Assembly: GCF_001019615.1 (NCBI RefSeq)
Contig: NZ_JNBQ01000001.1
Span: 372,001-436,000 of the forward strand
Direction: 5' to 3'
Origin: Cellulosimicrobium funkei
Lineage (GTDB): Bacteria; Actinomycetota; Actinomycetes; Actinomycetales; Cellulomonadaceae
Length of the DNA stretch: 64,000 nt
A program made the translations under genes and the position numbers. Under the pieces are notes generated by a model. The model saw only the letters and a list, made by a program, of their open reading frames with translations. It had not been told where the DNA came from and made no database searches. Within the stretch, counting starts at the first letter, position 1. The number at the start of each line of letters is the position of its first letter. Below, piece by piece: positions 1-64,000 of the stretch.

Positions 1-1132
1 GGGCGAGGAGGCGCAGGGCTCGGGCGTGGTCCGCGGGGAGGTCGCGGTGCGCCGCGGCGAGCGCGGGGTGCAGGGCCGGTCCGGGGAGGTCCTCCACCCG
101 GCGGGCGTGGTCGGCGAGCGACCAGCCGGGCCGGGCGCGGACGTCGTCGGCGACGCGCACCAGCGCGGCGGGGAGGCCCCCGCACGCGCGGACCAGCCGA
201 GTGGCCGCGCTCGGCTCGGCGACCGCGCGGTCCGCGCCGACGAGCGACCCCAGGAGCGCGAGCGCGTCGTCCTCGGGGAGCGGGTCCAGGGTCGTCCCGG
301 CCGCGCCGGGGAGGTCGAGCACGTGGTGCGCCGTGGCCACGACGCGTGCCCCGGCCGGCAGGTGCGCGACGACGTCCGCGACCTGGGCGGCGGCGGTCAC
401 GTCGTCGAGGACGACCGTCGTGCGACGCCCGGCGAGCGCGGCCGCGAGGGCCGCGGCGAGCGCGAGGACGTCGCGCGCCTGCGCGTCCGGCGGCGGCGCG
501 CCGAGCGACTGGAGCAGCGCGTCGAGCACGACGGCGGCCGGTGGCGCCTCAGCGGCAGGCACCCGGCGCAGGTCGACGAGCGCGACGACGTCCGCGGGGA
601 CCTCGCGCGCGACGGCGAGCGCGACGCTCGTCGTCCCCGTCCCGGCGAGGCCGGTGACGGTCACGACGCGCGGACCTTCGGGGATGCCGGGGAGCCCGTC
701 GGGCCGTCCGGCCCCGAGCGCTGCGGCGAGGCGCGCGGCGTCGTCCGTACGGCCCACGAGGGGGCCCTCGTCCGCGAACGGTCCCAGCCGGACCGACGGC
801 GGCGCTGCCGCCGGGACGGCGGCGGGCACGGCCGCGGTCCGGTACGCGGCGCGCCAGGCCGCGGGCCGGCGGTCACCGAGGACCCGCGCGACGTCGGCGA
901 GCAGGTCGACGTCGAGCCGGGACCGACCCGCTCGGAAGACGTCGTAGACGGTCACACGGCCGGGGCGCGCCTCCGCGGCGGGGACGCCCCGGGAGGTGCG
1001 GAGCGCGCCGACGCGCCGCGCGATCTCGGTGTACGAGGGGTCGCCGGCCCAGGTCCGGAGCGCGCACAGCCGTGCCGCGAGCTCGTCCACCGACCCGGCG
1101 CCCACGGGGGACGGTGGGGGGTCGGGGGGCAT
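1..1132 (-). CDS. STAND/NB-ARC-type ATPase with N-terminal HTH, partial
   Basis: The reading frame stays open from an ATG at 1132 to the window edge, so the C-terminus is missing (377 codons seen). An in-frame TAG lies four codons upstream, so no earlier start is possible. The first ~90 residues look like an XRE-type helix-turn-helix (VYDVFRAGRSRLDVDLLADV). A nucleotide-binding fold follows: P-loop-like GLAGTGTTS at about residue 158, Walker B-like TTVVLDDV, and a GGLPAAL motif resembling the NB-ARC GLPLA box. Such proteins are signal-responsive ATPases, usually transcriptional regulators with C-terminal TPR or WD repeats. Odd: the P-loop lysine is a threonine (GTGTT instead of GxGKT). The family call rests on motifs only, and the effector domain is outside the window. 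Confidence 0.7.
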   Translation of the reverse strand, partial: MPPDPPPSPVGAGSVDELAARLCALRTWAGDPSYTEIARRVGALRTSRGVPAAEARPGRVTVYDVFRAGRSRLDVDLLADVARVLGDRRPAAWRAAYRTAAVPAAVPAAAPPSVRLGPFADEGPLVGRTDDAARLAAALGAGRPDGLPGIPEGPRVVTVTGLAGTGTTSVALAVAREVPADVVALVDLRRVPAAEAPPAAVVLDALLQSLGAPPPDAQARDVLALAAALAAALAGRRTTVVLDDVTAAAQVADVVAHLPAGARVVATAHHVLDLPGAAGTTLDPLPEDDALALLGSLVGADRAVAEPSAATRLVRACGGLPAALVRVADDVRARPGWSLADHARRVEDLPGPALHPALAAAHRDLPADHARALRLLA

Positions 1133-1138
1133 CGCGCC

Positions 1139-1144
1139 AGGCTA
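1139..1144 (-). promoter_or_regulatory. Leaderless -10 (TAGCCT)
   Basis: TAGCCT on the minus strand ends 6 nt before the ATG of the STAND ATPase gene, which would place transcription start at or next to the start codon. Confidence 0.5.
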
Positions 1145-1177
1145 GCGACGGCTACCCACCGGTGCGCGGCGACGCCG

Positions 1178-1945
1178 CTACGCGACAGCGCGGCTGCTGA
1201 CCGGGACGCGCTCGTCCGCGTCCTTGATGACCCAGGCGACGACGGCGAGGCCGAGGATCGCCACGACGGGGGTGGCGAGCCCGGCGAAGGGCACGGTGGC
1301 GTCGTTGTGCCCGACGGTGAAGACGGAGATGTCCCACAGGCCGTGCAGGGCCATGGCCCACACGAGGGAGCCGGTCGTGCGACGCAGGATGTAGAAGACC
1401 GTCCCGGAGCCGAAGGCGACGAGGACCTGGGGGAGGGCCTTGTCGAGGGGGGAGCCGGAGAGGATGTTGAGCAGGTGCATGGCCCCGAACAGCACGGAGC
1501 TCCACAGCCAGACCCAGACCTCGCGGTAGCGCGAGCGCAGCCCGACGAGGAGCGTGCCGCGCGCGACCAGCTCCTCGCAGAACCCGACCCCGATCCCCAG
1601 CAGGAGGAGGGCGAGGAGGAACGTCGCGTCGAAGTCCTCCCACGTGGTCTGGGCGAGGCTGACGATTGCCACGACGAGCATGAGAACAGGGGCGATGATC
1701 GGCCAGCGGCGGGCGCTGCGTGCGCGCTCGAAGAGCGCGGGGCGCCACCATCCCAGCGCGGTGGTGACCACGACGAGGTAGAGGGCCCCGATGACGAACG
1801 AGGGCACGGTGACGCGGAAGATGCTCTCGGCGCTGGTCCCGACGTCCTCGTAGGGGACGCCGGAGAGCGCGGCGACGATCGCGATGATGACGAGATAGCC
1901 GATGAGGATCGCGATTCCGATCCAGGCTCGGGGTGGGACGCGCAT
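1178..1945 (-). CDS. CPBP family intramembrane metalloprotease
   Basis: 255 residues with about seven hydrophobic segments. CPBP (Abi/Rce1-type) motifs are in order: EE at 124-125 in CEELVARG, His157 in FGAMHLLN, and His201 in MALHGLWD. These are the residues that act in the membrane-embedded active site of this family. Bacterial members are implicated in processing membrane substrates or in bacteriocin immunity; the substrate here is unknown. The ATG lies 3 nt after the stop of the PrsW-like gene, so it is the last gene of a three-gene operon starting at 3831. Confidence 0.85.
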   Translation of the reverse strand: MRVPPRAWIGIAILIGYLVIIAIVAALSGVPYEDVGTSAESIFRVTVPSFVIGALYLVVVTTALGWWRPALFERARSARRWPIIAPVLMLVVAIVSLAQTTWEDFDATFLLALLLLGIGVGFCEELVARGTLLVGLRSRYREVWVWLWSSVLFGAMHLLNILSGSPLDKALPQVLVAFGSGTVFYILRRTTGSLVWAMALHGLWDISVFTVGHNDATVPFAGLATPVVAILGLAVVAWVIKDADERVPVSSRAVA

Positions 1946-1948
1946 GTG

Positions 1949-3181
1949 CTACCTCTCTCCGGTCGGGTGCTCGGGGGTCGTTCGGTCGGGTCCGGGTCGC
2001 GCGTCGACGAGCAATCGCGCGTCGAGCCGCGCGAGCTCGGCTCGTGCGAACGCGACGCGGTCGGTCTCCTGGGCGTCGGCTGCGGCGATCTCGTCGGCGA
2101 GGTCGTGCGCGGCGGCGAGGCGGTGCTTGCGGCGCCTGCGGTCGTGCCGGCCCGCCGCGTCCTTGCGGTACCGGCGACGCTGCCTCCACCCGCCGGAGAG
2201 GGCGTCGAGCTCCTCGGCGGACAGGGTGCCGTCGAGGACCTCGGGGGACATGACGGCGCGCATGGTGCGTCGCTCGTCGCGGACGGTGAGGTGGAAGACG
2301 CCGACCACGGTCGCGATCGCGACGGCGGCGATCACGACGATGAGGACCAGGGAGAGGGGGCCGTTGCCGCCGCTCAGTGCTCCGACGGCGTCCCACAGGA
2401 AGTGCAGGGCCATCGCGGTCGCGCAGAGCCCGAGGCCGAGCCCGACCCGCCGCCGCTGGGCGCGGGTCCCGACGAGGTAGATGAGCCCGGCCCCGAAGAC
2501 GGCCGAGTACAGGATGTGCGAGGTGAAGCCGCTCGCGAGGCGCAGCCCGACGGTGCCGAGGCTGTTGCCGACCGGGTCGGAACCGAACTGGGTCTGAGCG
2601 GAGTTGAGGGCGTAGAGAACGTCCTCGAAGATCTGGAACCCGAGCCCCGCGAAGGCGCCGAGGACGAACCCGTCGTACGCCGTGCGGACCACGGTGGGTG
2701 CGATGAACAGCAGCAGGAGCACGCCGGCGCCTTTGCCGAGCTCCTCGGTGAACGGGGCGGACAACGGAGCCCACCAGGTGTCGGCGACCTGCTGTCCCAG
2801 GAGCGTGAGGTAGAGGCCGCGGAGCGCGTCGTTCGCGCTGACCGCGATGACCCAGGTGGCGGCGACGCCGCCCCAGGCGAAGGCCGCGACGCGCAGCGAC
2901 ACGGGTTGGGGCGAGTACCGGTCGATGACGGTGGTGAACCACCAGAAGAGCAGCCCGTAGGCGCCGAAGATCAGCGCGGACAGCCCTAGGGCGGTCCCGA
3001 AGGCGCGCACGGTGGTGTCGAGGATGTGCAGCATCTGGTAGAGCCCGTACGCGAGGACGAGCACGAAGACCCACCAGCACGCGTTGCGGGGCTGCCACCA
3101 GCGAACCGGGTTCCCCCACCCGCTGGTCTCGAGCGACTGCCGCCGCAGGGCGAGCGCGTCTGCGCGGTCGACGTCGCTCAT
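1949..3181 (-). CDS. PrsW family intramembrane metalloprotease
   Basis: 410 residues. The N-terminal two thirds are strongly hydrophobic. PrsW signatures are visible: EELGKG with EE at 146-147, Glu186 in FEDVLY, His222 in SHILYS, and His260 in ALHFLWD. In Bacillus subtilis PrsW performs site-1 cleavage of an anti-sigma factor; many actinobacterial homologues have unknown substrates. The last ~110 residues are basic and cytosolic. The ATG overlaps the stop codon of the preceding gene (ATGA), which indicates translational coupling. That neighbour, a single-pass protein with an exported domain, is a plausible partner or substrate, but this is inference. Confidence 0.85.
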   Translation of the reverse strand: MSDVDRADALALRRQSLETSGWGNPVRWWQPRNACWWVFVLVLAYGLYQMLHILDTTVRAFGTALGLSALIFGAYGLLFWWFTTVIDRYSPQPVSLRVAAFAWGGVAATWVIAVSANDALRGLYLTLLGQQVADTWWAPLSAPFTEELGKGAGVLLLLFIAPTVVRTAYDGFVLGAFAGLGFQIFEDVLYALNSAQTQFGSDPVGNSLGTVGLRLASGFTSHILYSAVFGAGLIYLVGTRAQRRRVGLGLGLCATAMALHFLWDAVGALSGGNGPLSLVLIVVIAAVAIATVVGVFHLTVRDERRTMRAVMSPEVLDGTLSAEELDALSGGWRQRRRYRKDAAGRHDRRRRKHRLAAAHDLADEIAAADAQETDRVAFARAELARLDARLLVDARPGPDRTTPEHPTGER

Positions 3182-3831
3182 GACGTGGCCTCTTCCTCGA
3201 CGGGGGCGATCGACTGGATCATGGCTGCCACGTCCGCCGTGGTGACCGGGTCCGTGGTGTCCGGCCCGAGGGCGACCACCTCGATGCCCTGGTCGTCGAC
3301 GACGAAGGTGGCGACCAGCCCGCTCCCGGACGTGCCGGTGAACCGTGCTGCGACGCCGGTCAGGCCGTCGTCGGTCGTGACGGCGAGGGGGTCGCCGGCG
3401 ACCCGGTATCCCGCCTCGCCCCGCAGGCCCGCGCCGGTCTTCCGGAGCTGGTCGAGCAGCTCCTGCGGGGTGCCGTCGTAGGTGTCCGTCTGGATGTTGA
3501 GCACCACGCCGTCGCCGGACACGGTCGCGGAGGTCGCGAACCGGTCGGCGGGACCGGGCTCGTCCTCGCGCTGCCCGGACAGGATGTTCCAGCCCGGCGT
3601 GGGGGAGAACGTGACGGCGTCGCCGAGCCGGATGACGTCGCCCGTCCGGGCCGGGTTGTCGCGCGCGATGCGCTCGTTGAGAGTCGGCAGGACGACGACC
3701 GCCACCAGCAGGAGGGCGAGGACGGCGAGAGCCGGGGCGATCGTCGAGCGGTCCAGGCCGAGGAGGCGCCGCTCGACGGGGACCCATCCCTCAGGACGAA
3801 CCGGTCCCGCGCCCGGCGCGTCGGCGCTCAC
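3178..3831 (-). CDS. Single-pass membrane protein with extracytoplasmic domain, unknown function
   Basis: 217 residues from a GTG preceded by a weak AGGAC ribosome site. A short cytosolic tail is followed by one transmembrane helix at about residues 31-49 (ALAVLALLLVAVVVLPT). The rest is a ~165-residue soluble domain with alternating beta-strand-like segments, ending in the acidic PVEEEATS. I do not recognise the family. It is first in an operon with PrsW-type and CPBP-type protease genes and is translationally coupled to the PrsW gene. Such a one-TM topology is what intramembrane proteases typically cut. Confidence 0.7.
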   Translation of the reverse strand: MSADAPGAGPVRPEGWVPVERRLLGLDRSTIAPALAVLALLLVAVVVLPTLNERIARDNPARTGDVIRLGDAVTFSPTPGWNILSGQREDEPGPADRFATSATVSGDGVVLNIQTDTYDGTPQELLDQLRKTGAGLRGEAGYRVAGDPLAVTTDDGLTGVAARFTGTSGSGLVATFVVDDQGIEVVALGPDTTDPVTTADVAAMIQSIAPVEEEATS

Positions 3832-4145
3832 CCGCGTCCTGCCGCCGCGGGAGGGACACGGTCCGTGGCCGGGGATGTCGCTGGGACGGGCATCTGACCT
3901 CGTTCCGTCGGTGTGGTGGACCCGGGTCTCCCGCCGGAGTGGTGACCCGATCGAGTCACACCGGTGTGGTCCGATGCGCCGACGCTAACGACAGCGCGGC
4001 CATTGCGCGCGGCGAACCGGGCAGGTGCGCTCTGCGTCGCAGACCGGGCGCTCGTGGGGACCGGCGCCGGTCTCGAGATGTCGAGTGCTGGTGCAGGCCC
4101 TAGCGTGGCGGACGACGACGACCCCTCGACGAGAGCAGGTGGCAG
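3832..4145. promoter_or_regulatory. Divergent intergenic region
   Basis: This 314-bp gap separates the minus-strand protease operon from the plus-strand CPBP gene; I see no gene in it. A perfect 12-bp palindrome, CACACCGGTGTG, lies at 3957-3968 and could be an operator. TAGCGT at 4101-4106 is a candidate -10 for the plus-strand gene. It implies a leader of about 35 nt with a GCAGGTGG ribosome site. Confidence 0.45.
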
Positions 4146-5123
4146 ATGTCGGTGCGGAACGCCCCGCTGGTCCGGGACGCGGCGACGGGGAGGCGTGTCA
4201 CGCGCTGGTGGGTCGCCTACCTCGTGGTCTTCGTCGGAGCGGTCTTCGTCGTGCAGTTCGGCGTCCTGGGTGCACTCGGTCAGGCGTGGAAGGTCTCCGC
4301 GGGCTCGCCGGCGGCCCAGGTCCAGGAGGCGATCGCGTGCGCCGTGTCGATCCTCGTGGTCTTCGCCTGGGTCGGCTGGTACGAGCGACGCCACGTCCGC
4401 ACCGTCGGGTTCCGCCGGCCGGGCCGCGGGGTGCTGCTCCTGCTCACGGGGATCCTCGTCGGCCTGGCGATGATCTCGCTGCCGATCCTGTTCCTCTGGG
4501 CGACCGGCGCGTACGAGCGGGTGGACGCCCCGGCGGCGTCGGGCTCCGGAGGGGGCTGGGCGGCGCTCCCGCTGGTCCTGGCGCTCGTGGTGCTGTTCGT
4601 GTTCCAGGGTGGCCAGGAGGAGGTCCTCACGCGGGGCTTCCTCCTGCAGAACTCCGGGCTCCAGCTCCCCGGATGGGTCGCGATCGGGCTCCCCGCCTTC
4701 ATCTTCACCGTCCTGCACGGCGTGCTGTCGTTGCCCCTCGCGTTCGTGACGATCCTGCTCTACGCGGTCTTCGCCTCGTTCGTCGCGCTCCAGCAGGGGT
4801 CGCTGTGGCTCATCGGCGGCATCCACGCCGGCTGGAACTGGGCTCTGGGCAACGTGTGGGGCATCCCGGTGAGCGGGCTCGCCCCCAAGGACGAGTCCCT
4901 GGTGTACCTGCGACCCACGGAAGGAGCGCCCGACTGGCTCACCGGTGGGACGTTCGGGACCGAGGGGAGCCTGCCCGCCGTCGTCATGATCGTCGCCGCG
5001 ACGGCGGTCGCGTTCGTGCTCTACCGCCGCCGTGCCCGGACCTGGGCGGACGACGCGGAGCCCGCGGCCCCCGCACCGACACCTCCTGCCGCTGAGAGCC
5101 CGTCCTCGGCCGCGGTCGACTGA
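4146..5123 (+). CDS. CPBP family intramembrane metalloprotease
   Basis: 325 residues, multi-pass. Motifs: EE at 158-159 in QEEVLTRGFLL, His191 in FTVLHGV, and His227 in GIHAGWNW with a following Asn. A ~60-residue loop separates the last motif from a final transmembrane segment (VVMIVAATAVAFVLY), and a Pro/Ala-rich cytosolic tail ends the protein. It is transcribed divergently from the protease operon at 1178-3831, so three intramembrane protease homologues lie within 4 kb. The ATG follows a GCAGGTGGCAG leader. Confidence 0.85.
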   Translation: MSVRNAPLVRDAATGRRVTRWWVAYLVVFVGAVFVVQFGVLGALGQAWKVSAGSPAAQVQEAIACAVSILVVFAWVGWYERRHVRTVGFRRPGRGVLLLLTGILVGLAMISLPILFLWATGAYERVDAPAASGSGGGWAALPLVLALVVLFVFQGGQEEVLTRGFLLQNSGLQLPGWVAIGLPAFIFTVLHGVLSLPLAFVTILLYAVFASFVALQQGSLWLIGGIHAGWNWALGNVWGIPVSGLAPKDESLVYLRPTEGAPDWLTGGTFGTEGSLPAVVMIVAATAVAFVLYRRRARTWADDAEPAAPAPTPPAAESPSSAAVD

Positions 5124-5270
5124 GCCACCGGCTTGGCCTGGCGCCCGCGTCGTTCGGGATCGTTCGGGACGCGTGCGGCGGCGGTGGCCCTGCCGTCAAT
5201 CTCCTCCAGGGCCGCGACGACCGCGGCGCGACGGACCGCGTCGGTGGCGCGGGGAGACGAAGGAGCGACG

Positions 5271-6044
5271 GTGGGCCTGTTCGACAAGCTCAAGGACATG
5301 TTCTCGGGGACCGCGGACCTGTACGCGAAGGAGGACGCGCCCGCGCTCACGCCCGCGCAGCAGCGGGGTCTCGCGCTGGGCGCGGTCTACGCGGTCGAGG
5401 GCGTGCTGCCCATCAACGCGCTGACCGTGGAGGCGGACGCCCGTACGGCCGCGAAGCCGCTCGCGGCCGGGTGGGACGTGCGGGGCGCGGACGACGTCGA
5501 GCGCACGTACGAGCTCCTGCTCACCCAGGGCCACCGCGGCTACTACGCGATCGCGATGCCCAAGGTCGAGGAGCTGTACTCGGGCCGGCTGAGCCGCCGG
5601 GACGCGAAGGGCGCGGCCGAGCAGCACGCCGCGCAGGTGCGGCAGGAGGCGACGGCGCGCGGGCTCGACCCCGAGCGCGCGGTCGCGTTCTACCAGGGCT
5701 GGAGCGCGTCGGCGCAGGTCGGCGGGCACGGCGAGCTCGCGGACCCGCTGCCGCCGTCGATCGCGGCGTGGGACGCGGCACGCGTGGTGCACGTCAGCCG
5801 CCTGGCGATCGACGCCGGGTTCGTCACGCCCGAGCGGGCGTGGGCGGCGATCGAGGAGGCCGTCGTGATGTCGCGCCCCGCGTACGCGTCGTGGGAGCAG
5901 TTCGGCGACGGGTTCCTCGCCGGACGCGCGTTCTGGTCGGCGGGCAACCGCACCCCGCTCGACCAGGACCTGCCCGACTTCAAGCGCGCGGTGCGCCGAC
6001 TGCTCGACACCGAGTCGTCGCCGTGGCGGACACTGTCGTACTGA
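5271..6044 (+). CDS. DUF1266 domain-containing protein
   Basis: 257 residues from a GTG at 5271, chosen because AAGGAG lies about 6 nt upstream and because the encoded GLFDKLKDMFSG looks like a natural N-terminus; the frame is open further upstream without a good ribosome site. The C-terminal half carries DUF1266 hallmarks: AAWDAARVVHVSRLAIDAG, then EEAV, SWEQFGDGFLAGRAFW. Members are cytosolic, of unknown function, and occur widely in actinobacteria and enterics. No membrane segment. Confidence 0.75.
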   Translation: MGLFDKLKDMFSGTADLYAKEDAPALTPAQQRGLALGAVYAVEGVLPINALTVEADARTAAKPLAAGWDVRGADDVERTYELLLTQGHRGYYAIAMPKVEELYSGRLSRRDAKGAAEQHAAQVRQEATARGLDPERAVAFYQGWSASAQVGGHGELADPLPPSIAAWDAARVVHVSRLAIDAGFVTPERAWAAIEEAVVMSRPAYASWEQFGDGFLAGRAFWSAGNRTPLDQDLPDFKRAVRRLLDTESSPWRTLSY

Positions 6045-6110
6045 CGGCGGCCGACCCGCGTCCGGCGGACGGGCAGCGGACGGTCCGCGGGCGCTGAGGG
6101 ATCGAGCGGC

Positions 6111-6269
6111 ATGACGGGAGGGCGGACGGTGCACCGGTCGCCGTGGTGGTGGCGGGCAGGGGTCCTGCTCGTCGTGGTCGGCATCGGCACGGCGGTCGTG
6201 GCCGCCGACGACGGTCTGCGCTCCGAGGTCCACGCGGCGCTGTCGAACCTCGCGCGGGCGCTGTTCTGA
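6111..6269 (+). CDS. Small single-pass membrane protein, 52 aa
   Basis: A 53-codon frame with an N-terminal basic stretch, one hydrophobic segment (AGVLLVVVGIGTAVVAA) and a short amphipathic tail ending in LSNLARALF. No recognised family. A GTG at 6129 behind GGAGGGCGG is an alternative start. It lies between the DUF1266 gene and a strong hairpin. Confidence 0.45.
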   Translation: MTGGRTVHRSPWWWRAGVLLVVVGIGTAVVAADDGLRSEVHAALSNLARALF

Positions 6270-6306
6270 CGACGGACGCGCCGCCGAGAACGACGGCACG
6301 CCCCGT

Positions 6307-6361
6307 CGAGCACGACCCTGCTGTCGCCACGAGCGTCAGGACGACAGCAAGGTCGTGCTCG
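6307..6361. terminator. Bidirectional hairpin terminator / repeat element copy 1
   Basis: Arms 6307-6326 and 6342-6361 are 20 bp with one mismatch and a 15-nt spacer. It lies between convergent genes (stops at 6269 and 6370). The right arm CGACAGCAAGGTCGTGCTCG recurs with two changes at 7235-7254, so this is also a member of a small repeat family. Confidence 0.65.
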
Positions 6362-6369
6362 GCTGGTGG

Positions 6370-7155
6370 TCACCCCTGGGCGTCGCGCCAGGCGACCCAC
6401 TCCCGCACGAGCGACAGGTCGTAGTCCGGCCCGCTCGTACCGACCGTGAAGAGCGTCGCGCCCGCGGCGACGAGCGCGTCCGCGGACTCCGACGGCGCCC
6501 GTGACACGCCGACCGAGCGCTCGACGAGCGCGGCGGTGTCGCGGCCGACCGCCTCGCCGTGCTCGTCGAGGATCGCGCTCTTGCGTGCGAGCGTCTCCGC
6601 GTCGCCGAACGAGTGCCACACGTCCGCGTGCTCCGCGACGACGCGCAGGGTCTTGCGCTCGCCGCCGCCACCGACGAGCACGGGGATGTCGCGCGTCGGC
6701 GTGGGGTTCGACTCCGCCCAGCGGGCCTTGATGCGCGGCAGCGCCTCGGCGAGGTCGGCGATGCGCCCGCCCGCGGTGCCGAACTCGTAGCCGAACCGGT
6801 CGTAGTCCTTCTCGAACCAGCCCGCCCCGATCCCGAGGATCAGGCGCCCGCCACTGATGTGGTCGACAGTCCGCGCCATGTCGGCCAAGAGGTCGGGGTT
6901 CCGGTAGCTGTTGCACGTGACGAGGGCGCCGATCTGGACCCGCTCCGTCTGCTCGGCCCACGCGCCGAGCATCGTCCAGCACTCGAAGTGCTTGCCGTCG
7001 GGGTCGCCGGTCAGGGGGAAGAAGTGGTCCCAGTTGAAGATGACGTCGACGCCGAGGTCCTCCGCGCGCCGGACGGCGTCACGGATCTGGGCGTAGTCGG
7101 CGTGCTGCGGCTGGAGCTGGACGCCGATGCGGTAGGGGTGCCGGGATGAGGTCAT
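6370..7155 (-). CDS. LLM class F420-dependent oxidoreductase
   Basis: 261 residues from an ATG at 7155. Luciferase-like monooxygenase features: RIGVQLQPQHADYAQIRDAVRRAEDLG at the N-terminus, NWDHFFP, the IGALVTCNSYRNPDLLADMARTVDHISGGRLILGIGAGW core, and VLVGGGGERKTLRVVAEHAD. The order matches actinobacterial LLM oxidoreductases that use coenzyme F420. The frame is open upstream of 7155, but a TAGATT hexamer 7 nt before this ATG suggests a leaderless message starting here. Substrate unknown. Both ends of the gene are bracketed by related palindromic elements. Confidence 0.85.
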   Translation of the reverse strand: MTSSRHPYRIGVQLQPQHADYAQIRDAVRRAEDLGVDVIFNWDHFFPLTGDPDGKHFECWTMLGAWAEQTERVQIGALVTCNSYRNPDLLADMARTVDHISGGRLILGIGAGWFEKDYDRFGYEFGTAGGRIADLAEALPRIKARWAESNPTPTRDIPVLVGGGGERKTLRVVAEHADVWHSFGDAETLARKSAILDEHGEAVGRDTAALVERSVGVSRAPSESADALVAAGATLFTVGTSGPDYDLSLVREWVAWRDAQG

Positions 7156-7162
7156 GCCGGGC

Positions 7163-7168
7163 AATCTA
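7163..7168 (-). promoter_or_regulatory. Leaderless -10 (TAGATT)
   Basis: TAGATT on the minus strand ends 7 nt before the ATG at 7155 of the LLM oxidoreductase gene. Confidence 0.5.
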
Positions 7169-7177
7169 CGTCCGGGT

Positions 7178-7254
7178 CGAGGACGACGACACCCCGCGTC
7201 GAGCACGAGGTTCTTGGCGTCACGCGCGCCGGAACGACAGCGGGGTCGTGCTCG
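7178..7254. repeat. Palindromic repeat element copy 2
   Basis: This ~77-bp stretch aligns by eye with 6285-6363: both start CGAG(A/G)ACGACG, contain GTCGAGCACGA in the middle and end with CGACAGC(A/G)(A/G)GGTCGTGCTCG. In this copy the left arm has decayed (only 7200-7208 still pairs), so it is no longer a good hairpin. It lies just upstream of the promoter of the DUF2993 gene. Confidence 0.5.
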
Positions 7255-7261
7255 CCGGACC

Positions 7262-7267
7262 TAGGGT
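7262..7267 (+). promoter_or_regulatory. Leaderless -10 (TAGGGT)
   Basis: TAGGGT followed by a 6-nt gap to the ATG at 7274. Confidence 0.55.
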
Positions 7268-7273
7268 GGGCGC

Positions 7274-7963
7274 ATGAAGCGACTGGTGGGCCTGCTCGTG
7301 ACGCTCGTGGTGCTCGTGGCGGTCGCCGTCGTGGCGGACCGGGTCGCGGTCGGCGCCGCGGAGCGCGGCGCGGTGACGGCGTTCGAGCAGCAGGCCGACG
7401 ACGTCTCCGGGGCGCAGCTCGACATCACGGGGTTCCCGTTCCTCACGCAGCTCGCGCGCGGCGAGCTGACGCACGTCACCGGCTCGGCGGACTCCGCGTC
7501 CTTCGGCGGCTACGCGATCTCCGACCTCCAGGTCGAGGCCGACGGCGTGAGCACGTCGGAGCCGTACCGCATCGCGTCCGGGACCGCGTCGGGGGTCATC
7601 GCCGCCGAGTCGCTCCAGCAGATCGTCGCGGAGCAGACGGGCCTGGACGTGGGGATCACCGCGTCCGACGACGTCCTGTCGCTGGCCTTCGACCTCCTCG
7701 GCGCCACGATCACGGTCGACGTCACGCCGCGCGTCTCCGGGCCGGCCGAGCTCGCCGTCGACGTCGTCGCGGTCCGCACGGGCCTCGGGACCGTGTCGGT
7801 CGACGACCTCCCGTCCGGGATCTCCCGCGCGCTGTCCGACCTGCGGGTCCCGCTCGACCTGCCCGACGGCGTCGCGCTCGACTCCGTGTCCGTCGTCGAC
7901 GGCGGGGTGCGCGTCACGGTGACGGGGACCGACGTCGTCGCCGAGGACCTGGTGGCGTCGTGA
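7274..7963 (+). CDS. LmeA-like phospholipid-binding protein (DUF2993)
   Basis: 229 residues. An N-terminal membrane anchor or signal (LVGLLVTLVVLVAVAVVA) precedes a domain with the DUF2993 pattern: DVSGAQLDITGFPFLTQLARGELTHV, the following ISDLQVEADGV, and a symmetric second half with DLRVPLDLPDGV. In mycobacteria LmeA is a periplasmic lipid-binding protein that supports lipomannan assembly; other DUF2993 proteins are envelope proteins of unknown role. Expected location is the outer face of the membrane. The stop is 22 nt before the next gene. Confidence 0.75.
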   Translation: MKRLVGLLVTLVVLVAVAVVADRVAVGAAERGAVTAFEQQADDVSGAQLDITGFPFLTQLARGELTHVTGSADSASFGGYAISDLQVEADGVSTSEPYRIASGTASGVIAAESLQQIVAEQTGLDVGITASDDVLSLAFDLLGATITVDVTPRVSGPAELAVDVVAVRTGLGTVSVDDLPSGISRALSDLRVPLDLPDGVALDSVSVVDGGVRVTVTGTDVVAEDLVAS

Positions 7964-7985
7964 CCGGCACGGTGGGGGAGACGCG

Positions 7986-9134
7986 GTGAGCGAGAGGGCC
8001 GTGGACGAGCGCCACGTGCTCGCGGCGCGCCTCGCCGCGCACCGCCTGCGCGCGCCCGACCTGCCCGACGTGCCGACCGCCGTCGGGCACCTCGTCGCGG
8101 TGCAGGGCCAGGAGTTCCACCCCGCGCTGTGGGGCCTCACGCGGCGGCTGCGCCCCGACGCGCGGCCCGGCGCGGCGGGCGCGGTCGCGGCGTGCGACCG
8201 CGGCGAGGTGCTGCGCACGCACGTGCTGCGCCCCACGTGGCACCTCGTCCGGCCCGCCGACGCCCGCTGGCTCGTCGAGCTCAGCGCGCCGCGGGTGCAC
8301 CAGGCCAACGGGACGCTGTACCGGCAGGTGGGGACGGACGGGCACGGCGCGGAGACCGACCTCGTCCTCGCGGCCGTGCAGGAGCGGCCCCGCACGCGCC
8401 GCGAGCTCGCGGGGCTGCTCGCCGCCCACGGCCGCCCGCTCGAGGGCATCGCGCTCGGGTACGTGCTCATGCGCGCCGAGCTCGACCGTCTCCTGGTCAG
8501 CGGCCCGCTCGACGGCAAGCAGCAGACGTACGCCGCGTTCGACGACCGCGTCCCCGCGGGCTACGGGCCGCTCGGCGAGCGGTTCGACCGGGACGCCGCG
8601 CTCGTCGAGCTGCTGCGCCGCTACCTCGCGAGCCGCGCGTGCGCGACGGTCAAGGACGTCGCGCAGTGGTCGGGCTTCACGCTCACCGACGTGCGGCACG
8701 CGCTCGACCTGCTCGGCGAGGAGGTCGTGGCGGTGCCCGGGTCGGGCACGTTCGAGGGGCTGACGCTCTGGCGCCTCGCGGACCCCGGCGGGCGGGTGCT
8801 CGAGCCCGGGCCGTTCGTCGGCGCCCTCGCGCCCGACGGCGACCCGGCTCGACCCGTCGTCGACCTGCTGCAGAGCTACGACGAGCTCTTCATGTCCTAC
8901 GGCGAGACGCGCGCGGTCGTCGTGGCCGACGGCGTCGACCTCGGCGACCGGCTCGGGTCGTTCATCCACGCCGTCGCGGTCGACGGGGTCGTCGTGGGGC
9001 GGTGGCGCTGGGTCGTCGGGACGCGCGACGTCGTCGTCGAGCCGCAGTGGCGCCGCGCGCCCACCCCTGCGGAGACGGCGGCGTTCGACGAGCAGGTCGC
9101 CGCCGTCTCCGCGCACTGGGCCCGGGCCGCCTGA
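7986..9134 (+). CDS. Winged-helix DNA-binding protein, AlkZ/YcaQ-like (HTH_42)
   Basis: 382 residues from a GTG behind GGGGGAGAC. The family core is clear: HLVAVQGQEFHPALWGL carries the QxQ pair in the position of the AlkZ/AlkX catalytic motif, followed by EVLRTHVLRPTWHLVRPADARWL. A second wing region is VKDVAQWSGFTLTDVRHAL, and the C-terminal PVVDLLQSYDELFMSYGETR is the conserved end of the family. AlkZ removes bulky alkylated bases and interstrand crosslinks and often gives self-resistance in producers of alkylating natural products. Here no biosynthetic genes are adjacent, so a housekeeping repair role is more likely. Confidence 0.8.
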   Translation: MSERAVDERHVLAARLAAHRLRAPDLPDVPTAVGHLVAVQGQEFHPALWGLTRRLRPDARPGAAGAVAACDRGEVLRTHVLRPTWHLVRPADARWLVELSAPRVHQANGTLYRQVGTDGHGAETDLVLAAVQERPRTRRELAGLLAAHGRPLEGIALGYVLMRAELDRLLVSGPLDGKQQTYAAFDDRVPAGYGPLGERFDRDAALVELLRRYLASRACATVKDVAQWSGFTLTDVRHALDLLGEEVVAVPGSGTFEGLTLWRLADPGGRVLEPGPFVGALAPDGDPARPVVDLLQSYDELFMSYGETRAVVVADGVDLGDRLGSFIHAVAVDGVVVGRWRWVVGTRDVVVEPQWRRAPTPAETAAFDEQVAAVSAHWARAA

Positions 9135-9136
9135 GC

Positions 9137-9724
9137 TCAGCCCTCCGCGGGCCCGGTGAGCGCCTCGAGGCCCGCGGCGGCGCACGCCTCGTCCGCCATG
9201 CCGTCGGGCGCGCCGCCGACGCCGATGCCCGCGATCGTCGCGCCGTCGATCTTCACCGGGACGGCGCCCGGGAGGAAGAGCGTGCCGGGCAGGTCGGCGA
9301 CCGTCGCGCCGTCGCCGACCGCGCGCGGCGCGAGCTCGCTCGTCGCGGCGCCGAACGCTGCCGACGTGTACGCCTTGGCCTGGGCGGCCTCGAGCGTGTG
9401 CACCGCGGCGCCGTCGCCGCGCACGAGCGCCTGCACCTGGCCCGCGCGGTCGACGACGGCGACGCTGACGAAGCCGAGGTCCTCGGCCTGGCACGCGGCC
9501 AGCGCGGCGCTCGCGGCCTCCTGCGCCGCCGCGACGGTGAGCCGGCCGACCTGCACGACCTCGTCCGTCGTGACGTCGGCGACCGCGACGGCGGCGGGCT
9601 GCGCGGGCCGGTCGGCCGCCGCGTCGTCGCTCCCGGACGCGCCCGCCGTGCAGGCGGTGAGCGTGAGGGCGGTCGCGAGCGCGACGGCGGTGAGGGTCAG
9701 CGGGCGGAGGCGCGAGGCGGCCAT
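9137..9724 (-). CDS. GlcG/HbpS family haem-binding-type lipoprotein
   Basis: 195 residues from an ATG behind GAAAGG. The signal peptide ends in a lipobox with Cys25 (LTLTACTAG), so the product should be lipid-anchored outside the membrane. The mature domain has the GlcG/HbpS fold signature: LTVAAAQEAASAALAAC, VSVAVVDRAGQVQALVRGDGA, HTLEAAQAKAYTSAAF, LPGTLFLPGAVPV and IAGIGVGGAPDGMADEACA. HbpS of Streptomyces binds haem and controls the kinase SenS. It is divergent from a NarL-type kinase/regulator pair, which matches that system. It also abuts the convergent winged-helix gene with a 2-nt gap. Haem binding itself is inferred from family membership. Confidence 0.8.
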   Translation of the reverse strand: MAASRLRPLTLTAVALATALTLTACTAGASGSDDAAADRPAQPAAVAVADVTTDEVVQVGRLTVAAAQEAASAALAACQAEDLGFVSVAVVDRAGQVQALVRGDGAAVHTLEAAQAKAYTSAAFGAATSELAPRAVGDGATVADLPGTLFLPGAVPVKIDGATIAGIGVGGAPDGMADEACAAAGLEALTGPAEG

Positions 9725-9887
9725 GGTGGTGCCTTTCTCGGGGTGGTAGGACGCAGACGTCCGGGGTCGCGACCAGTCTTGGCGGCGGGTCCGGGCCGCC
9801 GCGTCGGCGGATCGGGGCCGGGCTGCTGCCCCGTTCGTCGCGGCGGGCCTCGTCCGATCGGCTGATGTGCGGCGCACGCGCGACGCC

Positions 9888-9893
9888 TACCGT
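9888..9893 (+). promoter_or_regulatory. Leaderless -10 (TACCGT)
   Basis: TACCGT with a 6-nt gap to the GTG at 9900; this decides the kinase start over earlier in-frame codons. Confidence 0.55.
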
Positions 9894-9899
9894 GGGTCG

Positions 9900-11138
9900 G
9901 TGCCCACCGACCTGCCCGCGCCTCCCGCAGAGGCTCGTCCGGCTGCCGGGCGCGCGCTCGACGTCGGGGTGCACGCGACGTTCCTCGCGCTCGTCGCGAC
10001 GTCCACGACGCGGTACGTCGTGCGGCACGGCGCGGACGACCGCTGGCAGCTCGTCGTGGTGCTGGCCGCGGTGACGGTCGTCGCGTACGGGGCGCTCCTC
10101 GTGGCGTCGCGCCACGCCTCGTCGCGATCGGTCCCCGCGCGGGCGGCGACCCTCGTGCTCCTCGCGACGTGGTCGGTGCTGGCGCTCCTGGCCCCGAGCT
10201 TCGCGTGGTGCGCGCTCCCGCTCTTCTTCGTGTGCCGTCTCGGCTTCCGCCCGCCGTGGTCGCACGTGCTCGTCGGGGAGGTCGCGGTCGTGACGTCGGT
10301 CGCGCTGCTGCGGCTCTCGGACGGGACCGACTGGGCCGCGCTCGTCGGCCCGCCGTGCGTCGCGGTGCTCCTCACGCTCGTCACCGACCGTGTGGAGCGC
10401 GACGCGGCAGCACGGGTCCAGCTCCAGGAGCAGATCGCGCAGGCGCAGGCCCGGCTCGCCCGGTCCGAGCGCGAGGCGGGGATCGTGGCCGAGCGCGAAC
10501 GCCTCGCGCGCGAGATCCACGACACCGTGACGCAAGGCCTCGCGAGCGGTGTCCTGCTGCTGGAGGCGGCGGACCAGACGTGGGACGCCGCGCCCGACGA
10601 CGCGCGCTCGGCCGTGCGCCGCGCCGCCGTGGCCGTGCGAGCGAGCCTCGCGGACACGCGCAACCTCGTCCACGACCTCGCGTCCGCGCGGGTCGACCCG
10701 GACGGGTTCCACGCGTCGCTGCTCGCCGCCGCGCAGGGCCAGGTGCCGAGCGCGTGCCTCACGACGTGGGGCGACGCGCGCGCCGTCGCGCCCGAGGTCG
10801 CGCACGCGCTGCTGCGGGTCACGCAGAGCGCCGCGGCGAACGTCGCGCAGCACGCCGCCGCGGACCGCCTCGACGTGACCCTCACGTACCTGCCCGGCGC
10901 GGTCGCGCTCGACGTGTACGACGACGGCAGCGGCTTCGACCCCGAGGCGGTCGCCGCGCCGTCGAGCACCGGCGGGTACGGCCTGCGCGCGATGCGCCGC
11001 CGGGTCACGCAGCTCGGCGGCACGGTCACGGTGGAGAGCGCACCCGGCGAGGGGACCGTGGTCGCGGCGCAGGTCCCGACCGACGACGACGCGCCCGCGG
11101 TCCCCGTGGGGGACGACCTCGAGGAGGGCTCCCGATGA
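9900..11138 (+). CDS. NarL-type sensor histidine kinase, SenS-like
   Basis: 412 residues. Four to five transmembrane helices fill residues ~25-165, with little extracytoplasmic sequence. A short coiled linker leads to the HisKA_3 dimerisation helix with His207 in LAREIHDTVTQGL. A HATPase domain follows: N-box-like SAAANVAQHA, G1 DDGSGFDPEA, and G2-like GYGLRAMRRRV with GGTVTVESAPGEGT. It autophosphorylates His207 and should pass the phosphate to the regulator encoded next, whose start overlaps its stop (ATGA). The small sensor loops suggest that it senses through a partner, and the divergent HbpS-like lipoprotein is the obvious candidate. Confidence 0.88.
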   Translation: MPTDLPAPPAEARPAAGRALDVGVHATFLALVATSTTRYVVRHGADDRWQLVVVLAAVTVVAYGALLVASRHASSRSVPARAATLVLLATWSVLALLAPSFAWCALPLFFVCRLGFRPPWSHVLVGEVAVVTSVALLRLSDGTDWAALVGPPCVAVLLTLVTDRVERDAAARVQLQEQIAQAQARLARSEREAGIVAERERLAREIHDTVTQGLASGVLLLEAADQTWDAAPDDARSAVRRAAVAVRASLADTRNLVHDLASARVDPDGFHASLLAAAQGQVPSACLTTWGDARAVAPEVAHALLRVTQSAAANVAQHAAADRLDVTLTYLPGAVALDVYDDGSGFDPEAVAAPSSTGGYGLRAMRRRVTQLGGTVTVESAPGEGTVVAAQVPTDDDAPAVPVGDDLEEGSR

Positions 11139-11773
11139 ACGACCCCGCACCCGTCGCCGTGCTGCTCGTCGACGACCAGCCGGTCGTGCGCGCCGGGCTG
11201 CGCGCGCTCCTGGAGTCGCAGCCCGACCTGCGGGTCGTCGCCGAGGCCGGGTCGGGCGAGGAGGGGCTCGCGCTGGTCGAGGGCGCCGCTCCCGACGTCG
11301 TCATGATGGACCTCGAGCTGGGCGACGGCATGGACGGGATCGACGCGACCCGGCGCCTGCGCGCCGCGCACCCGCGGGTCCCGGTGCTCGTCTTCACCAC
11401 GTACGACACCGACGCCGACATCGTGCGCGTCATCGACGCCGGCGCGACCGGGTACCTGCTCAAGGACGCGCAGCCGCACGAGATCTTCGCCGCCGTCCGG
11501 GCGGCCGCCGCGGGCCGCAGCGTCCTGTCGCCGCCGGTGGCGTCGCGGCTCATGCACTCGATGCAGCACCCGGGCACCGCCCTCACCCCGCGCGAGGCCG
11601 AGCTCCTCACGCTCCTCGCCGACGGGCTGTCCAACCGCGAGCTCGGCCGTCGCCTGCACATCAGCGAGGCGACGGTGAAGACGCACCTGGCGCACGTCTA
11701 CGCCAAGCTCGGCGTGGAGACGCGCGCGGCGGCCGTCGCGCACGCGCTGCGCGCCCGGGGCGTCCGCCGCTGA
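11135..11773 (+). CDS. LuxR/NarL family response regulator, SenR-like
   Basis: 212 residues. The receiver domain (1-125) has the acidic pair in VDDQP, phosphoacceptor Asp59 in VMMDLEL, and Lys in YLLKDAQ. The C-terminal LuxR-type HTH is LTPREAELLTLLADGLSN followed by REL, RLHISEATVKTHLAHVY and AKLGV. Translationally coupled to the kinase. By analogy with SenR it may control the divergent lipoprotein gene and oxidative-stress genes; targets cannot be read from the sequence. Confidence 0.9.
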   Translation: MNDPAPVAVLLVDDQPVVRAGLRALLESQPDLRVVAEAGSGEEGLALVEGAAPDVVMMDLELGDGMDGIDATRRLRAAHPRVPVLVFTTYDTDADIVRVIDAGATGYLLKDAQPHEIFAAVRAAAAGRSVLSPPVASRLMHSMQHPGTALTPREAELLTLLADGLSNRELGRRLHISEATVKTHLAHVYAKLGVETRAAAVAHALRARGVRR

Positions 11774-11792
11774 CACCGCCCGACCGCACCGG

Positions 11793-11798
11793 TAGGGT
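11793..11798 (+). promoter_or_regulatory. Candidate -10 (TAGGGT)
   Basis: TAGGGT 49 nt before the ATG at 11848; the message would carry a short leader with a GGGACAGGGGG ribosome site. Confidence 0.4.
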
Positions 11799-11847
11799 GC
11801 GGACACGCCCGCAGAGCGGCGGGTCACGCGGGGACAGGGGGACGACG

Positions 11848-12483
11848 ATGCAGGACGCCACGCCCAGGGACGAGACGCCCGTCGAGGGCTCGGCCGACGA
11901 CGACAGGCCCGGGCGTCGTCCGCGCGCGCGGGCCCTGCTCGTGGGGGGAGTGCTCGCCGTCGCCGTCCTCGGGGTCGGGATCGCCGCGGCGCTGACCGGT
12001 CGCGCGGCCGGGACCGAGCCGAGCGACGCCGTCGGCGGTGCGCCGGCCGTGGAGGCGCCCGACGCCGACCCGGCGCTCGCCGCGGAGACCTCGGCACCCC
12101 CGCCCGTGGAGACGAACGGGGTGCAGGCGTGCGGCGGCTTCGCCGGCTCCGCGGGGACGCCGATCCAGGTCCGGGGCGACGACGGCGAGCCGGCCGAGCT
12201 GGGCGGGCTCGAGGGCTGGTGGAACAGCACGCCGGCGAGCGACGCCGGTGGATGGCTCGACGTCGAGAAGTGGCCTCGTCAGGTGCTCGACCACCCGGCG
12301 ACGGTCACCGTCGAGACGACGACCGGTACCGTCCTGGAGTCGTTCGACCGCCGTACGTGCACCGGCGTCGAGGGCTGGACGGCGCCGGACCTGTCCGCGC
12401 TCCCGGCGTCGACCGTCGTCGTGCTCGACGCTGAGACCGGCGAGGTGCTGGCCCAGCACCCCGTGGAGCTCGTGACGCCCTGA
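11848..12483 (+). CDS. Membrane-anchored protein of unknown function
   Basis: 211 residues. A charged cytosolic N-terminus rich in Asp and Arg, one transmembrane helix at about 29-49 (ALLVGGVLAVAVLGVGIAAAL), an Ala/Pro linker, then a ~125-residue exported domain with two cysteines (VQACGGF and DRRTCTGV) that could form a disulfide. Regularly spaced Trp residues (EGWWNST, GGWLDVEKWP, VEGWTAPDL) suggest a compact beta domain. No family recognised. It stands alone, convergent with the CPBP gene 11 nt downstream. Confidence 0.65.
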   Translation: MQDATPRDETPVEGSADDDRPGRRPRARALLVGGVLAVAVLGVGIAAALTGRAAGTEPSDAVGGAPAVEAPDADPALAAETSAPPPVETNGVQACGGFAGSAGTPIQVRGDDGEPAELGGLEGWWNSTPASDAGGWLDVEKWPRQVLDHPATVTVETTTGTVLESFDRRTCTGVEGWTAPDLSALPASTVVVLDAETGEVLAQHPVELVTP

Positions 12484-12494
12484 CCTCGCCCCGC

Positions 12495-13379
12495 TCAGGG
12501 GCGGGGTGCGCCGGGTCGCGTGACGAGGTGGATCAGCACCGAGGTCAGCACGATCACCCCCGTGTAGACCGCCATCGCGGGCGGCGACGTGACGGCGAGG
12601 AACGTCAGGGCGGCGTTGCCCACGAGGTGCAGCGCGACCGCGGCCGGCACGCCGCCGCGCAGACGCTCGCTGACCAGCCAGTACGCGCTCGAGAGCGGGA
12701 TCATCGCGAGCAGGAACAGCACCGCCTCGACGCTCACGAGTCCGAGGGACGACTGCCACGTCCCGGTGAGGGCGAACAGCGGCAGGTGCCAGACCGCCCA
12801 CACCGCGCCGAGCACGACCGACGTCGCGAGCGGCGGGAGCCGACGCCGCAGGCGCGGCTGCGCGTAGCCGCGCCAGCCGAACTCCTCCGACAGCGGCCCC
12901 GCGCACAGCGAGACGAGGGCGAACAGGAGCGCGCCCCCTGCCCCGGCGACGGCCGCCGCCCCGGCCGAGAGGTCCGCCGTCGGGCCGCCGAGGGACGGGA
13001 CGACGAGCGCCGTCAGGACCGCCGGCGCAGCGCCGATCCCGACCGCGGCCGCGAGCCATCGCCCGGCCGCGCCCCAGCGCGCCGTCCGCGGGCTGCGGCG
13101 CCCCGCCGCGCGCAGCACGAGCGCGGCCAGCGTCGGGCCGAAGCCGCCGAGCGCGAAGAGCGCGAACACGACGGGGTCGGCGAGGTCGCCCCCGAGCAGC
13201 CACGCGGCACCCCACGACGCCCAGGACAGTCCGAACGCGAGCACCCAGAACGCGGTGAGCCCGCCGCGGAGGGGCCGCTCGGGGCCTTCCGCGGACAGGG
13301 TGGAGGCGTCCGGGGACGAGGCGGGCGAGACGCGCCGGGACCGTGCGGCAGCAGGGAGAGGACGTGCGCTGGTCGTCAT
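12495..13379 (-). CDS. CPBP family intramembrane metalloprotease
   Basis: 294 residues. A ~40-residue polar N-terminus precedes about eight hydrophobic segments. Motifs: EE at 165-166 in SEEFGWRGYAQPRL, His198 in VWHLPLF, and the His-Asn pair in VALHLVGNAAL. The EEFGWRGY variant is typical of the CAAX-amino-terminal-protease subgroup. Substrate unknown. It is the fourth intramembrane protease homologue in the first 13.4 kb. Confidence 0.85.
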   Translation of the reverse strand: MTTSARPLPAAARSRRVSPASSPDASTLSAEGPERPLRGGLTAFWVLAFGLSWASWGAAWLLGGDLADPVVFALFALGGFGPTLAALVLRAAGRRSPRTARWGAAGRWLAAAVGIGAAPAVLTALVVPSLGGPTADLSAGAAAVAGAGGALLFALVSLCAGPLSEEFGWRGYAQPRLRRRLPPLATSVVLGAVWAVWHLPLFALTGTWQSSLGLVSVEAVLFLLAMIPLSSAYWLVSERLRGGVPAAVALHLVGNAALTFLAVTSPPAMAVYTGVIVLTSVLIHLVTRPGAPRP

Positions 13380-13476
13380 GTCTCGATCCCACCGGTTCGT
13401 CCGGCTCCGGAGAGCCCGGGCCGCCCCCGAGCCGGGGTGGGGACAACCCCCGCGGACGGGCTGGTCCGGGAGGTGG

Positions 13477-13482
13477 CAGGGT
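13477..13482 (+). promoter_or_regulatory. Leaderless -10 (CAGGGT)
   Basis: CAGGGT with a 6-nt gap to the GTG at 13489 of the alditol oxidase gene; the first base departs from TANNNT. Confidence 0.4.
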
Positions 13483-13488
13483 GGGGGC

Positions 13489-14784
13489 GTGACGACGACG
13501 CCCGACGCCCCGCGCCCCGCCAACTGGGCGGGCAACCTCACCTACTCCTCGGCAGAGGTCGTGCACCCCACGACGCCGGAGGAGCTCGCCGACGTCGTGC
13601 GGCGGTCGACGCGCGTCAAGGCGCTCGGGTCGCGGCACTCGTTCGGGGACGTCGCGGACACACCCGGGACGCACGTCGTCCTCGACCGGTACGACGACGG
13701 CCGACCGCCCGTCGCGGTCGACCCCGCCACGGGCGTGGCCTCGGTCGCGGCGGGGCTGCGGTACGGCGACGTGACGCGCCACGTGCAGGCCGCGGGTCGC
13801 GCGCTCGCGAACCTCGCGTCGCTCCCGCACATCTCCGTCGCGGGGTCCGTCGCGACGGCGACCCACGGATCGGGCGACGAGGTCGGCTCGCTGGCGAGCG
13901 CCGTCGTCGGGCTCGAGCTGGTCACCGGCGACGGCGAGCGCCGGACGCTGCGGCGCGAGGACGCGGACTTTCCCGGCGCGGTCGTCGCGCTCGGGGCGCT
14001 GGGCGTGGTGACCCGGGTCGAGCTCGAGACCGTCCCGACGTTCGACGTGCGCCAGGACGTGCACGTCGGGCTGCCGTGGGGCGCGGTGGCCGCGCACTAC
14101 GACGAGCTCACGGCGTCGGCGTACTCGGTGAGCCTCTTCACGGACTGGGGGCCCGACGGCGTGCAGCAGGTCTGGCGCAAGTCGCGCCTCGCGCCGGGGG
14201 AGGCCGGGACCGCGCGCGAGGACCTCTTCGGGGCGACGCCCGCGACGACGATGCTGCACCCCCTGCCGGGCATCGACCCCGTGCACTGCACGCCCCAGCT
14301 CGGCGAGCACGGCCCGTGGAACGAGCGGCTGCCGCACTTCCGGCTCGACTTCACGCCGAGCAACGGCGCGGAGCTCCAGTCGGAGTACCTCGTGCCGCGC
14401 GCCCGCGCGCAGGAGGCGTTCGCGGTGATGCGCGACCTCGGCCCGCGCGTGACCCCGCTGCTCCAGGTGGGGGAGATCCGCAGCGTCGCGGCCGACGCGG
14501 AGCCGCTGTGGCTCAGCCCGTTCGACGGCCCGGCGGTCGGCGTGCACCTCACGTGGAAGCCGTTGCCCGACGACGTCGCGCGCGTCCTGCCCGACGTCGA
14601 GGCGGCGCTCCTCCCGCTCGGCGCGCGCCCGCACTGGGGCAAGCTCTCGCACGCGCTCGTCCACGACCCCGGCTCGGTCGCGACGCTCTACCCGCGCTTC
14701 GACGACTTCGGCGAGCTCGTGCAGCGGTACGACCCCGACGGTCGCTTCCTCGGCGGCTACGTCGAGCGTCTCCTCGCGGGCTGA
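13489..14784 (+). CDS. aldO: Alditol oxidase (xylitol/sorbitol oxidase, FAD-dependent)
   Basis: 431 residues. It matches the Streptomyces coelicolor alditol oxidase pattern along its whole length: NWAGNLTYS, VKALGSRHSFGD with His50 where the flavin is covalently attached, LASLPHISVAGSVATATHGSG for FAD binding, ALGALGVVTRVELE, AYSVSLFTDW, GPWNERLPHFR, and the C-terminal ARPHWGKLSH. The enzyme oxidises the terminal hydroxyl of sugar alcohols to the aldose with release of H2O2. It needs no cofactor beyond FAD and is cytosolic. Transcribed alone, divergent from a CPBP gene. Confidence 0.9.
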   Translation: MTTTPDAPRPANWAGNLTYSSAEVVHPTTPEELADVVRRSTRVKALGSRHSFGDVADTPGTHVVLDRYDDGRPPVAVDPATGVASVAAGLRYGDVTRHVQAAGRALANLASLPHISVAGSVATATHGSGDEVGSLASAVVGLELVTGDGERRTLRREDADFPGAVVALGALGVVTRVELETVPTFDVRQDVHVGLPWGAVAAHYDELTASAYSVSLFTDWGPDGVQQVWRKSRLAPGEAGTAREDLFGATPATTMLHPLPGIDPVHCTPQLGEHGPWNERLPHFRLDFTPSNGAELQSEYLVPRARAQEAFAVMRDLGPRVTPLLQVGEIRSVAADAEPLWLSPFDGPAVGVHLTWKPLPDDVARVLPDVEAALLPLGARPHWGKLSHALVHDPGSVATLYPRFDDFGELVQRYDPDGRFLGGYVERLLAG

Positions 14785-14964
14785 CCGCTCGGGCAGGGTG
14801 GTTCGTCACGGTTCGGCGTCGATGTCCCCGCCGGTTTGGTGAGTGGGACGGTACGGCCTCACACTCGTGCGCAGGTGCTGCGCACCGCCGGGTCCTCTGT
14901 TCCCCGTACGTTCCTCGGCCCCCGGGCCGGGTGCTGACGTAACACGACGGAGACGATCGGTGTC

Positions 14965-14970
14965 TACGCT
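14965..14970 (+). promoter_or_regulatory. Candidate -10 for the amino-acid ABC operon (TACGCT)
   Basis: TACGCT 35 nt before the GTG at 15006. The predicted leader is about 30 nt and carries CGGAG as the ribosome site. The rest of the 220-bp gap from 14785 shows only a short hairpin (8-bp arms 14867-14874 and 14878-14885). Confidence 0.45.
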
Positions 14971-15005
14971 GCCCCTGCCCGGCCCCCACCCGATCGGAGA
15001 ACATC

Positions 15006-15950
15006 GTGCGTACGACCCTACGCAAGCTCCCCCTCGGCCTCGTCGCGCTCACCGCGACGAGCGCCCTCCTGCTCACCGCGTGCACCGACGCGTCCCAGAC
15101 CGGGACGGACGGCAGCACCGCAGGGTCCGACGAGACGTCGTCCGCGCCGTCGTTCGACCCCTCGACGGTCGAGGTCGACGACGCGGCCGCCGCGCTGCTG
15201 CCTGACGACGTCGCGTCCGCGGGGACGCTCGTCGTCGCCTCGAACACGGAGTACGCGCCCGCCGAGTTCATCGACGCGGACGGCACGACCCCGATCGGCT
15301 TCGACATCGACGTCATCAAGGCCGTCGGCGCGACGCTCGGCCTCGACGTCGACGTGCAGTCGGCCGACTTCCCGGCGATCATCCCCGCGCTCGGCACCAA
15401 GTACGACGCCGGCATCTCCTCCTTCACGATCACCGAGGAGCGCATGAAGGAGGCCAACATGATCTCCTTCCTCAACGCGGGCTCCGCGTACGCGGTCGCG
15501 GCGGGCAACCCGGACGACGTCGACCCGGCGAGCCTGTGCGGGCTGACCGTCGCCGTCCAGACGGGCACCATCCAGGACGAGGACATCGCCGTGCAGAGCC
15601 AGGCGTGCACCGACGCGGGCGAGGAGAAGATCGACATCCTCCAGTACGAGTCGCAGTCTGACGCCACGACGAACGTCGCGGGCGGCAAGGCGCAGGTCCT
15701 CTACGCCGACTCGCCGGTCATCGGCTACGCGGTCGAGCAGACCGGCGGCCAGCTCGAGCAGCTCGGCGACGTGTTCGACAGCGCGCCCCAGGGCGTCGTC
15801 GTCGCGAAGGACGACACCGAGCTCGCCGCCGCGATCCAGGCGGCGCTCCAGTCGCTCATGGACAGCGGCCAGCTCGAGGAGATCCTCGGGGCGTGGGGTA
15901 GCGGCGACGCCGCGCTCGACACCGCGGAGATCAACCCGTCCGTCGGCTGA
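15006..15950 (+). CDS. Polar amino-acid ABC transporter substrate-binding lipoprotein
   Basis: 314 residues from a GTG. Signal peptide with lipobox LLLTACTD, then a Thr/Ser/Asp-rich linker. The SBP_bac_3 fold follows: TLVVASNTEYAPAEFID, PIGFDIDVIKAVGATLGLDVDV, GISSFTITEERMKEANMISF, LTVAVQTGTIQDEDI, and QVLYADSPVIGYAVEQ. It captures a polar or basic amino acid outside the cell and delivers it to the permease encoded 157 nt downstream. Ligand identity cannot be fixed by eye. First gene of the operon. Confidence 0.88.
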   Translation: MRTTLRKLPLGLVALTATSALLLTACTDASQTGTDGSTAGSDETSSAPSFDPSTVEVDDAAAALLPDDVASAGTLVVASNTEYAPAEFIDADGTTPIGFDIDVIKAVGATLGLDVDVQSADFPAIIPALGTKYDAGISSFTITEERMKEANMISFLNAGSAYAVAAGNPDDVDPASLCGLTVAVQTGTIQDEDIAVQSQACTDAGEEKIDILQYESQSDATTNVAGGKAQVLYADSPVIGYAVEQTGGQLEQLGDVFDSAPQGVVVAKDDTELAAAIQAALQSLMDSGQLEEILGAWGSGDAALDTAEINPSVG

Positions 15951-15996
15951 CGCCCCCGCGCAGCCCCAGCCCATCCCAGATCCCAGTCCCCGCCGT

Positions 15997-16064
15997 GTCG
16001 CGGGCGCCCACCCGGCGCCCGCGACCGGCACACTGGACGCCTGCGCGGACGACGTCGTCCGCGC
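15997..16064 (+). other. Two tandem hairpins between binding-protein and permease genes
   Basis: Hairpin 1 has perfect 12-bp arms (15997-16008, 16014-16025) and a 5-nt loop. A perfect 22-bp palindrome (16043-16064) follows. No T-run is present. Such hairpins after the binding-protein cistron commonly protect its mRNA or cause partial termination, giving an excess of binding protein over membrane parts. Confidence 0.6.
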
Positions 16065-16106
16065 GGCCCGGCTCGTGCCCCGAGCCCCGACCCCCCGAGG
16101 TGCACC

Positions 16107-17123
16107 ATGACCGGTAGGACACCCGGCGGCGACGCCGCCGGCGCACCGGGAGACGACCCGGTCCCCGACCGCATCCACGCCCGACCCGTCCCGCGGCCCG
16201 GCCGGTGGATCTCCGCCGTCGTGCTGCTGGTCCTCGCCGCGATGGCCGCCAACGCCCTGCTGACGAACGAGAAGTTCCGCTGGGACGTCGTCTGGCTCTA
16301 CTTCCGCGACGTGACGGTCGTGCGCGGCGTGGGCTGGACGCTCGTGCTGACGTTCTGCTCGATGGCGATCGCGATCGTGCTCGCCGTGCTGCTCGCGATC
16401 ATGCGACGGTCGGACAACCCCGTCATGAAGTCGGTGAGCTGGGGCTACATCTGGTTCTTCCGCGGCACCCCGATCTACACCCAGCTCGTGTTCTGGGGCC
16501 TCGTGTCGGTGCTCTACCCCCGCCTGAGCCTCGGCATCCCGTTCGGCCCCGAGTTCTTCGAGTTCCGCACGGCGGACCTGTTCACCGCGTTCGTGTGCGC
16601 GCTCATCGGGCTCTCGCTCAACGAGGCCGCGTACCTCGCGGAGATCGTGCGCGCCGGTCTCGGGTCCGTCGACCCGGGCCAGACCGAGGCGGCCAAGGCG
16701 CTCGGCATGAAGGACGGCAAGATCCTGCGGCGCATCGTGCTGCCGCAGGCGATGCGCGTCATCGTGCCCCCGACGGGCAACGAGACGATCTCCCTGCTCA
16801 AGACGACGTCCCTCGTGCTCGCGGTGCCGTTCACGCTCGACCTCCAGTACTCGACCAACGCCATCGGCAACCGGATCTTCCTGCCGATCCCGCTGCTCAT
16901 GGTCGCGGCGATCTGGTACCTGCTCATCACGAGCGTCCTCATGGTCGGCCAGCACTACATCGAGCGGTACTACGGCCGGGGGTTCGGCACGCAGACGACG
17001 GCCCGACGTCGCGGGCGCGGGCCGGGAGGCACGGGCGGCGGCCGCAGGAAGCCCAGCAAGCAGGACCTCATCGCCGCGTCCGGCACGACCAAGGACGACC
17101 CCTTCCTGGAGGTGACCCCGTGA
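16107..17123 (+). CDS. Amino-acid ABC transporter permease
   Basis: 338 residues, HisM/GlnP type. Transmembrane segments begin at about residue 35. The EAA loop that docks the ATPase is [23 protein letters not shown], followed by ILPQAMR-like [20 protein letters not shown]. It is the only permease in the operon, so it probably forms a homodimer. A ~55-residue basic, Gly-rich cytosolic tail after the last helix is longer than usual for the family. Its stop overlaps the ATPase GTG. Confidence 0.9.
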
Positions 17124-17950
17124 GCGGGACGCACGACGCGGCATCCTCGCCGGCCGGCCGCACGACGACCACGGACGCCACGCCGATGGTGCAGGTCGAG
17201 GGCCTGCACAAGATGTTCGGCGACCTGCACGTGCTCCGGGGCGTGGACCTCGAGGTCCCGCGCGGCTCGGTGTGCGTCGTCCTGGGACCGTCCGGGTCCG
17301 GCAAGTCGACGCTCCTGCGCTGCGTCAACGAGCTCGAGGAGATCACCGGTGGGCGCATCCGCGTCGACGGCGAGCTCATGGGCTACCGCGAGGTGACCAA
17401 GGACGGGCGCACCCGCCTGCACCGCCTGCACCCCAAGGTCGTCGCGCGCCAGCGCTCGCGCATCGGCATGGTGTTCCAGCGCTTCAACCTGTTCCCGCAC
17501 ATGACGGCGCTCGAGAACGTCGCGGAGGCGCCGGTGCAGGTGCACGGGCTCGCCAAGTCGGCCGCGCGCGCACGGGCGACCGAGCTCCTGGAGCGCGTCG
17601 GCCTCGCCGACCGCGCGGACCACTACCCGGCGCAGCTCTCCGGCGGGCAGCAGCAGCGCGTGGCGATCGCGCGGGCGCTCGCCATGGAGCCCGAGCTCAT
17701 GCTGTTCGACGAGCCGACGTCGGCCCTCGACCCCGAGCTCGTCGGCGAGGTGCTCGCCGTCATGCGCGACCTCGCGCGGTCCGGCATGACGATGATGGTC
17801 GTGACGCACGAGATCGGGTTCGCGCGCGAGGTCGCGGACGCCGTCGTCTTCATGGACGAGGGCGTCATCGTCGAGCAGGGCACGCCCGAGCAGGTGCTCG
17901 GGGACCCGCAGCACGAGCGCACGCGGTCGTTCCTCGCGCACGTGCTGTAG
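17120..17950 (+). CDS. Amino-acid ABC transporter ATP-binding protein
   Basis: 276 residues from a GTG at 17120 that overlaps the permease stop (GTGA). Walker A is [10 protein letters not shown]-loop [19 protein letters not shown], signature [19 protein letters not shown], Walker [13 protein letters not shown], and H-loop VVTHE. It has an extra ~25-residue Thr/Ser-rich N-terminus. A short insertion ([15 protein letters not shown]) after the Walker A strand is typical of the GlnQ/HisP group. It powers the importer formed with the two upstream products. Confidence 0.92.
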
Positions 17951-17962
17951 GGAGGGCGCCCC

Positions 17963-18187
17963 TCAGCCCGCGCGACGGCGGCGCGGCAGGGCGGGGGCGT
18001 CGTGCGACGCGAGGAGGCGGGGCGAGAGCCCGGTGGGGCGAGCGACGGTGACCATCTCCCCGCTGAGCGCCCGGCCCAGGTGCACGAGCGGCAGCATGTT
18101 CTCGTGCTCGACCACGAGCGCGTCGTAGATCGGGGTCTCGCTGTCCGGGGCGTGGGAGCGGGTGTGGGAGGGAGATCGCGTCAGCAC
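17963..18187 (-). CDS. Hypothetical protein, 74 aa
   Basis: A short frame from a GTG at 18187; the GGGAGG before it is only 1 nt away, so the start is uncertain and the internal ATG in ENMLPLVHLG is an alternative. The mid part PIYDALVVEHENMLPLVHLGRALSG looks like folded protein; the ends are basic and low in complexity. It is convergent with the ABC ATPase gene (12-nt gap). No family recognised. Confidence 0.4.
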   Translation of the reverse strand: MLTRSPSHTRSHAPDSETPIYDALVVEHENMLPLVHLGRALSGEMVTVARPTGLSPRLLASHDAPALPRRRRAG

Positions 18188-18383
18188 GCCTCCCACCTTC
18201 CGTGAGGGACGTGCGTTCCGCGACCGGAAGCGGTGACGTGTCCGTGAGACGTTCGTGGAGACCGGGCGCGCACGCCGCACACCGGCGCTGACGAGCCACC
18301 GGTGGCGCGACGTCGTCGCGCGCGGTTCACTGCATCCTGACGCGCACCGGCCGCCGCGTCCCGGTCGCACCCGGGAGGACCGC

Positions 18384-18824
18384 ATGAGCCTCGCCCCGAT
18401 CGTCCACGAGCTCCGGCTCGCGTGCCCCGTCGAGGTCGCGTTCGACACGTACGTCGACCGGATCGGGGAGTGGTGGCCACCCGGGTACGCCGACGACGCC
18501 CGCTCGTTCACCGGTCTCGTCGTCGAGCCCGTGGTCGGGGGTCGCGTGGTCGCGTCCCACGGTGCCGACGAGCGGGTGTGGGGGCGCGTGACGCTCTGGG
18601 AGCGGGCGACCCACCTCGCCCACACGTTCACCCCGGGGCAGCCGCCCGGCCGGGCGTCGCTCGTCCGGGTCGACCTGCGGCCGAGCGCCACCGGGACCGC
18701 CGTGCGGTTCGAGCACGGCGGGTGGGCGCCCGGCAGCGAGCGCGTGCGGTCGCGCTTCACCGGGTGGCCACGCATCCTCAGCCGCTACGCGCACCTCGCC
18801 GAGCACCCCGACCCGGAGAAGTGA
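18384..18824 (+). CDS. SRPBCC (START/AHSA1-like) domain protein
   Basis: 146 residues from an ATG behind GGGAGGAC. The whole protein is one helix-grip domain: HELRLACPVEVAFDTYVDRIGEWWPPG at the start, GLVVEPVVGGRV and WGRVTLWERATHLAHTFTPG in the sheet, and a C-terminal helix FTGWPRILSRYAHLAEH. The pattern fits Activator-of-Hsp90-ATPase-like SRPBCC proteins that bind small hydrophobic ligands. No enzymatic residues are predicted. Monocistronic. Confidence 0.8.
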   Translation: MSLAPIVHELRLACPVEVAFDTYVDRIGEWWPPGYADDARSFTGLVVEPVVGGRVVASHGADERVWGRVTLWERATHLAHTFTPGQPPGRASLVRVDLRPSATGTAVRFEHGGWAPGSERVRSRFTGWPRILSRYAHLAEHPDPEK

Positions 18825-18854
18825 GCCCCGGGCTCGCGGGGGACCACCGTGGTC

Positions 18855-19937
18855 TCACCAGCCCCAGTCGCCCCAGTCCCAGCTGCCGTCGTCGGCGTTC
18901 TCACCGTTGCCGTTGTTCCCGTTGCCGTTGTTCCCGTTGCCGTCGTTCCCCGGGCCGGGCTGGTTCTGCCGGTCGCGCTCGTCCTGCTGCTTCTGCCGGT
19001 CGTCGAGCTCCTGCGACCGCTGGGCGGCGTCCTCCTCGGCCTTCGTGATCGCCGCCTCGCGCTCGGTGAGCTGCGTCGTCGCCGCGTCGAGCTCGGCTCG
19101 CTGGGCCTCCAGGTCGGCCCGCTCCGACTCGAGCTGCTCGCGCTCGGCCGCGACCTCGCTCTGCACGCGCTGCGCCTCGGCCTTCTCGCGCTGCGCCTCC
19201 CCCTGCGCGGAGAGCGTCAGGCCGATGCCGACGAGCAGGCCGAGAGCGACGCCCGCGAGGCCGACGGCGGTCGGGACGAGCCACCGGCGGCCGCGGTCGG
19301 GGGCGGCGTCCTCGTCGTCGTCGGCGCCGGGGAGCGCGAGCGGACCGACGCCCCCGGAGGCGCGCGCCGGGACCGCCGTCGCGCGCGGCGGTGCCGCTGC
19401 CGGGCCGGCGGGCGTCGGACCGACGGGGACCACGCCGGACCGCGCGGCTCCCGCCGAGACCGTCGGGGCCGCGCCCGCGCCCGCCGGGCGTGCGGCCGGG
19501 TCGTCCAGCAGCGCGCCGAGTGCGGGCAGGATCATCGTCGAGCCGGCGACCGGGTGGTCGTCGACGGCGCCCGCCGCGACCGGGGCGAGCGTCGCCACGT
19601 GCGTCGCCTCGACCCCCGGACCCGCGGGGGATGCGCCGGCCACAGGGGTCGCGCCGACCACCGAGGTCGCTCCGACCGCCGGGGTCGCTCCGGACGAGCG
19701 CGCGCGCAGCGACCGGCGCGTCGGCGTCCCGGCTCCGGAGGGCAGGGGCTCGGTCGTGCGGAGGACCGGCGCGTCCGGGAGGGGCACCGGGACCGGGGAC
19801 CCCGAGGTCGCGGCGTCCTCCCAGAACACCCAGCCCGGGGGCGGGGCCGGCCAGGACGGGTCCGGGTGCCAGTCGGTCGTGGGGGTGAAGCCCTCGGGGA
19901 CGGGCCACCCCGGGGGCGGCACGAACCGCACGGCCAT
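18855..19937 (-). CDS. Single-pass membrane protein with coiled coil and Asn/Gly-rich, Trp-ending tail
   Basis: 360 residues from an ATG preceded by GAAGGAGG. The N-terminus carries the PPPGWPVPEGFTPTTDWHPDPSWP motif seen in actinobacterial envelope proteins. A Pro/Ala-rich disordered stretch, one transmembrane helix at about 245-266 (WLVPTAVGLAGVALGLLVGIGL), and a Glu/Gln/Arg coiled coil at ~270-330 follow. The tail has repeated NGNNGNG and ends DGSWDWGDWGW. The longer frame upstream of this ATG is an antisense shadow of the helicase gene. Function unknown; the coiled coil and the aromatic-acidic tail suggest a binding or surface scaffold role. Confidence 0.7.
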   Translation of the reverse strand: MAVRFVPPPGWPVPEGFTPTTDWHPDPSWPAPPPGWVFWEDAATSGSPVPVPLPDAPVLRTTEPLPSGAGTPTRRSLRARSSGATPAVGATSVVGATPVAGASPAGPGVEATHVATLAPVAAGAVDDHPVAGSTMILPALGALLDDPAARPAGAGAAPTVSAGAARSGVVPVGPTPAGPAAAPPRATAVPARASGGVGPLALPGADDDEDAAPDRGRRWLVPTAVGLAGVALGLLVGIGLTLSAQGEAQREKAEAQRVQSEVAAEREQLESERADLEAQRAELDAATTQLTEREAAITKAEEDAAQRSQELDDRQKQQDERDRQNQPGPGNDGNGNNGNGNNGNGENADDGSWDWGDWGW

Positions 19938-20147
19938 GGGGTCCTCCTTCGGTAGCGTCCGGCGCACGGTCGACGGGGACGCAGGGTCTCGACGGGGCTC
20001 CGGGTTCGACGGGAACAGTAGGGGAGTCGTGGCCACCGGCACGAATCGGCGCCGCGACGTGGGTGGCCGCTGGTAGAACGGACGCAGACCGGCGAGGCGG
20101 CCCCGCTCCCGCCCCGGCAGCGATCGTCCCCCGACCCGGAGGTGTGC

Positions 20148-23100
20148 GTGTTCCTCGTCGACGAGCCGGCGCTGCGGACCGTCGCGGCCGACCCCCGCCG
20201 GGCCGCCACCGGCGGCGCGCCCGCGAGCGAGCGCGTCCTCGTGCACTCCGCGAGCGACCTCGTGGTCGCCGCCGACTGCGAGTACCGGCTCCTGTGCCGG
20301 CTCGACGAGCAGCTCGGCCGTGCCCCGCGCCCGGACGCGGGGGAGGACGCCATGCTCGCGCGCACCGCCGCGCTCGGGGCGCGGCACGAGTGCGAGGTCC
20401 TCGCGCGCTACGAGGCCGAGCACGGCGCGTTCGACCCGACGACGGGACGTGGCGTCGTGCGGCTCGAGCCGCCGCGCACGATCTCCTGGGACGAGCTCGT
20501 GGGCGCCCAGGCGAGCACGCTCGCCGCGCTCGAGGCCGGCGCCGACGTCGTCCACCAGGCGGCGTTCTTCGACGGCTCGTTCCACGGGCGCGCCGACTTC
20601 CTCGTCCGGACCGGCGCCGACGACACGGGAGCGGCCCGCTACGCCGTCGTGGACACCAAGCTCGCGCGGCGCGCCAAGGTCCCCGCGCTGCTCCAGCTCG
20701 CCGCGTACGGCGACCAGCTCCAGGCCGCGGGCGTGCCCGTCGACCCCGACGTCTCGCTCGTGCTCGGCACGCGCGAGCGCACGTCGCACCGCCTCGCCGA
20801 CCTCCTGCCCGTGTTCCGGGACCGCCGCGACCACCTCGTCCGGCTCACGGCCGAGCACGTCGCGCGCGACGGCCGCGCCCCCTGGGACGACCCCGCCGTC
20901 CGGGCGTGCGGGCGCTGCGCCGACTGCCGGGCGCAGATCGACGCGCACCGCGACGTGCTGCTCGTGGGCGGGGTGTACGAGTCGCAGCGGGCACGTCTGC
21001 ACGCGGCGGGGATCCGCACGATCGACGAGCTCGCGGCCGCGACCGACGAGACGCCGGTCCCCGACGGCATGAGCCGGTCCACGTTCACGAAGGTCCGACG
21101 CCAGGCCGCGCTCCAGCTCGGCACGGGCCCGTCCGACGGCACGGTCGTGTGGGCCGACGCGTCGGGGCCGCACGAGCTCTCGTGGCGCATCGACGACCCG
21201 ACGCCCGTGCTCGCGCTGCCCGCGCCGAGCCCCGGCGACGTCTTCTTCGACTTCGAGGGCGACCCGCTGTGGACGGACGCGAGCGGCACGAGCTGGGGCC
21301 TCGACTACCTGTTCGGCTGGGTCGAGCGTCCCGACGCGGAGGAGGACCGCCCGCCGTTCCACGCGCTGTGGGCGCACGACCTCGCGGCGGAGCGCGACTC
21401 CCTCGTCGCGTTCGTCGACCACGTCAACGCGCGCCGCCGCACGTACCCGGAGTTGCACGTCTACCACTACGCCGACTACGAGCGCGCGCACCTGCTCGCC
21501 ATCGCCGCGCGGCACGGCGTGTACGAGGAGGAGGTCGACGACCTCCTGCGCGACGGCGTCCTCGTCGACCTCTACGCCGTCGTACGGCAGGCGCTGCACG
21601 TCTCCGACAAGTCTCGCTCGATCAAGAAGCTCGAGCCTCTCTACATGGGGGACGAGCTGCGCACCGGCGACGTGACCACCGCCGCCGCGTCCGTCGTCGC
21701 GTACGCGGAGTACACCGCGCTGCGCGAGGCCGGCCGCGACGACGAGGCGGACGAGCTGCTCCGCGGGATCGCGGACTACAACCGGTACGACTGCGTCTCG
21801 ACGCTGCGGCTGACGGACTGGTTGCGGCGTGCGGTCGCTGCTCGTGACGACGCGATGGTCGGCCCGGGTGCGTCCGTCGCCTCTCCCTGGGGCCAGTCCG
21901 CGGCTGACAGCCGTGGGGAGGCTTCGGCGGAAGGGATCGCCGTGCGGGAGCGGTCGTCCGCGGTGGTGCTGGAGGAGGAGATCCGGCAGGTCGTGGGGGA
22001 GGACCGCGCCCGGCGCGGTGCCGACGAGCGGGCGCTCGCGCTGTACGGCGCGGCCACCGGGTACTTCCGGCGCGAGGCGAAGCCGTTCTGGCACGAGCAC
22101 TACTCGCGGCTCTCGCTCCCGGTGGACGAGTGGCTGGGGCGCCGCAACGCGTTCCTCGTCGAGCAGGCCGAGGTCGTCTCGGGCTGGGAGGTCGAGCCAG
22201 GGCGTCGGACGTGGTCGCGCCGCCTCGAGCTCGTGGGCCGGCTCCCGGAGGGCAGCGACCTGCGCGTCGGTGTGGCGCCGTACGTCCTCTACGACCCGCC
22301 GCTGCCCCCGTGCGTCAAGACCGCGGCCGACGGGGTGCGCGGCTGGCTCACGGGGGCGTCGGTCCTCGACGCAGGGCGCCGCGCGACGCCCGCAGGGGAG
22401 CGCGACGTGCTCGTCGTGCGTGAGCAGCTCCCGACCGGTGCCGAGCCGTTCGACGCGACCCCCGTCGCGCTCACCCCGTCGCCCGGCCCGAGCGCGAAGC
22501 CGCTCGAGGCGGCGGCGGAGGCCGCCGCGCGGACCGCGCTCCGGACGTGGCAGACGACGCGCGCGCTGCCGCTCGACGCCGCGACCGACGTGCTCCTGCG
22601 GCGGCACCCACGGCTCGTTCCGGCGCCCGCCGCACGCTCGACGGAGGGTGACGACGGCGCGCGCCTCCCGGCGGGCGCCGACGGAGCGACCGTGCCCGGG
22701 CTGCCGCGCGTCGTGGACGGTGACGTCGTCGCGGCGGTCACGGCCGCCGTCGAACGCCTCGACGACTCCTACCTCGCGGTCCAGGGCCCGCCCGGCACGG
22801 GCAAGACGTACGTCGGGTCGCGCGTCGTCGCGCGGCTCGTCGCGCAGGGCTGGCGGGTCGGCGTCGTCGCGCAGTCGCACGCCGTCGTCGAGAACATGCT
22901 GCGGGCGGTCGTGCTCGGTGCGGGCGTCCCGCGCGAGGTCGTCGCGAAGAAGATCGCGGCGGACGGGCCGTCGGCGCGCGCCGTGTACGACGAGCTCGAC
23001 GGCGCCCACCTCGCGGCGTTCGCGACGCAGCCGGGACCGCGGGTCGTCGGCGGGACCGCCTGGGACTTCGCGGGCGACCGGCTCCCGGCGGGCACGCTCG

Positions 23101-23924
23101 ACCTGCTCGTCGTCGACGAGGCCGGTCAGCTCTCGCTCGCGACCACGGTCGCCGTGTCGCGCGCCGCGCGCCGGCTCCTCCTGCTCGGCGACCCGCAGCA
23201 GCTCCCGCAGGTGAGCCAGGGCCGGCACCCGGAGCCCGTCGACCGGTCCGCGCTCGGCTGGCTGGCCGACGGCCACGGCGTGCTCCCCTCGGACCGTGGC
23301 TACTTCCTGCCGACGACCTGGCGCATGCACCCGCGCCTCGCGCAGGCCGTCTCGACCCTCGCGTACGAGGACCGTCTCCACGCGCACCCGTGCACGGCGG
23401 AGCGCGAGCTCGACGGCGTCCCGCCCGGGGTCGAGCAGGTGCTCGTGGAGCACACGGGGAACTCGGTGCGCTCGCCCGAGGAGGCGGCCGAGGTCGTCCG
23501 CCAGGTCGAGCGGGTCCTCGGGCGCACGTGGACGACGGCGGTCGACGGGGTCGAGGAGCGACGCCCGCTCGGACAGGGGGACGTCCTGGTCGTCGCGGCG
23601 TACAACGCGCAGGTGTGGGCCGTGCGCGGCGCGCTGGAGGCGGCGGGGTACCCGGACGTCCAGGTGGGCACGGTCGACCGGTTCCAGGGCAAGGAGGCAC
23701 CGGTCGTCGTCGTGACGCTCGCCGCCTCGTCGGGCCGCGAGGCGTCGCGCGGGCTCGGGTTCCTGCTCTCGCGGCACCGGGTCAACGTCGCCGTGTCGCG
23801 TGCGCAGTGGAGCGCGGTCGTCGTGCGCTCGCCCGGTCTCACCGACCTCCTGCCGCACTCCCCGCGGGGTGTGGAGGAGCTCGGCGCGTTCCTCGGGCTG
23901 ACGGGCTCCGCACCCGCCGGCTGA
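20148..23924 (+). CDS. TM0106-type RecB-like nuclease / RNase H-like / SF1 helicase protein
   Basis: 1258 residues. GTG 20148 is chosen over GTG 20142 because GGAGG at 20138-20142 would overlap the earlier codon. N-terminal RecB-like nuclease: SASDLVVAADCEYRLLCRLDE, catalytic core HGRADFLV, AVVDTKLARRAK and LQLAAYGDQL. Middle RNase_H_2 domain: DVFFDFEGDPLW, YHYADYERAHL, and DYNRYDCVSTLRL. C-terminal SF1 helicase: Walker A QGPPGTGKT at about residue 878, Walker B LLVVDEAGQ at about 985, LLGDPQQLPQVSQG, TVDRFQGKEAPVVVV, and LLSRHRVNVAVSRAQ. It probably processes DNA or RNA ends in repair or defence; it has no obvious operon partner. Confidence 0.85.
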   Translation: MFLVDEPALRTVAADPRRAATGGAPASERVLVHSASDLVVAADCEYRLLCRLDEQLGRAPRPDAGEDAMLARTAALGARHECEVLARYEAEHGAFDPTTGRGVVRLEPPRTISWDELVGAQASTLAALEAGADVVHQAAFFDGSFHGRADFLVRTGADDTGAARYAVVDTKLARRAKVPALLQLAAYGDQLQAAGVPVDPDVSLVLGTRERTSHRLADLLPVFRDRRDHLVRLTAEHVARDGRAPWDDPAVRACGRCADCRAQIDAHRDVLLVGGVYESQRARLHAAGIRTIDELAAATDETPVPDGMSRSTFTKVRRQAALQLGTGPSDGTVVWADASGPHELSWRIDDPTPVLALPAPSPGDVFFDFEGDPLWTDASGTSWGLDYLFGWVERPDAEEDRPPFHALWAHDLAAERDSLVAFVDHVNARRRTYPELHVYHYADYERAHLLAIAARHGVYEEEVDDLLRDGVLVDLYAVVRQALHVSDKSRSIKKLEPLYMGDELRTGDVTTAAASVVAYAEYTALREAGRDDEADELLRGIADYNRYDCVSTLRLTDWLRRAVAARDDAMVGPGASVASPWGQSAADSRGEASAEGIAVRERSSAVVLEEEIRQVVGEDRARRGADERALALYGAATGYFRREAKPFWHEHYSRLSLPVDEWLGRRNAFLVEQAEVVSGWEVEPGRRTWSRRLELVGRLPEGSDLRVGVAPYVLYDPPLPPCVKTAADGVRGWLTGASVLDAGRRATPAGERDVLVVREQLPTGAEPFDATPVALTPSPGPSAKPLEAAAEAAARTALRTWQTTRALPLDAATDVLLRRHPRLVPAPAARSTEGDDGARLPAGADGATVPGLPRVVDGDVVAAVTAAVERLDDSYLAVQGPPGTGKTYVGSRVVARLVAQGWRVGVVAQSHAVVENMLRAVVLGAGVPREVVAKKIAADGPSARAVYDELDGAHLAAFATQPGPRVVGGTAWDFAGDRLPAGTLDLLVVDEAGQLSLATTVAVSRAARRLLLLGDPQQLPQVSQGRHPEPVDRSALGWLADGHGVLPSDRGYFLPTTWRMHPRLAQAVSTLAYEDRLHAHPCTAERELDGVPPGVEQVLVEHTGNSVRSPEEAAEVVRQVERVLGRTWTTAVDGVEERRPLGQGDVLVVAAYNAQVWAVRGALEAAGYPDVQVGTVDRFQGKEAPVVVVTLAASSGREASRGLGFLLSRHRVNVAVSRAQWSAVVVRSPGLTDLLPHSPRGVEELGAFLGLTGSAPAG

Positions 23925-23940
23925 GCGTCGTCCGGCGGGC

Positions 23941-23980
23941 CGAGCACGTTCCGCCCGGCCGGGCACGATCCGCCCGGCCG
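23941..23980. repeat. Tandem 20-bp direct repeat
   Basis: CGAGCACGTTCCGCCCGGCC at 23941-23960 is followed directly by GGGCACGATCCGCCCGGCCG; 17 of 20 positions match. It lies between convergent genes (stops at 23924 and 24009). The GCACG(T/A)TCCGCCCGGCC unit cannot form a strong hairpin, so it is not a classical terminator. Confidence 0.5.
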
Positions 23981-24008
23981 GACGAGACGGTACCGGCGGT
24001 GCGCCGGG

Positions 24009-24773
24009 TCAGAACTCCCCGAAGCCGCCGAAGTCGTCGAACCCTCCGCCGAAGTCTCCGCCGCCGAAGTCTCCGCCGCCGAAGTCGCCACCGCCGTCGT
24101 CACCGCCGCCCGAGGGGTCCTCGCCCGCCGCCTCGACCGCTCCGCCGTCGGCGCCCTCGGCCGCGCCGGGGTCCTCGGCGCCGCCCTGCTCGGCGGCTGC
24201 GTCCTCCGCGACGGGCTGCGTCGGGTCGGCGAACGCGGGGCCGAACAGGGCGTTCGCGACCGCCGATCCGATGACGACGCCCGCGATCGTGCCGAGCAGG
24301 CTCGAGCCGACCATGGCGCCGAAGCCAGGTGCGCCCTGGCCGCGGCCGGCGAACGTGCGCTCGAGCGTGCCGGGCTGGCGCATCTCGGCGCGCGTCGCCA
24401 TCCGGGCGAGGTCCTGCGGTGCGTCGGACGTCGCGCGCTCCGACGCCGGGACCTGCTCGCCCAGCTCGGTGAGCACCTGTCGCCGCTGCTCGGGCGTCAG
24501 GCGGGCGAACGCCTCGGCGTGCGCCTGCTCGACCTGGTCCGGCGGCGCGGTGCGCAGCAGGTACCGGTAGCGGTCGACCGCGACCTGGTCGGGGGTGCGG
24601 GGTGCGGCCGTCGCGGCGCGCGCGTCCTGCGGGGCGCTCCCGTAGGCGGGCTGGCCGGGGTGCTGGGGCGGGTACTGCGTGGGGTGCTGCGACGGCGAGC
24701 CGTAGGGGCCCGCCTGCGGGGCGCCGTGCGGGTCGCGCGGCTCGCGGCCGAGGAGCCGGTCCAGGAATCCCAT
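24009..24773 (-). CDS. Gly/Phe/Asp-tailed protein of an uncharacterised actinobacterial family
   Basis: 254 residues from an ATG at 24773. N-terminal MGFLDRLLGREPRDP, a Pro/Gln-rich stretch, then a conserved domain: VDRYRYLLRTAPPDQVEQAHAEAFARLTPEQRRQVLTELGEQVP, LARMATRAEMRQPGTLERTF, and a hydrophobic FGAMVGSSLLGTIAGVVIGSAVANALFG segment. The tail is acidic, then Gly-rich with GGDFGGGDFGGGDFGGGF and ends FGEF. Homologues are often mislabelled cation-transporting ATPase; nothing here supports that. It may be a membrane-associated scaffold; the function is unknown. Confidence 0.65.
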   Translation of the reverse strand: MGFLDRLLGREPRDPHGAPQAGPYGSPSQHPTQYPPQHPGQPAYGSAPQDARAATAAPRTPDQVAVDRYRYLLRTAPPDQVEQAHAEAFARLTPEQRRQVLTELGEQVPASERATSDAPQDLARMATRAEMRQPGTLERTFAGRGQGAPGFGAMVGSSLLGTIAGVVIGSAVANALFGPAFADPTQPVAEDAAAEQGGAEDPGAAEGADGGAVEAAGEDPSGGGDDGGGDFGGGDFGGGDFGGGFDDFGGFGEF

Positions 24774-24884
24774 GGGTCGTCCTCCGAGTTCGGTGGCGCG
24801 GCGTCGGATGCGCGCGCGGGGGGTCGTGGCCGGGTACGGCTCACTCCCGGACCAACGAGGAGTCCCGGCCCGCGGTTCCGCCCC

Positions 24885-24948
24885 GCGCCGAACCCGGGTT
24901 CTCTCCTCACCGCACCCGACGAGTGAGGAGCTGCCCCGGGTTCGGCGC
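24885..24948. repeat. Long palindromic element, copy A
   Basis: Arms 24885-24910 and 24923-24948 start with an identical 14-mer (GCGCCGAACCCGGG and its complement) and end with a matching 8-mer, separated by a 4-bp mismatch zone; the loop is 12 nt. The arm sequence recurs almost unchanged at 47178-47237. It lies in the gap between the cold-shock gene and the Gly/Phe/Asp protein gene. Confidence 0.6.
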
Positions 24949-24977
24949 ACCACCCGGGCGCGACCGCCCCGGACGCA

Positions 24978-25011
24978 CGAGCGCCCCCGACCGGAGGGTC
25001 GGGGGCGCTCG
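24978..25011 (-). terminator. Terminator of the cold-shock gene
   Basis: A perfect 15-bp stem (24978-24992 with 24997-25011) with a GGAG loop begins 52 nt after the stop of the cold-shock gene. Confidence 0.75.
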
Positions 25012-25062
25012 GTGAACGATCGGTCGGCGCGACCCGCGAGGGTCGTCACCCGGGAGATCGGA

Positions 25063-25266
25063 TCAGATCGCGCGGATGTTCTCCGCCTGCGGGCCCTTGG
25101 GGCCCTGCGTCACGTCGAACTCGACGCGCTGGTTCTCCTCCAGCGTGCGGAAGCCCTGCGACTGGATCGCGGAGTAGTGCGCGAACACGTCGGCCGAGCC
25201 GTCCTCGGGGGCGATGAAGCCGTAGCCCTTCTCGCTGTTGAACCACTTCACGGTTCCGGTAGCCAT
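25063..25266 (-). CDS. cspA: Cold-shock protein (CspA family)
   Basis: 67 residues covering one complete cold-shock domain: [15 protein letters not shown] (RNP1), DVFAHYSAI (RNP2), and [11 protein letters not shown] at the end. It is a nucleic-acid chaperone that binds single-stranded RNA or DNA. The ATG follows GAAGGAGTAACA, a strong ribosome site. The ~240-bp gap upstream, to 25505, is less GC-rich than its surroundings and probably holds a long 5' leader, as is usual for csp messages. I saw no gene in it. Confidence 0.93.
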
Positions 25267-25505
25267 TGTTACTCCTTCAAGAGTGTGGAAACACCCCCCG
25301 CGGGCGCAGGGGAGTACATCACGGTGTTCGTCGTCAACTCTTGGGTAACAAGGTCCGCCGGGCGCCCGCCGGGTGGCGGTCACGTCGACGCGAGGACAAG
25401 CGAGGCACTGCAATCTCGGGGTCAACCGTACAGGGTATGCCCCTTCTTGGCCATGGGTTGCCCCGCGAGTGTCGTGACGACCTCACGACGGCCCGACGCC
25501 GCAGG

Positions 25506-25982
25506 TCACGGCCCGAGCGCGGTCAGCTCCACCACCGGCACGACCCGTCGCCAGTCGGCCTCCCCGCGCTCGGCGGCGAGGGGCTCCGCCCACTCCCGGA
25601 GCACCGGTTCCAGCACCGCCCAGCCCCGCGCGTACCGGGAGGCGTACTCGTCCAGGAGCCGGGCGCCGTCGTCGGGCGGGAGCGTGCGGGCGGTGCTCCG
25701 CACGTGCCGGCGGCGCCCCACCCACACGAGGACGCGCGGGTCCGCGACGACGTTGCGGTACCACTGCGAACGGGGTCCCAGCCCGGCGACGACGACCCAC
25801 GACCCCGGCGCGGGCCGGTCGGTCACCTCGAGGACGACGTACCGCGCCTCGCCCGTGGACCGACCGCGGTGACCGAGGAGCAGGAGCCGCCCGCCGGCGA
25901 GGAAGCCGAGGCCGGAGCGGAAGAGGACGATCGGGGCCCGGACGAACCAGCGGGTGCGCAGGAGGCGGGACGCGAGGGTCAT
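25506..25982 (-). CDS. Deazaflavin (F420)-dependent nitroreductase-family protein
   Basis: 158 residues from an ATG at 25982. It has the Ddn/DUF385 pattern: LLLLGHRGRSTGEARYVVLEVTDR, SWVVVAGLGPRSQWYRNVVADPRVLVWVGRRRH, and a C-terminal helical region with EYASRYARGWAVLEPVLREW. Mycobacterial relatives use F420H2 to reduce quinones or nitro compounds; substrate unknown here. With the LLM oxidoreductase at 6370-7155, this suggests the host makes F420. Confidence 0.82.
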   Translation of the reverse strand: MTLASRLLRTRWFVRAPIVLFRSGLGFLAGGRLLLLGHRGRSTGEARYVVLEVTDRPAPGSWVVVAGLGPRSQWYRNVVADPRVLVWVGRRRHVRSTARTLPPDDGARLLDEYASRYARGWAVLEPVLREWAEPLAAERGEADWRRVVPVVELTALGP

Positions 25983-25988
25983 CGCCCC

Positions 25989-25994
25989 ACCGTA
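25989..25994 (-). promoter_or_regulatory. Leaderless -10 (TACGGT)
   Basis: TACGGT on the minus strand, 6 nt before the ATG at 25982. Confidence 0.5.
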
Positions 25995-26153
25995 GGCCGA
26001 CGCCGAAATCGGCACATTCGTACCGTCCACGGAACGAAACGAGACCCGCACGTTACGAGTCGGTAACAACTCCCTGCGTCTCACGAAATCCGATCCGCCT
26101 ACGTTCGCGTCACCCAGGAACGCGGAGGCGCCACCTCCCGCGGATTCGTGGGT

Positions 26154-26187
26154 CCGGAGCCCTCCGAGATGCCGCGGAGGGCTCCGG
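26154..26187. promoter_or_regulatory. Hairpin in the livK upstream region
   Basis: Perfect 13-bp arms (26154-26166, 26175-26187) with an 8-nt loop, about 140 nt before livK, in the 346-bp gap between divergent genes. Because no gene ends here it is not a simple terminator; a cruciform operator or, if transcription starts upstream, a leader attenuator are both possible. Confidence 0.5.
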
Positions 26188-26234
26188 GCGACACGTCCAC
26201 GGGCAGGTTTCGTCCCCGGGTGACCTGTGTCACT

Positions 26235-26264
26235 ATTCAGCACGCAATTCAGTGTTGAATTCAG
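26235..26264 (+). promoter_or_regulatory. Three ATTCAG repeats at 12-bp spacing
   Basis: ATTCAG occurs at 26235, 26247 and 26259, exactly 12 bp apart, in an unusually AT-rich patch about 65-95 nt before livK. The patch also holds AATTCA-GTGT-TGAATT (26246-26261). This looks like a regulator-binding array for the liv operon. Confidence 0.5.
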
Positions 26265-26328
26265 CGATCGACCGCGGAGAGAAGCGGCTTGGCGGCCCTC
26301 CGCGGGGATCAGGACCACGGAGGTTGGC

Positions 26329-27582
26329 ATGCATCGCACAGCACGACGGGCGAGCGGGGGTGCTGCTCTGCTCCTCGCGGCCACTCTCGTCCTCACCGCC
26401 TGCGGTCCCCAGTCCCAGGGCGGCGGAGACGACGAGACGACCGGGACGTCGACCGAGACCGACGACGGCGGCTCGGCAGAGCTGAGCATCGTCCCGTCGG
26501 TCCAGATCGACATCGACGGTGCCGAGGTCCCGGCCGCCGAGGCCGGCAACCCGGTCGACCCGGCCGGCGACGGCAGCGCCGAGTGCGCCGAGGGCACGTC
26601 GATCGCGATGGCGGGTGCCCTCACGGGCCCGAACGCCGCGCTCGGCCTCAACATCCTGTACGGGGCGCAGGTCGCGGTGGACGCTTTCAACGAGGCGAAC
26701 CCCGGCTGCCAGGTGACCATCAAGGAGTTCGACACCGAGGGCGACCCGCAGAAGGCCACCCAGGTCGCGCCGCAGATCGTCGGCGACGCGTCCGTGCTCG
26801 GTCTGCTCGGCCCGGCGTTCTCCGGCGAGACCGCCGCGACCGGCGACGTCTTCAACCAGGCCGGCCTGCTGTCGCTCACGGCGTCGGCCACGAACCCCGA
26901 CCTGACGACGAACGGCTGGACCAACTTCTTCCGCGGCCTCGCCAACGACGCCGTCCAGGGGCCGTCGGTCGCCAAGTACCTCGTCAACACGAAGGAGTTC
27001 GGCAGCGTCTGCGTCGTCTCCGACAACTCGGACTACGGCATCGGCCTCGCCCAGCAGATCACCGAGGGCCTGGGCGACGCCGCGAACGAGGACTGCGCCG
27101 CCGAGGTCAAGACGGGTGACAAGGACTTCTCGGCCGCCGTCCAGATCATCTCGGGCGCCGACGCCGACGCGGTCTTCTACGCCGGCTACTACGCCGAGGC
27201 GGCGCCGTTCGTGCAGGGCCTGCGCGACGGCGGCGTCGACATCCCGTTCGTCTCGGCGGACGGCACGAACGACCCGCAGTTCGTCTCGCAGGCGGGCGCC
27301 GCGTCCAAGGGCGCGATCCTCTCCTGCCCGTGCGGCCCCGCACCGGAGGACTTCGCGGCCACCTACGAGGAGTCGGCCGGCCAGGCGCCGGGCGTGTACT
27401 CGGTCGAGGGCTACGACCTCGCGACGATCATGCTCACCGGCATCGCCTCGGGCGTGACCGACCGCGCGGGCCTGATCGACTACGTGGCGAACTACTCCGG
27501 TGAGGGCCTGGCTCGCACCTACGAGTGGGACGACACGGGCGAGCTCGCCTCGGCGCTCATCTGGATCTACGAGGTCCAGTAG
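26329..27582 (+). CDS. livK: Branched-chain amino-acid ABC transporter substrate-binding lipoprotein
   Basis: 417 residues from an ATG behind GGAGG. Lipoprotein signal with VLTACGP. A ~60-residue acidic, Thr/Ser-rich linker precedes the LivJ/LivK-type periplasmic fold: SIAMAGALTGPNAALGLNILYGAQVAVDAFNEANPGC, then DTEGDPQKA, LLGPAFSGETAAT, SVCVVSDNSDYGIGLAQQI, and VFYAGYYAEAAPFVQGLRDGG. It binds Leu/Ile/Val or a related small ligand outside the membrane and feeds livHMGF. First gene of the operon. Confidence 0.9.
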   Translation: MHRTARRASGGAALLLAATLVLTACGPQSQGGGDDETTGTSTETDDGGSAELSIVPSVQIDIDGAEVPAAEAGNPVDPAGDGSAECAEGTSIAMAGALTGPNAALGLNILYGAQVAVDAFNEANPGCQVTIKEFDTEGDPQKATQVAPQIVGDASVLGLLGPAFSGETAATGDVFNQAGLLSLTASATNPDLTTNGWTNFFRGLANDAVQGPSVAKYLVNTKEFGSVCVVSDNSDYGIGLAQQITEGLGDAANEDCAAEVKTGDKDFSAAVQIISGADADAVFYAGYYAEAAPFVQGLRDGGVDIPFVSADGTNDPQFVSQAGAASKGAILSCPCGPAPEDFAATYEESAGQAPGVYSVEGYDLATIMLTGIASGVTDRAGLIDYVANYSGEGLARTYEWDDTGELASALIWIYEVQ

Positions 27583-27589
27583 TCCGACG

Positions 27590-27650
27590 ACGACGGGCGC
27601 CCCGCCCCGACGTCCCCCGCGCGGGGACCGGTCGGCGGGGCGCCCGTCGT
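27590..27650 (+). other. Large hairpin between livK and livH
   Basis: Perfect 17-bp outer arms (27590-27606, 27634-27650), with the loop region folding further (GTCCCC/GGGGAC). It starts 8 nt after the livK stop and ends 42 nt before livH. It should stabilise the livK message or partly terminate, raising binding protein over permease. Confidence 0.7.
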
Positions 27651-27692
27651 GGACCACGACCTCGTACACCAGAGAAAGAATCAGGGAGCGTC

Positions 27693-28751
27693 ATGCCCGC
27701 TCTTGCTGACGCGCTGATGCACAGCGCGACCGCCGGTCCCCTCGTCCACCAGTCCCTCATCGACTTCAACATCGCTGGCCTCGCCCGGAACTTCTGGGGC
27801 CTCACCATCGAGGGCCTCACCTACGGCGCGATCTACGCGCTCGTGGCCGTCGGCTACACGCTCGTCTACGGCGTGCTGCGGCTCATCAACTTCGCCCACT
27901 CCGAGGTCTTCATGCTCGGCATGTTCGGGCAGTACGCGACCCTCATGCTCCTGGGTTTCGCCCCGAGCGGGAACGTGTACGACAAGGGCATCGCCCTCAC
28001 CGTCCTCTACCTCGGCATCGCGATGCTCGGCGGCATGCTCGTCGCGGGCGGCGCCGCCGTCGGGCTGGAACGCGTGGCCTACAGACCGCTGCGACGGCGC
28101 GGCGCACCGGCGCTCGTGTTCCTCATCACCGCGATCGGGATGTCGTTCATCATCCAGGAGTTCGTGCACTTCGTGCTGCCGAAGCTCACGGGCGGCACCC
28201 TCGGCGGCGTGAACGCCCAGCAGCCGATCCGGCTCGTGCAGCCCGAGGTGCAGTTCACGATCGGTGGCGCGCCGGTCACGAACATCACGATCGTCATCAT
28301 CCTGTCCGCGCTCGTCCTCGCCCTCGCGACGGACATGTTCATCAACCGGACCAAGTTCGGCCGCGGCATCCGCGCCGTCGCGCAGGACCCGGTGACCGCG
28401 ACGCTCATGGGCGTCTCGCGCGAGCGCGTCATCATGCTGACGTTCCTCATCGGCGGCATCCTCGCCGGCGCGGCCGCGCTGCTGTACACGCTGCGCGTGC
28501 CGAACGGGATCATCTACTCCGGCGGTTTCATCCTCGGCATCAAGGCGTTCTGCGCCGCGGTGCTCGGCGGGATCGGCAACCTGCGCGGCGCGCTGCTCGG
28601 CGGCCTGCTGCTCGGTGTCATGGAGAACTACGGCCAGGTCGTGTTCGGGACGGAGTGGCGCGACGTCGTCGCGTTCGTGCTCCTCATCGTCGTCCTCATG
28701 TTCCGCCCGACCGGCATCCTCGGCGAGTCGCTGGGGAGGGCGCGCGCATGA
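27693..28751 (+). CDS. livH: Branched-chain amino-acid ABC transporter permease
   Basis: 352 residues from an ATG behind CAGGGAG. LivH-type features: LTYGAIYALVAVGYTLVYGVLRLINFAHSEVFMLG at the start, ERVAYRPLRRRGAPALVFLITAIGMSFIIQEF, TKFGRGIRAVAQDPVTATLMGVSRERVIMLTF (EAA-like docking loop), and GIKAFCAAVLGGIGNLRGALLGG near the end. About eight transmembrane helices. Its stop overlaps the livM start (ATGA). Confidence 0.92.
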   Translation: MPALADALMHSATAGPLVHQSLIDFNIAGLARNFWGLTIEGLTYGAIYALVAVGYTLVYGVLRLINFAHSEVFMLGMFGQYATLMLLGFAPSGNVYDKGIALTVLYLGIAMLGGMLVAGGAAVGLERVAYRPLRRRGAPALVFLITAIGMSFIIQEFVHFVLPKLTGGTLGGVNAQQPIRLVQPEVQFTIGGAPVTNITIVIILSALVLALATDMFINRTKFGRGIRAVAQDPVTATLMGVSRERVIMLTFLIGGILAGAAALLYTLRVPNGIIYSGGFILGIKAFCAAVLGGIGNLRGALLGGLLLGVMENYGQVVFGTEWRDVVAFVLLIVVLMFRPTGILGESLGRARA

Positions 28752-30145
28752 GCACCTCGACCCCTGCACCCCAGCCCGCCCCCGAGGGGCGCCCCACGTC
28801 GATGCCCCCCGTGGGCCGCGTCGCGACGAAGGACCGCCCCCACGGCGGCGTCGGCGACCGGTTCCGCCTGTGGTGGGACGCCCAGGCGCGACCCACCCAG
28901 TGGCTGATCGGCGTGCCGTTCCTCATCTTCATCGCGCTCGTGCCGATCCTCAACATCCCGGTGCTCACCACGGTGGGCACCAACTTCGGCGGCGTCATGG
29001 CGCAGTTCGGCATGATCGCCCTCATCGCCATCGGGCTCAACGTCGTCGTGGGCCAGGCCGGCCTGCTCGACCTCGGGTACGTCGGCTTCTACGCCATCGG
29101 CGCGTACACGGTCGCGATCCTCACGAGCCCCGACAGCCCGTGGAACCAGACCGACGAGTGGCTGTCGCAGGACTGGGCGTGGCTCGCGGCGCTGCCGATC
29201 GCGGTCGCGATCACGTCGTTGTCGGGGCTGATCCTCGGGTCGCCCACGCTGCGCCTGCGCGGCGACTACCTCGCCATCGTCACGCTCGGCTTCGGCGAGA
29301 TCGTCCGCCTCCTCGCGGACAACCTCGACGAGCTCACGGGCGGCGGCCAGGGCCTGCGCGGCGTGGCCTACCCCCGCGTCGGGGTCTCGGAGGAGCTGCC
29401 CAACGGCGTCTTCTCCGCGGGCAACGCCGCGGGCACGCTCAACTCCGGCGTGTGGTGGTACTGGCTCAGCCTCGTGTTCATCGTCATCTCGCTGCTCCTC
29501 GTGGGGAACCTCGAGCGCTCGCGCGTCGGGCGCGCCTGGGTCGCGATCCGGGAGGACGAGGACGCGGCGGAGATCATGGGCGTCCCGACGTTCCGCTTCA
29601 AGCTGTGGGCGTTCGTCATCGGCGCGTCGATCGGCGGCGTCGCGGGCGCGCTCTACGCGGGCCAGGTGCAGTTCGTCATCCCGACGAACTTCAACGTCAT
29701 CAACTCCGTGCTCTTCCTCTGCGCGGTCGTGCTCGGCGGCCAGGGGAACAAGCTCGGGGTGATCCTCGGCGCGTTCATCATCGTGTACCTGCCGAACTTC
29801 TTCCTCGGCCGCACCGAGCTGTTCGGCATCCCGATCAACGGCAACGAGATCGCGAGCTACCGGTACCTGTTCTTCGGGATCGCGCTGGTCGTGCTCATGA
29901 TCTTCCGTCCACAGGGTCTGATCCCCGTCCGGCAGAAGCTGCTCGCCTACGGACGAGAGCTCTACGTGGCGGCGCGCCGTGCGGCGCAGGCGGCCACGCG
30001 GTCCGGGTCCGACGACGGTGCGCGGCCGGGGACCCCGGCAGTCGCCACGGCGTCGGGTGCCTCGGGCACGACGGGCGCTGCGCGCCCGACGGCCGGCGGG
30101 ACCCGCACGGGAGAGAGCACGACGGACGGGGAGGAGACCCGATGA
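28748..30145 (+). CDS. livM: Branched-chain amino-acid ABC transporter permease
   Basis: 465 residues. A ~45-residue polar N-terminus precedes LivM transmembrane domains: ALIAIGLNVVVGQAGLLDLGYVGFYAIGAYT, LRLRGDYLAIVTLGFGEIVRLLADNLDELTGGGQGLRG, SRVGRAWVAIREDEDAAEIMGV (docking loop), and LFLCAVVLGGQGNKLGVILGAF. A ~65-residue Ala/Thr/Gly-rich tail follows the last helix. It pairs with LivH. ATGA overlaps couple it to both livH and livG. Confidence 0.92.
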   Translation: MSTSTPAPQPAPEGRPTSMPPVGRVATKDRPHGGVGDRFRLWWDAQARPTQWLIGVPFLIFIALVPILNIPVLTTVGTNFGGVMAQFGMIALIAIGLNVVVGQAGLLDLGYVGFYAIGAYTVAILTSPDSPWNQTDEWLSQDWAWLAALPIAVAITSLSGLILGSPTLRLRGDYLAIVTLGFGEIVRLLADNLDELTGGGQGLRGVAYPRVGVSEELPNGVFSAGNAAGTLNSGVWWYWLSLVFIVISLLLVGNLERSRVGRAWVAIREDEDAAEIMGVPTFRFKLWAFVIGASIGGVAGALYAGQVQFVIPTNFNVINSVLFLCAVVLGGQGNKLGVILGAFIIVYLPNFFLGRTELFGIPINGNEIASYRYLFFGIALVVLMIFRPQGLIPVRQKLLAYGRELYVAARRAAQAATRSGSDDGARPGTPAVATASGASGTTGAARPTAGGTRTGESTTDGEETR

Positions 30146-31218
30146 GCACCCACGACCCCGGCGGCATCGGGGCGGGCGGCGAGCACGGCGACGAGCACCT
30201 CGCGTCGTCGGGCCGCGCCGACTCGTCCCGCGCCGACCTCTACATGCCGGGCGCCGTCCTGGAGGAGCCCGCGATCGTCGACGTCGCGGACGTGCGGCCG
30301 GAGCTCGCGAACCCCGACCTCGTCGACGCGATGGTCGCGCCGGACCGCACGGTCCACGCGAAGGTCGGCGAGCCGCTGCTCCAGATGCAGAACGTCACCG
30401 TCCAGTTCGGCGGCCTCGTCGCGCTCGACGACGTGTCGTTCGACATCCGGCGCGGCGAGATCCTCGGCCTCATCGGGCCGAACGGCGCGGGCAAGACGAC
30501 GGCGTTCAACGCGATGACGGGCGTCTACCGGCCCACCAAGGGACAGGTCGTCTTCGACGGGTCCCCGGTCGGCAAGCTCAAGCGGTACCGGATCACGCAG
30601 CGCGGCATCGCCCGCACGTTCCAGAACATCCGCCTGTTCAACGAGATGACGGCTCTCGAGAACGTCGTCGTCGGCTCGGACGCGCGGCACCGCACGTCCG
30701 TCCCGGGCGCCCTGCTCCGCACCCCGCGCCACCGGCGCGAGGAGCGCGACGCCATCGACCGGGCGCTCGCGCTGCTCGAGTTCGTGGGCGTCGGCGGGCG
30801 GGCGACCGAGAAGGCGCGCAACCTCTCCTACGGCGACCAGCGGCGCCTGGAGATCGCGCGCGCCCTGGCCACGGAGCCCAAGCTCCTGTGCCTCGACGAG
30901 CCCGCGGCGGGCTTCAACCCGGCGGAGAAGGAGTCCCTCATGGACCTCATCCGCCACATCCGCGACGACGGCTACACGGTCCTGCTCATCGAGCACGACA
31001 TGCGCCTCGTGCGCGGGGTGACCGACCGCATCGTCGTGCTCGAGTTCGGGCGCGTCATCGCGGACGGCACCCCCGACGAGGTCACGAGCGACCCCAAGGT
31101 CATCGCGGCCTACCTGGGCGTGCCGGACTCCGAGCTGACCGCCGACGAGGGGGGCACGGGCGCGGACCGTGCCGCCGGGCCGACGACCGAAGGAGGCAGC
31201 GGCGATGCCTCTGCTTGA
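30142..31218 (+). CDS. livG: Branched-chain amino-acid ABC transporter ATP-binding protein
   Basis: 358 residues. Walker [11 protein letters not shown]-loop [19 protein letters not shown], signature [19 protein letters not shown], Walker [14 protein letters not shown]-loop LLIEHDM. An unusual ~75-residue N-terminal extension, acidic and partly low-complexity ([19 protein letters not shown]), precedes the ATPase domain. Family members are normally 250-280 residues. The last 14 nt overlap livF. Confidence 0.92.
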
Positions 31219-31924
31219 GCTGCAGGACATGACGGTCGCCTACGGGCGGATCGAGGCGGTGCGGGGCATCTCGATCACCGTCGAGGAAGGCGAGCTCGTC
31301 ACCCTCATCGGGGCGAACGGCGCCGGGAAGACGACGACGATGCGCGCGATCTCGGGCATCCGTCCGGTGTCGCGCGGCAAGGTCCTCTTCGACGGCAAGG
31401 ACATCACCAAGATGAAGGCCCACCTGCGCGTGCTCGAGGGCATCGTGCAGGCGCCCGAGGGACGCGGGATCTTCCCCGGCATGACCGTGATCGAGAACCT
31501 CGAGATGGGCTCCTACGCGCGCACGTTCGCGTCGAAGGCCGAGCACGACGAGACCCTCGACCGGGTGTTCGACCTCTTCCCGCGCCTCGCCGAGCGCAAG
31601 GAGCAGGTGGGCGGCACGATGTCCGGCGGCGAGCAGCAGATGCTCGCGATCGGTCGCGCGCTCATGGCACGCCCACGGCTCCTGCTCCTCGACGAGCCGT
31701 CGATGGGCCTCGCGCCCATGGTCATCCAGCAGATCTTCCGCATCGTCTCGGAGATCAACGCCCAGGGCACGACGGTCCTGCTCGTCGAGCAGAACGCGCA
31801 GCAGGCGCTCTCACGCTCCGACCGTGCCTACGTGCTGGAGACGGGAGAGGTCGTGCGCAGGGGCGGCGGCAAGGAGCTGCTGGCCGACTCGAGCATCAAG
31901 GAGGCGTACCTCGGCGTGGCCTGA
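31205..31924 (+). CDS. livF: Branched-chain amino-acid ABC transporter ATP-binding protein
   Basis: 239 residues from an ATG behind AAGGAGG inside the end of livG. Walker A GANGAGKTT, Q-loop APEGRGIFPGMTVIENLEMG (typical of LivF), signature MSGGEQQMLAIGRALMARP, Walker B LLLLDEPSMGLAP, H-loop LLVEQNAQ. Forms the ATPase pair with LivG. Last gene of the operon; a very strong hairpin follows 45 nt later. Confidence 0.93.
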   Translation: MPLLELQDMTVAYGRIEAVRGISITVEEGELVTLIGANGAGKTTTMRAISGIRPVSRGKVLFDGKDITKMKAHLRVLEGIVQAPEGRGIFPGMTVIENLEMGSYARTFASKAEHDETLDRVFDLFPRLAERKEQVGGTMSGGEQQMLAIGRALMARPRLLLLDEPSMGLAPMVIQQIFRIVSEINAQGTTVLLVEQNAQQALSRSDRAYVLETGEVVRRGGGKELLADSSIKEAYLGVA

Positions 31925-31969
31925 CGCCTGGCCCGGCCGGTCGAGCACGTCTCTGCGCGCTGTCGAGAA

Positions 31970-32012
31970 CGACATGGGTGCCGTTATCCGACGGATAACG
32001 GCACCCATGTCG
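31970..32012. terminator. Bidirectional terminator after liv operon
   Basis: Two perfect 21-bp arms (31970-31990, 31992-32012) with a single central base, so the top few pairs open to form the loop. The structure lies after livF and holds the TAA stop and last codons of the convergent GGDEF gene. The flank GTCGAGCACG (31940-31949) and GTCGAGAACGAC resemble the palindromes at 6.3 and 7.2 kb. Confidence 0.8.
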
Positions 32013-32988
32013 TGTTCGGCGGGGTGGGCGCGGTCGGCGTCGTGCGCGCCGCCGCGAGGCGGGCCTCGCCCTCGCGCACGAGCTCGTCGGCGTCCGCCGC
32101 TCCGGCGACGGACCACGTGAGCGACGTACGGAACGTCGGCCGGATCAGGCCCTCGGGCGCGCCGAGCTGCGCCAGGACCTCCTGACGCAGGGCCTCGGCG
32201 CTCGCGGCGGCCTCGACGTCGCCCATCGCGGGCAGCGTCGCGAGGACCGCGAACCGGTCGCCGTCGACGCGGCCCGCCTCGCAGCCCCCGGGGAGCCACG
32301 ACCGCAGCCGGTGGCCGACCGTCGCGAGGAGGGCGTCCCCGGCGTCCTGCCCGTGGAGGGCGTTGACGCCGGACATGTCCTGGACGTCGAGCAGGAGCAG
32401 CGCGACGCGCGTGCCGCCCCGCGCGACCAGCCGGCAGCGCCGGGTGAGCGAGTGCCACGTGCTGCGACGCGAGAGCAGGCCGGTGAGCGCGTCGTGCGTG
32501 GACCGCTCCGCGAGCGTCCCGACGAGCGAGCGCACGAGCTCCGCCGCGCCGACGCTCGCCCAGCGGCCGCCGCGGACGAGCACGTCGTCGTACCGGCGGT
32601 CGTCGGGCCGCGACATGGCGAGCGTCGCGACCTCGGTGACGGCCGCCGTCGGAGCGACGACGAGCGGGGACCAGTCGGTCACGCTCGCGACCGGCCGGCG
32701 CTCGAGGACCGCGCGGCCGTAGCCGAGCCGGCCCGTCAGCGCGGCGACGAGGCTCGTGCGCACGACGACGCCGGTGCGCGCCGCCCGAGCGCCTGGCGGG
32801 GGGACCTCGTCGTCGTGCACGACGACGCACGAGACGTCGGGGTCGCGGAACAGGACCTCGAGCTGGCCCACGGGCATGGAGGAGCCGACCGTCAGCACCG
32901 GCCGCGCGAGGTCGGCGACCGTGCCGCTCGCTCGCGCGGGCGGGCGCATCGCCGTGTGCCGGGCCAGCTCGGTGAGTTCGTCGTGCAC
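31984..32988 (-). CDS. Degenerate GGDEF-domain protein with CBS-like N-terminus
   Basis: 334 residues from a GTG. Residues ~30-160 resemble a CBS-pair region (PVLTVGSSMPVGQLEVLFRDPDVSCVVVHDDE). The rest follows a diguanylate-cyclase layout: DALTGLLSRRSTW, LLLLDVQDMSGVNALHGQDAGDALLATVGHRL, and the signature position RVDGDRF (240-246) in place of RYGGDEF. Loss of the second Gly pair and of the catalytic Glu implies no c-di-GMP synthesis, so it is more likely a sensor or GTP-binding regulator. Its last codons and TAA stop lie inside the strong hairpin shared with livF. Confidence 0.75.
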   Translation of the reverse strand: MHDELTELARHTAMRPPARASGTVADLARPVLTVGSSMPVGQLEVLFRDPDVSCVVVHDDEVPPPGARAARTGVVVRTSLVAALTGRLGYGRAVLERRPVASVTDWSPLVVAPTAAVTEVATLAMSRPDDRRYDDVLVRGGRWASVGAAELVRSLVGTLAERSTHDALTGLLSRRSTWHSLTRRCRLVARGGTRVALLLLDVQDMSGVNALHGQDAGDALLATVGHRLRSWLPGGCEAGRVDGDRFAVLATLPAMGDVEAAASAEALRQEVLAQLGAPEGLIRPTFRTSLTWSVAGAADADELVREGEARLAAARTTPTAPTPPNTTWVPLSVG

Positions 32989-33139
32989 ACGGGCAGTGTG
33001 GCGGCGTCACGACCGTCGCCGCCGGGACGGGCCCCAGTGTTCGTCGAGAGTTCACGGCCGCGTCACGCGACCGTCGCCGGGCGTCACCGGGACGCCGCGG
33101 GGCGGGCTGCGCGGGGCGAGGTCGCGAGGTCGCGTCGCC

Positions 33140-33145
33140 TAGGCT
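33140..33145 (+). promoter_or_regulatory. Leaderless -10 (TAGGCT)
   Basis: TAGGCT with a 6-nt gap to the GTG at 33152. Confidence 0.55.
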
Positions 33146-33151
33146 GGACGC

Positions 33152-34993
33152 GTGCCGCTCCGCCGTCGTGACGCCCGGGACCGACTGACCTTCGAGCTGG
33201 TCGAGTCGGCGGACGCGGACGTGGACCTCGAGGACGACGGCCATGCCTGGGGCTCCGCGAGCGGCTCCGCCCCTGCGCCACGCGGCACCGCCGGCCTCGC
33301 CTGGTCGGGCGCCGCGCGTCCGGTCGACCTCGACGCGCGCGAGCTCGGGCAGGGCGCGGCGGGCCTCGGCCTCGAGGACGTGCTCGAGGCGGACGCGCCC
33401 GACCCGGACGATCCCACGGCGGACGGGGCGCGTCCGGACTCCCCGCGGGCGTCCCGCCCCGGGCGGCGGAGGGCCGTGGTCGGCGCGGTCGCCGCCGGGG
33501 TCGCCCTCGTGCTCGGCGGGATGCTCGCGGTCGACGCGTGGCACGGCCGGGGCGACATCGCCCGTCTGCGCGCCGCGCCGGGCGGGGTCGAGCCGCTGCC
33601 CGACGCCCCGCGAGAGCAGTGGACCGCTGAGGTGGGTCTCACGGGCGGGCTCGCGCTGCTGCCCGGCAGCATGGTGACGGTGGTGGACGGGGAGGCGGTC
33701 GCCGTCTCGCTCGACAGCGGTGCGGAGCGCTGGCGGGTCGGTGTCGGGAAGGACGCGACGTGCGGGAGCGGGATCTTCTGGGCTCTGCCCTCGGGGGAGC
33801 CCGACGACACGCTCGTGTGCGTCGCCCCTGTCCGGGAGGCCCCGGGAGGGATCGTCCGGGACCGGTCGCCGGAGATCGACCCCATGACCGGACGCATCGT
33901 GGCCGCGACCTGGACGATCACGGTGGTCGACGACGACGGCGAGGTGCTGGGCCAGCGTGAGGCGAGCACGGACGGCGCGCTCCTGACCCCGGGCCCCGGC
34001 GGGACGGTCGTCCGCGCCGAGCGGGTGGGCGAGGTCCCGGCCGGCGAGGGCGCGGTGCTCGAGACGGACGACGCCACGGGGATGCCGCGCGAGATCCCGG
34101 ACGGACGTCCCGCCGTCGTCCAGGTCGAGGACGCGCTCACGGGCGACGTGCGCTGGGAGGCGGAGCTCCCCTTCGTCGCGGGGGCGGGCCAGTGCATCGC
34201 GTGGGGCGAGGCCGACGGCGAGGAGTCGATCCGAGCAGACCTGGAGAACCTGTGGACGGCGGTCGAGACGCGCCTGCTGCGTGTCGAGGGCTGCGGCGTC
34301 ACGGCATGGTTCACCCTCGACGGCACGCGCCTGGACGAGGCCGAGAACCCCGTCGACGGGGTCGTCGCGCTCTCCGACGGCACCTACTCCCGTGACCCGA
34401 TCGGCTACGACTACGGCTGGGGACCCTCGAGCGGGACCGAGCCGAACTCTGCGCCTGCGATCCTCGGGGCGGACGGGTCGGTGCGCTGGGAGCCGCCGGG
34501 CAGCGTCCTCTCGCCGTCGGCGACCGACGGGCGCCCGGTGCCGACCCTCGTGCGGGACGGTCTGGACCTCGTCGCGTTCGACGTCGAGGGCACCGAGCTG
34601 TGGCGCACGTCCGAGCAGAGCACCGCCGGCGCGGTGCTCGTCGCGGCGGGCGGGACGCTCGTCGTCAGCAACGGGTACGGTGACGGCGCCCTGGCAGGCC
34701 TCGACCTCACGACGGGCGGCGAACGCTGGTCGCTCGACCGGGAGGAGCTCATCGCGGGGCTCGAGGTCGGGTCGGGATGGTCGGCCGACGTGGCCTACAC
34801 GGACGGGTCCCGGGCGATCGTCTCCGTCTCCGACTGGGACGCGGGGACGACGTCGCTGCTCGCGCTCGACCTCGCCGACGGCGGCGTCGCGTGGACGGCG
34901 GAGACCGCCGGTCCCGACGGCGGCTCCTGGGTCGCGCCGCTCCAGGGTCGGCTGCTGCGGATGAGCGACACCGAGATCACCCGGCTCGGTTGA
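33152..34993 (+). CDS. Membrane-anchored PQQ-like beta-propeller protein, paralogue 1
   Basis: 613 residues. The cytosolic N-terminus begins VPLRRRDARDRLTFELVES, then an acidic stretch and one transmembrane helix at ~108-128. The exported part has repeated beta-propeller blades of PQQ type: MVTVVDGEAVAVSLDSGAERWRVG, ALTGDVRWEAELPF, LVVSNGYGDGALAGLDLTTGGERWSL and LLALDLADGGVAWTAET. Pairs of Cys may be bridged (DATCGSG, DTLVCVA). No catalytic residues recognised; such propellers usually bind proteins or sense ligands at the cell surface. The next gene is a paralogue in the same order and with the same promoter spacing. Confidence 0.75.
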   Translation: MPLRRRDARDRLTFELVESADADVDLEDDGHAWGSASGSAPAPRGTAGLAWSGAARPVDLDARELGQGAAGLGLEDVLEADAPDPDDPTADGARPDSPRASRPGRRRAVVGAVAAGVALVLGGMLAVDAWHGRGDIARLRAAPGGVEPLPDAPREQWTAEVGLTGGLALLPGSMVTVVDGEAVAVSLDSGAERWRVGVGKDATCGSGIFWALPSGEPDDTLVCVAPVREAPGGIVRDRSPEIDPMTGRIVAATWTITVVDDDGEVLGQREASTDGALLTPGPGGTVVRAERVGEVPAGEGAVLETDDATGMPREIPDGRPAVVQVEDALTGDVRWEAELPFVAGAGQCIAWGEADGEESIRADLENLWTAVETRLLRVEGCGVTAWFTLDGTRLDEAENPVDGVVALSDGTYSRDPIGYDYGWGPSSGTEPNSAPAILGADGSVRWEPPGSVLSPSATDGRPVPTLVRDGLDLVAFDVEGTELWRTSEQSTAGAVLVAAGGTLVVSNGYGDGALAGLDLTTGGERWSLDREELIAGLEVGSGWSADVAYTDGSRAIVSVSDWDAGTTSLLALDLADGGVAWTAETAGPDGGSWVAPLQGRLLRMSDTEITRLG

Positions 34994-35002
34994 CGGCCGT
35001 CC

Positions 35003-35008
35003 TACGCT
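35003..35008 (+). promoter_or_regulatory. Leaderless -10 (TACGCT)
   Basis: TACGCT with a 6-nt gap to the GTG at 35015; the following GTGCCGCTCCG is shared with the paralogue at 33152. Confidence 0.55.
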
Positions 35009-35014
35009 GGGGGC

Positions 35015-36733
35015 GTGCCGCTCCGACGACGAGACGGCGGTGACGACCGTCGCACGTTCGAGCTCGTCGAGTCGGCCGGGGTCGACGTGGACCCCGACCT
35101 CCTCGACGCGCCGCACCCCGTGCTGCTCGGCGCGCTCCCGCGCGACGCGCCGCCCGGTCTCGAGCCGCACGACCCGACAGGGACCGGGGGCGGCGAGGGC
35201 CTGGACGAGGTAGGCGCCGGAGGTTCCCTACCGCGCGCGCCCCGCGTGGACCGTCGGCGACGGCGATGGGTCGCCGCGGCCGTGGTGACGGGTGTCGTCG
35301 CCGTGCTCGTGGGCGGGATGCTCGTCGTCGACGCGGTGACGAGCCGTGACGCGCAGGAGCGGCTCGAGGCCGCACGCGGGGCGGTGCGCCCCCTCGACGT
35401 CGCCCCGACCGAGCGGTGGACGGCGCCGGCCGCGGCCGACCGCGGTGTGGGGTTCCTGCCGGGCCTGCTCGTGACGGTCGAGGGCGACGAGGCGGTCGCG
35501 CTCGACCTGGACACCGGCGCCGAGGCGTGGCGCGCCCCGCTTGGCGCGGACGAGGCGGTGTGCGGGTCGTGGAGCCCGTGGGAGCTGTCGAGCGTGGCGT
35601 CGCGCGAGGTCGTGTGCGTCGCGGGCACCGGGATCGGGCCGTTCTGGTACGACCCGGGTGCGCAGGCGCGGTCGGGCACGGGCGTCCCGCCGGCGAGCGT
35701 GACGGTCCTCGACGACGCGGGGCGGGTCGTCGGGGAGCGCGAGGTCGAGATCGCAGGGGCGGTCCTTGCTCCCGGTCCCGACGGCGGCCTGGTCCGGGTC
35801 GAGCGCGTCGGAGATCCGGGACCGCCGAGCGGCCCGCCCGTGTCGGTCGACCCGGGGGCCGGCGAGACGGTCGACGGCGTCGCGGGGCGCGACGTCCTCG
35901 TGACGGTCGAGGACGCCGTGACCGGCGACGTGCGCTGGCGGAGCGAGCTCCCGTTCCAGGACGTGCCGTGGTCGTGCACGTCGTGGGACGCCGAGACGGG
36001 CGGCGAGGAGATCGACCCGGACCGGCTCACGCTCGTCGCGACGGAGACGCTGGTCGACGTCGGCGGGTGCGGCGTCGCGGCGTCGTTCCTCCCCGACGGC
36101 GAGCGCCTCGACGACCCCGACCTGCCCACGGACGGCGCCGTGCCGCTCGCGGGCGGACGGTTCCTCGTGGACGCGGACCGGCAGGGCACGACCGGGGCGC
36201 TGCGGGCCGACCGCGTGCTCGACCCCGCGGGGGTGCCCGTCCTCGACGCCCCGGGCGAGGTGCTTGACCCGCAGGCGACCGACGACCCGGCGCCCGGCGT
36301 GCTGTTCGTGCGCGACGGGATCGACCTGCGCGCGTACGACGACGAGGGCGCGCGCCTGTGGACCTACGACGGCGCACGCGTCCCGGAGGCCGTCTACGTG
36401 CTCGCCGAGGGCACGGCCGTCGTCGGGACGGCGAGCACGGTCCTCGGCCTCGACGCGCTGTCCGGAGAGCAGACGTGGTCGCGGTTCCTCGACGACCTCG
36501 GGGGCGACGAGGGCCGCTCGGCCATGGTGACGCAGGCCTTCACGGACGGGCGGTGCGCGATCCTCGTGCTCGTCGACCCGTCCACGGGCACGCACCCGCG
36601 CGTGGTCGCGCTCGAGCTGTCGTCGGGATCGGTCGCCTGGGAGCAGGACCTCGAGGGCGAGTGGGCGTCGTTCGTCCCCGCGCAGGGCCGGCTCTTGCGC
36701 TGGGACGGCCAGACGGTCGCGCTGCTGGGCTGA
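35015..36733 (+). CDS. Membrane-anchored PQQ-like beta-propeller protein, paralogue 2
   Basis: 572 residues. Same plan as the upstream gene: VPLRRRDGGDDRRTFELVES, one transmembrane helix at ~85-107 followed by a conserved GGMLVVDA, and propeller blades LLVTVEGDEAVALDLDTGAEAWRAPLG, AVTGDVRWRSELPF, and VVALELSSGSVAWEQDLEGEW. Conserved Cys pairs (EAVCGSW, REVVCVA, WSCTSWD) match those of paralogue 1. The tandem pair probably arose by duplication and has since diverged; each copy has its own leaderless promoter. Function unknown. Confidence 0.75.
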   Translation: MPLRRRDGGDDRRTFELVESAGVDVDPDLLDAPHPVLLGALPRDAPPGLEPHDPTGTGGGEGLDEVGAGGSLPRAPRVDRRRRRWVAAAVVTGVVAVLVGGMLVVDAVTSRDAQERLEAARGAVRPLDVAPTERWTAPAAADRGVGFLPGLLVTVEGDEAVALDLDTGAEAWRAPLGADEAVCGSWSPWELSSVASREVVCVAGTGIGPFWYDPGAQARSGTGVPPASVTVLDDAGRVVGEREVEIAGAVLAPGPDGGLVRVERVGDPGPPSGPPVSVDPGAGETVDGVAGRDVLVTVEDAVTGDVRWRSELPFQDVPWSCTSWDAETGGEEIDPDRLTLVATETLVDVGGCGVAASFLPDGERLDDPDLPTDGAVPLAGGRFLVDADRQGTTGALRADRVLDPAGVPVLDAPGEVLDPQATDDPAPGVLFVRDGIDLRAYDDEGARLWTYDGARVPEAVYVLAEGTAVVGTASTVLGLDALSGEQTWSRFLDDLGGDEGRSAMVTQAFTDGRCAILVLVDPSTGTHPRVVALELSSGSVAWEQDLEGEWASFVPAQGRLLRWDGQTVALLG

Positions 36734-36753
36734 GGCGCGGCGCGCCCGCGAGC

Positions 36754-37689
36754 TCACCCGACGAGCACCGCGTCCCGCGGGAGGGCGGCCCAGCCGGTCC
36801 GGCGCGCGACCAGGTCGGTCCAGCCGAGCCGGCCGGTGGGCGACCACGTCATCACGTAGCGCCCGGGCCGGAGGCGGTCGTCCGTCGCCCACAGCCCGGC
36901 GAGCGCCGCCTCGGCGGTCCGGTCGCCCGCGTCGGCCAGGAGCGTGAGCTCGGCGACCCGGTCGGTGAGCGCGAGGACGGCCGGGTCCGGCGCGGCGCCG
37001 GGCATCGTGGCCGCGCCCCACACGTCCCACAGGAGGAGCTCGTGCTGCTGCCGGTGCGCGAGGTCGGCGAGCACGTACCGCTGGACGAACCCCGGACCGG
37101 CCAGCCAGGGCACGTCGGGGCCGGCGCCGTGGTCGGCGAGGTCGCGGCGCCCGGCGCGGTACGCCGTCCAGACCTCGGCGGCGGTCTCGAAGGGCGCGCC
37201 CTCGCCCGTCGGCAGGTCGTGGAGGTCGAACGCGCGGGACCCCTGCTCGAGCTCCGGGTCGGACCGGACCCAGCGCTCGCCGTCGTGCCGCTCGACGACG
37301 ACGTGGTCGTGGTGGAACCCACCCTCGCCGAGGTAGTCCGTGAACCCGAGCCGCGTGCGCGCGGGGACGTCGTGCTCACGGAGCACGGCGACGGCGAGGA
37401 GGGAGTGGTCCCGGCAGCACCCGCCGGCCTGCTGCTCGGGGGAGCGCGGCGCGTCGAGCGGGCCCGGCGCGCGCTCCACGACCGCGTCCAGGGTCGACGC
37501 GACCCACCGCCGGTCGACGTCGTCGAGCTGTGCGGGGGTGGGTGCGGTCGCCCCGGCGCGGTAGTGCACGACGGCGGTCGTCACCGCGGCGTGCAGGCGC
37601 GCCGGGTCGGGCGTCACGGCGGCGAGCAGCGGGGCGTGGCGGCCAGGGTCGGAGTACGGGCTGTGGTCGGCGTAGCGGGAGACGTCCAT
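36754..37689 (-). CDS. Transglutaminase-like domain protein
   Basis: 311 residues. The transglutaminase-core triad is visible: Cys91 or Cys92 in GGCCRDHSLLAVAVLREHDVPAR, His129 in FHHDHVVVE, and Asp144 in WVRSDPEL. The spacing fits prokaryotic transglutaminase/protease superfamily members, which are often cysteine proteases or peptide N-glycanase-like enzymes rather than crosslinkers. No signal peptide, so cytosolic. The C-terminal half is rich in Ala/Leu helices. Convergent with beta-propeller paralogue 2. Confidence 0.75.
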   Translation of the reverse strand: MDVSRYADHSPYSDPGRHAPLLAAVTPDPARLHAAVTTAVVHYRAGATAPTPAQLDDVDRRWVASTLDAVVERAPGPLDAPRSPEQQAGGCCRDHSLLAVAVLREHDVPARTRLGFTDYLGEGGFHHDHVVVERHDGERWVRSDPELEQGSRAFDLHDLPTGEGAPFETAAEVWTAYRAGRRDLADHGAGPDVPWLAGPGFVQRYVLADLAHRQQHELLLWDVWGAATMPGAAPDPAVLALTDRVAELTLLADAGDRTAEAALAGLWATDDRLRPGRYVMTWSPTGRLGWTDLVARRTGWAALPRDAVLVG

Positions 37690-37695
37690 GCGCCG

Positions 37696-37701
37696 ACCCT
37701 C
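37696..37701 (-). promoter_or_regulatory. Leaderless -10 (GAGGGT)
   Basis: GAGGGT on the minus strand, 6 nt before the ATG at 37689; a weak match, supported by the spacing. Confidence 0.35.
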
Positions 37702-37829
37702 GGCCCCGCCCCAGGGGCAGGGTCAAGCCTCCTTCCGGTGGCGGTGCGGTGGCCCCCGACCTACGGTCGGCGCAGCCGCTCGGCGTCGAGCGCGCGAGCC
37801 GTGCACCGACCGACCAGGGAGCCTGAGCC

Positions 37830-39299
37830 ATGTCCGACGCGAGTACCGGGTCGAGCACCGACGAGAGCACGGCGACGAGCGCCAGGGCCGACGCGCTGGC
37901 GGCGGCGGTCGCCGCGGTGAGCACGCCCTCGCCGGTGGACACCCCGCTCGGGCGGTTCGAGCTGGTCGACGGGGTGCCGACCCCGGAGTCGGTCGAGCGG
38001 CTGTACGGGTCGCTCGACTTCCTGCGCGGCGTGGAGGCGTTCCTCAGCGCGATGCCCGGCGCGTCGCTCGTGGCGATGCGGCGCGGGTTCCGCGAGCTCG
38101 GCCTCCTGCGCTCGAACCAGGTCGGGTACACCGACCCGCGGGCCGACTCGGGCGGGATCTTCCTCACGCCGAACACGGCGACCACGTACGGGTCGCTCTT
38201 CGTCGACCTGCGCGAGACGGGCCCGCTCGTCATCGAGCCCCCCAAGAACTCGCTGTGCGTGGTCGACGACTTCTGGTTCCGCTACGTCGCCGACATGGGC
38301 ATCGCGGGTCCGGACCGCGGCGAGGGCGGTCGCTACCTGTTCCTCCCGCCCGGCTACGACGGCGAGGTCCCGGACGGCTACTTCGTCTACCGGACGCCCA
38401 CGTTCACCAACTGGGTCGTGCTGCGCGCCCTGGGCGGCGTCCCGGCGATGAAGGAGACGCGGATCTACCCGCTCGCCGACGCGGGGGACCCGCCCCCGAC
38501 CGAGTTCGTCAACATCGCGGGCACGCGCGTCAACACGGTCCACGCCAACGACGCCTCGTTCTTCGACGAGGTCGCCGAGATCGTCGCGGAGGAGCCGACG
38601 AGCGCGCTCGACCCCGAGCGCGCCGGGCTGCTGCGCGCCGTCGGCATCGTGCCCGGGCGTGCGTTCGACCCGAGCCCGGAGCTGCGCGCGACGCTCGACA
38701 CGGCGGCACGGGCGGGGGCAGCGATCAGCCGCGCGCTCGTCTACTCGCCGCGCGACCCCGAGGCGCGGATCGCGCCCGGATCGAGCTGGCTCCAGGCGTT
38801 CCTCGGCGGGTCGTACGAGTTCCTCGCCGACGGGGCGCGCCTGCTCGACGCGCGCGCGCAGTTCCACTTCTTCGCGACCGTCATCACGCCGGCGATGGCC
38901 CACGCCCAGGTCGGGGCCGGGTCGGCGTACGCGTACACGGCGCACGACGCGCAGGGCCGGATCCTCGACGGCGCGCGCACGTACCGGCTCGTGCTGCCGC
39001 CGAACCCGCCCGCGAAGAACTTCTGGTCGGTGGACCTCTACGACACCCAGACCCGCTCTCTGCTCCAGACCGACGACCCGTACCCGAGCCTCCTGAGCCT
39101 CAGCGGCACGGTCGCGACGGAGGAGGACGGCAGCACCGTGCTGTGGTTCGGCCCGGAGCCGCCCGCGGGACGAGAGAGCAACTGGGTCGGGACGGTCCCG
39201 GGCCGGTCGTGGTTCCCCATGCTGCGCCTCTACGGGCCGCTCGAGCCGTGGTTCGACCGCACGTGGCTCCCGGGGGACCTGGAGCTGGTCGAGGACTGA
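37830..39299 (+). CDS. DUF1254/DUF1214 domain-containing protein
   Basis: 489 residues from an ATG behind CAGGGAGCC. The N-terminal DUF1254 region has GVEAFLSAMPGASLVAMRRGF and NTATTYGSLFVDLRETGPLVIE; the C-terminal DUF1214 region has GAGSAYAYTAHDAQGRILDGARTYRLVLPPNPPAKNFWSVDLYD and WFGPEPPAGRESNWV. The two domains together form a two-lobed beta protein found in many soil bacteria, of unknown biochemical role. No signal peptide is seen here, although many homologues are exported. Confidence 0.85.
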   Translation: MSDASTGSSTDESTATSARADALAAAVAAVSTPSPVDTPLGRFELVDGVPTPESVERLYGSLDFLRGVEAFLSAMPGASLVAMRRGFRELGLLRSNQVGYTDPRADSGGIFLTPNTATTYGSLFVDLRETGPLVIEPPKNSLCVVDDFWFRYVADMGIAGPDRGEGGRYLFLPPGYDGEVPDGYFVYRTPTFTNWVVLRALGGVPAMKETRIYPLADAGDPPPTEFVNIAGTRVNTVHANDASFFDEVAEIVAEEPTSALDPERAGLLRAVGIVPGRAFDPSPELRATLDTAARAGAAISRALVYSPRDPEARIAPGSSWLQAFLGGSYEFLADGARLLDARAQFHFFATVITPAMAHAQVGAGSAYAYTAHDAQGRILDGARTYRLVLPPNPPAKNFWSVDLYDTQTRSLLQTDDPYPSLLSLSGTVATEEDGSTVLWFGPEPPAGRESNWVGTVPGRSWFPMLRLYGPLEPWFDRTWLPGDLELVED

Positions 39300-39303
39300 C
39301 GGG

Positions 39304-40140
39304 CTAGCGGGCCGAGTGCGGTCCGGCGGCGAGCGCGACGTCCGCGACGACGGCGTCCGGCTCGTCGGACCACGGGACCGCGTACACCTCGCGCGACGTG
39401 GCGTGCGCCAGCCCGGTCGCGACGCGCAGCGCGTCGAGATACCCGACGATCTGCGGGAAGCGGCAGTCGCGCGAGGGGACCTCGACGTACGCCTCCGTGC
39501 GGGCCGGGTCCTCGCGGAGCACGACCGGCCCGGCGGGGACGACCGCCCCGCGGTACGGGACGCACGCCTCGACCCGCCCGGGTACGTCGCGGCCGACGGG
39601 CGAGTGGTAGATCACCCAGTGCGCGGCGCCCGCCTCCGCCCCGGCCGCGGCGAGGTGCGCGCGGATGGTCAGCAGGTCGGCGCTGAACGTGGGGACGAGG
39701 TCGTCCTGGGTCGTGGACGACGTGATCGTGGCGACCGTGCACGCGGGGACCTCGCGCCACCGGACCTCGGCCTCCCCGCGCCCGGTCGCGAGCGCACGCG
39801 CGAGCTCCTCCGCGGTCGCGCGCTGTTCCGCGAGTGCCCGCTGCCGCTCGTCCCACCACCCGAGGAGGACGTCGCGCACGTCGCGCGGGTCGGCGTCGAG
39901 CACCTCGGGGACGCGCGCGAGCGGCACGTCGATCCGGCGCAGGAGCGCCAGGGCGCGGCCTCGCTCGACCTGCTCGGGCGCGTACGCGCGGTAGCCCGTG
40001 CGGGGGTCGACGCCGGCCGGGACGAGGAGGCCGTTGGCGTCGTAGAGCCGCAGCGCCTTGATGGACAGCCCCGACGCGCGCACCATCTCGCCGCTCGTGA
40101 GCGTCCCCGCCGTCGGGCGGTCCCCCTGCTCCTGCGTCAC
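39304..40140 (-). CDS. MerR family regulator with GyrI-like effector domain
   Basis: 278 residues from a GTG. MerR winged helix at residues 14-85: LTSGEMVRASGLSIKALRLYDANGLLVP, TGYRAYAPEQVERGRALALLRRIDVPLARV. A dimerisation helix follows, then a GyrI/BmrR-like ligand-binding domain with WVIYHSPVGRDVPGRVEACVPYRG and DCRFPQIVGYLDAL. This architecture matches multidrug-type regulators (BltR/BmrR/TipA group). It is divergent from the oligopeptidase gene 73 bp away. Convergent with the DUF1254 gene with a 4-nt gap. Confidence 0.88.
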   Translation of the reverse strand: MTQEQGDRPTAGTLTSGEMVRASGLSIKALRLYDANGLLVPAGVDPRTGYRAYAPEQVERGRALALLRRIDVPLARVPEVLDADPRDVRDVLLGWWDERQRALAEQRATAEELARALATGRGEAEVRWREVPACTVATITSSTTQDDLVPTFSADLLTIRAHLAAAGAEAGAAHWVIYHSPVGRDVPGRVEACVPYRGAVVPAGPVVLREDPARTEAYVEVPSRDCRFPQIVGYLDALRVATGLAHATSREVYAVPWSDEPDAVVADVALAAGPHSAR

Positions 40141-40146
40141 GCGTCG

Positions 40147-40152
40147 AGCGTA
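40147..40152 (-). promoter_or_regulatory. Leaderless -10 (TACGCT) for merR gene
   Basis: TACGCT on the minus strand, 6 nt before the GTG at 40140. I saw no clear MerR-type dyad with a 19-20 bp spacer in the 73-bp divergent gap. Confidence 0.5.
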
Positions 40153-40201
40153 ACGACGGGAGCAGGCCGTGCCACGGCGACGGCGCGCCGCCGGGCGGCA
40201 C

Positions 40202-40207
40202 TACCCT
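40202..40207 (+). promoter_or_regulatory. Leaderless -10 (TACCCT)
   Basis: TACCCT with a 6-nt gap to the ATG at 40214; decides this start over upstream in-frame codons. Confidence 0.55.
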
Positions 40208-40213
40208 GGCCAG

Positions 40214-42592
40214 ATGCCTGACGACCTCACGCAGACCGCCACGCCGACCCCCGCGGAGCGGGAGGAGCCGCAGGCGCCCGTCGCGCCGCGCCGCCCGGCG
40301 CCGCGCACGCACCACGGGGAGACCGTGGACGACGACTACGAGTGGCTGCGGGACAAGGAGTCGCCCGAGGTCGTCGCGCACCTCGAGGCCGAGAACGCGT
40401 ACACCGAGGCGCGGCTCGCGCACCTCGAGCCGCTGCGCGAGCGGATCTTCGAGGAGATCAAGGCGCGCACGCTCGAGACCGACCTGTCGGTGCCCGTGCG
40501 CCAGGGCGCGCACTGGTACTACGCGCGCACGGTCGAGGGCTCGCAGTACCCGATCCGGGCACGCGCGCCGATCGACACGAGCCTCGGCAGCGACGCGCCG
40601 TCGTCCTGGGTGCCGCCCGTGCTGGAGCCGGGCGTGCCCGTGCCGGGCGAGCAGGTGCTGCTCGACGACAACGTCGAGGCTGAGGGCCACGACTTCTTCT
40701 CGCTCGGGTCGTTCGACGTGTCGGTCGACGGGACGCGGCTCGCGTACGCGGTCGACGTCGTCGGTGACGAGCGGTACACGCTGCGGATCCGTGACCTGGA
40801 GTCCGGCACCGACCTCGTCGACGAGGTCCCGGGCACGTTCCCGGGCGCCGTCTTCTCCCCGGACGGGCGGTACGTCTTCTACCCGACGGTCGACGACGCG
40901 TGGCGGCCCTGGCGCGTGTGGCGCCACGAGGTGGGCACCCCGGCGACGCAGGACGTCGTCGTGTTCGAGGAGCCCGACGAGCGCTACTGGGTCGGCGTCG
41001 GCGTCTCGCGCTCGCAGCGGTTCGTGCAGATCGACGTCGGCTCGAAGATCACGTCGGAGACCTGGCTGATCGACGCCGCGGACCCGACCGGCGAGCCGCG
41101 GGTCGTGTGGCCGCGCCGCGAGGGCGTCGAGTACACGGTCGAGCACGCCGTCGTCCCGGCGACCTGGCTCCCGGCCGACCCTGCGGAGGTGTCCCCTCCC
41201 GAGGCCGCGACGGGCGACGACCGCAGGGCCGACGGGGAGCAGGCCCAGGGTCGCGACGTGCTGCTCGTGCTGCACAACGACGGCGCGGAGAACTTCGAGC
41301 TCGTCGTGACCGGCGTGCCCGACGGCGACGACTCCGCGGGCGGGCCGGCCGGCCCGGGCGACGCGACCGTCGTCGTGCCGCACGACCCGGAGACGCGGCT
41401 CGAGGGTGTCGACGCGTTCGCCGGGCACCTCGTGGTGTCCTACCGGCGCGACGCGCTGTCGCGGGTCGGGGTGATCGACCTCGCGAGCACCGAGCCGCCG
41501 CGCCCCGCGGGCCTGCCGACGCCGATCCGCACGGGCGACACCCCGGCACCCACGGGCGACCACTGGCACGTGCACGAGGTCGCGTTCGACGAGCCGCTGT
41601 ACACCGCGGCGCTCGCCGGGAACCCGGAGTGGGACCAGCCGAACGTCCGCCTGTCCTACGCGAGCTTCGTCACGCCGTCGACCGTGTACGACCTGCGGGT
41701 CGAGACCGACGAGCTCACGCTCCTCAAGCAGCAGCCCGTGCTCGGCGGGTACGAGGCCGCGGACTACGTGCAGCGCCGCGAGTGGGCCACGGCCGAGGAC
41801 GGCACGCAGGTGCCCGTCTCGCTCGTGTGGCGGCGCGACGCCGTCGGGCTCGACGCGACGGGCACGGGCGCGGAGCCCGCGCCGCTGCTGCTCTACGGGT
41901 ACGGCTCGTACGAGATCAGCATCGACCCGGGGTTCTCGATCTCTCGACTGTCGCTGCTGGACCGCGGGGTCGTGTTCGCCGTCGCGCACGTGCGCGGCGG
42001 CGGCGAGATGGGGCGACGCTGGTACGACGAGGGCAAGACGCTCGCCAAGCGCACCACCTTCACGGACTTCGTCGCGGTCGCGCGGCACCTCGTCGACGCG
42101 GGCTGGACGAGCCCCGAGCGCCTCGTGGCGCAGGGCGGCTCCGCGGGCGGGCTGCTCATGGGCGCGGTGACCAACCTCGCGCCCGAGCTGTTCGCGGGCG
42201 TGCTCGCGCAGGTCCCGTTCGTCGACGCGCTCACCTCGATCCTCGACCCGTCCCTGCCGCTGACCGTCGTCGAGTGGGACGAGTGGGGAGACCCCCTGCA
42301 CGACCCCGAGGTCTACCGGTACATGCGCACGTACACGCCGTACGAGAACGTGCCCGACGACGCGGCCCACTACCCGCGGATCCTCGCCGTGACGTCGTTC
42401 CACGACACGCGCGTGCTCTACGTCGAGCCGGCCAAGTGGGTCGCGCGCCTGCGGGCGGCCGGGGCCCCCGCGCTGCTGAAGATCGAGATGCACGCCGGGC
42501 ACGGCGGCGTCTCGGGCCGGTACGAGGGCTGGCGCGAGGTCGCGTACGAGGACGCGTGGGTCCTCGACGTGCTCGGGCTCGCGGCGCGGTGA
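40214..42592 (+). CDS. ptrB: Oligopeptidase B-type serine peptidase (S9A)
   Basis: 792 residues. An N-terminal seven-bladed propeller (residues ~75-490) caps a C-terminal alpha/beta hydrolase. Visible landmarks: DDDYEWLRDKESPEVVAHLEAENAYTE, LLLYGYGSYEISIDPGFS, FAVAHVRGGGEMGRRWYDEGK, catalytic Ser in AQGGSAGGLLMGAV, FHDTRVLYVEPAKW, and catalytic His in EMHAGHGGVSGRYE. Oligopeptidase B cuts short peptides after Arg/Lys. The propeller carries a ~40-residue insertion around APTPAE-like Pro/Ala-rich sequence (DPAEVSPPEAATGDDRRADGEQAQG). Cytosolic. Confidence 0.9.
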   Translation: MPDDLTQTATPTPAEREEPQAPVAPRRPAPRTHHGETVDDDYEWLRDKESPEVVAHLEAENAYTEARLAHLEPLRERIFEEIKARTLETDLSVPVRQGAHWYYARTVEGSQYPIRARAPIDTSLGSDAPSSWVPPVLEPGVPVPGEQVLLDDNVEAEGHDFFSLGSFDVSVDGTRLAYAVDVVGDERYTLRIRDLESGTDLVDEVPGTFPGAVFSPDGRYVFYPTVDDAWRPWRVWRHEVGTPATQDVVVFEEPDERYWVGVGVSRSQRFVQIDVGSKITSETWLIDAADPTGEPRVVWPRREGVEYTVEHAVVPATWLPADPAEVSPPEAATGDDRRADGEQAQGRDVLLVLHNDGAENFELVVTGVPDGDDSAGGPAGPGDATVVVPHDPETRLEGVDAFAGHLVVSYRRDALSRVGVIDLASTEPPRPAGLPTPIRTGDTPAPTGDHWHVHEVAFDEPLYTAALAGNPEWDQPNVRLSYASFVTPSTVYDLRVETDELTLLKQQPVLGGYEAADYVQRREWATAEDGTQVPVSLVWRRDAVGLDATGTGAEPAPLLLYGYGSYEISIDPGFSISRLSLLDRGVVFAVAHVRGGGEMGRRWYDEGKTLAKRTTFTDFVAVARHLVDAGWTSPERLVAQGGSAGGLLMGAVTNLAPELFAGVLAQVPFVDALTSILDPSLPLTVVEWDEWGDPLHDPEVYRYMRTYTPYENVPDDAAHYPRILAVTSFHDTRVLYVEPAKWVARLRAAGAPALLKIEMHAGHGGVSGRYEGWREVAYEDAWVLDVLGLAAR

Positions 42593-42599
42593 CGGTCGG

Positions 42600-43592
42600 G
42601 TGACCGGCCCGGCGCCCGCCCCTGACCCGCGGACCTCGCGCGACGCGACGCCCCCGGGGACGGCGGCGCTGCTGCTGCGCCCGGTCGGCTACCTCGCGAT
42701 CGGGCTCGTGTGGACGGCGATCGGCCTGTTCGTCGTCGGCCTGTACCTCGCGGTCGCGGCGTACGGCCTGTTCGAGCCGCCCGCCGACCAGGAGCCGTGG
42801 GCGGAGCTCGTGGCCTCGCCCGGCGCCGTGCTGGGCCGGCTCGCCGTGCTCGCGCCGATCGTCGTCGTGCTCGCGGGGCCGGTCGCCTGGTACCTGTCGT
42901 GCGCGATCTGGCCGCTCGCGGCGCTGTCCTTCGTGTACGCCGGCCGTGCGCTGCGGCCGTCGTACCGGGGAGACCGGCTGTCCTTCACGAGCCACGCCGC
43001 GCCCGGCACCACGCTCGGGCCGCCCGTGCCCGGGCCGGTCGCGATGTCGCTCCAGCCCCAGCGGCGCTCACGGCTCACGGACACGCTCATGCGCTTCTAC
43101 GCGTGCGGCTGGAACCTGGACCTCCGCGAGCTCTGGCCCGCGGTCCCCGCGGGGATCGCGTGGGTGCTCGCGAGCACCGGGGCGTCGACGGCGCTGCCGT
43201 CGGGCTGGCGGGTCGGGCTCGTCGTGGCCGCGGTCCCGTTCGCGCTCTGGTCCGTGGTCGCGTTGCGCCGGGCCTGGACCTGGCGGTTCCACCGCGAGCG
43301 CGCTCGCCTGGCCGCACGGCGCCGGCTCGAGCGGCACGGCGACCAGTACCGGATCGACCCGCGCGTCGTCCGCACGCGCCCGCAGTCGCCCGAGCACCGG
43401 GCCGGTGTCGAGGCCGAGCGCGCCGAGGCGCGCGTCGCGCAGGACCGCCTGACGAGCCTCACGAGCGACGAGATCGGCGAGCGTCGCGAGGCCGTGCTCC
43501 GGGCGCGCCGCGAGCGTGAGGCGCGTGCGGCGCGGGAGGCTCGCAAGGCGGCGCGTCGGGACCGGCGGGGCGGGACGCCGTCGGACCGCTGA
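42600..43592 (+). CDS. Multi-pass membrane protein of unknown function
   Basis: 330 residues from a GTG 7 nt after the peptidase stop. Two long hydrophobic hairpins are at ~20-60 (VGYLAIGLVWTAIGLFVVGLYLAVAAYG) and ~75-115 (LAVLAPIVVVLAGPVAWYLSCAIWPLAALSFVYAG). A third pair lies at ~185-225. The last ~110 residues are highly charged (ARRRLERHGDQYRIDPRVVRTRPQSPEHR and Arg/Glu-rich helices) and cytosolic. No family recognised. The tight spacing suggests co-transcription with the peptidase. Confidence 0.7.
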   Translation: MTGPAPAPDPRTSRDATPPGTAALLLRPVGYLAIGLVWTAIGLFVVGLYLAVAAYGLFEPPADQEPWAELVASPGAVLGRLAVLAPIVVVLAGPVAWYLSCAIWPLAALSFVYAGRALRPSYRGDRLSFTSHAAPGTTLGPPVPGPVAMSLQPQRRSRLTDTLMRFYACGWNLDLRELWPAVPAGIAWVLASTGASTALPSGWRVGLVVAAVPFALWSVVALRRAWTWRFHRERARLAARRRLERHGDQYRIDPRVVRTRPQSPEHRAGVEAERAEARVAQDRLTSLTSDEIGERREAVLRARREREARAAREARKAARRDRRGGTPSDR

Positions 43593-43623
43593 GCCCGCCG
43601 CCCTGGGTTCCGACCGCCGGCGT

Positions 43624-44268
43624 TCAGGCGGCCTGCGGGCTGCCGCACTCCGCGCAGAACCTCGCGCCCGCGGCGTTCTGCGTGCCGCACTCGCGGCACG
43701 CGGCGACCCGGGCGAGGCGCTCGCCGCACTCGCCGCAGAACTTGCCGCCGTCGACCTTCGCGTCGCACGACGGGCACCGGGTGACCGCGGCCGTCCGCAC
43801 GTCCGCGCCGCCGACGAGGTCGGTCGTGCGGAGCTGCTCCTGGACCTGGTAGCGGCGGGCCTCGGCCTGGAGCTGCGCGAGCTCCTCCACCTGCTTCGGT
43901 GAGCAGCGCACGCACTGGCCGACCGCGTCGTTCCAGCAGACCTCGTGGCACATCCAGTCGCCGCACCCGTGGCACTGGCGGAAGGCGTCGCGCACCTCGC
44001 CGACGGCGGCGTCGAGCGCCTTGTCCTTCGCCGACGAGTTGGTCTGCCGGTCGGCGGCCCACGACCCCGCCGCGTACGACAGGTCGGCCACCTTGCCGCC
44101 GAAGAACCGGCCCGCCGCCTGGATGAGGCTGCTGCCCTTGGCGACCACGTCCGTCTGGTAGGCCGAGCGGTAGCCGTTGCCGCACCGCTCGCACCGGAAC
44201 TCGAACTGGTACCCACCGGCGTTCGACAGGTCGCGGACGTTGTCGGTGAAGGCGATGGGCGCACTCAT
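43624..44268 (-). CDS. Zinc-ribbon protein with four Cys clusters
   Basis: 214 residues from an ATG at 44268. CERC at 26-29; a central cluster CHGCGDWMCHEVC plus CVRC (99-122); two C-terminal zinc ribbons CPSC/CGEC (165-181) and CREC/CAEC (191-208). Between the first two lies a helical segment AAGRFFGGKVADLSYAAGSWAADRQ. Such proteins are often annotated as double zinc ribbon and may act as metal-dependent adaptors. The promoter carries a clear palindrome at the predicted transcription start. Confidence 0.75.
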   Translation of the reverse strand: MSAPIAFTDNVRDLSNAGGYQFEFRCERCGNGYRSAYQTDVVAKGSSLIQAAGRFFGGKVADLSYAAGSWAADRQTNSSAKDKALDAAVGEVRDAFRQCHGCGDWMCHEVCWNDAVGQCVRCSPKQVEELAQLQAEARRYQVQEQLRTTDLVGGADVRTAAVTRCPSCDAKVDGGKFCGECGERLARVAACRECGTQNAAGARFCAECGSPQAA

Positions 44269-44333
44269 GGCAGGGACCTCGGCAGGCTCGGGGGGTCGGC
44301 GTCCCCGCAGGCCAGGCCCGCGGGCGGGGGACG

Positions 44334-44364
44334 TCATGGGGATCCCATGACCGCAGCGATGCTA
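44334..44364 (-). promoter_or_regulatory. Promoter and operator-like palindrome of the zinc-ribbon gene
   Basis: Minus-strand -10 TAGCAT is at 44359-44364. A perfect palindrome with 7-bp arms, TCATGGG-GAT-CCCATGA, lies at 44334-44350 where transcription would begin, a usual repressor position. The leader to the ATG is about 80 nt. Confidence 0.5.
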
Positions 44365-44420
44365 CCCACGGACCCTCGTCGCCCGGGCGGATCACCCGGG
44401 TGAAATCGGGCATCCCGTGG

Positions 44421-45338
44421 TCAGGCGCGGACGAGCCGGAGCGGGGCGTCGGCGGTGCGGACCGTGACGGTCTGGCCCCACGAGGCGACGAGGCGGTCGT
44501 CCTCCATGCCGTCGCCGAACACGACGAGCCGGTCCGAGGCGACGGTGAGGGCGACGTCCGCGCCGTCGTCCACGACGCCCTCCGTGAGCGTGGCGCCCGT
44601 CGCGGGCGACGGCCATGCCTCGCGCACGAACCAGCCGAGCCGGTGCTCGGTGCGCCCCGGCGCCGGGCGGCCGCCGCGGTCGTGCGCGAGCGACGCCCAC
44701 CAGCCCGTCGCGCCGGTCCCCGTGGCGACGAGCACTCCCGACGACGACTGCCGCTCCTCGCCCGCCGCGCACCGGAGCGTGTAGCGCGCGCTCTGGTGGC
44801 TCGGGTGCCCGACGAACACCTCGTTGAGCGCCGTGAGGTGCTGCCCGTCGTCGAGTTCGGCGCGCACCATGGTCAGCGCGTCGACGGGCAGGACCGCCGC
44901 GGGGTCGGGCGCGCCCGTGGCGACGTCGGCTCCGAGCCCGCTCAGGAGCGAGGTCGCCGCCCGCACCGAGTGCCGCACGAGCACCCCGGCGTTGACCCCG
45001 GGCTCGGGGTCGACGCCCAGCACGGGCTGCCCGAGCAGGTACTTCGCGACGTTCGCGACGAGGCCGTCCTGCCCGACGACGACCACGACGTCCTCCGGCG
45101 CGAGGAGGAACCGCGACAGGTCGGCGCGCTCGACGTCCGCGCGGGCCCAGCCGTCGGGCACCGCGGCCGCGACCGCCGCGCGGGCCGCGGTGAGCGCGTC
45201 GTGCCGAGACTGCACCTCGCCGAGCGACCGGCCCCGCGAGCGGAGGAAGAACTCCGCCTGACCGCGCGTGCCGTGCCGGTCGAGGAGCTCGTCGAGCTCG
45301 GTCCGCCGGTGCACGACGACGGCGCGTCGCCGCAGCAC
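44421..45338 (-). CDS. NAD-kinase-like protein (diverged active site)
   Basis: 305 residues from a GTG 2 nt after the SPFH stop. NAD-kinase fold landmarks in order: VVVVVGQDGLVANVAKYLLGQPVLGVDPEPGVNAGVL, where GQDG (89-92) replaces the GGDGT phosphate-binding motif; TALNEVFVGHPSHQSARYTL with LNE at 171-173; and SSSGVLVATGTGATGW (198-213) in place of the usual SGV...TPTGSTAY. The Asn-Glu pair is kept, but the other two motifs are altered, so it may bind NAD(H) or another nucleotide without being the housekeeping kinase. It is co-transcribed with an SPFH gene and lies next to an NrtR-like regulator, which supports a link to NAD metabolism. Confidence 0.72.
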   Translation of the reverse strand: MLRRRAVVVHRRTELDELLDRHGTRGQAEFFLRSRGRSLGEVQSRHDALTAARAAVAAAVPDGWARADVERADLSRFLLAPEDVVVVVGQDGLVANVAKYLLGQPVLGVDPEPGVNAGVLVRHSVRAATSLLSGLGADVATGAPDPAAVLPVDALTMVRAELDDGQHLTALNEVFVGHPSHQSARYTLRCAAGEERQSSSGVLVATGTGATGWWASLAHDRGGRPAPGRTEHRLGWFVREAWPSPATGATLTEGVVDDGADVALTVASDRLVVFGDGMEDDRLVASWGQTVTVRTADAPLRLVRA

Positions 45339-45340
45339 CG

Positions 45341-46363
45341 TCAGGCCGCCTTCCCGGTGGTGCCCGCCGTGGCGCCGAGCAGCGAGCCCAGCACACCCGT
45401 GAGGAGGTCGGGGGTGATGGTGAGGTTCTGGACGTCGGGGAGCGAGCCCGCCGCCTCGCGGACCGCGAGGGCGAGGAGGGTGCCCTGGCCGGCGCTCGCC
45501 CAGACGTCCATGCGCGCCTGCTCGGCGGCGGCCTCGGCCGCGCCGACGACGCGCACCTGCTCGGCCTTCGCGTCGGTCGCGAGCTGCGCGCGCTCAGCGG
45601 TCGCGCGGGCGTCGACCAGCGCGGCGGCGGCCTTCTCCTCCGCCTCGCGCCGGGCGTTCGCGCCCTCCTGGGCGACGAGGCGCTCGCGGCGGGTCGCGAG
45701 CTCGATCGTGCTCGCCAGCTCGTTCTCCGCGATCGCGCGCTCGCGCTCGACGGCGAGGGCCCGGCGCTCGTACGTCGCGCGGTCGGCCTCGGCCTGCACC
45801 CGCTCGCGCGCCGGCGTCTGGAGGGCGCGCTCGACGTCCTTCTCGGGCCGGACGGCGAGCACCTGGACGCCGATGACGGCGATCCCGGTCGCGGCGAGGC
45901 GCGGGTCCGTGGTCAGCGCCTCGGCGAGCACGTCGCGCACGCGGGGCACACCGGCCGTCAGGGCGTCGGCGAGGGGCATCGCGGCGAGCGCGTCGGCGGC
46001 GCGGCTCTGCGCGAGCCGTCCGACGATGCTCGTCACCTGGTCCCGGCCCGCGGTGCTCGTCTCTCCGCTGCCCGGGTCGACGGCGAAGTCGAGGCGCTGC
46101 GAGACGGTCACGGGGTCGGCGAACCGGTACGTGACGCCGGCCTGGACGGTGACGTCCTGGTGGTCGGCGGTCACGGCGTGGAAGAAGACGGGCAGCTCCT
46201 GGTCGTCGACGGGGACCTCCGAGAGGACCGACGTCGTCGGGCGGAACCAGAACGCCTGCCCGACGCCCTCGTGCGCGACGCGCCCGCGGCGCAGGTGCAC
46301 GACGTGCCCGGTGGGGCTGCCGAGGAAGTGCCGGGTCCACGGGTAGGTGCGGATGGTGGCCAT
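45341..46363 (-). CDS. SPFH/Band-7 domain protein
   Basis: 340 residues. The SPFH domain spans ~30-200: GHVVHLRRGRVAHEGVGQAFWFRP, VQAGVTYRFADPVTVSQRLDF, RDQVTSIVGRLAQSRAADALAAM, and AATGIAVIGVQVLAVRPEKDVERALQTP. A long Ala/Glu/Arg coiled coil (200-295) follows, as in flotillin and stomatin relatives. No N-terminal membrane helix is evident, so it may be cytosolic or peripherally membrane-bound and oligomeric. The ATG follows CGGAGACGACC. Operator-like sites at its promoter tie its expression to the divergent NrtR-like regulator. Confidence 0.85.
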   Translation of the reverse strand: MATIRTYPWTRHFLGSPTGHVVHLRRGRVAHEGVGQAFWFRPTTSVLSEVPVDDQELPVFFHAVTADHQDVTVQAGVTYRFADPVTVSQRLDFAVDPGSGETSTAGRDQVTSIVGRLAQSRAADALAAMPLADALTAGVPRVRDVLAEALTTDPRLAATGIAVIGVQVLAVRPEKDVERALQTPARERVQAEADRATYERRALAVERERAIAENELASTIELATRRERLVAQEGANARREAEEKAAAALVDARATAERAQLATDAKAEQVRVVGAAEAAAEQARMDVWASAGQGTLLALAVREAAGSLPDVQNLTITPDLLTGVLGSLLGATAGTTGKAA

Positions 46364-46378
46364 GGTCGTCTCCGATCG

Positions 46379-46407
46379 TTGTCGTCACTCTGACGATAAT
46401 GACGCTA
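46379..46407 (-). promoter_or_regulatory. SPFH operon promoter with NrtR-like operator 1
   Basis: The palindrome TCGTCA-CTC-TGACGA lies at 46382-46396, continuing into TAATG. Minus-strand -10 TAGCGT is at 46402-46407, so the operator covers the predicted start of the SPFH message. The same layout recurs at 46421-46442. Confidence 0.6.
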
Positions 46408-46420
46408 GACCGGCGGAGAT

Positions 46421-46452
46421 TTCTCGTCAACCTGACATCAATGTGCGACGAT
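46421..46452 (+). promoter_or_regulatory. NrtR-like operator 2 and leaderless -10 of the regulator
   Basis: TCGTCA-ACC-TGACATCAATG (46424-46442) repeats operator 1 at 42 bp, four helical turns. Shared pattern: TCGTCA, 3 nt, TGAC, 3 nt, AATG. It lies directly upstream of GACGAT (46447-46452), which is 6 nt before the ATG at 46459, so a bound protein would block the regulator's own promoter. Confidence 0.55.
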
Positions 46453-46458
46453 GGCCGC

Positions 46459-47310
46459 ATGACGCCGTCCGCGAGCCCGACGCCCGACGTCCCGCCGACC
46501 GCCGCGCTGCTGCCCGTCACGGTCGACGTCGTCGCGCTCACGGTCCGCGACGACGCCCTGCACGTGCTGCTCGTCGAGCGCGGCATCGAGCCGTTCCACG
46601 GCGCGCTCGCGCTCCCGGGCGGGTTCGTGCTGCCGCGGGAGGGGCTCGCCCGGGCGGCTCGGCGCGAGCTCGCGGAGGAGACCGGCGTCCGCCCGCCCGG
46701 TCACCTGGAGCAGCTCCGCACCTACGGGCCGCTCGACCGCGACCCGCGCGGGCCGGTCCTCTCCGTCGCCTACCTCCTGCTCGCGCCGGAGTTCGGCGTC
46801 GTCCACGCGGGGTCGGACGCCGGGGGAGCGGCCTGGTACCCCGTCGAGCCCTTGCTCGGGGCGGTCCCGGGCGGGCCGACGGCGTCGGGCGACCGGGCGC
46901 CGTCGGGCACGGGCCTCGCGTTCGACCACGCGCGGATCCTCGCCGACGGCGTCGAGCGCGCCCGCGCCAAGCTCGAGTACTCGGCGCTCGCGACGGCGTT
47001 CTGCCCGCCCGAGTTCACCGTCGCCGACCTGCGGCGCGTCTACGAGGCGGTGTGGGGCGTGCGCCTCGACCCGCGCAACTTCTCGCGCAAGGCCACGACC
47101 ACCCCGGGCTTCCTCGAGGACACCGGCCGCACGACGTCGGGCGGCGCCGGCCGCCCCGCGGCCCTCTACCGCGCCGCGCCGAACCCGGGGTCCCTCCCCA
47201 CGACCGGCCGCGCCTGGGGAGCGACCCCGGGTTCGGCAGGGGACCCGGACCTCGCGCCCGCGAGCGTGCCCGCCGTCCTCGACCCGCCGCTCATGCGTCC
47301 GCGACGCTGA
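46459..47310 (+). CDS. NrtR-like Nudix/winged-helix regulator
   Basis: 283 residues. N-terminal Nudix domain: VDVVALTVRDDALHVLLVERGIEPFHGALALPGGFV, with a complete Nudix box GX5EX7REUXEEXGU at residues 55-77 (ending RRELAEETGV). The C-terminal winged helix is LEYSALATAFCPPEFTVADLRRVYEAVWGVRLDPRNFSRKA, the NrtR signature. NrtR represses NAD-biosynthesis genes and is released by ADP-ribose. The intact box means residual hydrolase activity is possible. The start was placed by the leaderless -10. The last ~45 codons are encoded by a palindromic repeat element and read as low-complexity (NPGSLPTTGRAWGATPGSAG), which is probably a late extension of the gene. Confidence 0.82.
   Translation: MTPSASPTPDVPPTAALLPVTVDVVALTVRDDALHVLLVERGIEPFHGALALPGGFVLPREGLARAARRELAEETGVRPPGHLEQLRTYGPLDRDPRGPVLSVAYLLLAPEFGVVHAGSDAGGAAWYPVEPLLGAVPGGPTASGDRAPSGTGLAFDHARILADGVERARAKLEYSALATAFCPPEFTVADLRRVYEAVWGVRLDPRNFSRKATTTPGFLEDTGRTTSGGAGRPAALYRAAPNPGSLPTTGRAWGATPGSAGDPDLAPASVPAVLDPPLMRPRR
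47178..47237. repeat. Long palindromic element, copy B
   Basis: Arms 47178-47200 and 47215-47237 are 23 bp with one mismatch; loop 14 nt. The arm starts GCCGAACCCGGG as in copy A (24885-24948), and including flanks the two copies agree at most of 26 positions. This copy lies inside the 3' coding end of the NrtR-like gene. Confidence 0.65.
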
Positions 47311-47365
47311 CCGCCGCGGCGCGGGCCGGGGGAGAACTCCCCCTCGACAGCGGCGTCGGGCTGAG

Positions 47366-47371
47366 TACGCT
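47366..47371 (+). promoter_or_regulatory. Leaderless -10 (TACGCT)
   Basis: TACGCT with a 7-nt gap to the ATG at 47379. A weak hairpin (GGGGGAG/CTCCCCC, 47328-47343) just upstream may end the previous message. Confidence 0.5.
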
Positions 47372-47378
47372 CGCGCGC

Positions 47379-49133
47379 ATGTCGACCTACAGCTACTGGC
47401 GCAGCGACCAGGGCAACATGCAGGCCCTCTCGGACGAGCTCGCCGCGCAGGCCGCGATGGCGCGGTCGCGGGAGGCGTCGCTCAACCGACGGCTGCGCTC
47501 GCTCGAAGGTGACCTGTCGAGCCGCGTGGAGGTGCTCACACGCCTCGTCAACGCGCTCATCGAGCTGGGCGAGGTGCGCGAGGAGCTCGCGCTGTTCACC
47601 CCCGCCCGACGCGCCCGGGACGCGGCGCGCGCCCTGACGCGCGCGGTCGTGGCGGGGGAGGGCGACGTGTCGCACCTGCGCCGGTCGCCCGACCTGGCCG
47701 ACGTGCCCGGCTACTGGCTCGTCCCCGCGGCGCTCGCCGTCGCCGAGCTCCCCGCGGGCCGGCTCGACGCGGAGGCGGCGCAGGAGGCGCTGCTGCGCGA
47801 CCGTCGTCGGGCCGCGACGTACCTCGTCGCGGTGTGCGCGCTCGTCGGGCAGCCCGGTCTCGCGCGCGAGTGGACGCCCGGGGTGCTCGACGCCCCCGTC
47901 CTGCCGGCGGCCGGCTGGGGCAGCGCCGACGGAGCGCCGGAGGCGGGGCCGGAACGCCCCGGCGAGGCGCCGGACGAGGTCCTCGTGACGACCGCCGAGC
48001 GGGCGCTGTGGCGCGCGGCGGCCGCGGGCCACCTCGGGGACGACGGCGTCGCGGTCGTCCGCGCGGCGCTCGCCGAGCGCGTGGCCCTGCTCGACGACGA
48101 CGCGCACGCCCGCTGGCGCGCCCGGCTCCTCGAGGCGGCGCCCGCGCTCCCCGCGAGCGGGGACGACTGGGGCTCGCCCGAGGCCGGGGCCCCCGACGGG
48201 TCCGGCACGCGTCGCCGGGCCGCGGCGCCCGACGCCCTGCCGCTGCTGCGGTCCTGGACCGCGTGGTCGCGGGCCGTCGTCGCCGGGGAGATCGCCCTGG
48301 CCGCGGCGGCACGCGGTCCGCTCGCGCTCGGGGCGTCGTCGTCGGTCACCACGGGCGACACGGGCACGGTGCCCGGCACCGCCGCGACGCCGAGCGGCGC
48401 ACCAGCCCCGGGCGCGGCGCTGCTGCGGGTCGTCGGGTCGCTCGTGAACGAGGGGGCCCCCGTCGAGCGTGGCCTCCTCGAGCGCGCGGAGCTGCTGGCC
48501 GACCGCGTGGGCCGCGCGCCCGAGGACGACGGCCCGGAGTGGGACGCGTCCGCGGGGGCGCTCGTCGACCTGCTCGTCGACGACGCGCGCGGCACCGACC
48601 CGGGGCTCGCGGCGCTCGCGGCACCGCTGCTCGTCGACGACCTGCGCGTCGCGAGCCACGCGCGCGCCTCCGAGCTCGCGGCGACCCCGGCGCCGTCGCG
48701 CGCGCTGCGCCTCGCCGGCCGGACCGTCACCGTCACGCCGGCCGACGACGGTGCGGCGCTCGCCGCGACGGCGCGGTCGGAGCTCCTGGCGCGCCCCGTC
48801 GACGGGGTGTCGTGGGGCGTCGTCGGCGGGGTCGGGGCGATCGCGGTGGTGGCGCTCGTGCTCGGCATCGCGGTCGCGCCGGCCTGGTTCGCGGTGACCG
48901 TCGTCGCGGGCGTGGTCGCCGCGTGGCAGTGGTTCTCGGGCGAGCAGCGCGCACGGGACCAGCGCGCGGCCGCGCGGTCGAGCGCGGAGCGGTTCGACGC
49001 CGAGCTGGCCGAGGCGCGCACCGCCGTCGCGGCGGAGGCGGAGCGTGCGCGGACGCAGCGCGAGGCGGTCGCGACCGTCGTCGACGACCTCGACGACGCC
49101 CTCGCCGACCTGGGCGCGCCGACCCCCGCCTGA
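47379..49133 (+). CDS. Coiled-coil membrane protein of unknown function
   Basis: 584 residues. N-terminal helical segment (MSTYSYWRSDQGNMQALSDELAAQAAMARSREASLNRRL) with heptad-like spacing. A long Ala/Arg-rich helical middle resembles a TPR- or alpha-solenoid-like region. One or two transmembrane helices lie at ~485-530 (WGVVGGVGAIAVVALVLGIAVAPAWFAVTVVAGVVAAWQW). The C-terminal coiled coil runs from SGEQRARDQRAAARSSAERF to the end. No known domain recognised. Possibly an envelope or division-related scaffold; this is a guess. Confidence 0.65.
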   Translation: MSTYSYWRSDQGNMQALSDELAAQAAMARSREASLNRRLRSLEGDLSSRVEVLTRLVNALIELGEVREELALFTPARRARDAARALTRAVVAGEGDVSHLRRSPDLADVPGYWLVPAALAVAELPAGRLDAEAAQEALLRDRRRAATYLVAVCALVGQPGLAREWTPGVLDAPVLPAAGWGSADGAPEAGPERPGEAPDEVLVTTAERALWRAAAAGHLGDDGVAVVRAALAERVALLDDDAHARWRARLLEAAPALPASGDDWGSPEAGAPDGSGTRRRAAAPDALPLLRSWTAWSRAVVAGEIALAAAARGPLALGASSSVTTGDTGTVPGTAATPSGAPAPGAALLRVVGSLVNEGAPVERGLLERAELLADRVGRAPEDDGPEWDASAGALVDLLVDDARGTDPGLAALAAPLLVDDLRVASHARASELAATPAPSRALRLAGRTVTVTPADDGAALAATARSELLARPVDGVSWGVVGGVGAIAVVALVLGIAVAPAWFAVTVVAGVVAAWQWFSGEQRARDQRAAARSSAERFDAELAEARTAVAAEAERARTQREAVATVVDDLDDALADLGAPTPA

Positions 49134-49293
49134 CGCGAGCGACCCGGGCGGTCCGGGTCCCCTCCGAGCCGCGTCCGCCGCCCCGCCCGCCACCCGTCAG
49201 GAGGGCCCGCCAGGGCCGGACCGCCCGTGCCCGCGGGCCGTCCGGCCCTGCTCGGCACCTGCTCGACCAGACACCCGTCGGGCGTTCGAACGG

Positions 49294-49326
49294 CGGCTTC
49301 GAACACCGGATGAACTGTCGGTGAAC
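49294..49326 (-). promoter_or_regulatory. PHO-box-like triple repeat upstream of pit
   Basis: On the minus strand three contiguous 11-bp units read GTTCACCGACA (49326-49316), GTTCATCCGGT (49315-49305) and GTTCGAAGCCG (49304-49294). The spacing and the GTTCA core match actinobacterial PhoP boxes. It lies 53 nt before the pit ATG, in a 246-bp gap with no gene. Confidence 0.6.
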
Positions 49327-49379
49327 AGTGGCAGAAGAATCCACAGGATGGTCGAGCGGGCTCCGGGGATGACCCCACC

Positions 49380-50681
49380 ATGGACGACGTGACCGAGACG
49401 CTCCTGCTGGTGCTCGTCGTCGTGACCGCACTGGCCTTCGACTTCACCAACGGCTTCCACGACACGGGCAACGCGATGGCCACGTCCATCGCCACCAAGG
49501 CCCTCAAGCCCAAGACCGCCGTCGCCCTCTCCGCCGTCCTCAACATGGTCGGGGCGTTCCTCTCCCTGGCCGTCGCGGCGACCATCGCGAAGGGTCTGGT
49601 CGACGCCAACGTCATCACCCTCGAGGTCGTCCTCGCGGGGCTCGTGGGCGGCATCACCTGGAACCTCCTGACCTGGTTGCTCGGCATCCCGTCGAGCTCG
49701 TCGCACGCCCTCATCGGCGGCGTCGTGGGCTCGGTGCTCGCGGCCGTCGGCACGCAGGGCGTCATCTGGAGCGGCGTCGCCGCGAAGGTGCTCATCCCCG
49801 CGCTGCTCGCCCCGCTCGTCGCGGTGGGCGTCGCGAGCGTCGGCACCTGGGCGGTCGCCCGCCTCACGCGCGACGTCCCCGAGGACGTCTCGACCCGGGC
49901 GTTCCGCTGGGGCCAGGTCGGCTCGGCCTCGCTCGTCTCGCTCGCGCACGGCACCAACGACGCGCAGAAGTCGATGGGCATCATCCTGCTCGCGCTCATC
50001 GCGGCGGGCGCCGTCCCGGCGGACTCGGGCGTGCCGTTCTGGGTGATCCTCGCCTGCGCGTCCTTCATGGCGCTCGGCACGTACCTGGGCGGCTGGCGCA
50101 TCATCCGCACGCTCGGCAAGGGCCTCGTCGAGATCGACACCCGCCAGGGCATGGCCGCCGAGACGTCGTCCGCGGCCGTCATCCTCATGTCCGGCCTGTT
50201 CGGCTACTCGCTCTCGACGACGCACGTCGCGACCGGCTCGATCCTCGGCTCGGGCGTCGGGATGCCGGGCGCCAAGGTCCGCTGGGGCGTCGCGGGGCGC
50301 ATGCTCGCCGCGTGGGGCCTGACGCTCCCGGCCGCCGGGCTCGTCGGCGCGGCCTGCTACGGCATCCAGCACGGGATCGGCGGCACGGCCGGCACGGTCG
50401 TGGTGTTCGCCATCCTCGTCGCGACGTCCGTCGCCATCTGGGTCGCCTCGCGCCGCAAGCCCGTGGACCACAACAACGTCAACGACGCCTGGGAGGAGGG
50501 CGCCGTGGACGCCGGGCTCGAGACCGAGGTCGTCGAGGCGCGCGAGGCCGCGCTGGAGCGCCGCCTCGACGCGGCAGACCCGTTCGCCGACGCGGAGCCG
50601 CAGGCCGCCGCGTCGCCCGTGCCCCCCTCGGGCGCACCCACCGTGACCCCGACCGCCGCGCGCCAGCGCGCGAGCGTCTGA
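49380..50681 (+). CDS. pit: Inorganic phosphate transporter, PiT family
   Basis: 433 residues. Two family repeats are visible: ALAFDFTNGFHDTGNAMATSIATKALKP near the N-terminus and SLVSLAHGTNDAQKSMGIILLAL in the second half, plus LTWLLGIPSSSSHALIGG and SGLFGYSLSTTHVATGSILGSG. About ten transmembrane helices. It imports phosphate (as metal-phosphate) with protons. A ~60-residue acidic cytosolic tail follows. Likely under PhoP control, from the upstream boxes. Confidence 0.93.
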   Translation: MDDVTETLLLVLVVVTALAFDFTNGFHDTGNAMATSIATKALKPKTAVALSAVLNMVGAFLSLAVAATIAKGLVDANVITLEVVLAGLVGGITWNLLTWLLGIPSSSSHALIGGVVGSVLAAVGTQGVIWSGVAAKVLIPALLAPLVAVGVASVGTWAVARLTRDVPEDVSTRAFRWGQVGSASLVSLAHGTNDAQKSMGIILLALIAAGAVPADSGVPFWVILACASFMALGTYLGGWRIIRTLGKGLVEIDTRQGMAAETSSAAVILMSGLFGYSLSTTHVATGSILGSGVGMPGAKVRWGVAGRMLAAWGLTLPAAGLVGAACYGIQHGIGGTAGTVVVFAILVATSVAIWVASRRKPVDHNNVNDAWEEGAVDAGLETEVVEAREAALERRLDAADPFADAEPQAAASPVPPSGAPTVTPTAARQRASV

Positions 50682-50706
50682 CCCCGGCAGCCCGGAGGAG
50701 AGAACC

Positions 50707-50985
50707 GTGTTCGTCGAGATCGACTCGCTGCTCAAGGTCGTCGTCGCCGGCCTCGTCGTCGGCGCGGGCCTGCCCGCACTCTTCGCGCTCGGGGTCCGGC
50801 TCGCCGCCGGCCGCGCCGTGCCCGTCGAGGTCGGCACCCCGGACGGCCGCTTCACGTCCGACGGCCGGACCGTGCGCGTCGAGCGCGCCACCCGCGGTCG
50901 CCAGGTGGGCGCGCTCGTGTGCTTCGCCGTCGTCGTCGTCGCGATCGCGGCGGGCATCGCCTTCATCGCGAGCGGCGGCCACTGA
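50707..50985 (+). CDS. Small membrane protein in the pit operon
   Basis: 92 residues from a GTG behind GGAGGAGAGAACC, 25 nt after pit. Two transmembrane helices (LLKVVVAGLVVGAGLPALFALGVRLAAG and VGALVCFAVVVVAIAAGIAFIASGG) flank a short polar loop with GTPDGRFTSDGRTVRVERATRG. Small membrane proteins next to Pit transporters are common in actinobacteria; the role is unknown, possibly assembly or regulation of Pit. Confidence 0.75.
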   Translation: MFVEIDSLLKVVVAGLVVGAGLPALFALGVRLAAGRAVPVEVGTPDGRFTSDGRTVRVERATRGRQVGALVCFAVVVVAIAAGIAFIASGGH

Positions 50986-50999
50986 CCCGGACGGGTCAG
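50982..50999. terminator. Shared hairpin at convergent stops
   Basis: Arms CTGACCCG (50982-50989) and CGGGTCAG (50992-50999) contain the TGA stops of both convergent genes. The 8-bp stem is short, so termination may be weak. Confidence 0.45.
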
Positions 51000-52048
51000 G
51001 CGGAGCCGCGCACCACGAGGGTCGGGTCGAACAGGACCGAGCGAGGCTCGGTCTCCGGGGCGTCGATGGCCGCGAGCAGGAGGCGTGCCATCTCGGCCGC
51101 CATCTCCTCGACGGGCTGACGCACCGTCGTGAGCGGCGGGTGCGCCTGGTGCGCGACCGTGGAGTCGTCGAACCCGACGACCGCGACGTCCTCCGGGACG
51201 CGCCGCCCGGCCTCCTGGAGGACCGTGGACGCGCCGTCGGCCATGAGGTCGCTCGCGCCGAACACGCCGTCGACGTCGGGGCGCGCCGCGAGGAGCTCGC
51301 GGGCCGCGGCCTCGCCGCCCGCCCGCGTGAAGTCGCCCTCCACGACGAACGGCTCGGGGAGACCCGCGACCCGCACCGCGTCGAGGAACCCCTCGAGACG
51401 GGCGCGCGCGAAGGGGACGTCGGAGGGCCCGGCGACGGTCGCCAGGCGAGTCCGGCCGCGGGTCACCAGGTGCTCGGCCGCGAGCCGGCCGCCCGCCGCC
51501 TGGTCGAGGTCGACCCAGCTCACGCCGGCCGACTCGTCCGCGCCGTCCAGGTGCGTCGAGAGCACGACCGGCACGGACAGCGCCGCGAACCGCGCGGGGA
51601 GCGGGTCGCCGGAGCTCGACGTGATGAGCAGGACGCCGTCGACGTGGCCCTGGCGCACGTAGCGCACGACCTGGTCGTGCGCGGGCGGGTCGGCGGGCAG
51701 GATCGCGAGGTGGATGTCGCGCGGCCGGAGCACCTGCTGCGCGCCGGCCGTGACCCGGCCGATGTACGGGTCGGTGAACAGGCGCTCCAGGAAGGCGCTG
51801 GTGTGCGGCCGCTCCGTCGGCTCGGAGACGACGAGCGCGACCGATCCGGTGCGTCGCGTCACGAGGGTGCGCGCCGCGAGGTTGGGGACGTAGCCCGTCT
51901 CGTCGATCGCCTTCTCGACGACCTCGACGATCGCGGGGTCGACCGTCGGCACGCCGTTGATGACGCGGGACACGGTGGCTCGGGAGACGCCGGCGACGGC
52001 CGCGACGGCCTCGAGCGTCGGACGGGGAGAGGAGCGACGGGCTGCCAT
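50996..52048 (-). CDS. LacI family transcriptional regulator
   Basis: 350 residues. HTH at residues 10-35: PTLEAVAAVAGVSRATVSRVING, hinge helix NLAARTLVTRRTG, then a periplasmic-binding-protein-like sensor with LVVSEPTERP, GHVDGVLLITSS, GVSWVDLDQAAGGRLAAEHLVTRG, and AVVGFDDSTVAHQAHPPLTTVRQP. A leaderless promoter is predicted. It lies next to the laminarinase gene, whose promoter carries a LacI-type palindrome, so control of beta-glucan use is a reasonable inference. Confidence 0.88.
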   Translation of the reverse strand: MAARRSSPRPTLEAVAAVAGVSRATVSRVINGVPTVDPAIVEVVEKAIDETGYVPNLAARTLVTRRTGSVALVVSEPTERPHTSAFLERLFTDPYIGRVTAGAQQVLRPRDIHLAILPADPPAHDQVVRYVRQGHVDGVLLITSSSGDPLPARFAALSVPVVLSTHLDGADESAGVSWVDLDQAAGGRLAAEHLVTRGRTRLATVAGPSDVPFARARLEGFLDAVRVAGLPEPFVVEGDFTRAGGEAAARELLAARPDVDGVFGASDLMADGASTVLQEAGRRVPEDVAVVGFDDSTVAHQAHPPLTTVRQPVEEMAAEMARLLLAAIDAPETEPRSVLFDPTLVVRGSA

Positions 52049-52055
52049 GTCGTCA

Positions 52056-52061
52056 GTTATA
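52056..52061 (-). promoter_or_regulatory. Leaderless -10 (TATAAC)
   Basis: TATAAC on the minus strand, 7 nt before the ATG at 52048 of the lacI-type gene. Confidence 0.5.
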
Positions 52062-52135
52062 CCGCCCGTCCGGGGCCGTGCGGCCGGCCGTCCCTCGCGC
52101 GCGGGGGACGGCCTCGTCGGGCCGGGACACGGGGC

Positions 52136-52177
52136 GGTGCCCGACGGCGCGGGAGCAGCACCGCGCCGTCGGGCACC
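52136..52177 (-). terminator. Terminator of the laminarinase gene
   Basis: Perfect 17-bp arms (52136-52152, 52161-52177) with an 8-nt loop, about 107 nt past the stop of the GH16 gene and before the lacI-type promoter. No other gene is visible in 52049-52283. Confidence 0.7.
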
Positions 52178-52283
52178 GGTGCGGGCGCTGGAGGGGCGCC
52201 CGCCGTGGACCGGTCACCGGGAGAGGCGGGGCCTCACCACGGGAACGGGCCGGCGACCCGCAGGGGCCGCCGGGTGCGGGTGC

Positions 52284-54041
52284 TCACCGGTACACCCGCA
52301 CGTAGTCCACGAGCATGCGGGACGGGAACGGCGTGCTCGCGTCGGGAGCGCCCGGCCAGTCTCCGCCGACCGCGAGGTTGAGGATCAGGTAGAACTCGTG
52401 GTCGTAGACCCACGGCCCGCGCGTCGACTCGACGGTCTCCTTCGACGCGTAGAACGTGTCGCGGCCGTCGAGCGAGAACTGGATGCCCTCGCTGTCCCAC
52501 TCCGCGGCCCACACGTGGAAGTCGTCGGCGAACCGTGCGCCGCCCGGCAGGGTCGCCGGGCCGCCGTAGCCGCCGGCCCCCCAGTACGCGGGCGCGTGCA
52601 GCGTCGAGTGCGTGATCGTGGGCTCGAACCCGACGTTCTCCATGATGTCGATCTCGCCGTTGTACGGCCACGGGCGGCCCTCGAGGAAGTCGGAGCCCAT
52701 CATCCAGAACGCCGGCCACAGGCCCTGGCCCGCGGGGATCTTGATCCGGGCCTCGAAGCGGCCGTACTGCGTGTTGAGCGACGTCGACGTGTTCATGCGG
52801 TGCGACGTGTACGCGCGGCCCTCGGCGTTCTCGCGGCGCGCCTCGAGGACGAAGTGCCCCTGGCCGTCGTGGAAGCCGTTGCCCGACGCCGTGTAGACCT
52901 GGTGCTCCGCGTTCTGCGGCATCCCGGGGTCGATGTGCCACCTCGTGGCGTCGGCGGGCGTGCCGGCCGGAGCGTCGAACTCGTCGGACCAGACGAGGTC
53001 GAGGTCGTCGAAGTCGGGGTCCGCCGGCTGCGCGGGCGGGGCGGTCGGCGCGCCGCCCGTGCCGTAGACCTGGAACTCCCACAGCGAGTAGCCGTAGGGG
53101 CTGCTGCGGTCGTTCATGTGCACGCGCACGTGGCGACCGTCGGCGTCGAGCGGGATCGTCTCCTTGAACCCGCTGCCGGTCGTGGTGGAGAACACGGACC
53201 GCCACGACGACCCGTCGTCCGAGACCTCGATGTCGTAGCCGGTCGCGAACGCCGGGTCCCACTGGAGGACGACCTGGGTGACGTGCGCGGGGGCGCCGAG
53301 GTCGACGGCGATCCACCCCTCGTCGACCCAGCCGGTGTCCGGGGACGTGGCCCAGCGCGACGCCGGGTCGAGGTCGAGCGCCTTGTCCGGGGTGCAGTCC
53401 CAGCAGTTCGGGTCGAGCGTCTGGGAGCTCGACGCCGATCCGGGCTTGCCGTAGGAGAGCAGGCGCGCGGTGCCGGGCTCGGGCTCGCCCGTGCTGCCCT
53501 CGTCGCCGAACACCTGGAGCTCCCAGAGGGACACGCCCCAGACGGTCGCGCGCTGCGTGGCGGTGAGCCGCACGTAGCGCGCGGCGACGTCGAGGGGCAG
53601 CGTCTCGTCGCCGCCCTGGCCGTTCGTGGTCGAGTACGCGGTCGCCCACGCGCCGCCGTCGGTCGAGACCTCGATGCGGTAGCCGGACGCGTACGCCGTC
53701 TCCCAGTCGAGCTCGACGCGGTCGAGGTCGTGGACGGCGCCGAGGTCGACCTGGATCCAGGCGCCGTCGGCGTGCGCGCTGGACCAGCGCGTGCCGCGGT
53801 CGCCGTCGACGGCGGCGGCCGCGGTGCTCCAGTCGAACTCGGTGCTCGACGACGTCGCGGCGCGGCCCTGCGAGAGCGGGTCGTCGGGGGCGGCGGTCGC
53901 GGGCGCCGGGACGAGCGCGCCGAGGGCGAGGAGCCCGACGGCGGTCGTGGCGGCCGCGAGGGCGCGGCCGCGGGGCCGTGGTCGGGGCCGTCGGGAGGTG
54001 CTGCGGGCAGTGCTGCGGGTGCCGCGGGACGCGGTGCGCAT
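52284..54041 (-). CDS. Secreted GH16 endo-beta-1,3-glucanase (laminarinase) with two discoidin-like domains
   Basis: 585 residues from an ATG behind AAGGAGC. A long Arg-rich signal peptide ends near ATAAPDD (~51). Two F5/8-type C (CBM32-like) domains at ~55-175 and ~185-330: VDGDRGTRWSSAHADGAWIQVDLGAV with LWELQVFG, and LDLDPASRWATSP with SLWEFQVYG. GH16 catalytic domain ~350-585: ARIKIPAGQGLWPAFWMMG, nucleophile and acid/base in GEIDIMENVG (Glu463, Asp465, Glu468), and HVWAAEWDSEGIQFSLDG. The ExDxxE form is that of bacterial laminarinases. Exported, acts on beta-1,3-glucans such as fungal walls or laminarin. Confidence 0.92.
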   Translation of the reverse strand: MRTASRGTRSTARSTSRRPRPRPRGRALAAATTAVGLLALGALVPAPATAAPDDPLSQGRAATSSSTEFDWSTAAAAVDGDRGTRWSSAHADGAWIQVDLGAVHDLDRVELDWETAYASGYRIEVSTDGGAWATAYSTTNGQGGDETLPLDVAARYVRLTATQRATVWGVSLWELQVFGDEGSTGEPEPGTARLLSYGKPGSASSSQTLDPNCWDCTPDKALDLDPASRWATSPDTGWVDEGWIAVDLGAPAHVTQVVLQWDPAFATGYDIEVSDDGSSWRSVFSTTTGSGFKETIPLDADGRHVRVHMNDRSSPYGYSLWEFQVYGTGGAPTAPPAQPADPDFDDLDLVWSDEFDAPAGTPADATRWHIDPGMPQNAEHQVYTASGNGFHDGQGHFVLEARRENAEGRAYTSHRMNTSTSLNTQYGRFEARIKIPAGQGLWPAFWMMGSDFLEGRPWPYNGEIDIMENVGFEPTITHSTLHAPAYWGAGGYGGPATLPGGARFADDFHVWAAEWDSEGIQFSLDGRDTFYASKETVESTRGPWVYDHEFYLILNLAVGGDWPGAPDASTPFPSRMLVDYVRVYR

Positions 54042-54116
54042 GGACGTGCTCCTTCGAACGTCGGACGGGTCACGAGCCGCTCGAGGAGTCGGGCGAGCCG
54101 CTGTGCTCGCGCCGAT

Positions 54117-54161
54117 AGAGCGCTCTCTCACACCCTGGACCAGCCGGTCCGCGGAGGTCAA
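54117..54161 (-). promoter_or_regulatory. Laminarinase promoter with LacI-type operator
   Basis: Minus strand: -35 TTGACC (54156-54161), 18-bp spacer, -10 CAGGGT (54132-54137), then the perfect palindrome AGAGCGCTCT (54117-54126) about 5 nt further on, covering the expected start. GAGCGCTC is also the core of the CebR operator of actinomycetes, a LacI-family site. A second palindrome, CTGACCGGTCAG, lies at 54184-54195. Confidence 0.6.
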
Positions 54162-54210
54162 GAGGGCGGAGCGATATTTGTTACTGACCGGTCAGCCAGT
54201 TGTTGTCGGG

Positions 54211-55425
54211 TCAGCCCAGGCGCTCCTTGGCGGTGAGCACGCGGAGCACTGCGGCGTCCACCTTCGCCGCGAACGCCGGGTCGGTCGTCGCGCGCTCGAC
54301 GACCGTCGCGACCATGGGCTGCACGACGCTCGGGTCGGCGGACGCGAGCACCATGTCGCCGCCCGCGTCGATCGTCAGGACGGCGCGGTCGGCGGGCGAC
54401 CACGCCTGCACCTGCTGCGCCGCGGACACGTCGTCCGTGATGACGACGCCGTCGAACCCCAGGTCGCCGCGCAGCATCCCGTCGACGACGACGGGCGAGA
54501 ACGCCGCGGGCAACGACCCGTCGATCTGCGGGTAGACGGCGGTGGACGTCATGACGAACGCGGCACCCGCCTCGATCCCCGAGGCGAAGACGGCGACGGA
54601 CGGGTCGTCGCGCGTCGTCACGTCGTCCGTGACGCCCGCGTCGGTGTCGGTGTTCTCGGTGACGCGGCCCAGCCCCGGGAAGTGCTTGATCGTCACGTCC
54701 ACCCCGGACGCCTCCATGCCGGCGCTGAAGGCGTTCGCGTGCGCCGTCACCGTGTCCGGCGTGGTGCCGTAGTTGCGCTGGAAGTACCCGATCGGCGGGT
54801 TCTGCGCCTCCGTCCCCTCGGGCACCAGGTCCATCACCGGCGCGAGGTTGAGGTTCACGCCCGCGGCGGCGAGCTCGCCGCCCCACGTCGTCGCGTCGGC
54901 CTGGAGCGCCGCGGGGTCGAGGCCCGCCTGGTCGGTGGCCGTGGGGATCTGCGAGAACCCGGGACCGCGCAGCACCTGGACGTAGCCGCCCTCCTGGTCG
55001 GTCGCGACGAACAGCGGCGTGCCGTTCGTGGTCTCCGGCGAGACGAGCGCCGTGAAGCCCGCGACGAGGTCCGCCGTCGGGCCGGTGCCCGCCTGCGACC
55101 GCCCGGCGAGGAACACGTTGCCGACGTGGAGCTGCGACACCGCGTCGTAGCTCACCTGCTGGGGGTCGCTCACGTCGACGCCGACCATGAAGAGCTGGCC
55201 GACCTTCTGCTCGAGCGTCCACCCGGCGAGCGGGTCCTCGGGTGGGGTGGACGGCGTCGGGGGAGGGCCCGACGGCGACGGCTCGGGGGAGGCGGTCGGC
55301 GCGCCCGACGGTGACGGAGCCGGGGCAGGGCCGGGGCGGGTGAGGTACCACGCGACCGCCGAGACGGCGGCGAGCGTGGTGACGACGGCGACGACGATCC
55401 AGATGGTCCGGGCACGGGTGGTCAC
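54211..55425 (-). CDS. GH3-family glycosidase, beta-N-acetylhexosaminidase-like, membrane-anchored
   Basis: 404 residues from a GTG at 55425, chosen because GGAGG lies about 10 nt upstream; a GTG at 55485 is possible. N-terminal transmembrane helix (IWIVVAVVTTLAAVSAVAWYL), a Pro/Ser linker, then the GH3 barrel: LEQKVGQLFMVGV, FVATDQEGGYVQVLRGPGFS, LAPVMDL, KHFPGLGRVTENTDTD (247-262), and VVITDDVSAA with nucleophile Asp331. In NagZ the KHFPGHG...DSH loop supplies the acid/base His; here that loop has no His. Actinobacterial members share this variation. Likely peptidoglycan or chitobiose-type substrate on the outer face. Confidence 0.82.
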   Translation of the reverse strand: MTTRARTIWIVVAVVTTLAAVSAVAWYLTRPGPAPAPSPSGAPTASPEPSPSGPPPTPSTPPEDPLAGWTLEQKVGQLFMVGVDVSDPQQVSYDAVSQLHVGNVFLAGRSQAGTGPTADLVAGFTALVSPETTNGTPLFVATDQEGGYVQVLRGPGFSQIPTATDQAGLDPAALQADATTWGGELAAAGVNLNLAPVMDLVPEGTEAQNPPIGYFQRNYGTTPDTVTAHANAFSAGMEASGVDVTIKHFPGLGRVTENTDTDAGVTDDVTTRDDPSVAVFASGIEAGAAFVMTSTAVYPQIDGSLPAAFSPVVVDGMLRGDLGFDGVVITDDVSAAQQVQAWSPADRAVLTIDAGGDMVLASADPSVVQPMVATVVERATTDPAFAAKVDAAVLRVLTAKERLG

Positions 55426-55584
55426 AGGGCGGGCACCTCCAGCGGCCACCGTAGCCCGCTCCGTCGCGCGGGAGGTCGTGGACACGTCCGCGCCGCGTGC
55501 TGACCGGAGCCGCGGGTATGACGCGCATCACCTCGATGTTCCCGTCATGATCCTCACGGGGGAGCGTCTCGTGTGTGAGAGGTG

Positions 55585-55600
55585 CGGCCCGATCGGGCCG
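55585..55600. promoter_or_regulatory. 16-bp palindrome upstream of adhesin gene
   Basis: CGGCCCGATCGGGCCG is a perfect palindrome 30 nt before the ATG at 55630, in the gap between the divergent GH3 and adhesin genes. It could be an operator or a leader hairpin that limits access to the ribosome site (TTGGAG). Confidence 0.4.
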
Positions 55601-55629
55601 TACCGCATCGTCCGACCTTGGAGCCAGGC

Positions 55630-57405
55630 ATGTCCCGTCGCCCACCCACCCGCACTTTCGCCCTGGGGGATCGCACCCGGCGCGTCGTCGCCGCGACGAT
55701 CGCCGCCGTCCTCGCCCTCGTCGGGGCGGTGGTCCTGGTCACCGGGCCGCAGGCCCGGTCGGCCTCGGCGGCGCTCGGGTTCTGCCCGGACCCCGGCGAC
55801 ATGCCCAACATCGGCAACCTGCCGGCCTTCACGGACTCGAACGTCACCGTCTACACAGGCGGTGACTACCGCGCCACGGCGAGCGCCGCAGAGTCCGAGG
55901 GCCTTCTCGTCGTCGGCGGTGACGCTGTCGTCGACGCTCCGGGGAACTTCAGCGTGGGTGCCGTCGGGGCGGGCTCGCAGATCACGCCGCCGGACGGGGC
56001 GGTGATGTTCGCCGTCGGAGAGGGCCTCGACATCGCGGCCGGAACGAGCGTCACCGTCGGCTCGACGCTGCCCAGCGGCGGCGCGGTGAACGTCGGCGGG
56101 ACCGTCACGGGAGCGGGGAGCCTCTCGACAGCGGGAACCGTCCCGGGCGTGGAAGCGCCCGTGACGGAGGGCATGGGGCCCGGTGCGCTCGCCGAGTGGT
56201 CCGACTTCGGGTCGGTGATAGCCGACGCGTCGAGCACGATCGCGGGGTGGCCGGCGACGACCGGTGTCGTGTCGGGGAACCGGGTCGTCTTCACGGGCAC
56301 CGGCACGGACGACCCGCAGGTGTTCTCCATCGACGCGACGGAGCTCGACGGCGTCACCGAGGTCGAGTTCGCCGCCATCCCGGAGGGCGCGGCGATCGCG
56401 ATCAACGTGACCGGCGACGCGCCCGTGGACTTCAGCCCGAACTTCTGGGTCGGCAACGGCGTCAACCAGATCAACGCGTTCGGCCCCCAGTTCGGCAACT
56501 GGGCCTCGCGGATCCTGTGGAACTTCGAGTCGACGCCGGAGCTCGCGCTGGGCCGGGCAGACCAGTTCCTCGGGACGATTCTCGCCCCGGCGGCGGACGC
56601 GACGATCACGACGAGCACCAACGGGCGCGTCCTCGTCGGGGGGAACCTCACGTTCGGCGACCCGAGCGTCACCGGCGGTCTCGAGATGCACAACTACCCG
56701 TGGATCGGCCCGGGACCGTTCGACTGCACCTCGGCAGCGAGCTTCGTCGTCCAGAAGACCGTGACGGGCGAGGCCGCCGCCGACGTGCCCGCCGGGACGA
56801 CGTTCGAGGTCGAGTACACGTACGAGGAGCCGGACGGGACGACCGGTGGCGACACGCTCGTCGTGCCGATCAGCGGCGCGCTCGTGAACGGTCCGACGCT
56901 GCCGGTCGACACCGTCGTGACGGTCACCGAGACGGACCTTCCTTCCGTGCCCGGCGTCGAGTGGGGAACGCCCGTGATCCAGGTGAACGGCGAGCCGCTG
57001 GGCGACCCCGCGCAGTTCACGATCCAGGAGAACCAGACCGTCACGGTGACCGTGGTGAACACGGCGAACGGCGGCGCCGTCCCGACGGTGGGCGGGTTCT
57101 CGGTGGCCAAGGCCGTGACGGGTGACGCCGCGGGGCTCGTCCCCGCCGACACCGCGTTCCTGGTCGACTGGGAGGCGGGGCTCCCCGAGGGGGCGACCTA
57201 CGACGGCGACCTGTCCGGCACGCTGACCGTCCTCGCGGACGGGACCGTGACGAACGGTCCCTCCGACCTGCCCGTCGGCACCACCGTCGCGCTCGCCGAG
57301 CGGACGCCGCTGCCCGAGGTGGACGGCGTCGAGTCGGGGGGGATCCGGTGCTCAGCCCGGCGTCGCCCGTCACGATCGTCGAGGGCGCGACCGGGGTCGC
57401 GGTGA
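55630..57405 (+). CDS. Surface adhesin, N-terminal part (choice-of-anchor A + DUF5979), frame broken at 57336-57342
   Basis: 591 codons as read. Signal sequence/transmembrane start (VVAATIAAVLALVGAVVLVTG), then a choice-of-anchor A domain (~50-360): SEGLLVVGGDAVVDAPGNFSVG, VVFTGTGTDDPQVFSIDATEL, ILWNFESTPELALGRADQFLGTILAP, and GRVLVGGNLTFGDPSVTGGLEMHNYPW. DUF5979 repeat 1 and most of repeat 2 follow. At a run of seven G (57336-57342) the frame shifts and ends in a basic nonsense tail (SGGIRCSARRRPSRSS). The conserved EWG-type sequence expected there is restored in the frame of the next entry, so these two are one gene broken by an indel. Confidence 0.85.
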   Translation: MSRRPPTRTFALGDRTRRVVAATIAAVLALVGAVVLVTGPQARSASAALGFCPDPGDMPNIGNLPAFTDSNVTVYTGGDYRATASAAESEGLLVVGGDAVVDAPGNFSVGAVGAGSQITPPDGAVMFAVGEGLDIAAGTSVTVGSTLPSGGAVNVGGTVTGAGSLSTAGTVPGVEAPVTEGMGPGALAEWSDFGSVIADASSTIAGWPATTGVVSGNRVVFTGTGTDDPQVFSIDATELDGVTEVEFAAIPEGAAIAINVTGDAPVDFSPNFWVGNGVNQINAFGPQFGNWASRILWNFESTPELALGRADQFLGTILAPAADATITTSTNGRVLVGGNLTFGDPSVTGGLEMHNYPWIGPGPFDCTSAASFVVQKTVTGEAAADVPAGTTFEVEYTYEEPDGTTGGDTLVVPISGALVNGPTLPVDTVVTVTETDLPSVPGVEWGTPVIQVNGEPLGDPAQFTIQENQTVTVTVVNTANGGAVPTVGGFSVAKAVTGDAAGLVPADTAFLVDWEAGLPEGATYDGDLSGTLTVLADGTVTNGPSDLPVGTTVALAERTPLPEVDGVESGGIRCSARRRPSRSSRARPGSR

Positions 57406-59091
57406 CCGTCACGAACGTCGCGGTCGCCGTCGTCGGGGGATTCACGGTGCAGAAGGCTCTCGAGGGAGGCGCGGCGAGCGCCGTCCCCGGTGACACCGCG
57501 TTCCTGGTCGACTGGACCGCGACCGTCCCCGCGGGCGTCGCGTACGACGGCGCCACGTCGGGCACGCTGACGGTGCGCGCCGACGGGACCGTGGCGAGCG
57601 GCCCGACCGACCTGCCGGTCGGCACGACGGTGACGCTCGCCGAGCAGCAGCCGCTGCCCGAGATCGCGGGCGTGGAGTGGGGTGTACCGACGCTCGAGCC
57701 TGCCTCCCCGATCACGATCGTCGAGGGACCGACCGGTGTCGCGGTGACCGTGACGAACACGGCGGACGCGCCCGCGGAGATCGGCGGGTTCGCGGTGCAG
57801 AAGTCCGTCACGGGCGACGCGTCGGGGGCGGTGCCGCCGGACACCGCGTTCGTCGTCGCGTGGGAGGCCGAGCTCCCCCCGGACTCCGGCTACGAGGGAG
57901 CGACCTCCGGGACGCTCACCGTGCTCGCGGACGGGACCGTGGTGGACGGGCCGCAGGACCTTCCCGAGGGCACGGTCGTGACGTTCACCGAGCAGACGAT
58001 CCCCGACGTCCCGGGCGTCGACTGGGGCACGCCCACCGTGTCGCCCGGCACCGTGACGATCGGTGACGGCGACGCCGTCGCGGGGGTCGTGGTGACGAAC
58101 ACGGCGACCGCGCGGACGGGCGGGTTCTCCGTCGCGAAGGCGGTCGAGGGCGGCCTCGCCGGGAGCGTGCCGCCGGGCACGCAGTTCGAGGTCGAGTGGT
58201 CCGCGACCCTGCCCGCGGGCTTCGCGTACGACGGCCCGCTCACGGGGACGCTGACCCCGCTCGCGGACGGCACCGTCGTCGACGGCCCGCAGGACCTCCC
58301 GGTGGGGACGGTCGTGACGTTCACCGAGATCAACCTGCCCGAGGTCGACGGCGTCGTCTGGGGCGCCCCCACGTTCTCCCCGGGGTCGGTGACGGTCGGG
58401 GACGGCGCGAACACCCTCGTCACGCTGACCAACACCACGCAGGACGTGGCCGAGGTCGGCGGGTTCTCCGTGGCCAAGGAGGTGACCGGCGACCGCGCGG
58501 AGCTCGTGCCCGCCGACACCCTGTTCACCGTCGCGTACTCGTACGAGCTCGACGGCACCCTCGTCGGCGGCTACCTCCAGGTCCCGGCCGACGGGACGGT
58601 CGTCGCCGGCCCGCAGAACCTCCCGGTCGGCACGGTCGTCACCTACACGGAGGCCGACCTGCCCGACATCACGGGCGTCGCGTGGGGCGTCCCGACGTTC
58701 AGCCCGCAGTCGGTGGTCGTCGGCGACGGGGACGACACCCTCGTCACCGTGACGAACACGGCGAACCAGGCGGCGGGCGGGTTCTCGCTGGTCAAGCGGG
58801 TGACCGGCGAGGCGTCCGCCGCCGTCCCCGCGACCACGGAGTTCGTCGTGGCCTACGCGTACGACTCGCCCGCCGGGACAGTCACCGGGACGCTGACCGT
58901 CCGCGCCGACGGGGTCCCGGTCGAGGGGCCGCAGGACCTCCCGGCCGGGACCGTCGTCCGGCTCACCGAGACGGAGCTGCCCGAGATCGGTGGGGTCGAC
59001 TGGGGCGCGCCGGCGTTCACCGTGGACGGCACGGCGGTCACCGAGGTGACGGTGGGTGACGGCACGGTGGTCGTGACGCTCACGAACACGG
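56740..59091 (+). repeat. Seven DUF5979 repeats in the adhesin gene
   Basis: Units start at 56740, 57094, 57438, 57786, 58122, 58461 and 58779. Spacings are 354, 344, 348, 336, 339 and 318 nt; only the second is not a multiple of 3, which locates the frame break to unit 2. Confidence 0.85.
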
Positions 59092-59216
59092 CGGGGGAGC
59101 AGGGTCTCGCGGTCACGGGCTCCGACGCGGTGCTCGTGACGACGCTCGCGCTGCTGTTCCTCGGGACCGGCGCCGCGCTCGTCGCGATCCGCGCCCGACG
59201 GGGCCGCACCGCCTGA
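57348..59216 (+). CDS. Surface adhesin, C-terminal part (DUF5979 repeats + LAVTG sortase anchor), same gene as previous
   Basis: 622 codons. In this frame repeat 2 finishes (SPASPVTIVEG, VTVTN), then five more DUF5979 repeats of about 106-116 residues follow, each with GGF(S/T)V.K.V.G, (L/V)P.(D/T)T.F, GTLT...DG, GPQDLP.GT.V...E, and GV.WG.P motifs. The C-terminus has LAVTGSD (59106-59120), a transmembrane helix (VLVTTLALLFLGTGAALVAI) and a basic tail RARRGRT. LAXTG is the motif of class E sortases in actinobacteria, so the product would be wall-anchored. It has no ribosome site of its own, so unless the frame is restored it would not be made as a surface protein. Confidence 0.85.
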   Translation: MLSPASPVTIVEGATGVAVTVTNVAVAVVGGFTVQKALEGGAASAVPGDTAFLVDWTATVPAGVAYDGATSGTLTVRADGTVASGPTDLPVGTTVTLAEQQPLPEIAGVEWGVPTLEPASPITIVEGPTGVAVTVTNTADAPAEIGGFAVQKSVTGDASGAVPPDTAFVVAWEAELPPDSGYEGATSGTLTVLADGTVVDGPQDLPEGTVVTFTEQTIPDVPGVDWGTPTVSPGTVTIGDGDAVAGVVVTNTATARTGGFSVAKAVEGGLAGSVPPGTQFEVEWSATLPAGFAYDGPLTGTLTPLADGTVVDGPQDLPVGTVVTFTEINLPEVDGVVWGAPTFSPGSVTVGDGANTLVTLTNTTQDVAEVGGFSVAKEVTGDRAELVPADTLFTVAYSYELDGTLVGGYLQVPADGTVVAGPQNLPVGTVVTYTEADLPDITGVAWGVPTFSPQSVVVGDGDDTLVTVTNTANQAAGGFSLVKRVTGEASAAVPATTEFVVAYAYDSPAGTVTGTLTVRADGVPVEGPQDLPAGTVVRLTETELPEIGGVDWGAPAFTVDGTAVTEVTVGDGTVVVTLTNTAGEQGLAVTGSDAVLVTTLALLFLGTGAALVAIRARRGRTA

Positions 59217-59245
59217 CCCTCGGGACGTCGCCCCACCGCGACGCA

Positions 59246-59283
59246 CGACGGGCCGGTCACCCCGCGGGGTGACCGGCCCGTCG
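59246..59283. terminator. Bidirectional terminator after adhesin gene
   Basis: Perfect 18-bp arms (59246-59263, 59266-59283) around a 2-nt centre, between convergent stops at 59216 and 59314. One of the strongest hairpins in the window. Confidence 0.8.
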
Positions 59284-59313
59284 TCGTACCGCTCGCGCGA
59301 GCGCTGTCCGAGC

Positions 59314-59742
59314 TCAGTCGTGGCCCGCGAGCGTCGCGAGCGCCTTGGTCCACAGCGCGTGGGCGCGCTCCGCGCGGTCCGCCGTCTCGATGTTGCGCTC
59401 GACGACGCGCACGCGCGTCCCGGAGTCGTCCGGCTCGAGCGTGATGGCGATGTCGTGGTAGTTCTCCGGGACGTCGGGCAGGCCCATCGTCGGGGAGAAG
59501 TGCGTGAAGTGCAGCAGCCGCGGGCGCTCGACCGCGACGACGGTGCCCCAGTCCGCGAACTCGCGACCCATGTAGTGGCCCTCGAACGTCACGGGGCTGC
59601 CGGGCATGAAGTCGGTCTCGACGTTCATGCCGAGCATCCAGCGGGCGCTCGGGTGCATGAGCTCGGCCCACACGACCTGCGGGGGTCGTGCGACGTGGAT
59701 CTCGGCGGTCGTGCTGTGGTCGGTCAGGGTGGGGTCGCTCAT
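59314..59742 (-). CDS. SRPBCC domain protein
   Basis: 142 residues from an ATG at 59742. Single helix-grip domain: STTAEIHVARPPQVVWAELMHPSARWMLGMNVETDFMPGSPVTFEG, WGTVVAVERPRLLHFTHFSP, VRVVERNIETADRAERAHALWTKALATLAGH. Resembles the AHSA1-like/polyketide cyclase superfamily. Probably binds a small hydrophobic ligand; no catalytic residues can be named. Divergent from the alpha/beta hydrolase gene. Confidence 0.8.
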   Translation of the reverse strand: MSDPTLTDHSTTAEIHVARPPQVVWAELMHPSARWMLGMNVETDFMPGSPVTFEGHYMGREFADWGTVVAVERPRLLHFTHFSPTMGLPDVPENYHDIAITLEPDDSGTRVRVVERNIETADRAERAHALWTKALATLAGHD

Positions 59743-59814
59743 GGGTACCTCGGGGGGCTCGGGGGCTGGCTCCTGGGGCCGACGGTAGACCCTCCGGGCG
59801 ACACCGGCAGCCGG

Positions 59815-59820
59815 TAGGTT
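59815..59820 (+). promoter_or_regulatory. Leaderless -10 (TAGGTT)
   Basis: TAGGTT with a 7-nt gap to the GTG at 59828. Confidence 0.5.
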
Positions 59821-59827
59821 CGGGCAC

Positions 59828-60754
59828 GTGACCCGACTCGTGCTCGTCCACGGCCGCGACAACCAGGGCCTCGACGCCGACGTCCTCGACCGCACGTGGA
59901 CCGCCGTGCTGGGCGCGGGCCTCGCGGCGGCCGGGTCGGACCTCGCGCTGCACGACGACGACACGTCGTTCGTCTTCTACGGCGACACCCTCGTGGGGCT
60001 CGTCGCGGGCGACGCCGACCCGCCGCCGGTGACCGTGCACACGCTGGCGGCCCTGCCCGACGACGAGCTCGCGTTCGTCGCGGCCGTCGCCGAGGAGGTG
60101 CTGCGGGGCACGGGAGCGCGCGTCCCGGCGCGCCCCGAGGGTGCCGGGACGGGCGAGGGGACAGGCAGCGGGGCCGATGTCGGGGCATGGCTGAACCTGC
60201 TGCTGGCCGCGCTCGACCGGTACGTGCCCGGCCTGAGCGGCGCGGTCGTCGTGCTGCTCGCGCGCGACGTGTGGGCGTACCTGCACGACGACGCCGTGCG
60301 CGCGACGATCGACGACGCCGTCGCGGCGGCGATCCCCACGGACGGCCCGGCCGTCGTGGTCGCGCACTCGCTCGGGTCGGTCGTGGCGTACTCGGTGCTG
60401 CGCGAGCACCCCGACGCCGCACGGTGGGACGTGCCCCTGCTGCTCACGCTCGGTTCACCGCTCGCGATCCGGGCGATCCGCGGCGTCCTCGCGACCCGCG
60501 CCGCGCTGCGCGTGCCCGCCCCGGTGCGGCGCTGGGTCGCGGTGCGGGACCGCCGGGACGCGCTCGCGCTCCACGGTCTCGGCCCGGACGCGTTCCCGCT
60601 CGACCCGGCGACGCCGGCGATCGAGGACCTCGTCGTCGCGAACGCGGCACCCGGGCACCACGCGGCGGCCGTGCTGCTTGCCGACGGCAGCCCGGCGGGC
60701 TACCTCGCGCTCCCGGAGGTCGCGGGCGCGGTGGCGGCCGCGCTGGACGGCTGA
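59828..60754 (+). CDS. Alpha/beta hydrolase fold protein
   Basis: 308 residues. N-terminal strand and oxyanion loop MTRLVLVHGRDNQG; nucleophile elbow VVVAHSLGSVVAY with Ser181; later strand PLLLTLGSPLAIRAIRG. Candidate Asp in VAVRDRRDALA and His in APGHHAAAV complete the triad. A ~60-residue lid-like insertion (residues 75-135) contains low-complexity GAGTGEGTGSG. Similar to lipase/PGAP1-like hydrolases with serine elbow GHSLGS. Substrate unknown; cytosolic. Confidence 0.75.
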   Translation: MTRLVLVHGRDNQGLDADVLDRTWTAVLGAGLAAAGSDLALHDDDTSFVFYGDTLVGLVAGDADPPPVTVHTLAALPDDELAFVAAVAEEVLRGTGARVPARPEGAGTGEGTGSGADVGAWLNLLLAALDRYVPGLSGAVVVLLARDVWAYLHDDAVRATIDDAVAAAIPTDGPAVVVAHSLGSVVAYSVLREHPDAARWDVPLLLTLGSPLAIRAIRGVLATRAALRVPAPVRRWVAVRDRRDALALHGLGPDAFPLDPATPAIEDLVVANAAPGHHAAAVLLADGSPAGYLALPEVAGAVAAALDG

Positions 60755-60770
60755 CGCGACCTGTCAGCGC

Positions 60771-60810
60771 CAGGTCGCGGCAGGGCGCGACAGGTCGCGA
60801 CAGGTCGCGA
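60771..60810. repeat. Four tandem 10-bp repeats
   Basis: CAGGTCGCGG, CAGGGCGCGA, CAGGTCGCGA, CAGGTCGCGA follow each other exactly between the convergent stops at 60754 and 60827. The preceding GCGACCTG (60757-60764) pairs with the first unit, so part of the array may fold as a terminator stem. Confidence 0.65.
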
Positions 60811-60826
60811 CCTCGCGCCGGCAGGC

Positions 60827-61321
60827 TCAGGACACGCCATGGAGGCGCGCGTGCAGCGACCGGATCTCGGGCGCGAGCTCGAACGCCGGGCCGCGGACGG
60901 CGACGCCGGGGGCGACGTCGCCGATCGCGAGCGGGCGCACGGGTCCGGGCGCCACACCCCACTCGTCGAGCCAGCCGACGAGCTGCGTCGTGCTCGACGC
61001 GTAGACGATCGGGCCGAGCCCGACCCAGGCGTGGGCCGCGCTGCACATCGCGCAGTGCTCGCCCGACGTGTACACGACCGCGTCGCGACGCTCGCCGGGC
61101 GTGAGGTGCTCCGCTGCCCAGCGGGCGATCTCGAACTCCGGGTGCCGGGTCGCGTCGCCGTCCTTCACGCGGTTGCGGTCCTCGAACCGCACGACCCCGT
61201 CGCGGTCGACGAGGAGCGAGCCGAACGGCTCGTCGCCGTCGTCGAGCGCCTCGCGCGCGAGCTCGACGCAGCGGCGCAGGTGGAGGAGGTCGTCGGCGGT
61301 GGGCAGCGTGTCGGGAGTCAT
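60827..61321 (-). CDS. Nucleoside/cytidine deaminase-like protein
   Basis: 164 residues from an ATG at 61321. Zinc site: His60-Pro-Glu62 in RHPEFEIARW (the usual HAE is HPE) and Cys90-x-x-Cys93 in SGEHCAMCSAAHAWVG (the usual PCxxC is HCxxC). The HPE/CxMC form occurs in guanine-deaminase-like and other purine/pyrimidine deaminases of the CDA fold. C-terminal helix PEIRSLHARLH. Substrate not fixed by sequence; a nucleobase-salvage role is likely. Cytosolic. Confidence 0.8.
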   Translation of the reverse strand: MTPDTLPTADDLLHLRRCVELAREALDDGDEPFGSLLVDRDGVVRFEDRNRVKDGDATRHPEFEIARWAAEHLTPGERRDAVVYTSGEHCAMCSAAHAWVGLGPIVYASSTTQLVGWLDEWGVAPGPVRPLAIGDVAPGVAVRGPAFELAPEIRSLHARLHGVS

Positions 61322-61340
61322 GGCGCCCATCCTCGCCCGG

Positions 61341-62477
61341 TCAGCGCGCGACCGCGAGGACGCTGCGCACGTCCGCGACGAACGCGTCCACGTCGCCGGG
61401 GGTGGTGTCCCACGCGCACATCCACCGGACCTCGACCCGGTCGGGCGACTCGCCCGGACCCCAGTCGTAGAAGCGGTGCCGTTCGCGCAGGCGCTCGACG
61501 GCGGCGCGGGGGAGCGTCGCGAAGACCGCGTTGACGAGCGTGGGCTGCGTGAAGGCGAGGCCCGACGTCGGCGCGGGGACGGCGTCGTCGGGGCCGAGCG
61601 CGGCGGGGACGACAACGTCCGCGAGCCCGGCGCGCAGGCGCGCCGCCATCGCGTTCGCGTGCCGCGCGTTGCGCAGCCACAGCTCGTCCTCGTCCGCGAT
61701 CTCGTCGACCTCGGCGACGGCGTCGCCCACCGGCTCGAACAGCGCGAGGAGCTGCGCGGACACGTAGCGCATCTTCGACGCGAGCTGCATCGTCGCCTTG
61801 CGCACGAACTCGAGGCCGTCGACGGCCGACGGGTCGAGCACGACGACGGCCTCGCCGAGCGCGAGCCCGTTCTTGGTGCCGCCGAACGACAGCACGTCCA
61901 CGCCCGCGTCCGTGGTCAGCGCGCGCAGCGGGACGTCGAGCGCCGCGGCGGCGTTCGCGAGTCGCGAGCCGTCGAGGTGCACGCGCATGCCGCGGGCGTG
62001 CGCGGCGTCGGCCACCGCGCGGATCTCGGCGGGCGTGTAGAGCGTGCCGAGCTCGGTCGACTGCGTGAGCGACACGACGAGCGGCTGCGCGCGGTGCGGG
62101 TCGCCGAGGTCGCCCGCGAACCGCTCCACGGCGTCGGGCGTGAGCTTCCCGTCCGGCGCCGGCACGGCGAGCACCTTGATCCCGCCCACCCGCTCGGGTG
62201 CGCCGTTCTCGTCCGTGTTGAGGTGCGCGTGCTCGGTCGCGACGACCGCGCCCCAGCGCGGCAGCATCGCCATGAGCGCCACGACGTTGGCGCCCGTGCC
62301 CGTGAGCACCGGGTAGGCCGTGGCGTCCGGGCCGAAGCGGGACCGCACGGCGTCCTGGAGGCGCGCGGTCCACGGGTCCTCGCCGTAGGAGATCTCGTGC
62401 CCGGCGCTCGCCGCGGCGAGCGCGGCGAGGACGTCGGGGTGGGCGGGGGAGTAGTTGTCCGAGGCGAACGAGGTCAC
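61341..62477 (-). CDS. ltaE: Low-specificity L-threonine aldolase
   Basis: 378 residues from a GTG at 62477. PLP fold type I: MTSFASDNYSPAHPDVLAALAAASAGHEISYGEDPWTARLQD, LTGTGANVVAL, HAHLNTDENGAPERVGGIKV, the PLP-contact MRVHLDGSRLANAAAAL, and the Schiff-base Lys202 in VLSFGGTKNGLALGEA. Cleaves L-threonine or L-allo-threonine to glycine and acetaldehyde. The C-terminal small domain ends WMCAWDTTPGDVDAFVADVR. Followed at 20 nt by the deaminase gene. Confidence 0.9.
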   Translation of the reverse strand: MTSFASDNYSPAHPDVLAALAAASAGHEISYGEDPWTARLQDAVRSRFGPDATAYPVLTGTGANVVALMAMLPRWGAVVATEHAHLNTDENGAPERVGGIKVLAVPAPDGKLTPDAVERFAGDLGDPHRAQPLVVSLTQSTELGTLYTPAEIRAVADAAHARGMRVHLDGSRLANAAAALDVPLRALTTDAGVDVLSFGGTKNGLALGEAVVVLDPSAVDGLEFVRKATMQLASKMRYVSAQLLALFEPVGDAVAEVDEIADEDELWLRNARHANAMAARLRAGLADVVVPAALGPDDAVPAPTSGLAFTQPTLVNAVFATLPRAAVERLRERHRFYDWGPGESPDRVEVRWMCAWDTTPGDVDAFVADVRSVLAVAR

Positions 62478-62483
62478 GTGCCC

Positions 62484-62489
62484 AGCGTA
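62484..62489 (-). promoter_or_regulatory. Leaderless -10 (TACGCT)
   Basis: TACGCT on the minus strand, 6 nt before the GTG at 62477. Confidence 0.55.
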
Positions 62490-62528
62490 GGGACTGCGCC
62501 GGGGCGAGCGAGCGGGCGCGGCCGTGCC

Positions 62529-62534
62529 TAGCGT
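62529..62534 (+). promoter_or_regulatory. Candidate -10 (TAGCGT)
   Basis: TAGCGT 44 nt before the ATG at 62579. The implied leader contains the palindrome CGCCCGGCCGGGCG (62543-62556), then GGAGGTG as the ribosome site. Confidence 0.45.
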
Positions 62535-62578
62535 CGGAGAGACGCCCGGCCGGGCGCCGTGAGCACGGAGGTGCAGCC

Positions 62579-62821
62579 ATGACCATGAATCCCCACGACC
62601 CCGCCGACCCGCACCGACCCGCCGACCCCGGCGGACCGGTCGAGCCGGCGCGACCGGCCGAGCCCACGGTCGAGCCGCCGAAGTCCCCGGGACCGCCCCC
62701 GGACCCGTCGGAGCCGCCGCGCGACCCGAGCCACGCGGACCCGGTCCCCGACTCGCCGCCCGACTGGCCGTCGTCGCCGGGCCGACCCGTCGGCCCCGAC
62801 GAGCCGAGCCACGACGACTGA
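62579..62821 (+). CDS. Small Pro/Asp-rich protein, 80 aa
   Basis: An ATG behind GGAGGTGCAGCC opens an 80-codon frame of almost pure Pro/Asp/Glu/Ser (MTMNPHDPADPHRPADPGG... PDEPSHDD). No hydrophobic core, so disordered. Dipeptides DP and EP dominate. Supported by a good ribosome site and a candidate promoter, but the composition alone cannot prove that it is translated. Confidence 0.5.
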   Translation: MTMNPHDPADPHRPADPGGPVEPARPAEPTVEPPKSPGPPPDPSEPPRDPSHADPVPDSPPDWPSSPGRPVGPDEPSHDD

Positions 62822-62830
62822 CGACCGGCC

Positions 62831-62850
62831 GCCGGCTCACAGGAGCCGGC
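62831..62850. terminator. Short hairpin at convergent ends
   Basis: GCCGGCTC (62831-62838) and GAGCCGGC (62843-62850) with a 4-nt loop overlap the stop of the GH13 gene and follow the small Pro-rich gene. Confidence 0.5.
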
Positions 62851-64000
62851 GCGAGCCCGGGTGCGTGACGCGCAGCCAGCGGTAGCCGTAGCCGTCGAGC
62901 CGGACCTCGGCGCTCCCGTCGGGGTCCGGCTCGACGTCGTCCGCGTCGAGCAGGTCGACGAGGCGCGCGTCCTCCGGCAGGTCCTCGAGCGCGAGCCGGA
63001 CCACGACCGGGTCCGGGGACAGGTTGTGGACGGTGACCATGGACGCCTCCTGCCACGTGCTGCGCAGCGCGAGGACCGACGGCTCGGGCTGGTCCAGCAC
63101 GTCGACGTCGCCCCAGCCGAGCTCGGGGCACTCGCGGTAGCGGTGCGCGAGGAGGCGCACGAAGGTCAGCAGGGAGTCGGGGTCGCGTCGCTGGTCCGCG
63201 ACGTTGACGTGCTCGGGCGCGTAGCCGTCGCCGGGCACGGGCCCGGAGAGGCGTCGGGCAGGAGCGCGCGAGAACCCGCCGTTGCGCCCGGACGTCCACT
63301 GCATCGGGGTCCGCACGGCGAGCCGACCGTCCGCCGCGAGGTTCTCGCCCATGCCGATCTCCTCGCCGTAGTAGAGGACGGGAGTCCCCGGGAGCGCGAA
63401 GAGCAGCGAGTACACCATCCGCACGCGCCGCGGGTCGCCGCCCAGCATGGGCGGGAGCCGACGCCGCAGCCCGCGCCCGTAGAGCTGCATGTCCTCCTCG
63501 GGCCCGAACGCGGCGAAGACCTCCTGGCGCTCGTCGTCGGACAGCTTGTCGAGCGTGAGCTCGTCGTGGTTGCGCACGAACGTCGCCCACTGCGCGTCGT
63601 GCGGGATCGGGGGGCGCGAGGCGAGCGACGCGGCGAGCGGTCCGGCGTCGTGCCGCGCGAGCGACAGGTACAGCGCCTGCATGCCGTTGAAGTCGAACTG
63701 GAGCGTCAGCTCCGAGCTCGACGGGCCGGACTCGCTCCCGTCGCCCTCCCCGTCGTCGCCGAAGTAGAGGCGCTGCTCCTCGAACGGCAGGTTGACCTCG
63801 CCCATGAGGATCGAGTCGCCCGTGCGGCGCGAGAGGAACGAGCGCAGCGCGCGCAGGAAGTCGTGCGGGTCCTCGATCTCGTCCGACGGGTTCGCCGCCG
63901 CGTCCCCGAGGAAGAAGGGGACGGCGTCGACGCGGAACCCCGAGAGCCCGAGCTGGATCCAGTAGCCCATGGTCTTCGCGATCGCGTCGCGGACCTGGGG
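62837..64000 (-). CDS. GH13 alpha-amylase family glycosidase, trehalose-synthase-like, 5' part outside window
   Basis: The frame continues to the window edge, so the N-terminus is missing (387 codons seen). Visible GH13 regions: nucleophile Asp in LGLSGFRVDAVPFF (region II), general acid Glu in SILMGEVNLP (region III), and His-Asp in FVRNHDELTLDKL (region IV). The segment LYGRGLRRRLPPMLGGDPRRVRMVYSLLFALPGTPVLYYGEEIGMGENL and the Gln-Trp TPMQWTSGRNGGFSRA pattern resemble trehalose synthase and close relatives. The C-terminal beta domain ends with VHNLSPDPVVVRLALEDLP and DGYGYRWLRV. Acts on alpha-glucans or maltose; the exact specificity cannot be fixed. Confidence 0.8.
   Translation of the reverse strand, partial: PQVRDAIAKTMGYWIQLGLSGFRVDAVPFFLGDAAANPSDEIEDPHDFLRALRSFLSRRTGDSILMGEVNLPFEEQRLYFGDDGEGDGSESGPSSSELTLQFDFNGMQALYLSLARHDAGPLAASLASRPPIPHDAQWATFVRNHDELTLDKLSDDERQEVFAAFGPEEDMQLYGRGLRRRLPPMLGGDPRRVRMVYSLLFALPGTPVLYYGEEIGMGENLAADGRLAVRTPMQWTSGRNGGFSRAPARRLSGPVPGDGYAPEHVNVADQRRDPDSLLTFVRLLAHRYRECPELGWGDVDVLDQPEPSVLALRSTWQEASMVTVHNLSPDPVVVRLALEDLPEDARLVDLLDADDVEPDPDGSAEVRLDGYGYRWLRVTHPGSRRLL

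Follow-up and report, generated by a model that had tools for sequence, protein, structure and literature searches.

A candidate NAD-metabolite stress module in which an NrtR-family regulator and paired operators accompany an SPFH protein and an NADK2-like protein

Background

Here we present a compact genetic unit in which an NrtR-family regulator is divergent from a two-gene operon coding for an SPFH protein and an NADK2-like protein. The unit was found in a 64,000-nucleotide stretch of the Cellulosimicrobium funkei genome, the whole of which we refer to as the window. Regulation of the operon by the NrtR-family protein through paired operators is well supported by comparison of sequences between genomes. 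We consider it probable that the unit is a self-contained NAD-metabolite stress module, in which an NrtR repressor relieved by ADP-ribose would control an SPFH scaffold and its NADK2-like partner.

SPFH proteins are widespread in bacteria and largely unexplained, and NrtR regulons are thought to concern NAD production. The unit described here would connect the breakdown of NAD with an SPFH scaffold via a divergent NAD-kinase fold, pointing to an unfamiliar response to NAD damage, and would offer both a partner and a trigger for probing what SPFH scaffolds do. It also draws attention to a large and nameless family of NADK-like proteins, with at least 495 members in GTDB species genomes, annotated as 'hypothetical protein' or 'sugar kinase'. 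Each part belongs to a known family; what appears to be undescribed is the unit, together with its operator and the NADK-like subfamily. A search covering mostly openly licensed papers found none joining NrtR/Nudix proteins or NAD kinase with SPFH proteins, and the NrtR literature may hold an earlier mention.

Results

Gene layout

All three proteins were confirmed where the original prediction had placed them (Table 1). Its reading of a Nudix/NrtR regulator divergent from an operon of an SPFH protein and an NAD-kinase-fold protein is borne out by Pfam matches and, for the last of these, by a match to NADK2 in both sequence and fold. The SPFH and NADK-like genes are separated by 2 bp, and the regulator gene is divergent from both. 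The regulator starts at 46459 and not at the first ATG of its reading frame, which falls within the operator region. A zinc-ribbon gene at 43624-44337 was rejected as a fourth member, being present in most loci of the genus and in 0 of 6 loci of other genera. A scan of the intergenic region of the window locus for the sigma-70 consensus gave no match.

Table 1. Positions in the window of the genes and putative operators of the unit
Feature	Length	Position	Strand	Remarks
NADK2-like protein	305 aa	44421..45338	-	second operon gene; motifs V-G-Q-D-G-L-V-A-N, ALNE, QSSSG..TGTGATGW
SPFH/Band_7 protein	340 aa	45341..46363	-	first operon gene; no apparent membrane helix; long C-terminal coiled-coil helix
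Operator 1, TTGTCGTCACTCTGACGATAA		46379..46399		precedes the SPFH start codon by 16 bp
Operator 2, TTCTCGTCAACCTGACATCAA		46421..46441		precedes the nrtR start codon by 18 bp; centres of the two operators 42 bp apart
NrtR-family regulator	283 aa	46459..47310	+	intact Nudix box (GX5EX7REUXEEXGU) in the Nudix domain; NrtR winged helix after it

Conservation of the unit

Comparison between genomes shows the predicted operon, its putative operators, the pairing of regulator with operator and the conservation of the whole as a unit. A scan of GTDB species genomes for NADK-like loci returned at least 495, of which the best 80 were analysed. Among these best 80 of at least 495, the SPFH gene lies directly upstream of the NADK-like gene in all 80, the two genes overlap or are no more than 10 bp apart in 75, and a divergent NrtR is present in 72. 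The best loci belong to Cellulosimicrobium, Oerskovia, Arthrobacter, Mycobacterium, Actinoplanes, Nocardioides, Glycomyces, Actinomadura and other genera. The trio was also found in 18 of 18 readable relatives, so that the neighbourhood is conserved, as the original prediction required. Across 59 relatives, the 19 genomes with the SPFH protein are exactly those with the full-length NADK-like protein.

Within the window genus, 13 of 17 genomes carry the trio, and the other four, which are without the SPFH and NADK-like genes, lack NrtR and the operator too. The whole region, flanks included, is collinear and occupies the same chromosomal position throughout the genus; the genus loci therefore count for little. 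In loci L033-L037, which come from other genera, the trio is complete and in the same order and the tested flanking genes are all lost. Outside close relatives, no conserved neighbours besides the trio were found; an extra Nudix gene downstream of the NADK-like gene occurs in one Streptomyces-like locus only and was rejected as a module member. The three proteins have correlated evolutionary distances (r of 0.88-0.91 over 67 loci; raw values that include species kinship), as expected for a unit that is inherited together.

A tblastn search against plasmids recovered the arrangement of a NUDIX gene beside an SPFH and NADK-like pair, at 31-36 % identity, in six proteobacterial taxa (Rhizobium etli, Methylomonas, Moraxella, Providencia, Cupriavidus and Proteus). 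The NrtR winged helix is present in the Nudix proteins checked, namely those of Rhizobium, Methylomonas, Moraxella and Providencia. Plasmids of Treponema, Roseomonas and Streptomyces carry the SPFH and NADK-like pair without a linked NrtR. No copy was found at the DNA level in E. coli, and none of the module in 50,697 phage records. PADLOC and PHROG gave no match for the SPFH or the NADK-like protein, and on the regulator side only a weak PADLOC match to Nudix; defence genes were not found as conserved neighbours in the representative loci.

Paired operators

The putative operator is a 21-bp palindrome, TTATCGTCA-N3-TGACGATAA, present in two copies between the regulator and SPFH genes, where they precede the two start codons by 16-38 bp. 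The sites of the original prediction, at 46382 and 46424 and 42 bp apart, hold up; the 'AATG' that it gave as part of each needs correcting, being just the right edge of the palindrome. With palindromic sites tallied on both strands, the window has 6 occurrences of the core TCGTCA-N3-TGAC, where 0.14 would be expected. Sites at 58417 and 58741 were rejected as regulon members because they sit within repeat-protein coding sequence.

Calling an operator at 13 or more of 18 matching positions, we found pairs in 70 of the 72 trio loci (from the best 80 of at least 495 NADK-like loci in GTDB species genomes), whereas of 1320 dinucleotide-shuffled intergenic regions 7 gave one site and 0 gave two. 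The operators are conserved, as the original prediction likewise required, and a related type occurs in Proteobacteria. Among the 70 paired loci from the best 80 of at least 495, the spacing is 33-36 bp in 39 and 42-46 bp in 29, or about three or four helical turns, with no case near 38-40 bp and one pair 51 bp apart. An insertion in Jonesia puts 699 bp between the two best-scoring operator sites.

Throughout the genomes of the window genus the motif is confined to the trio locus, and genomes without the trio are also without an operator site. Streptomyces-like genomes have the nrtR orthologue away from the operon; the operator lies directly upstream of nrtR in 8 of 8, and those having the operon keep both operators at the SPFH promoter (7 of 7). 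The presence of the operator at both promoters despite this separation ties the regulator to the operon independently of adjacency. In one such genome (G226) nrtR is present with its operator but the operon is absent, which gives NrtR some role of its own. The sequence TACTCGTCAAGTGGTCGAGAA, recurring in Streptomyces-like genomes, was rejected as an extra regulon site, since it is inside coding sequence, beside a small downstream gene. Gamma-proteobacterial loci contain two to four repeats of the related type TTAGTGTC-N5-GACACTAA, and the core common to both types, judged by eye, is GTC-N5-GAC.

The regulator

The regulator matches Pfam NUDIX (5.5e-16) and NrtR_WHD (6e-16), both above their cut-offs, and, as in the NrtR family, a conserved palindromic operator stands at its own promoter and at that of its target. 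The targets differ from the NAD synthesis or salvage genes of that family, the operator occurring in the window genus at the trio locus only. Against NCBIfam NF050029, the ADPR-responsive repressor, the window regulator reaches 97 bits (E 1.1e-27) where the cut-off is 400, which places it in a divergent subfamily and not in the same equivalog; the NrtR of the Providencia trio matches the NCBIfam 'ADPR responsive transcriptional repressor' at E 1.2e-79.

The Nudix box is intact in 69 of 69 actinobacterial trio regulators with a usable gene model (from the best 80 of at least 495 loci) and degenerate in the aligned proteobacterial ones, so hydrolysis may be confined to Actinobacteria and ligand sensing general. 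An intact box was rejected as a mark of the trio, given that Streptomyces NrtR paralogues with another operator type have it and proteobacterial trio regulators are without it. A Streptomyces paralogue of the regulator adjoins an ADP-ribosylglycohydrolase. In M. smegmatis, NrtR is a regulator of NAD genes for which autoregulation is reported, and it is released from DNA by ADP-ribose (PMC6800001). By analogy, ADP-ribose or a related NAD fragment would be the ligand here. NrtR homologues can also serve other pathways, as in the regulation of L-arabinose use by BtAraR (PMC4666351).

The SPFH and NADK-like proteins

The first operon gene product matches the Pfam Band_7/SPFH domain PF01145 at 5.2e-15 (56 bits, cut-off 23.6). 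Its monomer model consists of the SPFH domain followed by a helix of about 115 residues and lacks a membrane segment. Structures that it resembles are those of HflK/C, prohibitin, erlin, stomatin and the vault protein, with Z of 12-14 for SPFH-domain structures. By analogy with such proteins it would oligomerise, presumably as a ring or cage.

The NADK-like protein has no match in Pfam, and its nearest solved relative is human mitochondrial NADK2 (sequence 1.6e-4; profile 7e-16). The AlphaFold model (pLDDT 93) has the fold of NAD kinases and matches NADK2 with Z 24.6 over 279 residues at 21 % identity, above bacterial NAD kinases at Z of about 22 and M. tuberculosis NADK at 21. The original prediction rightly read its phosphate-binding motif as GQDG in place of GGDG. 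Among the best 80 of at least 495 loci, GQDG occurs in 69, GPDG in 11 and GGDG in 0, so that the canonical GGDGT has become GQDGL or GPDGL in all 80; GQDG is also found in all 5 aligned copies from other bacterial groups. The change replaces Gly by Gln (or Pro) at the second position of the motif and retains the catalytic Asp. Alignment to the P. aeruginosa and Salmonella NADK confirms that the Asp of GxDG and the short NE/D motif of NAD kinases are kept, and the corresponding D91 and N172 are invariant in the family alignment; QSSSG and TGTG are NADK2-like.

According to a review, GGDG is present in all NAD kinases, and its Asp deprotonates the 2'-OH of the NAD ribose (PMC8553519). With that motif absent, the NADK-like protein is not classed as an NAD kinase, although its mode of action may be similar; NADK-like scores also lie below the curated family cut-off. 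The window genome has a canonical nadK (GGDGT) elsewhere.

Discussion

The original prediction of an NrtR-type switch over an SPFH protein and a nucleotide-binding partner is still the best reading of the locus, and the trio is now known from Proteobacteria as well. From the families concerned we infer repression, an ADP-ribose ligand, SPFH oligomerisation and a physical partnership. The NrtR-family repressor would bind the paired palindromes, probably as two cooperating dimers, and, because these overlap both start regions, would repress both nrtR itself and the SPFH and NADK-like operon. Rising ADP-ribose, or a related product of NAD breakdown, would bind the Nudix domain and cause the repressor to leave the DNA. 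The derepressed operon would then yield the NADK2-like partner and an SPFH scaffold that is soluble and forms rings or cages. From this scaffold the partner may bind NAD(H) or a relative and act on that nucleotide, being either a kinase of an unusual NAD(H) type or a sensor of nucleotides. The tight linkage of the two genes (75 of the best 80 of at least 495 loci) argues for the predicted complex. With its Nudix site intact, the actinobacterial regulator may also destroy its own signal and so reset the switch. More tentatively, we see a fair-sized but minority chance that this is an undescribed system of at least Actinobacteria and Proteobacteria in which a signal of NAD breakdown switches on an SPFH cage, soluble and either housing or gated by a new NAD-kinase-fold subfamily with an altered phosphate-binding motif and a new activity, which may be a different substrate, a different phosphoryl donor or pure sensing.

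That the genes adjoin merely through the closeness of relatives has next to no probability. Region and flanks are indeed syntenic in the window genus, but in other genera the flanks change while trio and operators stay, and the occurrence of the trio at 31-36 % identity in Proteobacteria completes the refutation. An anti-phage or conflict module reacting to NAD depletion is decidedly improbable: patchiness within the genus (13 of 17), plasmid-borne copies and a type of sensing that would detect NADase activity all fit it, yet neither PADLOC nor PHROG matches the SPFH or NADK-like protein, 50,697 phage records hold 0 copies, the representative loci have no conserved defence neighbour, and the chromosomal position is constant in the window genus.

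Other readings turn on what the NADK-like protein does. It might be a second, induced NADK2-type NAD(H) kinase anchored by the SPFH protein within an ordinary NAD regulon under NrtR, a known regulator of NAD genes. Its closest fold is that of NADK2, an active kinase, and it retains the GxDG Asp and the NE/D motif, along with the QxSSG and TGTG variants characteristic of NADK2. We regard this as unlikely, because the GGDG described in all NAD kinases (PMC8553519) is replaced by GQDG or GPDG in all of the best 80 of at least 495 loci and by GQDG in 5 aligned distant copies, because a canonical nadK with GGDGT is already present elsewhere in the genome, and because no such partner is described for the ordinary second NAD kinases of Actinobacteria (PMC6675116). 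Rather doubtful, too, is a dead enzyme serving as a nucleotide-binding sensor that gates the assembly of the SPFH oligomer or the access of its clients. The fixed absence of the second glycine from GGDG, the strict family-wide motif G(Q/P)DGLVAN and the 75 very close or overlapping gene pairs among the best 80 of at least 495 would suit such a sensor, but the Asp of GxDG, used for 2'-OH deprotonation, and the NE/D motif are kept, and a dead enzyme does not need them.

The probable NAD-metabolite stress module can be set beside three kinds of known system. Like the NrtR regulators of Shewanella (SoNrtR, 3gz5/3gz6) and M. smegmatis (MsNrtR), the regulator combines a Nudix domain with a winged helix, and has palindromic operators and a divergent target. 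Its targets are SPFH and NADK-like genes instead of nadABC or salvage genes, its operator is TTATCGTCA-N3-TGACGATAA where that of mycobacterial NrtR is GTTTTCGA-N7-TCGAAAAC, and, in contrast to these two regulators, its two operators stand in tandem. The Nudix box is intact in the actinobacterial trio members, unlike that of MsNrtR (PMC6800001) and SoNrtR. With mitochondrial NADK2 (7r4j, 7r4l, 7n29) the NADK-like protein shares a fold over nearly the whole chain, ALNE and QxSSG..TGTG, but GQDGL or GPDGL replaces GGDGT and an SPFH gene is its partner. SPFH operons such as stomatin/QmcA-NfeD and HflK/C-FtsH likewise join an SPFH domain and a long helix to a partner gene, and the soluble subfamilies SPFH8/9 are, as here, without a membrane helix (PMC2636767). 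The SPFH survey reports no NADK-like partner for other subfamilies (PMC2636767); in the unit described here, an NADK-like protein takes the place of NfeD or FtsH.

Regulator without the operon

A Streptomyces-like genome (G226, locus L203) lacks the SPFH-NADK-like operon and has nevertheless kept the nrtR orthologue together with its operator, near 5650-5700 of the locus, and the regulator therefore has some role alone. A second Streptomyces NrtR paralogue (locus L208, 4205-5976) is accompanied by a different operator type, TATAGTC-N5-GACTAT, and adjoins an ADP-ribosylglycohydrolase gene (PF03747, 1.5e-62). Matches to the operator core inside the long repeat protein of the window were rejected as real sites, since they arise by chance from the coding repeats (TLVTVTNT).

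Neighbourhood and arrangement of the module

The double zinc-ribbon gene downstream of the operon is present in most loci of the window's own genus but absent from all those belonging to other genera.

Features of the window and of tetracycline-resistance loci
Feature	Location	Strand	Remark
Double zinc-ribbon protein gene	window 43624-44337	-	same strand as SPFH-NADK-like operon, downstream
Long cell-surface-type repeat protein	window 57348-59216	+	repeats TLVTVTNT
Module or NADK-like end next to tetR-tet(H) or tet(J)	L223 5403-7317; L224 6111-7304; L226 4456-7320		

In Jonesia quinghaiensis (loci L035 / L080) an insertion of ~700 bp separates the two promoters, with operators kept on either side: a pair next to SPFH and a single one next to nrtR. 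All three genes lie on the same strand, in the order nrtR-SPFH-NADK-like, in a distant member of the phylum (genome G313, locus L180), where the NADK-like match is divided between two frames close to the contig end.

Two records that carry the module, as a Cellulosimicrobium-like copy on a contig labelled Sphaerisporangium cinnabarinum (L062, QAPD01000094.1) and as an Arthrobacter-like copy on one labelled Sporosarcina beigongshangi (L122, NZ_JADHDY010000004.1), are probably mislabelled or contaminated.

The module or its NADK-like end is the immediate neighbour of tetR-tet(H) or tet(J) in Moraxella, Proteus and plasmid pHHV216, an adjacency that may point to the place at which these tetracycline genes were acquired.

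What the first reader, a model, noticed from the sequence alone, without database searches (positions are those of the whole stretch)
55630..59216. LAXTG-anchored adhesin switched off by an indel in a G7 run
The seven-repeat choice-of-anchor A/DUF5979 protein is in frame 1 up to 57336-57342 (seven consecutive G) and in frame 3 after it. The spacing between repeats 2 and 3 (344 nt) is the only one not divisible by 3. Both halves remain clean coding sequence with no further stops, so the break is recent, phase-variable or a sequencing error. Homopolymeric G runs are classic slipped-strand sites in surface genes.
Basis: partly seen in the sequence, partly recalled or inferred. Interest (0 to 1): 0.7.

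Follow-up and report, generated by a model that had tools for sequence, protein, structure and literature searches.

The report
Adhesin gene broken in error-prone assembly
A bacterial surface-protein gene looks cut in two at a run of Gs, but this genome assembly breaks many unrelated genes at such runs, so the cut is more likely a sequencing fault than an on/off switch.

Summary
A Cellulosimicrobium choice-of-anchor A/DUF5979 protein with an LAVTG anchor is in frame 1 up to the only G7 run of the window (57336-57342) and in frame 3 after it. Nine close orthologs in the genus are unbroken.

The off-switch reading is not supported. The run is not conserved: 2 of 9 orthologs have six Gs there, 7 of 9 have two to four. 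The same assembly has a confident frame change at 16 of 24 G/C runs of seven or more with coding sequence on both sides; a single-contig relative has 0 of 5. Against C. cellulans orthologs, 14 of 14 other broken runs carry exactly one surplus base, and 8 of 8 in-frame runs carry none. Victims include trpA, thiL, an ABC ATPase signature and rho. This is the pattern of over-called G runs, not of a tuned surface-gene switch.

A caveat remains. The focal site has two surplus bases, one of them not a G, so the systematic fault explains only one. A real strain-specific insertion cannot be excluded without reads.

By-product: the adhesive head exists in two alleles, about 48% identical, that move independently of the stalk.

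The parts
55630..57405 (+). 5' part of the adhesin gene as assembled: signal region, adhesive head, DUF5979 repeat 1 and most of repeat 2; ends in an out-of-frame tail and stop after the G run
55846..56658 (+). adhesive head (PF20597 ice-binding-like adhesive domain, within TIGR04215 choice-of-anchor A); allele type A
   Evidence: allele typing
56743..57063 (+). DUF5979 repeat 1 (CnaB-like stalk domain)
   Evidence: residues 372-478 of the 5' part
57097..57440 (+). DUF5979 repeat 2, split by the frame break between its conserved Glu and Asn
57335..57342 (+). site of the frame break: the G7 run 57336-57342 and the base before it; two surplus bases against all relatives aligned
57348..59216 (+). 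3' part of the gene in frame 3: DUF5979 repeats 3-7 and cell-wall anchor, 622 aa
59106..59120 (+). LAVTG, a class E (LAXTG) sorting signal, followed by a hydrophobic stretch and an Arg-rich tail
   Evidence: sequence; signal type from PMC5148588 abstract; class E sortase in the same genome

Best explanation
The gene encodes an ordinary sortase-anchored actinobacterial surface protein: a secreted adhesive head on a stalk of seven CnaB-like DUF5979 domains, fixed to the wall at LAVTG by the genome's class E sortase. The frame break is most likely, wholly or in part, a base-calling or assembly fault at a G run that this assembly handles badly. The gene is probably intact in the cell and is not phase-variable at this site. 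Shown: the break, the intact orthologs, the missing tract in relatives, and the systematic one-base excess at G/C runs across the genome. Inferred: that this excess is technical rather than biological, and that both surplus bases at the focal site come from it (only one fits the systematic pattern). The adhesive and anchoring functions are inferred from family membership.
For: Of 50 G/C runs of seven or more in the genome, 47 were read. 24 had confident coding sequence on both sides: 8 in frame, 15 shifted by +1, 1 (focal) by +2; runs of four in the same DNA gave 819 in frame and 41 shifted, gene boundaries included; a single-contig relative, G004, gave 5 in frame and 0 shifted at runs of seven or more. 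DNA comparison with C. cellulans G002: 14 of 14 shifted runs that had an ortholog carry exactly one surplus base with no other gap in about 300 columns; 8 of 8 in-frame runs carry none. One protein family continues across the run in trpA (profile 112|118), thiL (134|139), ABC_tran (110|112), DUF993, DUF3866 and a luciferase-like monooxygenase; rho is also hit. Nine close orthologs are open over 1203-1329 aa. The tract is not conserved.
Against: The focal site has two surplus bases, one of them not a G, whereas all 14 other shifted runs compared have exactly one. Taking the systematic fault away would still leave one surplus base. Apart from that fault the assembly looks clean in the stretches compared around the runs, so a second independent error at the same spot is not expected. 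No reads and no second genome of the same species were available; the sequencing platform is unknown. MutS is absent and the NucS pathway does not correct indels (PMC8228993 abstract and passages), so real slips are possible in this organism.
Confidence: 0.6

Rival explanations
1. Real strain-specific frameshift: a short insertion inactivated the adhesin in this isolate, perhaps with one G over-called on top. The product would be a secreted, unanchored head plus one and a half stalk domains.
For: Net two surplus bases, one not a G, unlike every other broken run compared. Surface adhesins are often dispensable: 6 of the other 16 genus genomes show no close ortholog (my reading). Two-base expansions of a G7 tract occur in an actinobacterium: 2 of 1031 M. 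tuberculosis isolates at glpK (PMC6667613 passages).
Against: The break falls exactly on the only G7 run of the window, in an assembly where such runs are usually wrong. Both halves are otherwise clean, and the 3' half is 97% identical to the G002 protein, so decay must be very recent.
Confidence: 0.28
2. Phase-variable contingency locus: slipped-strand changes in the G run switch the adhesin on and off.
For: G7 in the coding part of a surface-protein gene. No MutS. Reversible G7 expansion is described for M. tuberculosis glpK (PMC6667613).
Against: No conserved tract: G6 in 2 of 9 orthologs, two to four Gs in 7 of 9. The difference is not in G number alone. Equivalent runs sit in trpA, thiL and an ABC ATPase, which are not surface genes. 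No second phase state was seen.
Confidence: 0.07
3. Programmed -1 frameshifting or slippage on the run joins the two halves, so the full protein is made from the sequence as assembled.
For: Read in frame 1, the run is G-GGG-GGG, a -1 slippery heptamer by shape (sequence; that such heptamers slip is recalled), and a -1 step enters the downstream frame.
Against: 15 of 15 related sequences aligned need no frameshift and lack the run of seven. A product made this way would still lack the invariant Trp of the repeat.
Confidence: 0.02

Closest known systems
Cellulosimicrobium choice-of-anchor A/DUF5979 surface proteins (G014, G016, G010, G008, G002, G012, G007, G006, G004)
   Same: Same architecture, and flanking DNA shared with the relatives aligned (four); 67-86% identity in the 5' part, 68-97% in the 3' part
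   Different: All nine are open in one frame; only the window copy is broken
Mycobacterium tuberculosis glpK G7 tract (reversible frameshift)
   Same: Actinobacterium, G7 in a coding region, one-base and rare two-base expansions (PMC6667613 passages)
   Different: There Sanger-verified in a panel of isolates; here a single assembly with a systematic excess at G runs and a change that is not in G number alone
Homopolymer frameshift errors in draft assemblies
   Same: Length errors at homopolymers that rise with run length and break genes (PMC3277595 passages)
   Different: That paper reports 454 errors biased to A and T; here only G/C runs were examined and the platform is unknown
Class E sortase substrates with LAXTG signals (SrtE1 of Streptomyces coelicolor)
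   Same: LAVTG anchor, and a class E sortase in the same genome (PMC5148588 abstract)
   Different: Anchoring not tested here

Membership tests
Slipped-strand phase-variable (contingency) gene | Long tract present at the same site across relatives, whatever its length | tested here: not met
   9 orthologs: G6 in 2, G4 in 6, G2 in 1
Slipped-strand phase-variable (contingency) gene | On and off states differ by number of tract units only | tested here: not met
   Two surplus bases, one not a G
Slipped-strand phase-variable (contingency) gene | Both states found within one strain | not testable with these tools
   No reads, no second genome of the species
Systematic homopolymer error of the assembly | Same kind of length error at unrelated runs genome-wide | tested here: met
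   14 of 14 shifted runs with an ortholog, +1 each; 8 of 8 in-frame runs exact
Systematic homopolymer error of the assembly | Focal site shows that same error and nothing else | tested here: not met
   +2 rather than +1
Systematic homopolymer error of the assembly | Reads disagree with the consensus | not testable with these tools
   No reads held
Choice-of-anchor A family (TIGR04215) | Model score above the curated cut-off | tested here: met
   145.1 bits against 29
DUF5979 (PF19407) CnaB-like stalk domains | Model score above the curated cut-off | tested here: met
   71.8 and 221 bits against 25; 2 + 5 stretches
DUF5979 (PF19407) CnaB-like stalk domains | Lys, Glu and Asn for an intramolecular isopeptide bond | tested here: inconclusive
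   Read by eye in 7 of 7 repeats of the sequence; triad named in a table row of PMC12617251; no structure made
LAXTG class E sortase substrate | LAXTG, hydrophobic stretch, basic tail, and a class E sortase in the genome | tested here: met
   LAVTG at 59106-59120 (by eye); NF033747 at 233.2 bits against 160
LAXTG class E sortase substrate | Covalent wall anchoring | not testable with these tools
   needs a wall-fraction experiment

The most novel reading that the evidence does not exclude
The G-run expansions are real. This actinobacterium without MutS, or the cultured line that was sequenced, has accumulated one-base G-run expansions in at least 15 genes at once, rho, thiL, trpA and the adhesin among the affected genes, and lives with them through reversion, mixed populations or slippage during expression. 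That would be a genome-wide, slip-based source of heterogeneity.
Probability: 0.04. Interest if true: 0.75.

Novelty: not a real feature. Interest (0 to 1): 0.2.

Why it matters
It removes a tempting but unsupported case of surface-protein phase variation and gives a simple within-genome control (all other long G/C runs, plus ortholog alignment) for such claims in high-GC drafts. If the break proved real, it would be one strain-specific loss of an adhesin. The two-allele adhesive head that recombines independently of its stalk is the sturdier biological lead.

Tried and rejected
One-G slip: rejected as the sole change, because all relatives aligned differ by two bases. Conserved slippery tract: rejected. 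Programmed -1 frameshift: rejected because 15 of 15 related sequences do not need it. Excess of G7 runs in this assembly: not seen. G000 has 54 pattern matches; the relatives G004, G006 and G012 have 54, 56 and 54. This count is against a crude over-calling signature, and only the frame and ortholog tests showed the fault.

Dead ends: one search aligned four loci on the wrong strand and was redone. One search was a first pass without confidence limits, replaced. Comparison of the 64 kb with a 90-kb stretch of G002 covered only 23.6 kb because the shared DNA on that contig starts at window 37.7 kb; 42 of its 59 indels are not multiples of three, many of them apparently in intergenic or poorly aligned DNA, which I did not sort one by one. 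The three shifted runs of six: the window one at 31149 and L085:2347 look like gene boundaries; L070:2802 may be another broken gene, unresolved. Literature for the assembly's platform found nothing usable.

Rows dropped: 22 of 47 runs were unclear and 1 at an edge; three of the 50 G/C runs (on C62, C64, C68) were not fetched; L004 and L076 had no G002 hit. The G004 control read 23 runs, 18 of them unclear, so 0 of 5 is a small control.

Full report
WHAT IS THERE. The window lies in a Cellulosimicrobium draft genome (G000:C1:372001-436000; 4,658,729 bases in 85 contigs; the genus is taken from the named relatives). From an ATG at 55630 a frame-1 reading encodes a signal region, a PF20597 adhesive domain within the TIGR04215 choice-of-anchor A family, and DUF5979 repeats; a frame-3 reading to 59216 encodes five more DUF5979 repeats and an LAVTG anchor. 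The repeat spacings are 354, 344, 348, 336, 339 and 318; only 344 is not a multiple of three. The change of frame falls at 57336-57342, the only G or C run of seven or more in the 64 kb.

THE GENE IN RELATIVES. Of 17 genus genomes searched (16 besides the window's own), nine carry a close ortholog of the 5' part (67-86% identity) open over 1203-1329 aa without a stop, and a tenth, G011, at 59% is open over 1772 aa. The 3' part is found at 68-97% in the same nine. At the junction, 15 of 15 related sequences (9 orthologs, G011, four tandem paralogs, one Oerskovia) read straight through with an invariant Trp codon. Against G002, G014 and G006 (L043, L039, L044) the window has two surplus bases there. 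That is the only net change of frame in the gene; the other odd-length gaps, near 56483 and 56653-56671, cancel to multiples of three. One of the two surplus bases is not a G. The G tract is not a shared feature: six Gs in 2 of 9 orthologs, four in 6, two in 1.

THE CONTROL THAT DECIDES MOST. If the run were a special switch, other long G/C runs of the genome should be harmless. They are not. I read 47 of the 50 runs of seven or more with 1.5 kb on either side where available and called the coding frame on each side by codon usage. Of 24 with confident calls on both sides, 8 were in frame, 15 shifted by +1 and 1, the focal one, by +2; 22 were unclear and 1 at an edge. In the same DNA, runs of six gave 17 in frame, 2 shifted +1, 1 shifted +2 and 1 change of strand (24 unclear, 5 at an edge); runs of four gave 819 in frame and 41 shifted, gene boundaries included (648 unclear, 134 at an edge, 17 changes of strand). 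The relative G004, a single contig, gave 5 in frame and 0 shifted at runs of seven or more (18 of 23 unclear; a small control). A separate Viterbi frame model placed 18 of its 27 frame-change candidates within about 25 bases of a run of six to eight; the stretches had been chosen around such runs, so only the position inside each stretch is informative.

ORTHOLOG CHECK OF THE CONTROL. I aligned these stretches with C. cellulans G002. Of the 15 shifted runs, 13 had an ortholog (L004 and L076 had none); L085, unclear but flagged, makes 14. In 14 of 14 the window's genome has exactly one surplus base and no other gap in about 300 columns. In 8 of 8 in-frame runs there is no gap. The broken genes are mostly not surface genes: one family model continues across the run in trpA (TIGR00262 112|118), thiL (NF004351 134|139), an ABC ATPase (PF00005 110|112, inside the signature motif), DUF993, DUF3866 and a luciferase-like monooxygenase. 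The run in L069 lies upstream of the Rho RNA-binding domain, with one surplus base against G002. An isolate that had really lost all of these at once is hard to imagine (inference; the need for rho and thiL is recalled). A base-calling or assembly fault at G/C runs is the simpler reading. Homopolymer errors that grow with run length and break genes in drafts are described (PMC3277595, passages), though that paper reports an A/T bias for 454 and I do not know this assembly's platform.

WHAT THIS DOES NOT EXPLAIN. The focal site carries two surplus bases and the other 14 carry one. The systematic fault accounts for one. The second may be a linked fault at the same spot or a real insertion in this strain. 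I put about 0.6 on the gene being intact in the cell and 0.28 on a real, strain-specific break. Real slips are conceivable in this organism: MutS_V is not found, while a NucS_C match in an open frame of 246 aa is present; NucS-type repair does not correct indels (PMC8228993, abstract and passages); and M. tuberculosis shows G7 expansions in glpK, 45 one-base and 2 two-base among 1031 isolates (PMC6667613, passages).

HOW THE PROTEIN PROBABLY WORKS. By family, it is a secreted adhesive head (ice-binding-like by Pfam name) on seven CnaB-like DUF5979 domains. A survey of isopeptide bonds lists DUF5979 as CnaB-like with a Lys-Glu-Asn triad (PMC12617251, one table passage); by eye, matching K, E and N occur in 7 of 7 repeats (sequence). 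The break falls in repeat 2 between its Glu and Asn. LAVTG fits the LAXTG signal of class E sortases (PMC5148588, abstract), and the genome encodes one at C1:87136-87537 (NF033747, 233.2 bits against a cut-off of 160). Neighbours are a GH3 and a GH16 gene on the other strand upstream and an AHSA1 gene downstream. Binding and anchoring are inferred. If the break were real, the product would be a secreted, unanchored head with one and a half stalk domains.

A BY-PRODUCT WORTH MORE THAN THE SWITCH. Most of the flanks and the repeats are 94-100% identical to G002 in DNA, with a few lower bins, but the head region drops to 58-68% between about 55850 and 56600. In protein, the heads fall into two groups: type A (window, G014, G016, G010, G008; 75-96%) and type B (G002, G012, G007, G006, G004; 79-99%), 46-50% between groups. 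The head tree puts the window with type A and Oerskovia (100/100), away from G002; the tree of repeats 3-7 pairs the window with G002 (100/100). Heads have thus been exchanged on a common stalk. I found no paper on this: searches for 'DUF5979' and 'choice-of-anchor A' returned 1 and 6 papers, of which I saw the listings and one passage, none about it.

VERDICT. Observation confirmed. Interpretation as an off-switch not supported, and sequencing or assembly error favoured. Interest low.

Noticed in passing
window 55846-56658: The adhesive head exists in two alleles (46-50% identical between types) that are distributed independently of the stalk repeats and flanks; head and repeat trees conflict with strong support.
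   Followed up: yes
L001, L004, L008, L058, L062, L063, L066-L069, L071, L073, L076, L077, L082, L085: Genes of the same assembly broken at G/C runs of seven or eight, trpA, thiL and rho among them (L004 and L076 by codon usage only). Annotations of this genome should be treated with care.
   Followed up: yes
L026, L027, L028, L029: G004, G006, G007 and G012 carry a second, much larger paralog (3149-3598 aa open frame) next to this gene, with a third head type; I saw none beside the window gene.
   Followed up: partly
L041 (QAPD01000004.1): The public record named Sphaerisporangium cinnabarinum ATCC 31213 carries this Cellulosimicrobium locus, and a contig of the same length (236,619) is held in this genus as G008:C69; the name looks wrong.
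   Followed up: no
L070:2802-2807: A run of six with a frame change in the codon-usage scans, possibly another broken gene.
   Followed up: no
window 60785-60820: Short direct repeat (about ten bases, acaggtcgcg) that differs in length from G002.
   Followed up: no
window 57097-57440: The break splits repeat 2 between the Glu and Asn that would form its isopeptide bond (sequence, by eye).
   Followed up: partly
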